Shown: positions 1 to 14,169 of the stretch, in pieces
Numbering within the stretch: position 1 is the stretch's first letter
How the letters are laid out: each line of letters opens with the position of its first letter
NCBI GenBank assembly: GCA_023488405.1
Contig: JAMDDW010000021.1
Span: forward strand, 1 to 14,169
Direction: 5' to 3'
DNA from: Candidatus Parvarchaeota archaeon
GTDB lineage: Archaea; Nanobdellota; Nanobdellia; Parvarchaeales; Parvarchaeaceae
DNA: 14,169 nt
Notes under the pieces: generated by a model
The model's input: only the letters and a program-made list of their open reading frames with translations
Told to the model about the DNA's origin: nothing
Database searches by the model: none
Made by a program: the position numbers and the translations under genes

Positions 1-2
1 AT

Positions 3-53
3 GAGGAGTTCTCTGAGAAGCTGTCAAGGATAATAAAAAGCAAGATGAATTAA
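3..53 (+). CDS. C-terminal tail of an upstream gene (partial)
   Basis: The window opens in a reading frame that gives 16 residues, ending KSKMN, before TAA at 51-53. The residues are mostly charged and helix-forming (Glu, Lys, Arg, Ser), as expected for the end of a larger protein. The other two plus frames stop within the first 33 bases. The next gene has its own TATA element at 66-75, after this stop, so the two are probably separate transcription units. No family can be assigned from so short a tail. Confidence 0.35.
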   Translation, partial: EEFSEKLSRIIKSKMN

Positions 54-65
54 CTGCTAAAAAAA

Positions 66-75
66 GATATTTAAG
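66..75 (+). promoter_or_regulatory. TATA element of the DsrE-like gene
   Basis: GATATTTAAG is centred about 27 nt upstream of the ATG at 98, the distance from an archaeal TATA box to the transcription start. The mRNA would therefore be leaderless, and the ATG at 98 is preferred over the one at 107. The same motif precedes the gene at 1853. Confidence 0.6.
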
Positions 76-97
76 TTATGGCAGATATTAAAAACGA

Positions 98-418
98 ATG
101 GCAAAAATGTTCTTTTTCGTTATAAGCGCAGACGCTGAAAAGATAAACATGGCTGTAGGCTTTGCATCTAGGAGAAAAGAAAAGGGGGACGAAGTAAGGT
201 TCCTTGTTTTTGGACCGGCGGAGAAGTTCATAGCAGAGCATGAAGAATTAATAGAGAACATAGACAAAGTCAAGGAAGCAATCAAGCCGAAGGCCTGCAT
301 ATTCATAGCGCAGCAGAGCAAGCTTGAAGACAAATTCAAGGACCACTTGGAATTGCTGCCTGCTGGAGAATACATGTCAAAGGCTATAGAGGGCGGTTTT
401 TCTGTTATAACTGTCTGA
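98..418 (+). CDS. DsrE-like sulfur-relay family protein
   Basis: This is a small (106 aa) cytosolic protein with an alternating alpha/beta pattern. A hydrophobic strand (residues 4-10) is followed by an amphipathic helix, a second strand (RFLVFGP, 34-40), a helix, a third strand with a single cysteine (Cys67 in KACIFIAQQ), and a C-terminal glycine turn and strand (GGFSVITV). This order, the length and the lone mid-protein cysteine fit the DsrE/DsrF-like fold, whose members pass sulfur as a persulfide or serve as small peroxiredoxin-like or regulatory proteins. Its own TATA element puts the start at 98. Its substrate is unknown: no sulfur-oxidation or tRNA-thiolation gene lies beside it, and it converges on the aminotransferase gene. 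The family call is moderate and the exact role is not inferable. Confidence 0.65.
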   Translation: MAKMFFFVISADAEKINMAVGFASRRKEKGDEVRFLVFGPAEKFIAEHEELIENIDKVKEAIKPKACIFIAQQSKLEDKFKDHLELLPAGEYMSKAIEGGFSVITV

Positions 419-453
419 ATAGATGAAAATAGCTTAACGTAAACCTTCTTATA

Positions 454-1767
454 TTATCTTATAGTCTTTTCCAGCCGATTTAGTGCCTCGGAAACCTCAT
501 CCGCTTTTATTGCCAAAGAAGGCCTGAACCTTATGCCCTTCTCTCCGGTTTTAAGTGCAAGCATACCATTCTCTCTGTAAAGCTTGTCTATGAACTTGTC
601 TCTCTCTGCGGTGTCCTTCAAATCAAAAGCAACCATGAGACCTCTGCCCCTTGCATTGTATATCTTTTCTGGATACCTGTCTTGGAGATTCTGTATACCA
701 TTTAGCAGCTCCCTTCCCCTTATTTCTGCATTTTCTATGAGGTTGTCCTCTTTTATTATCTCAAGGTAACGGGTAGCTCTAACCATGTCAGCGAGGTTTC
801 CTCCCCATGTTGAATTTATCCTGCTAGGAACATGGAAGACATGCTCCTCGATGTCTTCTATCCTGTCACTCACCATTATTCCGCAGACCTGCAACTTCTT
901 ACCAAAAACCAGTATGTCTGGATTGAAACCAAAATGCTGGTACGCCCACCATTTGCCTGTGGCTCCCATTCCTGTCTGAACCTCATCGACTATCAGAAGC
1001 ATCTCATTCTCATCCGTGAATTTTCTGAGTCTTTGGAAGTATTCCTTCCTGAAGTGATTGTCTCCGCCTTCTGCTTGGATAGGCTCTATTATCAAAGCGG
1101 CTATATCATCCTTGTTATTTTTAACAGCTTCCTCTGCCTCGTCTAAACTTTTCTTTTCAAGTTCCTCCACCTTTTTCAAGTTATCCTCATTCAAAGGGAA
1201 GGTTATCTTTGGATTGGTTATCCTTGGCCAATTGAACTTTGGGAAGTACTTTATCTTATTTGGATCAAACGTGTTCGTAAGCGAGAGAGTATAACCAGAC
1301 CTGCCATGAAAGGCCTCTTTGAGGTGCATTATTTTCTGCCCCTTCTCCTCTTTATGGCCCTTCATGAAGTTCTTCCTTACCTTCCAGTCAATAGCGGTCT
1401 TAAGCGCGTTTTCAACAGCCAAAGCCCCGCCTTCTATAAAGAAGTAATGCTTCATGTGCGGAGGCGCTGCTATTCTGTCTAAAGCATCGACAAACTCCGC
1501 CATTTCTACAGTGTACACATCACTGTTAGTCGGTTTGTTTATTGCAGCCCTCTGTAGTTTCTTCAAAAATGAAGGTTCAAACATCTTATCATGATTCATT
1601 CCGATAGTGGATGTTGCGAAGAATCCAAAAAAGTCAAGGAGTTTTCTGTCATGTAAGGAATCATAAAGCCAGGCTCCTTTTGACTTTTCAAGGTCAAGGA
1701 CAAAATCGTAGCCGTCGGCAAGGATGTGCCTGCCCAAGATAGAATGAACTTCCCTTGGCTCTACCAT
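454..1767 (-). CDS. lat: L-lysine 6-transaminase (class III PLP aminotransferase)
   Basis: This 437-residue class III (fold type I) PLP enzyme resembles L-lysine epsilon-aminotransferase. That enzyme moves the 6-amino group of lysine to 2-oxoglutarate, giving 2-aminoadipate semialdehyde, which cyclises to piperideine-6-carboxylate. Family marks, numbered from the upstream ATG at 1776, are the cofactor Asp264 in VDEVQTG, the Schiff-base lysine 293 in FGKKLQVCG, the EPIQAEGGD loop (231-239), FHGRSGYTLSLTNT and SRINSTWGGN. FGKKxQVCG and RINSTWGGN are hallmarks of the lysine-specific branch rather than of ornithine or GABA enzymes. Two in-frame ATGs lie at 1776 and 1767. A TATA-like element at 1790-1797 sits 27 nt from 1767, so the shorter form is preferred. 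No lysine-pathway genes adjoin it, so it could serve lysine breakdown, piperideine or pipecolate solutes, or amino-group balance. Confidence 0.85.
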   Translation of the reverse strand: MVEPREVHSILGRHILADGYDFVLDLEKSKGAWLYDSLHDRKLLDFFGFFATSTIGMNHDKMFEPSFLKKLQRAAINKPTNSDVYTVEMAEFVDALDRIAAPPHMKHYFFIEGGALAVENALKTAIDWKVRKNFMKGHKEEKGQKIMHLKEAFHGRSGYTLSLTNTFDPNKIKYFPKFNWPRITNPKITFPLNEDNLKKVEELEKKSLDEAEEAVKNNKDDIAALIIEPIQAEGGDNHFRKEYFQRLRKFTDENEMLLIVDEVQTGMGATGKWWAYQHFGFNPDILVFGKKLQVCGIMVSDRIEDIEEHVFHVPSRINSTWGGNLADMVRATRYLEIIKEDNLIENAEIRGRELLNGIQNLQDRYPEKIYNARGRGLMVAFDLKDTAERDKFIDKLYRENGMLALKTGEKGIRFRPSLAIKADEVSEALNRLEKTIR

Positions 1768-1789
1768 AACAATCATAGTCCATTCGTGG

Positions 1790-1797
1790 ATTTAATG
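1790..1797 (-). promoter_or_regulatory. TATA-like element of the aminotransferase gene
   Basis: On the minus strand this reads ATTAAATC within ACATTAAATCC. Its centre is about 27 nt from the ATG at 1767 but only about 18 nt from the alternative ATG at 1776. This spacing decides for the shorter protein. Confidence 0.4.
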
Positions 1798-1820
1798 TTT
1801 TGCCTTTCTGCTGTTTACAA

Positions 1821-1830
1821 GATATTTAAA
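1821..1830 (+). promoter_or_regulatory. TATA element of the membrane protein / aldo-keto reductase operon
   Basis: GATATTTAAA is centred about 27 nt upstream of the ATG at 1853. It overlaps the region where a TTG start at 1832 would need its leader, so the ATG at 1853 is the better start. Confidence 0.6.
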
Positions 1831-1852
1831 CTTGTTCTATTCTATTAATCTA

Positions 1853-2344
1853 ATGGTCTGCATAAGCTTAAATAAAATTTTGGAAATAGCTTCTGAAGAG
1901 CAGAAAGAAGAGATAGAAACAAACAAAGAACTAAAAAGAAAGGTTGGCTTTCTTGCAGAGAAGAAAACGGGATTAAAGGAGATATACAAAAGGCTGATTT
2001 ACAGAGAAAAAGAAAAGCACTACATAGAACTCGATGAAAGGCAGTTTGGCAGGTATGAACGGCTAAAAGGCATTGTTAAAAGCACTTTGGAAGCTGGGAT
2101 TGCAGGCACCATGGCAGGTACATTGCTATACACTTATCTTGGGAGTTCCCTCCAGCCTTCGACTTACCTTTCGGTATTTCTATCATCTGCTTTTCTCTAT
2201 GGCATGTCTGCTTTCCTCTCCAAAAGAATTGAAAAAAGATTCGGAAATGAGCTTGCAAAGAACGGAAGAAACCTGATAGAGGCATTAAACGACCTTTACT
2301 TGATAAAATCAAAGGAATACAAAAACGCTTTTTACCCAATCTAA
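1853..2344 (+). CDS. Small two-helix membrane protein of unknown function
   Basis: I do not recognise this protein. From the ATG at 1853 it has 163 residues. Residues 8-72 are highly charged and helical (Glu/Lys-rich, probably partly coiled-coil). Two hydrophobic spans follow, about 78-98 and 104-123, joined by a short loop (GSSLQPSTY). The last 40 residues are again polar and helical. Both ends would lie on the same side of the membrane, probably the cytoplasm by the many flanking lysines and arginines. A longer reading from TTG at 1832 is possible but places the start inside the promoter spacing. The stop is 4 bases before the aldo/keto reductase start, so the two are probably co-transcribed and perhaps translationally coupled. 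No function is proposed. Confidence 0.65.
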   Translation: MVCISLNKILEIASEEQKEEIETNKELKRKVGFLAEKKTGLKEIYKRLIYREKEKHYIELDERQFGRYERLKGIVKSTLEAGIAGTMAGTLLYTYLGSSLQPSTYLSVFLSSAFLYGMSAFLSKRIEKRFGNELAKNGRNLIEALNDLYLIKSKEYKNAFYPI

Positions 2345-2348
2345 TTAG

Positions 2349-3227
2349 ATGGAATACAAAAAACTGGGAAACACGAAGGAAAGTTTATCTGCAATTGGGA
2401 TAGGAACATGGCAATTAAACGGCAATGCAGAAGAGAATGAGAAGGCCATGAACCTTGCAATAGAAAAGGGAGTAAACTTAATAGACACTGCAGAAATATA
2501 CGGAACGGAAAACACTGTTGGAAAAATAATAAAGGGAAAAAAGCTGTTTATAGCCACGAAAGTCTGGCCAACGCATTTCAGGTATGATTCTGTCTTAAGG
2601 GCCTGCGAAAGAAGCCTTGGAAACCTGGGGATAAAACAGATAGACCTTTACCAGTTGCACTGGCCTAATCAGGGAATAAGCATAAAGGAAACTATGAAGG
2701 CAATGGAAAAGCTTGTTTACGACGGCAAAATAAGGTACATAGGAGTAAGCAACTTCAATGAAAAGGAACTTAAAGATGCACAGGAAGCTATGTCAAAATA
2801 CGAAATTGTTTCAAATCAGGTTGAATATAACTTGATTGAAAGGATGCCAGAAATGAACCTAATTGATTATATGAAAAAAGAGAAGATTACGCTTTTGGCT
2901 TACAGCCCATTTGCGCACGGTGCAATCTTCAAGAAGAAATATGTAAGAGTAATTGAAAGCGTAAAGGAATTAGGCAAAAAATACAATAAGACTGCTGGAC
3001 AAATGCTTCTGAGATGGCTTATCCAGAAAGATATTGTAATCCCTTTAACAAAAGCGAGCAACCCAAAGCACATGCTGGAGAATATAGCTGCAGCTGATTT
3101 TAACATAAACCAAAAGGACATGGAGATTATAGATAGCCTTACTCCGAAAGACAGCAATGCTGGGTTGAGCAAGTTCAAGGGCCTTATAGAGTATTATCTT
3201 ATTTTGAGGGCTTTTCTTAGGCTTTAG
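2349..3227 (+). CDS. Aldo/keto reductase family oxidoreductase
   Basis: This 292-residue TIM-barrel protein is predicted to be an NAD(P)H-dependent carbonyl reductase. The full catalytic tetrad is visible: Asp46 and Tyr51 in NLIDTAEIYG, Lys71 in IATKVWP and His104 in LYQLHWP. Other family signatures are GIGTWQLNG near the N-terminus, the IRYIGVSNF block (about 154-162), the SNQVEYNL strand (about 176-183), and the C-terminal cofactor segment IPLTKASNPKHMLEN. It starts 4 bases after the upstream membrane-protein gene and has no TATA element of its own, which supports an operon. AKR substrate specificity cannot be read from sequence; aldehydes, keto-sugars or methylglyoxal are all possible. The C-terminal 25 residues are unusually hydrophobic for the family. 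Confidence 0.88.
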   Translation: MEYKKLGNTKESLSAIGIGTWQLNGNAEENEKAMNLAIEKGVNLIDTAEIYGTENTVGKIIKGKKLFIATKVWPTHFRYDSVLRACERSLGNLGIKQIDLYQLHWPNQGISIKETMKAMEKLVYDGKIRYIGVSNFNEKELKDAQEAMSKYEIVSNQVEYNLIERMPEMNLIDYMKKEKITLLAYSPFAHGAIFKKKYVRVIESVKELGKKYNKTAGQMLLRWLIQKDIVIPLTKASNPKHMLENIAAADFNINQKDMEIIDSLTPKDSNAGLSKFKGLIEYYLILRAFLRL

Positions 3228-3235
3228 TAAAAAGC

Positions 3236-3243
3236 TTTTAATA
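3236..3243 (+). promoter_or_regulatory. TATA element of the 3266-3975 gene pair
   Basis: TTTTAATA is centred about 27 nt upstream of the ATG at 3266, matching the spacing of the other leaderless genes here. A second AT-rich run (TATATATATT) directly before the ATG is too close to act as the TATA box for this start. Confidence 0.45.
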
Positions 3244-3265
3244 CTTATATGTTATATATATTAAA

Positions 3266-3688
3266 ATGATATTTGCTGATTTCAGGAAACCAGTAAAAAC
3301 AAGCGAATTAGAGAAAGTGCTCAGCGCTACTTTGTCTGAACTAGGTTATAAGATTCTAAAAGTAAAGGATAACCACCCTTCGGAAGAATACTCTCAAGGA
3401 AAGATGGTTCCAGTAAAAGAAGGCATTGAATATGAAGTAAGGAAGAGCTTCCTTGAACCAAAGATGTATTTTGGCCTTAAGTTTTACCCGAACTTTGACG
3501 AAAAATCACACAGATTTGTGTATGAGCAAGAGCAAGCCAAACAGCTGTATGGTTGGGCTTATTCATTTAAAGAAGAGAAATACAAGAACGCATTGTTAGA
3601 GGTCATAAAGACAGTGATAAATAAGATTAGCAGCAAGGATGAAATGCAAAATGAATCCGAAATGATACGTATAACCTATTACAAATAA
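3266..3688 (+). CDS. Hypothetical protein, 140 aa
   Basis: I do not recognise this soluble protein. It begins with a mixed charged/hydrophobic helix (TSELEKVLSATLSELGYKI), then a strand-rich middle with many aromatic residues (YEVRKSFLEPKMYFGLKFY, then YGWAYSF), and ends in a lysine-rich helix with a polar tail. There is no signal peptide, membrane span or cysteine cluster. Its stop codon shares one base with the start of the next gene (TAATG, 3686-3690), so the two proteins are made from one message and may act together. The TATA element at 3236-3243 supports the start. No function is proposed. Confidence 0.6.
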   Translation: MIFADFRKPVKTSELEKVLSATLSELGYKILKVKDNHPSEEYSQGKMVPVKEGIEYEVRKSFLEPKMYFGLKFYPNFDEKSHRFVYEQEQAKQLYGWAYSFKEEKYKNALLEVIKTVINKISSKDEMQNESEMIRITYYK

Positions 3689-3975
3689 TGGAAGAAACCA
3701 ACAAAAACATAACTTGGCAAAGTGAAAACTGCCTTCTTTGCAAGTACTTTGTGCCTAATGATGTATTAAATGCAGATCTTTTGGAAAGGGGGAAATGCGC
3801 TCACCCATCTCTTGTTAAATTTAATTTAGTTGTTTCCGGAAGGGACTGGTGCAACCTGTTCGCAAAGATGAGCAATGAAAGAAGAGAAAAGCTGCAGCAG
3901 GAGGGCTTCAAGAAAGACGACGAGCAGCAGAAAAGGCTTATAGAAGAAAGTAGGAAAGCTGGAAACTTTGACTGA
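3688..3975 (+). CDS. Four-cysteine protein with a HiPIP-like metal/Fe-S motif
   Basis: The protein has 95 residues. Its four cysteines are Cys15, Cys18, Cys37 and Cys55, in the order CLLCKYF, then GKCAHP, then GRDWCNLF. The spacing C-x2-C-x18-C-x17-C, an aromatic just after the CxxC, and the Gly-x-x-Trp-Cys end recall the cluster-binding part of high-potential iron-sulfur proteins, where the four cysteines hold one 4Fe-4S cubane. A zinc site with the same ligands is the main alternative. After residue 60 comes a charged helix (NERREKLQQEGFKKDDEQQ), which HiPIPs lack. There is no signal peptide, so it acts in the cytoplasm as written. Its ATG overlaps the stop of the preceding gene by one base. 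It is read as a small redox or structural metal protein; confidence in the gene is good, in the cofactor modest. Confidence 0.65.
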   Translation: MEETNKNITWQSENCLLCKYFVPNDVLNADLLERGKCAHPSLVKFNLVVSGRDWCNLFAKMSNERREKLQQEGFKKDDEQQKRLIEESRKAGNFD

Positions 3976-3987
3976 TTCTTTTAAAGA

Positions 3988-4017
3988 TAGACAGGAGTAG
4001 TGTGTCTGAGCTTTTTT
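3988..4017 (+). terminator. Possible terminator between convergent genes
   Basis: AGACA (3989-3993) can pair with TGTCT (4003-4007), with one more T-G pair outside, forming a weak hairpin with a 9-base loop. A run of six Ts follows at 4012-4017, 13 bases past the stop of the four-cysteine gene. Archaeal RNA polymerase stops at T-runs even with weak hairpins, so this is plausible. The aIF5A gene converges on it from the other side. Confidence 0.35.
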
Positions 4018-4033
4018 ACGGTTTTAAGGAAAC

Positions 4034-4450
4034 TTACTTCATTCCTTTTATCAGTTTCTGGCCCATTAAATCCGAGTAGGTAACCTGCGCACCCTCTTTC
4101 ATCTTGTCCTTTAATTCATCGGGTATATCTGCGTCAAAAACTTCATAAGACTCCATGTCCATTAGCTGAGCTTTACCGTCGTTGAGGCTTATGACCTGTG
4201 CAATTCTCTTTTCTATTATTGGTATTTTTGCTCTATCCTCTGCAGACATTACAAAGACCCTTTTTTTGCCGTCTATCACTCCGACGGCTTCTACCCTTGC
4301 CTTTGCATGTCCATGCTTTCCTGGAGCACTCAGTGCTATATCCGTTATTTTGCAGATAAACTGGTCATCCACTAGGATAGTGTCTCCCTTTCTCAATTCA
4401 TTTATACCGGCAACTTTAAAATCCATATCTCTGTTTGCTATTTTTAGCAT
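4034..4450 (-). CDS. eif5a: Archaeal translation factor aIF5A
   Basis: This 138-residue translation factor binds the ribosome at the E site and relieves stalls, notably at proline-rich stretches. Domain I (about residues 9-72) is an SH3-like barrel carrying the exposed loop SAPGKHGHAKAR. Lys45 in that loop is the residue converted to hypusine or deoxyhypusine by deoxyhypusine synthase, which is not in this window. Domain II (about 73-138) is the OB fold, with PIIEKRIAQVISL, MDMESYEVFD and a C-terminal EGAQVTYSDLMGQ. The open frame extends upstream to 4729, but those 93 residues overlap the divergent malic-enzyme gene and are not family-like. A TATA element at 4473-4481 lies 27 nt from the ATG at 4450, so the message is leaderless and begins MLKIANRD. 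A second ATG eight codons in (MDFKVAG) is possible. Confidence 0.93.
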   Translation of the reverse strand: MLKIANRDMDFKVAGINELRKGDTILVDDQFICKITDIALSAPGKHGHAKARVEAVGVIDGKKRVFVMSAEDRAKIPIIEKRIAQVISLNDGKAQLMDMESYEVFDADIPDELKDKMKEGAQVTYSDLMGQKLIKGMK

Positions 4451-4472
4451 ATAAATATTGCTTTTTTGCTTT

Positions 4473-4481
4473 AATTTAAGA
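4473..4481 (-). promoter_or_regulatory. TATA element of aIF5A
   Basis: The minus strand reads CTTAAATTA, centred 27 nt upstream of the ATG at 4450. It lies back to back with the malic-enzyme TATA element in a 92-bp divergent region, so factors bound here could affect both genes. Confidence 0.55.
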
Positions 4482-4509
4482 AAAACAGTTAAAAAATGCT
4501 TGCGAGGGA

Positions 4510-4520
4510 AATATTTAAAT
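4510..4520 (+). promoter_or_regulatory. TATA element of malic enzyme
   Basis: AATATTTAAAT is centred about 27 nt before the ATG at 4543. It is one of the cleanest TATA matches in the window and predicts a leaderless message. Confidence 0.6.
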
Positions 4521-4542
4521 ATAGTACATACGATAATAAAAG

Positions 4543-5802
4543 ATGGATAAAGAACAAGATTACCATAAACTTGCATTGGAATACTCAAAAAAGCATGGTG
4601 GTAAAATAGAGCTGAAACCCACTGTAAAAATACGATCATTGAAGGACTTGTCAATAGTCTATACTCCCGGGGTAGCAGCAGTTTCCACGGCAATAAGCAA
4701 CGACAGCCGTTTATCATGGGATTTAACATGGCGGTGGAATACTATCTTCATAATAACAAACGGAACAAGAGTCCTTGGATTAGGAGACATAGGCCCTCTT
4801 GCTTCTTTACCTGTAATGGAGGGCAAATCCCTGATATACAAGGAATTTGGAGGGGTAAATGCCATACCCATACCAATAGAAACAAAGGAGGTGGATGAGT
4901 TTGTTAAAGTTGTAAAAAACATCTCGGTAACAAGTGGCGGCATACATTTAGAGGACATAGAATCCCCTTTCTGCTTTGAAGTACTGGAAAGGCTGCAAGA
5001 AGAACTTAAAGTCCCGGTATGGCACGATGACCAGCAGGGAACAGCGGCGGCTGCTCTTGCAGGACTGATAAACGCTACAAAGCTGGCTGATAAGGACTTA
5101 AAGAGAAGCAAGATAGTTATGATAGGCGCCGGAGCCGCAAACATTGCATTATTCCGTATACTAGAAAAATATGGAGTTGACACTGGAAACATAATAGTGG
5201 GAGACAGTAAGGGCCCGCTTTATAACGGCAGAGACGACATGGAGATAATAAAAACAACAAACCGGTGGAAATATGAAGTTATGAAAAAATCCAATAGGGA
5301 TTCAATCACTGACGCTGACAGTTCATTTGAAGGTGCTGACATTGTTGTAGGATTCAGCAGGGAAGGAGGAATAAAGTCGGAATGGATAAGAAAAATGAGT
5401 TCAAAGCCGATAGTATTCGCAAATGCCAATCCTAATCCAGAGATTTCTCCTGAAGAAGCTTACAAAGCAGGGGCATATATTGTTTCGACAGGCAGATCAG
5501 ATTACCCCAATCAGATAAACAACAGCCTGATATTCCCTGCGCTTTTCAGAGGTGTACTTGACTCAAAAGCTAAAAAGATAGATGATTACACAGCTATAGT
5601 AGCAGCGGAAGAACTTGCAAAATTCGCGCAGGAAAAAGGACTAAGAAAAGATTATATTGTCCCAAACATGGAAGAAAGAGAGATATATCCAAGGATAGCA
5701 GCTGCAGTAGCTGAAGATGCAGTTAAACGCGGATTAGCAAACAGGAAAGAAAGCAGGGAATACTTTTATAAAAAAGCAAAGAAGATTATTGGTTTAAAAT
5801 AA
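4543..5802 (+). CDS. NAD(P)-dependent malic enzyme (oxaloacetate-decarboxylating)
   Basis: This 419-residue cytosolic enzyme converts malate to pyruvate and CO2 with reduction of NAD(P), linking the C4 pool to pyruvate. It is the short prokaryotic form. The N-terminal domain carries Tyr40 in VYTPGVAAV, the DGT-like loop NGTRVLGLGDIGP, Lys95 in PVMEGKSLIYKEFGG, and metal ligands Glu137/Asp138 in HLEDIESP and Asp162/Asp163 in WHDDQQGT. The Rossmann domain has GAGAAN (195-200), followed by the dinucleotide-binding GDSKG, and later FANANPNPEI and the C-terminal YPRIAAAVAEDAV. All expected catalytic residues are present and the length is normal. Coenzyme preference cannot be settled. It diverges from aIF5A with its own TATA element. 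About 180 bases of sequence without a convincing gene follow. Confidence 0.93.
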   Translation: MDKEQDYHKLALEYSKKHGGKIELKPTVKIRSLKDLSIVYTPGVAAVSTAISNDSRLSWDLTWRWNTIFIITNGTRVLGLGDIGPLASLPVMEGKSLIYKEFGGVNAIPIPIETKEVDEFVKVVKNISVTSGGIHLEDIESPFCFEVLERLQEELKVPVWHDDQQGTAAAALAGLINATKLADKDLKRSKIVMIGAGAANIALFRILEKYGVDTGNIIVGDSKGPLYNGRDDMEIIKTTNRWKYEVMKKSNRDSITDADSSFEGADIVVGFSREGGIKSEWIRKMSSKPIVFANANPNPEISPEEAYKAGAYIVSTGRSDYPNQINNSLIFPALFRGVLDSKAKKIDDYTAIVAAEELAKFAQEKGLRKDYIVPNMEEREIYPRIAAAVAEDAVKRGLANRKESREYFYKKAKKIIGLK

Positions 5803-5973
5803 ACCCTTTACGCTATAATGCATGACCCTAAATGCAAACAGTACTTCTGTGTGTCTTCTACCATTTCCATTTAAAAGATATTTCTAGTATTTTGAATAGA
5901 GAATAAGCTTAGGATATTCTTTTACTGTAAATATTTTTTAGGTTACCCTACTTCATTGACCTCACTGCAACTT
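5803..5973. other. Gap between malic enzyme and dnaG
   Basis: Two genes end facing this AT-rich stretch and no promoter is needed within it. I see a weak 5-bp stem (GAATA 5901-5905 with TATTC 5915-5919) before a short T-run, which might end the malic-enzyme message. An 18-codon frame at 5818-5874 has no ribosome site. Nothing else stands out. Confidence 0.3.
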
Positions 5974-5984
5974 AAAAAATAAAA
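5974..5984 (-). terminator. T-rich terminator after dnaG
   Basis: Directly after the dnaG stop codon the minus strand reads TTTTATTTTTT, a ten-T stretch broken by one A. Archaeal RNA polymerase can terminate at such runs without a hairpin. No stable stem precedes it. Confidence 0.4.
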
Positions 5985-7166
5985 TTACCTGTATTTGTAG
6001 CCAATATCGTCATATGAAAGCAATTTTACAGATGAGCTGCTTGCCAGCACTCTGCTTCCTATAACATAGGTTATCTCGCTTTCTTCAGCCGCCTTTGCTA
6101 TTTCATCAGTTACCAAGCCGTCAAGAACGAGCATATATATGTTCTCTAAGTTAAGTATCGCATCTTCAACGCCTTTGTAAGGTATCCTTCCGAGTATTTC
6201 GAATTTGTTGTTTACAAGAAATGCTCCTCTTGTGCCTATTATGTCATTCACCAATGGGGTAACCTTCTCCTTGATTTCCTGTGGGACTTCTACAGGTGTA
6301 GATTGAGCCTGTTTTTTAGGGGCTGCCGATTCTCTTTTCAAAGACGGATCATATTCCTCGATAGGAACCTTTGCACGCAATGCCTGGTTTATTTCCTTCT
6401 TTGATAATTCCTCAACTTCAGTTCCTGAAGGGGCCTTTGCTATAAAGTCCACATGCCCTTGCTGGATAAAGGAGTTTATTATCATGTCACCGCCTCTGTC
6501 TCCATCAACAAACAATGTGACTATTTTCTTTCTGCTTAAATCAATAACAGTTTTAGGTATGTTAGTGCCGTTCATTCCAATCACGTTGGAAAAGCCGTGC
6601 TTAAGCATGTTCATTACGTCTGCCCTTCCTTCTACCACTATTATTTCCTCAGAATCCTCTAAGTCTGGGCCAGCAGGTAATTTCTCAGAGCCGTATTCCA
6701 CGAACTCCTTCTGCCTTACTTCCTCATAAAGTTTCTGCAGTAGTTCTGTAGTATCAACCTCAGAGGTTTTCATTGCCTCTTCAAGGAGCTTCTGAGCCCT
6801 GTTCATTATGTACTCTCTCTTTGATATCCTAACGTCTTCTATCTTGTCAACTGAAACCGTGGCCTTTGAAGGGCCTATTCTGTCAATTGTTTCTATGGCT
6901 GCGCCTATCAATGCAGTCTCCGCCATCCCCAAAGAAGTAGGTATGGTTATCTCACCGTTGGTTTTTCCCCCAGCCGATGAACTTTCTACGTTTATCCTTC
7001 CTATTTTACCATTTTTCTGTGCTTCCCTTAAGTCCAATTCTTCACCAAGCAGACCTTCCGTCTGTCCGAATACCGCACCTATGACGTCTGGCTTATCAAT
7101 CAGACTATCTGCGGTAAATTTTGCATGAAGGATATACTTAAAAGAAGTAGGTCCTATCTTTGCCAT
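5985..7166 (-). CDS. dnaG: Archaeal DnaG-type primase / exosome-associated Toprim protein
   Basis: This 393-residue archaeal DnaG homologue is, in characterised archaea, a stable subunit of the RNA exosome with primase activity. The N-terminal region (MAKIGPTSFKYILHAKF, then DVIGAVFGQTEGLLGEELDLR) is typical of the archaeal family. A helical linker is followed by a Toprim domain from about residue 173, with the catalytic Glu179 in VVEGRADVMNM and Asp221/Asp223 in LFVDGDRGG. A low-complexity hinge (about 270-293) leads to a C-terminal domain of about 100 residues (from KVTPLVNDIIGTRGAFL). Bacterial DnaG zinc-finger and helicase-binding domains are absent, as usual in archaea. The start is fixed by a strong Shine-Dalgarno at 7174-7181. 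Unlike most other first genes here it has a long 5' leader with hairpins, which hints at post-initiation control. Confidence 0.94.
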   Translation of the reverse strand: MAKIGPTSFKYILHAKFTADSLIDKPDVIGAVFGQTEGLLGEELDLREAQKNGKIGRINVESSSAGGKTNGEITIPTSLGMAETALIGAAIETIDRIGPSKATVSVDKIEDVRISKREYIMNRAQKLLEEAMKTSEVDTTELLQKLYEEVRQKEFVEYGSEKLPAGPDLEDSEEIIVVEGRADVMNMLKHGFSNVIGMNGTNIPKTVIDLSRKKIVTLFVDGDRGGDMIINSFIQQGHVDFIAKAPSGTEVEELSKKEINQALRAKVPIEEYDPSLKRESAAPKKQAQSTPVEVPQEIKEKVTPLVNDIIGTRGAFLVNNKFEILGRIPYKGVEDAILNLENIYMLVLDGLVTDEIAKAAEESEITYVIGSRVLASSSSVKLLSYDDIGYKYR

Positions 7167-7173
7167 AATTCAA

Positions 7174-7181
7174 CACCTCCT
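7174..7181 (-). promoter_or_regulatory. Strong Shine-Dalgarno of dnaG
   Basis: The minus strand reads AGGAGGTG seven bases before the dnaG ATG, a near-perfect match to the 16S rRNA 3' end. Almost every other first gene in the window appears leaderless, so this site marks dnaG as translated by a different initiation route. Confidence 0.85.
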
Positions 7182-7189
7182 ATTTATTC

Positions 7190-7268
7190 AAAAAGGCCCA
7201 CTCAGGCCAAATTGTTAATCGTGATTTAAGGTCTAATAGACCAAAGTCACTTTGTATGACTTACTATA
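7190..7268 (-). promoter_or_regulatory. Structured 5' leader of dnaG with three hairpins, the last terminator-like
   Basis: Downstream of the dnaG TATA element the expected transcript holds three hairpins in order. The first is AAGTCA/TGACTT (7257-7262 with 7244-7249, 7-base loop). The second is GGTCT/AGACC (7238-7242 with 7230-7234, 3-base loop). The third is GGCC/GGCC (7205-7208 with 7195-7198), extendable by a T-G pair to leave a GAGT tetraloop. The third is followed at once by five Ts (7194-7190), the layout of an intrinsic terminator, and the Shine-Dalgarno comes 8 bases later. The arms are directly visible. A role as attenuator, protein-binding leader or small RNA is inference. Confidence 0.5.
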
Positions 7269-7288
7269 TTATTATTAGACTTTTCAAG

Positions 7289-7300
7289 GTTTATATATCT
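7289..7300 (-). promoter_or_regulatory. TATA element of dnaG
   Basis: The minus strand reads AGATATATAAAC, a good TATA box, but it lies about 128 nt from the dnaG start codon. With a usual 26-27 nt spacing transcription would begin near 7268, leaving a leader of about 100 nt. Confidence 0.55.
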
Positions 7301-7321
7301 TTCTTGTTAGCACTATGAACC

Positions 7322-7924
7322 TTAATTAACTGCAGAAAGTGATACCTTGATTGTGGCGTTTTCCGTAAAGCCACTGAAAGAATAATAGTTTGCAGGGCAG
7401 GAAATATTGGCCTTTGGACAGCGGATTGTTGTATTATAAAATCCAAAAGGAAGGGTAAGATTCACATTGAAGTTTCCTGTTTTCAAGATACTTATTATCT
7501 GCGGTTGCAAGGGCCACTGAACGGTAGTTGTTTGATTTGGAAGAAGTGGTGCCACCGTAATTACATCGCATGAGGCTACATTCTTTTCATAACTCAAATT
7601 TGCTATGTTTGTTGGATAAACCTCTCCAGATAAAGCAGAAACGCATCCTGATAGATAACCTATTTTAGAACCGCCGCCGTTCTTAAATTCAACAAGAAGG
7701 TAAAGCTGATTGTTTGAACTGTTGAAAACGCTTGTTACGTTTGTTATTTCTATAGGATAAAACGCTTTTGAAATGCTTGTTAGAGCCCAGCCCGTTATTC
7801 CCACTGATAATTGCTTTGTATTCCCGGCTGTCAATGCATAATAAATCAAAATAAGCAGCAATAGAATTATAACAGCAAAAACAATGTAAGTATCCAAGCC
7901 TCTTTTTTTATTGTGTTTATCCAT
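7322..7924 (-). CDS. Membrane-anchored extracellular protein, sequon-rich, possibly pilin-like
   Basis: I do not recognise the family. The 200-residue protein has a basic N-terminus (MDKHNKKRG), one hydrophobic span at about residues 12-33 (YIVFAVIILLLLILIYYALTA), then about 165 polar, beta-prone residues that would lie outside the cell. This part has eight N-glycosylation sequons (Asn62, 68, 109, 130, 155, 164, 173, 189) and four cysteines (94, 119, 169, 176), enough for two disulfides. The strand pattern resembles small immunoglobulin-like or CARDB-type adhesion domains, but this is only an impression. The KRG just before the hydrophobic run could be a class III (type IV pilin) signal-peptidase site; the usual Glu at +5 is missing, so a plain signal anchor is equally likely. 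Its TATA element at 7946-7956 is back to back with the mer promoter. Confidence 0.65.
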   Translation of the reverse strand: MDKHNKKRGLDTYIVFAVIILLLLILIYYALTAGNTKQLSVGITGWALTSISKAFYPIEITNVTSVFNSSNNQLYLLVEFKNGGGSKIGYLSGCVSALSGEVYPTNIANLSYEKNVASCDVITVAPLLPNQTTTVQWPLQPQIISILKTGNFNVNLTLPFGFYNTTIRCPKANISCPANYYSFSGFTENATIKVSLSAVN

Positions 7925-7945
7925 TAGTTTACTTTCTTTTTTAAA

Positions 7946-7956
7946 GTTAAATATTT
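7946..7956 (-). promoter_or_regulatory. TATA element of the anchored exoprotein gene
   Basis: The minus strand reads AAATATTTAAC, centred 27 nt upstream of the ATG at 7924. It lies within 25 bp of the divergent mer TATA element and next to the 7961-7968 half-site, so a regulator of mer could also affect this gene. Confidence 0.5.
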
Positions 7957-7960
7957 GAAG

Positions 7961-7997
7961 ATATGAAAAGATTTATATATGATAAAAATTTCATATA
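7961..7997 (+). promoter_or_regulatory. Candidate operator of the mer operon (inverted repeats around TATA)
   Basis: TATATGA (7976-7982) and TCATATA (7991-7997) form a perfect 7-bp inverted repeat with an 8-bp spacer, over the predicted transcription start. A third half-site, ATATGAAA (7961-7968), is the exact complement of TTTCATAT (7989-7996) and lies upstream of the TATA element. TGA-spacer-TCA repeats in AT-rich DNA are typical sites for ArsR/SmtB repressors, and such a repressor is encoded in this operon. Binding here would block promoter access until metal releases it. AT-rich promoter DNA gives chance repeats, so this remains a candidate. Confidence 0.45.
7971..7980 (+). promoter_or_regulatory. 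TATA element of the mer operon
   Basis: ATTTATATAT is centred 26-27 nt upstream of the ATG at 8002, the same spacing as for the other leaderless genes. It partly overlaps the inverted repeat described for 7961-7997. Confidence 0.55.
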
Positions 7998-8001
7998 ACG
8001 A

Positions 8002-8523
8002 ATGATGCAGGACATAAGAAAAGTCATAACTAAGAGAATGTATGCATTGATGTTTTTCATTATGTTTGCTGCCGTATTTATTCTCTATTTCTATCTCTTG
8101 GAAAGCTCTGCAACGGGGATAATTGACTTTGGATCCTACTACATCTACTTTGATTTGCTTTCATCGTTTGTAATATCATTTTTGATAAGCTTAGTTATAA
8201 CAATGAACGTTTATTCTTACAAATTAAAGGCAAAAACAAGCAAAAAGCTGACATTAAGCTCAATAGTGGGAGCAATACTTCCGAGCAGCTTGTGTTGCAC
8301 CAGCGTCATACCTTCACTGCTTGCCGTGCTTGGTTTTTCAACGTCATTTATAGTGGGAAACACCGGAAAGATACAGTCCATATTTTCCGTTTATGGACCC
8401 TTATTTATTGCAGCAGGAGCCGCAATAGCATATTTTGGCCTTATACAAATAACTAAAAACATAAACGCAAGCTGTAAAATAAATGTTGCCGAAAAAGAGG
8501 ACTGCTGCGAGGTCAAGGAATGA
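8002..8523 (+). CDS. MerT-like mercuric ion transport membrane protein
   Basis: This 173-residue protein has four likely membrane spans (about 14-33, 50-71, 86-117 and 129-150). The third span begins with a vicinal cysteine pair, Cys98-Cys99, in LPSSLCCTSVIPSLLAVLGF. Bacterial MerT has the same arrangement: a Cys-Cys pair in a span followed by a small-residue LGFS-type segment. A second pair, Cys168-Cys169, with Cys158 nearby, sits in the charged C-terminal tail and probably faces the cytoplasm, where MerT also has a second pair for hand-off to MerA. By analogy it would bring Hg(II) into the cell. It heads an operon with a thioredoxin-like protein, an ArsR regulator and MerA, and its stop overlaps the next start by 4 bases (ATGA). 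The fold match is by pattern, so another thiophilic metal remains possible. Confidence 0.68.
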   Translation: MMQDIRKVITKRMYALMFFIMFAAVFILYFYLLESSATGIIDFGSYYIYFDLLSSFVISFLISLVITMNVYSYKLKAKTSKKLTLSSIVGAILPSSLCCTSVIPSLLAVLGFSTSFIVGNTGKIQSIFSVYGPLFIAAGAAIAYFGLIQITKNINASCKINVAEKEDCCEVKE

Positions 8524-9074
8524 AAATAAAGATAAAATATATCTTGTATGCTGTTGTTGTGGTGATAGCCTTAGCTCTAATATTGAATTTCTTTATTTTA
8601 AACCATGCAAAGCAGAGCAAGTACCTTTCAATTGGTGAAACTGCCCCTAATTACACATTTCAGCTTGCAAACGGAAGCACAAAAAGCTTAAACAGCTATC
8701 AAGGAAAACCCTTAATTCTTTGGTTCGTAGCGACATGGTGCAGCAGCTGTGCACAAGGAAACGCAGCAGTGGCAGACAACCTCGCATTTTTCAAGGAGCA
8801 TAACGTGAAGATATTAGAATTAGAGCAGTATGATGACCTTGGAACCACTGGCATGCCCATCTCACAGTTCATTTCTGAATACGGAAACAACAACACTTAT
8901 GTAACTGGAGGAATTGCAAGCTACAATATGACATTGGCTTACAACACTCCGCCGGAATTACAGCTTGACATTTATTATCTGATAAGCCCAAACGGAAAGA
9001 TATTATATGTAGGAGAGGGAATTGCAAACGGGATGGGCAGCCTTGAAAATATAATATCAAAAGATGATTTATGA
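8520..9074 (+). CDS. Membrane-anchored thioredoxin-like (TlpA/ResA type) protein in the mer operon
   Basis: The 184-residue protein begins with a short basic end and a membrane anchor (about residues 7-28), followed by an extracytoplasmic thioredoxin fold. The active site is Trp73-Cys74-Ser-Ser-Cys77 in FVATWCSSCAQGN. Preceding it is the TlpA-type GETAPNYTFQLANGSTKSLNSY segment, here noted only by its start at about residue 39 and end at 60. A TPPELQ segment holds the likely cis-proline, then YYLISPNGKILYVGEG forms the last strands. Normal members reduce disulfides outside the cell. In this operon it overlaps the MerT-like gene and the regulator gene by 4 bases each, so it is tied to mercury handling. 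It may bind or deliver Hg(II) in place of MerP, which is missing, or keep transporter thiols reduced. The fold is well supported; the mercury role is inference. Confidence 0.8.
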   Translation: MKIKIKYILYAVVVVIALALILNFFILNHAKQSKYLSIGETAPNYTFQLANGSTKSLNSYQGKPLILWFVATWCSSCAQGNAAVADNLAFFKEHNVKILELEQYDDLGTTGMPISQFISEYGNNNTYVTGGIASYNMTLAYNTPPELQLDIYYLISPNGKILYVGEGIANGMGSLENIISKDDL

Positions 9075-9394
9075 AAAACGCAACTGACCTTTTTTTTGAT
9101 GCATTCGCAAACAAAAACAGGTTCAATATACTTATGCAGCTGAGAAACAAAGAAATGTGTGCAGGAGACCTTCAAAAAACTCTGGGTGTGGAGCAGACTA
9201 ACTTATCGCATGATCTAAAATGTCTACTTAACTGTAAGTTCATAAGCGTAAGAAAGGAGGGAAGAAAAAGAGTTTACAAAATAAACAATGAAACCAATGA
9301 ACTAGTTGACGAAGTAGCGAAGCATGTTAAAAACTATGAAACTTACTTGAAGAAATGCGGTATACTGAAGGAGGAAAAAAATGGAAGAATATGA
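9071..9394 (+). CDS. ArsR-family metal-sensing repressor (MerR-analogue of the mer operon)
   Basis: This 107-residue winged-helix regulator of the ArsR/SmtB family probably represses its own operon and is released by Hg(II). The fold is shown by ANKNRFNILMQL (helix 1-2), the recognition region LGVEQTNLSHDLKCLL and the wing VRKEGRKRVYKI. The metal-sensing helix of ArsR, ELCVCDL, appears here as EMCAGDL, so only Cys30 of the usual pair remains. Cys51 and Cys55 in the recognition helix (LKCLLNC) and Cys96 near the C-terminus could complete a site. The start overlaps the preceding stop (ATGA) and the end overlaps merA by 14 bases. A regulator as the third gene of the cluster differs from most bacterial mer operons, where merR is divergent. 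Archaeal mer loci are known to use ArsR-type regulators. The inverted repeat at 7976-7997 is its likely site. Confidence 0.85.
   Translation: MKNATDLFFDAFANKNRFNILMQLRNKEMCAGDLQKTLGVEQTNLSHDLKCLLNCKFISVRKEGRKRVYKINNETNELVDEVAKHVKNYETYLKKCGILKEEKNGRI
9368..9374 (+). promoter_or_regulatory. Shine-Dalgarno of merA
   Basis: AAGGAGG ends six bases before the merA ATG at 9381, inside the end of the regulator gene. It confirms the merA start and shows that internal operon genes use leadered initiation. Confidence 0.75.
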
Positions 9395-10340
9395 GTATGC
9401 AATAATAGGGCAAGGGGCTGCTGCATTCGCTGCAGCGTTGAAGGCAGATGAAGCAGGAATAAAGACGGTAATGATAGGAAAGAATGAAACTAAGGGAACA
9501 TTACTGGGTGGAACTTGTGTAAATGTAGGATGCGTTCCCAGTAAACGACTGATAACAGTAGGAAATTTGCTAGATAATATGAATAAAAAGAGATTTGATG
9601 GTTTATATTATTCCACAAAGGTAGAAAACTTCAATAAGATAATGCAGGATAAGGAATTTCTTGTTGGAAGCATGCGCTTTTCAAAATACCAAAAAGTCCT
9701 CGGCAAACTTAAAAACGTAAAATACATCAATGGCTTTGCAAGCTTAAAGGATAAGAACACCGTGATTGTCAATGGTCAGGAGATAAAGGCAAAGAAGATA
9801 CTTATAGCAACGGGCGCAAGGGCCAAGGTACCTGAAATAGACGGAATAGAAAAAGTAAAGTACCTAACAAATGAAGAGGCTCTTTCAATAAAAAAGCTGC
9901 CAAAATCTATAATCGTTGTAGGGGGGAGAGCTCTCGGCCTTGAATTTGCAGAGATGTTTGCACATTTTGGTGTAAAGGTAACTCTGCTGCAGAGAAGCGA
10001 AAGAATACTGCCAAACTGGGAGCCTCAAGTGAGCTACTACCTTGAGCAGTACCTGAAAGAAGAAGGCGTAAACATAATAACAAACGCAAAAATAGACAAA
10101 GTTTCAAAATCTCAAGAAGCCGTAAAAGTTTACTTTTCAGTAAAGGGAAAAGAACAGGAAGTTAAAGCAGATGAAATATTACTGGCTACAGGAAGAACAC
10201 CAAACATAGAAAAATTAAATTTAAATAAGGTGGGAATAAAATTAAACGAAAATAGCTTCATAAAAATAGACAAGTACATGGAAACCTCTGTCAAGGGAAT
10301 ATATGCTGCAGGTGATGTAACCGGATGTGAATGCATTTAG
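9381..10340 (+). CDS. merA: Mercuric reductase MerA, N-terminal two-thirds (broken gene)
   Basis: MerA reduces Hg(II) to volatile Hg(0) with NADPH through FAD and paired thiols. This 319-residue part has the FAD-binding start (YAIIGQGAAAFAA), the redox disulfide Cys46/Cys51 in GGTCVNVGCVPSK, the ATGARAKVP turn (about 144-151), the NADPH-binding VVGGRALGLEFAE (179-191), the second ATGRTPN motif and the second FAD motif YAAGDVTG. It lacks the N-terminal HMA (NmerA) domain present in many bacterial forms. Right after GDVTG the frame reads CECI and stops at 10338-10340. The family continues there with about 17 residues and then ENA, and the latter reappears in another frame, so about 47-50 bases have been lost and the frame shifted. 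The dimer interface and C-terminal cysteine pair are cut off, so the product alone should be inactive. Confidence 0.88.
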   Translation: MEEYEYAIIGQGAAAFAAALKADEAGIKTVMIGKNETKGTLLGGTCVNVGCVPSKRLITVGNLLDNMNKKRFDGLYYSTKVENFNKIMQDKEFLVGSMRFSKYQKVLGKLKNVKYINGFASLKDKNTVIVNGQEIKAKKILIATGARAKVPEIDGIEKVKYLTNEEALSIKKLPKSIIVVGGRALGLEFAEMFAHFGVKVTLLQRSERILPNWEPQVSYYLEQYLKEEGVNIITNAKIDKVSKSQEAVKVYFSVKGKEQEVKADEILLATGRTPNIEKLNLNKVGIKLNENSFIKIDKYMETSVKGIYAAGDVTGCECI

Positions 10341-10749
10341 CGATAAAAAATTAGCAATAGACCTAAATTCTGTACCTTCTGCCGTTTTTACATTTCCAGA
10401 AGCGGCAAGAGTAGGCTTAACGGATGAGGAAGCAAATGGCAAAGGCATAAGATGTGCTTGCAGGCCGGTATTGTTCAAGGATTTGGCAAAGGCAGGCATA
10501 ATAAAGGACACTAGAGGATTGATAAAAATGGTAATAAATGCCAAGACAAAACGCATATTGGGTGTAGAGATAGTAGGGGAAAATGCTGCAGATTTAATAC
10601 ATGAAGCAGTATTGGCGGTAAAATTCAAGCTTACAATAGATGATATAATCGACACTGTGCACATGTTCCCGACACTAAGCGAGATAATGAAGCTAGGGGC
10701 TTTGTCATTTTATCACAATGTAGAGGATTTAAGCTGCTGTAGTGAATAG
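10327..10749 (+). pseudogene. merA: Mercuric reductase MerA, C-terminal third (out of frame with the N-terminal part)
   Basis: This 140-residue segment matches the MerA dimerisation domain: FTFPEAARVGLTDEEA, then GLIKMVINAKTKRILGVEIVG, HEAVLAVKFKLTIDDI and HMFPTLSEIMKL. It ends in LSCCSE with the vicinal pair Cys137-Cys138 that passes Hg(II) to the active site of the other subunit. HMFPT rather than the HxHPT of lipoamide dehydrogenase, plus the terminal CysCys, identify mercuric reductase rather than a generic flavin disulfide reductase. The first codon open in this frame after the break is GTG at 10327, with no Shine-Dalgarno close by, so separate translation is unlikely. The rest of the frame is intact to the stop, with no further damage, which argues for a recent deletion or an assembly error. 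Confidence 0.85.
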
Positions 10750-10755
10750 ACAAGA

Positions 10756-11682
10756 TTAGTTTACTACGTCTTCTAACAGCTCTATATAGGGCTCATCACT
10801 CGATATCCTTATTTTTGAATTCAAGGGTATGAGCATTTGGTCATCACCATGTCCAAATGGCAATCCATACAATGATGGCTTTTTCAGATCCAGCATGTAA
10901 TCCTCTATTATTTCCTCCATTGAAGGTAGAACCTCTTCTGACTTTGGTATATCTGTAAAATCACCGAATACAAAGCCGTTGAATTTATCAAGCGCTTTTG
11001 CAAGCTTCAACCTGAAAAGATACCTGTCGACGTCACCAGAGGTAGTGGCTATGTCCTCAAAAAATGCTATCTTTCCCCTAGTGTCAGGCATGTAATCTGT
11101 TCCTATCAACGAAGCGAACAAGGATATGTTCGTTCCCTCGCTTATGCCTTCAATCTTGCCTGGAACTATGTATTTAACAACTCTGTTTATGTTGCTTGCT
11201 ATGTCTTTTGACTCCCCTTTCAATACTGAAAGCACATTTTGAAATGAAGGCTTTCGCATTTCGTCTGCATCCACACCAGGCATTGGCCCGTGAAACGTAA
11301 TCAAGCCAGTTAATTTATGTATTGCTAGGTGCAAAGCCGTTATGTCACTGTACCCTACAAAGATTTTTGGGTGCGATTTTATAGCATCATAATCTATCTC
11401 TGACAGTATCCTCATTGAGCCATACCCTCCTCTTGCACAGAATACCGCATCTACAGAATCGTCTTTAAATGCATTGTTAAGCTCTGCAGCCCTGTCCTTA
11501 TCGGGAGCTGCCAAATCTGCCCTCTGGACTAATCTTCGCAGATTTTCCCCTAGTGATACCCTAAAACCGAACTTCTTGAGGAGAGATATGCTGGTTGACA
11601 GCACTTTCAAGTCGGGTGGGCTGGCGGGAGCGATTATCTTTATGTTTGCATTTGCCTTTAATTTTGGTGGTTTTATTGTCAT
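10756..11682 (-). CDS. S66-family carboxypeptidase (LdcA/MccF-like)
   Basis: This 308-residue serine peptidase belongs to the family of LD-carboxypeptidase (murein tetrapeptide trimming) and microcin C immunity protein MccF. The Ser-Glu-His triad is in place: Ser112 in VGYSDITALHL, Glu209 in IAFFEDI and His278 in GLPFGHGD. Other marks are IKIIAPASPP at the start, ARGGYGSMRIL (83-93, oxyanion region), HGPMPG and FNGFVFGDFTD. It has no signal peptide, so it acts inside the cell. Archaea lack murein, so its substrate is not the archaeon's own wall; peptidyl-nucleotide toxins (an MccF role), imported muropeptides or other acyl-peptide bonds are possible. It converges on merA with 6 bases between stops and diverges from the nucleotidylyltransferase operon. 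A TATA-like element at 11704-11711 supports the start. Confidence 0.88.
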   Translation of the reverse strand: MTIKPPKLKANANIKIIAPASPPDLKVLSTSISLLKKFGFRVSLGENLRRLVQRADLAAPDKDRAAELNNAFKDDSVDAVFCARGGYGSMRILSEIDYDAIKSHPKIFVGYSDITALHLAIHKLTGLITFHGPMPGVDADEMRKPSFQNVLSVLKGESKDIASNINRVVKYIVPGKIEGISEGTNISLFASLIGTDYMPDTRGKIAFFEDIATTSGDVDRYLFRLKLAKALDKFNGFVFGDFTDIPKSEEVLPSMEEIIEDYMLDLKKPSLYGLPFGHGDDQMLIPLNSKIRISSDEPYIELLEDVVN

Positions 11683-11703
11683 GTTATAAGGAGAAGATTG
11701 TAA

Positions 11704-11711
11704 AATTAAAG
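11704..11711 (-). promoter_or_regulatory. TATA-like element of the S66 peptidase gene
   Basis: The minus strand reads CTTTAATT, about 26 nt upstream of the ATG at 11682. It is close to the CTTAAATTA element of aIF5A in form. The facing operon has its element 12 bp away. Confidence 0.4.
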
Positions 11712-11722
11712 CTTTTTATAAT

Positions 11723-11731
11723 AGATATTTT
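11723..11731 (+). promoter_or_regulatory. TATA-like element of the nucleotidylyltransferase operon
   Basis: AGATATTTT is centred 26 nt upstream of the ATG at 11753, matching the window's leaderless spacing. A stronger-looking TTTTTATAAT lies about 35 nt upstream, outside the usual range. Confidence 0.4.
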
Positions 11732-11752
11732 CTTAGAAGACTTTAAGATTAT

Positions 11753-12967
11753 ATGCAAACCTTAATACTGGCAGCCGGTGAATCATCGAGATTTTGGCCT
11801 TTTTCCGAGATTTGCCACAAGTCACTTTTGAAAGTGGGAAACAAAACACTGCTTGAACAGACTTTGGAAGGCTTGAAAGGCAGTGAAATCATACTTATTG
11901 TAAACCCAAAAACGCAATTAAGCGATGAAATCACAAAAAATAAGAACATAAAAATAGTAATGCAAGAAGAACCTAAAGGCATGGCAGATGCAATATTAAG
12001 GTCAAAATCTGCAGTAAAAGGGGATTTCCTAGTTATAATGCCTTATTACGTAAACATAAAGGATTACCTTCCAAAGTTAAACAAGGTAAACGCACCTGCA
12101 GTGGCAGTAAAAAAATATGAGGAAGGAGATGAAAAAACGCACGGGATTGCAAAGATAGAGAAAAACAAGATAGTAGAGGTTAGAGAAAAGGAAAAATTTG
12201 AAGGAGCCAATTATTCTATCGTTGGGATGTATAAGCTTAATAAAGAAATAATAGACCAACTGGAAAAAACACAAAACTCAGAATACCGGTTTGAGGATTT
12301 GCTTAATGAAATTGCAAAAACAAATGGATTAAATTACTTTGAAGCAGAGGGCCTGCCATCCTTGAAGTATGTAAGCGATTTGCTTTTAATTAAAAAATTC
12401 ATTTATTCAAACATAAAACAAAAAAAGAAAGACATAAAGCCTGCAAAGAAAAACAACGTGTTTATTGAAAATTCCGTGATACTTGGAAAAAACGTTAAGA
12501 TAGGCAATAATGTGTCAATAAAAGGTGAAACATATATAGGAGATAATTCGTTCATAGGCGACAACTCATTGATAAGAGACAGCATAATCGGGGAAAACAC
12601 TGAAATAGGCTTTGGAACAGAGATTGCAAGATCAATAATAATGGATAATACACACATACATAGTGGCTTCGTAGGGGACAGCATAATAGGACAGAACTGC
12701 CGTCTTGGAGCCAATTTCCTAACTGGAAACAGAAGAATTGACAGAAAAAGTATAAAAATAGAAATCAAAGAAGGATATGACACGGGATTAACACACTTGG
12801 GAGTAATAATGGGTTACAATGTAAAGACAGGAATAAACACATCGGTTATGCCTGGCACATTAATAGGAAACAATTCGATTATAGGATCTAATACTGAAAT
12901 TAAAGGAAGGGTAGGCTCCAATAAACTGGTTTACAGTAAAAAAGAAAACGCGGAAAAAGACATATGA
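11753..12967 (+). CDS. Sugar-1-phosphate nucleotidylyltransferase with left-handed beta-helix domain (GlmU-like)
   Basis: The 404-residue protein has two domains. Residues 1-220 form a nucleotidyltransferase fold: LILAAGESSRFWPFS binds the nucleotide, HKSLLKVGNKTLLE holds the reactive-site Lys23, and QEEPKGMADAI contacts the base and sugar. Residues 235-390 are hexapeptide repeats (for example VILGKNVKIGNNVSIKG and YIGDNSFIGDNSLI) that build a left-handed beta helix and usually make trimers. Such proteins make NDP-sugars (UDP-GlcNAc, dTDP-glucose or related); in GlmU the helix also acetylates GlcN-1-P. The usual metal-binding Asp of the LxxGD strand is absent: the strand reads FLVIMPYYVN. So the nucleotide and sugar are unclear, and activity is not certain. 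The stop overlaps the YvcK-like gene by 4 bases (ATGA), which ties the two together. Confidence 0.82.
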   Translation: MQTLILAAGESSRFWPFSEICHKSLLKVGNKTLLEQTLEGLKGSEIILIVNPKTQLSDEITKNKNIKIVMQEEPKGMADAILRSKSAVKGDFLVIMPYYVNIKDYLPKLNKVNAPAVAVKKYEEGDEKTHGIAKIEKNKIVEVREKEKFEGANYSIVGMYKLNKEIIDQLEKTQNSEYRFEDLLNEIAKTNGLNYFEAEGLPSLKYVSDLLLIKKFIYSNIKQKKKDIKPAKKNNVFIENSVILGKNVKIGNNVSIKGETYIGDNSFIGDNSLIRDSIIGENTEIGFGTEIARSIIMDNTHIHSGFVGDSIIGQNCRLGANFLTGNRRIDRKSIKIEIKEGYDTGLTHLGVIMGYNVKTGINTSVMPGTLIGNNSIIGSNTEIKGRVGSNKLVYSKKENAEKDI

Positions 12968-13308
12968 AAACAGTAACTATAATAGGTGGAAGCGGAGCAA
13001 GAAACACATTGAAAGCACTTAGAAAGATAAAGAACATAAAAATAAACAATATAGTTACTATGTTTGATTCCGGAGGATCTACCGGCTACTTAAGGAAAAA
13101 GTTTGGGATCTATGCCCTTGGGGATTTAAGGGACAGGATACTTGCAGTTTCTGAAAATGAGGCCTTAAGGGATATAAGTTCGCAGAGAATAGAAATGGAA
13201 GGAATAAATCACAATGTCGGAAATTTATTGCTTTACAGCCTTGTAAAGGAATACGACAAAGATTATTTGAAAATAGCCAAGGGCATAGATCCCAAACTTT
13301 TTCCTTAA
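12964..13308 (+). CDS. YvcK/GlmR-family protein, N-terminal part (broken gene)
   Basis: This 114-residue N-terminal part belongs to the YvcK (UPF0052, CofD-like fold) family. The nucleotide-binding starts TIIGGSGARNTLKAL and IVTMFDSGGSTGYLR (about 30-44) correspond to the family's GGGTGL and DDGGSSGRLR motifs. ALGDLRDRILAVSE (51-64) matches the PPGDLRNCLVALS block, and NHNVGNLLLYSL (82-93) matches GHSFGNLL. In Bacillus, Listeria and mycobacteria, YvcK/GlmR binds UDP-GlcNAc and adjusts amino-sugar synthesis and carbon flow. Its 4-base overlap with a GlmU-like gene fits that role. After DPKLFP the frame stops at 13306-13308, where the family goes on with about 25-35 residues and then the GPGD half. 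That half follows in another frame, so the gene is interrupted. Confidence 0.75.
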   Translation: MKTVTIIGGSGARNTLKALRKIKNIKINNIVTMFDSGGSTGYLRKKFGIYALGDLRDRILAVSENEALRDISSQRIEMEGINHNVGNLLLYSLVKEYDKDYLKIAKGIDPKLFP

Positions 13309-13781
13309 ACAAAGAGCTAAAAATAAAGGGTGTAAAACTTGATAAAAAAGTCATGATAAGCAGATTGGCAGCCGATTCCATATTAAAGTCTGATTTTCTC
13401 ATTTTCGGGCCAGGAGATGTATATTCGTCAATACTGCCGAATACTTTGGTAGACGGTTTTGATGACACAATTGCCAAATCAAAAGCCAAGAAGATACTTA
13501 TTGTAAATATAATGAACAAAAAGTCAGAAACTAATGGATTTAAGGCATCGGATTTTGTAAAGATTTTTGAGGAGAGGGGGATAAAAATAGACTATATACT
13601 TGTAAACAATAAAGTTATGCCAATAAAAAACATAAAGGGAAAGTACGGAAATTTCTCCGGCTGGGTTGAGAATGACCTATTGGACAAAAGAGTTATAATG
13701 GGAGATTTTATAAATGAGAGCATACCTTATGAACATGACCCTGAGAAAATACTGGTTTCATTAAAGAGGATTATAAAGTAA
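13308..13781 (+). pseudogene. YvcK/GlmR-family protein, C-terminal part (out of frame)
   Basis: Read from 13308 (AAC) this frame gives 157 residues; an internal ATG at 13353 would give 142. It carries the second half of the YvcK fold: LAADSILKSDFLIFGPGD, YSSILPNTLVDGF, SKAKKILIVNIMNKKSETNGF and DYILVNNK. These match the family's ADLIIxGPGDLYTSIIPN, NLMTxxGETxGF and VNN blocks. The part next to the break (NKELKIKGVKLDKK) resembles the segment just before the GPGD half, so the roughly 25-35 residues with the VT...GE segment seem to be missing. No Shine-Dalgarno precedes the ATG at 13353, so independent translation is doubtful. The frame is otherwise clean. The gene ends 65 bases before the last gene of the window. 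Confidence 0.72.
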
Positions 13782-13814
13782 TTTTATTTTACAGTAGCAA
13801 TATAGAATTAATTA

Positions 13815-13824
13815 AAGTTTATTA
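13815..13824 (+). promoter_or_regulatory. TATA-like element of the last gene
   Basis: AAGTTTATTA is centred about 27 nt before the ATG at 13847. It separates the last gene from the YvcK operon as its own transcription unit. Confidence 0.45.
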
Positions 13825-13846
13825 ACCCATAAATGTAGCTATTAAT

Positions 13847-14169
13847 ATGGCAATCAGTGTTTATGTATTCAAGGAAGGAAACTATTACAGAAACCTGTAT
13901 GACATTATAGAGGAGAATCGGGAAAAAGACATTATAATAATTACCACAAACAAACCTGCAAATATGATTTTAAATGAGATAAAGCGGGAGAAGATAAAGA
14001 TACAAAACCTTTTCTTTATAGACACTATATCTAAATACCTAGGAAAAACGGACATAAACCAAAATGATAATGTTGTATACATAGATGACCCTGCTAATTT
14101 AACTGAGATTGGGATAGTAGCCAAACTAAGCATAGAAAAAATAAAGGGTCATCTATGTATACAACATTA
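13847..14169 (+). CDS. Hypothetical protein, 3' truncated; possibly RecA/KaiC-like without the P-loop
   Basis: The frame opens with ATG at 13847 (MAISVYVFKEGNYYRNLYDI) and runs off the window end. Visible are a strand DIIIITTNKPANMI (about 28-41), a helix EIKREKIK, a strand-turn LFFIDTISKYLG and a strand VVYIDDPANLTEIGIVAKLS (about 76-95). The order, with NKPA after the second strand, FID and the xxPxNLTxLxI block, recalls archaeal RecA/KaiC-superfamily proteins that lack a Walker A motif, often signalling or regulatory. That is a weak pattern match. No P-loop is seen. Only residues 1-99 can be trusted, because from 14145 the sequence is an inverted copy of 14068-14092. The TATA-like element at 13815-13824 supports the start. 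Confidence 0.55.
   Translation, partial: MAISVYVFKEGNYYRNLYDIIEENREKDIIIITTNKPANMILNEIKREKIKIQNLFFIDTISKYLGKTDINQNDNVVYIDDPANLTEIGIVAKLSIEKIKGHLCIQH
14068..14092 (+). repeat. Inverted repeat, left arm (inside the last gene)
   Basis: The 25 bases here are the exact reverse complement of 14145-14169, with a 52-base spacer. They lie in the coding part VVYIDDP of the last gene, so this copy is probably the genuine one. Confidence 0.85.
14145..14169 (-). repeat. Inverted repeat, right arm reaching the window end
   Basis: This is a perfect 25-base inverted copy of 14068-14092 that runs to the last base of the window and may continue beyond it. A hairpin-like turn at a sequence end is typical of chimeric reads or a fold-back assembly end, so the true sequence after 14144 is unknown. 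Confidence 0.85.

What the first reader, a model, noticed from the sequence alone, without database searches (positions are those of the whole stretch)
7961..10749. Compact archaeal mercury-resistance operon with an unusual gene set
Seen: a membrane protein with Cys-Cys pairs (98-99, 168-169), a membrane-anchored WCSSC thioredoxin-like protein, an ArsR-family regulator and a MerA with both the CVNVGC disulfide and the terminal SCC pair, all overlapping by 4-14 bases behind one promoter. Known: bacterial mer operons use MerT plus periplasmic MerP and a divergent MerR-family regulator; the Sulfolobus locus uses an ArsR-type regulator with MerH and MerI. The order merT-like, thioredoxin-like, arsR, merA matches neither. 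Inference: this is a separate archaeal solution, possibly acquired by transfer.
Basis: partly seen in the sequence, partly recalled or inferred. Interest (0 to 1): 0.7.

Follow-up and report, generated by a model that had tools for sequence, protein, structure and literature searches.

The report
Archaeal mercury operon with thioredoxin-like partner
Tiny acid-loving archaea carry a mercury-detoxifying gene set in which a membrane-anchored thioredoxin-like protein stands where bacteria have their usual mercury-binding protein; in this particular genome the mercury-reducing enzyme gene itself is broken.

Summary
The four genes at 8002-10749 are real, but merA here is two frames (9381-10340, 10327-10749), 47 nt shorter at the junction than intact relatives. 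The rest is intact, with low dN/dS. The set recurs: full order in 12 of 28 genus genomes plus one of another genus. In a second phylum (Micrarchaeota), a TlpA-like gene lies near merA in 37 of 37 loci read and the membrane gene in 36, 21 in the window's order; 0 of 8 distant-reductase loci have either. ArsR proteins of these cassettes share three cysteines at CmtR spacing. A palindrome, ATATGA-N8-TCATAT, stands at the first gene in 13 of 13 genus genomes with the membrane gene and occurs in 23 of 37 Micrarchaeota loci, backwards control 0. MerP-type HMA domains: 0 of 28 genus genomes. Best reading: an ArsR-repressed archaeal mer operon in which a MerT-related four-segment protein and a TlpA-like protein do the uptake, without MerP. 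Against a fixed rule: three family genomes have merA without the pair beside it. Recent transfer into this lineage is not supported: the locus is syntenic in close relatives.

The parts
7972..7979 (+). TATA-box-like element TTTATATA, about 26 nt before the first start codon
   Evidence: read from sequence; TTTATATA directly before the palindrome in most of the aligned genus cassettes, not in G006 and G003; promoter function inferred
7977..7996 (+). putative ArsR operator, palindrome ATATGA-N8-TCATAT overlapping the TATA-like element
   Evidence: only match in the window's genome; at the cassette in 13 of 13 genus genomes with the membrane gene, and at unrelated places in 2 of 15 others; in 23 of 37 Micrarchaeota loci. 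ArsR binding is inferred
8002..8523 (+). MerT-related membrane protein, 173 aa, four predicted membrane segments, CC98-99 in the third, C158 and CC168-169 in the C-terminal tail
   Evidence: (PF02411, 22.3 bits, below cut-off)
8520..9074 (+). membrane-anchored ResA/TlpA-like thioredoxin-fold protein, 184 aa, WCSSC
   Evidence: closest solved structures by profile are ResA
9071..9394 (+). ArsR/SmtB-family metalloregulator, 107 aa, C51-x3-C55 and C96 at CmtR spacing, plus C30
9381..10340 (+). MerA N-terminal part (319 aa, last 4 residues unlike relatives), CVNVGC; broken
10327..10749 (+). MerA C-terminal part in another frame, dimerisation domain and terminal CC; cut off from the upstream part
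10325..10326 (+). deletion junction: 47 nt fewer than intact relatives; no repeat at the ends seen by eye

Best explanation
This is the Parvarchaeal form of an archaeal mer operon. Inferred mechanism: the outward-facing TlpA-like protein captures Hg(II) with its WCxxC pair, in place of MerP. It hands the metal to the vicinal cysteines in the third membrane segment of the MerT-related protein, which passes it to its cytoplasmic tail cysteines (C158, C168-C169). These load MerA, which reduces Hg(II) to volatile Hg(0). The ArsR protein sits on the palindrome over the TATA element and keeps the operon off until Hg(II) binds its three-cysteine site. Shown by computation: gene identities, association, conserved cysteines, conserved palindrome, no HMA domain found in the genus. 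Inferred: metal specificity, direction of transfer, topology, repression. In this assembly merA is broken, so this copy as assembled should not detoxify.
For: MerA match to TIGR02053 in both halves; the five best solved relatives of the N-terminal part are mercuric reductases. Four-gene order in 12 of 28 genus genomes and in G029. In Micrarchaeota, the membrane gene is in 37 of 38 genomes with a MerA of 47% identity or more and in 3 of the other 158 (Fisher p 3e-35). Trx within the stretch read around merA in 37 of 37, 0 of 8 for distant reductases. C51/C55/C96 in 20 of 20 rows of alignment A3 and in 31 of 31 Micrarchaeota ArsR matched at 1e-15. Palindrome in 13 of 13 genus genomes with the membrane gene, 2 of 15 others, and before a relocated merA in G030. 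No HMA domain in 28 of 28 genus genomes while 13 of 14 control genomes ring. dN/dS 0.04-0.12 for all parts against two relatives.
Against: The membrane protein is below the curated MerT cut-off, has four segments rather than three, and matches two bacterial MerT alone at only 11.5%. The pair and merA can part: membrane plus trx without merA in G028 and, at the syntenic locus with merA deleted, in G013; the membrane gene in 3 Micrarchaeota genomes without such a MerA; merA without the pair beside it in G030 and G021, and a 49%-identical merA with only an arsR in G015 of the same genus. Palindrome: no 6-base-arm match in 14 of 37 Micrarchaeota loci, one mismatch at the G030 trio, none at G028; the motif was found by looking at the window and relatives first, so the counts are not blind. 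Genomes are incomplete. No direct evidence of mercury binding by any part. merA is broken in this window.
Confidence: 0.65

Rival explanations
1. The membrane and TlpA-like proteins are a thiol-redox pair: the membrane protein carries electrons to the TlpA-like protein, which repairs exported thiols oxidised or blocked by Hg(II), rather than importing the metal.
For: The trx is ResA/TlpA-like, a family of thiol reductants. None of 28 genus genomes shows a DsbD/CcdA transmembrane domain, so some other reductant would be needed. The pair occurs without merA in G028 and G013.
Against: The vicinal CC in a membrane segment and the following P..L..G pattern resemble MerT. In Micrarchaeota the membrane gene tracks merA closely.
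Confidence: 0.2
2. A general soft-metal or thiol-stress operon (Cd, Pb, Au, Hg), with MerA as one output; the CmtR-like sensor answers several metals.
For: ArsR cysteines match the spacing of CmtR, a Cd/Pb sensor (family named; offset +6 to chain 2jsc; CmtR residue numbers recalled, a paper search for them found nothing relevant). arsR occurs without an adjacent merA in G030, G013 and one G021 contig.
Against: MerA is the usual partner, and the palindrome has one site per cassette genome in the genus, so no wider regulon of that exact motif is seen.
Confidence: 0.12
3. In this genome the cassette is a decaying operon: merA was lost first and the rest is following, as at the same locus in G013. 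This can hold together with the best explanation for the intact relatives.
For: 47-nt frame-changing gap here; G013 keeps only about 8 codons of merA at the syntenic place.
Against: Other three genes intact with low dN/dS; an intact near-identical MerA exists; the gap may be an assembly error.
Confidence: 0.3

Closest known systems
Bacterial mer operon (merR, merT, merP, merF, merA), e.g. Paracoccus albus plasmid p2 (L090)
   Same: MerA; CC-containing membrane protein of the MerT type; close-packed genes
   Different: MerR-type regulator replaced by ArsR inside the unit; no HMA protein MerP; four membrane segments instead of three; a TlpA-like protein present
Sulfolobus mer locus with ArsR-type regulator and TRASH-domain protein
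   Same: archaeal MerA with an ArsR regulator
   Different: membrane and TlpA-like proteins here; no TRASH domain among the Pfam matches of the cassette proteins
MerT-bearing loci in other Nanoarchaeota families found here (L037, L039, L040, L048, L050)
   Same: ArsR with the same three cysteines in L037, L040 and L050 but not L038; MerA in L039 and L048
   Different: MerT-sized proteins and, by eye, HMA MerP-like (L037, L048) or fused MerTP (L050) proteins; no match to this trx by tblastn
CmtR/SmtB metalloregulators
   Same: fold and cysteine spacing
   Different: coded inside a mer operon; metal preference untested

Membership tests
MerA (mercuric reductase) | match to TIGR02053 over the curated cut-off (454 bits) in one protein | tested here: not met
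   halves score 347.8 and 168.8 bits separately because of the frame break
MerA (mercuric reductase) | redox pair CVNVGC and C-terminal vicinal cysteines | tested here: met
   both in the DNA, in two frames here; in one chain in P0105, P0106 and P0109
MerT | Pfam PF02411 over its cut-off | tested here: not met
   22.3 bits against 32.9; 9 of 30 family members match at E up to 1
MerT | vicinal Cys pair in a membrane segment followed by the P..L..G core | tested here: met
   L97-C98-C99-T-S invariant in 30 of 30 aligned, of 46 found; profile-profile 90.8%, E 1.2e-6 to 17 archaeal plus 2 bacterial MerT that I had picked by a CC..P pattern, and 11.5% to the two bacterial alone
MerT | three transmembrane helices | tested here: not met
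   four hydrophobic segments; model of mean pLDDT 68.6 agrees with four
MerP | HMA domain (PF00403) | tested here: not met
   none in the cassette proteins; 0 of 28 genus genomes; 2 of 38 merA-bearing against 55 of 158 other Micrarchaeota genomes
ArsR/SmtB regulator | match to ArsR-family models over cut-off | tested here: met
   PF01022 39.6 bits (cut-off 22), NF033788 80.6 bits (cut-off 55)
CmtR | three Cys at positions 57, 61, 102 (recalled numbering) | tested here: inconclusive
   C51 and C55 map by a +6 offset to 2jsc (alignment letters not printed); C96 fits the same spacing but lies outside the aligned stretch
CmtR | NF047906 over its cut-off (150 bits) | tested here: not met
   43.6 bits
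TlpA/ResA thiol-disulfide oxidoreductase | membrane-anchored AhpC-TSA/Redoxin domain with WCxxC | tested here: met
   PF00578 44.1 bits over 26; W73-C74 and C77 invariant in 26 of 26 aligned, 25 of them from 58 found; ResA best PDB match; the named models ResA, TlpA and DsbE are not reached at their cut-offs

The most novel reading that the evidence does not exclude
A TlpA-like thioredoxin-fold protein has replaced MerP as the outside Hg(II) carrier across a clade of DPANN archaea that have lost or never had MerP-type HMA proteins, working with a four-segment MerT relative under a three-cysteine ArsR repressor: a third, lineage-wide way of building a mer operon.
Probability: 0.45. Interest if true: 0.68.

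Novelty: new variant of a known kind. Interest (0 to 1): 0.58.

Why it matters
The 2012 survey states that mer transporters are absent from all archaeal taxa but one merP in Ferroplasma (PMC3466566, passages seen); a 2013 paper notes merP with merA in several Thermoplasmatales (PMC3750248, passages seen). The 2021 survey counts MerA in Parvarchaeota (10) and Micrarchaeota (22) genomes; the passages I saw say nothing of what stands beside it (PMC8261052). Here a recurring pair of partner genes and a shared palindrome are found in two phyla, which makes it directly testable how these cells handle mercury without MerP. It would also give a small, autoregulated archaeal mercury switch.

Tried and rejected
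Viral contigs: 37 pattern matches, no relative of the membrane family confirmed. Recent transfer as the origin in this genus: rejected on synteny. A wider ArsR regulon by this exact motif: not seen in the genus. Microhomology at the merA gap: none seen by eye. Bacterial MerT alone as profile partner: 11.5%, so the MerT link rests on archaeal MerT-like proteins. The structure model was of moderate confidence and was used only for the segment count.
Full report
WHAT IS THERE. The window lies in a 419,610-base, 49-contig genome, 71% complete. Relatives' records are titled Candidatus Parvarchaeota or Nanoarchaeota archaeon; the name Parvarchaeal for the group is mine. Three intact genes, 8002-8523, 8520-9074 and 9071-9394, are followed by merA, which is split: 9381-10340 and 10327-10749 in different frames. 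The parts match TIGR02053 at 1-309 and 327-464; 47 nt are missing beside intact relatives, with no repeat at the ends by eye. In one search, 15 of the 28 genus genomes (own included) have a match over 45% identity and over 200 residues; in 13 of the 15 the open frame is 475 codons or more, the exceptions being the window (323) and G002 (cut by a contig end, with a second partial match on another contig). P0105, intact at 471 aa, differs from the window's in-frame residues at one place.

EACH PART. The membrane protein scores 22.3 bits to Pfam MerT, under the 32.9 cut-off. In 30 of the 46 homologues found (short fragments and some close copies left out) L-C98-C99-T-S is invariant. For a profile comparison I took 17 archaeal proteins from the 22 loci of the Pfam MerT search (where only 2 of 237 genomes pass the curated cut-off) and 2 bacterial ones, picked by a CC..P pattern, which favours the shared motif. 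hhalign gave 90.8%, score 47.5; the ten highest of 60 column shuffles scored 13.8-23.0 (0-0.7%), the reversed set 20.4 (1.6%), the two bacterial alone 25.9 (11.5%). Hydropathy gives four segments, in line with a model of moderate confidence; charge distribution suggests both ends inside (inference). The thioredoxin-like protein is ResA/TlpA-like with one hydrophobic N-terminal segment. The ArsR protein passes its family cut-offs.

RECURRENCE, OWN FAMILY. Membrane gene with E below 1e-78: 13 of 28 genus genomes. Complete order membrane-trx-arsR-merA: 12 of 28 (own with broken merA, and G002 with merA cut by the contig end, included) plus G029 in another genus. Departures: G013 has the three first genes at the same place but about 8 codons of merA; G030 has the trio on one contig and merA on another; G028 has membrane and trx genes only; G021 has merA with an arsR remnant and trio pieces elsewhere; G015 has a 49%-identical merA with a 28%-identical arsR and neither partner in the 7.8 kb read; G026 is cut by a contig end.

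RECURRENCE, SECOND PHYLUM. In the phylum of L034 (a record titled Candidatus Micrarchaeota), 196 genomes were searched; 59 matched MerA at 1e-60 or better, 38 of them at 47% identity or more, the other 21 at 36% or less. I read the surroundings of 37 of the 38 (30, 7; G267 is cut by a contig end) and of 8 of the 21. Trx within the stretch: 37 of 37; membrane gene: 36 of 37, the miss (L172) ending at a contig end; same order as the window: 21 of 37; the rest rearranged, some divergent, some without arsR. The 8 distant ones: 0 with either. By genome, the membrane gene is in 37 of 38 and in 3 of 158 others.

REGULATION. The palindrome was noticed in the window and first relatives (wider arms, 17 of 36 loci) and then counted, so the counts are not blind. 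ATATGA-N8-TCATAT occurs once in each of the 13 genus genomes with the membrane gene, at that gene, and in 2 of the 15 others at unrelated places; the pattern read backwards gave 4 matches in 3 of 28 genomes. About 0.12 matches per 420 kb are expected from base composition. It ends 4-7 nt before the start codon in 11 genus genomes and G029; in G006 and G003 the frame opens inside it (my reading; three starts typed there were a few bases off). In G030 it ends 6 nt before an ATG of the relocated merA, while the G030 trio has a one-mismatch form and G028 none. In the 37 Micrarchaeota loci it occurs 24 times in 23 loci, backwards 0; with 5-base arms 27 times in 24 loci, backwards 0. With 5-base arms it stands before the first gene in 23 loci, most often 4 nt before the start codon (L161, where it lies elsewhere, not counted). 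ArsR cysteines C51, C55 and C96: 20 of 20 rows of A3 (15 own-family cassettes, the G015 copy, L033, L034, and L037 and L050 from MerT-type loci) and 31 of 31 Micrarchaeota ArsR at 1e-15. Of the four ArsR near MerT-type genes, L037, L040 and L050 keep all three and L038 does not. Repression is inferred.

NO MerP FOUND. HMA domains: 0 of 28 genus genomes, control 13 of 14; the genomes of L033 and L034, none; Micrarchaeota, 2 of 38 merA genomes (G316 under the curated cut-off, G439 in an 817-codon frame) against 55 of 158 others. DsbD/CcdA: 0 of 28 genus genomes. Many genomes are incomplete (59-100% in the genus).

DESCENT. Flanks (DnaG and a DUF gene on the left, an LD-carboxypeptidase-like and a nucleotidyltransferase gene on the right; names by recall, not scanned) are shared on both sides with G025, G001, G009 and G013, and with G018 (DUF gene and right side), on one side with G002 and G026 because contigs end. 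Six others (G014, G019, G020, G003, G005, G029) show none of these flanks in the 9-15 kb read; G006 has too short a contig. The MerA tree (54 rows, chosen from those in hand) has a 20-row clade (100/99) whose named members are all Parvarchaeal, near Micrarchaeota and MAGs labelled Marsarchaeota; the G015 copy falls outside on a long branch that the program flags. dN/dS of the window against G025 and G009: 0.04-0.12 for all parts.

LITERATURE. Searches: merA+archaea+ArsR+TlpA, 0 papers; Parvarchaeum+mercur, 3; mer operon+ArsR+merT+thioredoxin+Archaea, 9; merA+thermophilic archaea+mercuric reductase+operon+ArsR, 4; Micrarchaeota+mercuric reductase, 4; CmtR+ArsR+mercury+mer operon, 2; mer operon+TlpA, 2; merT+archaea+merA+Nanoarchaeota, 2; Sulfolobus+merH+merI+merR+ArsR, three of five terms, 228 with 10 listed. 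I saw passages (and for PMC8261052 and PMC3466566 the abstracts), not whole texts, of PMC8261052, PMC3466566, PMC3750248, PMC6350386, PMC5864196 (no mercury terms), PMC7779479 (merA in 1 MAG of its Parvarchaeota family and in the inferred ancestor), PMC10378326 and PMC6445937; the other hits only as listings. None of the passages describes this gene set. PMC6445937 reports a TlpA transcript induced by Hg(II) in Thermus, whose mer operon it gives as merA, merR and oah2. The library is open-access only, so absence from print is not proven.

Confidence of the best explanation went from 0.66 to 0.65 because the G015 exception and the CC-selected MerT set had been left out; CmtR spacing is now marked inconclusive.

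Noticed in passing
L080 4262-4660 (G013): At the syntenic locus merA is gone but for about 8 codons, while the three upstream genes and the palindrome remain.
   Followed up: partly
L037, L039, L040, L048, L050: Other Nanoarchaeota families carry loci with MerT-sized proteins, some with HMA MerP-like proteins (by eye), MerA or ArsR, against the older view that archaea lack them.
   Followed up: partly
L082 2626-3150; L083 2814-3332; L086 2701-3219: A distant paralogue of the membrane protein with a P-F-C-C motif beside what look by eye like ribosomal-protein genes, in the own genome and relatives; role unknown.
   Followed up: no
L088 4001-5400 (Thermococcus peptonophilus plasmid): The best plasmid merA match is annotated as two overlapping FAD-oxidoreductase frames, with HMA and YHS domain genes upstream.
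   Followed up: no
G006:C52:1736-2425: The trx gene of G006 gives two overlapping profile matches in a 232-codon frame, as if part of it were duplicated in tandem.
   Followed up: no
L171, L173, L175: In more divergent Micrarchaeota loci the membrane/trx pair stands divergent from merA, without the palindrome.
   Followed up: no
L085 3784; L094 and L097 first gene: In G030 merA and in the G003 and G006 membrane genes a reading frame opens inside the palindrome itself.
   Followed up: no
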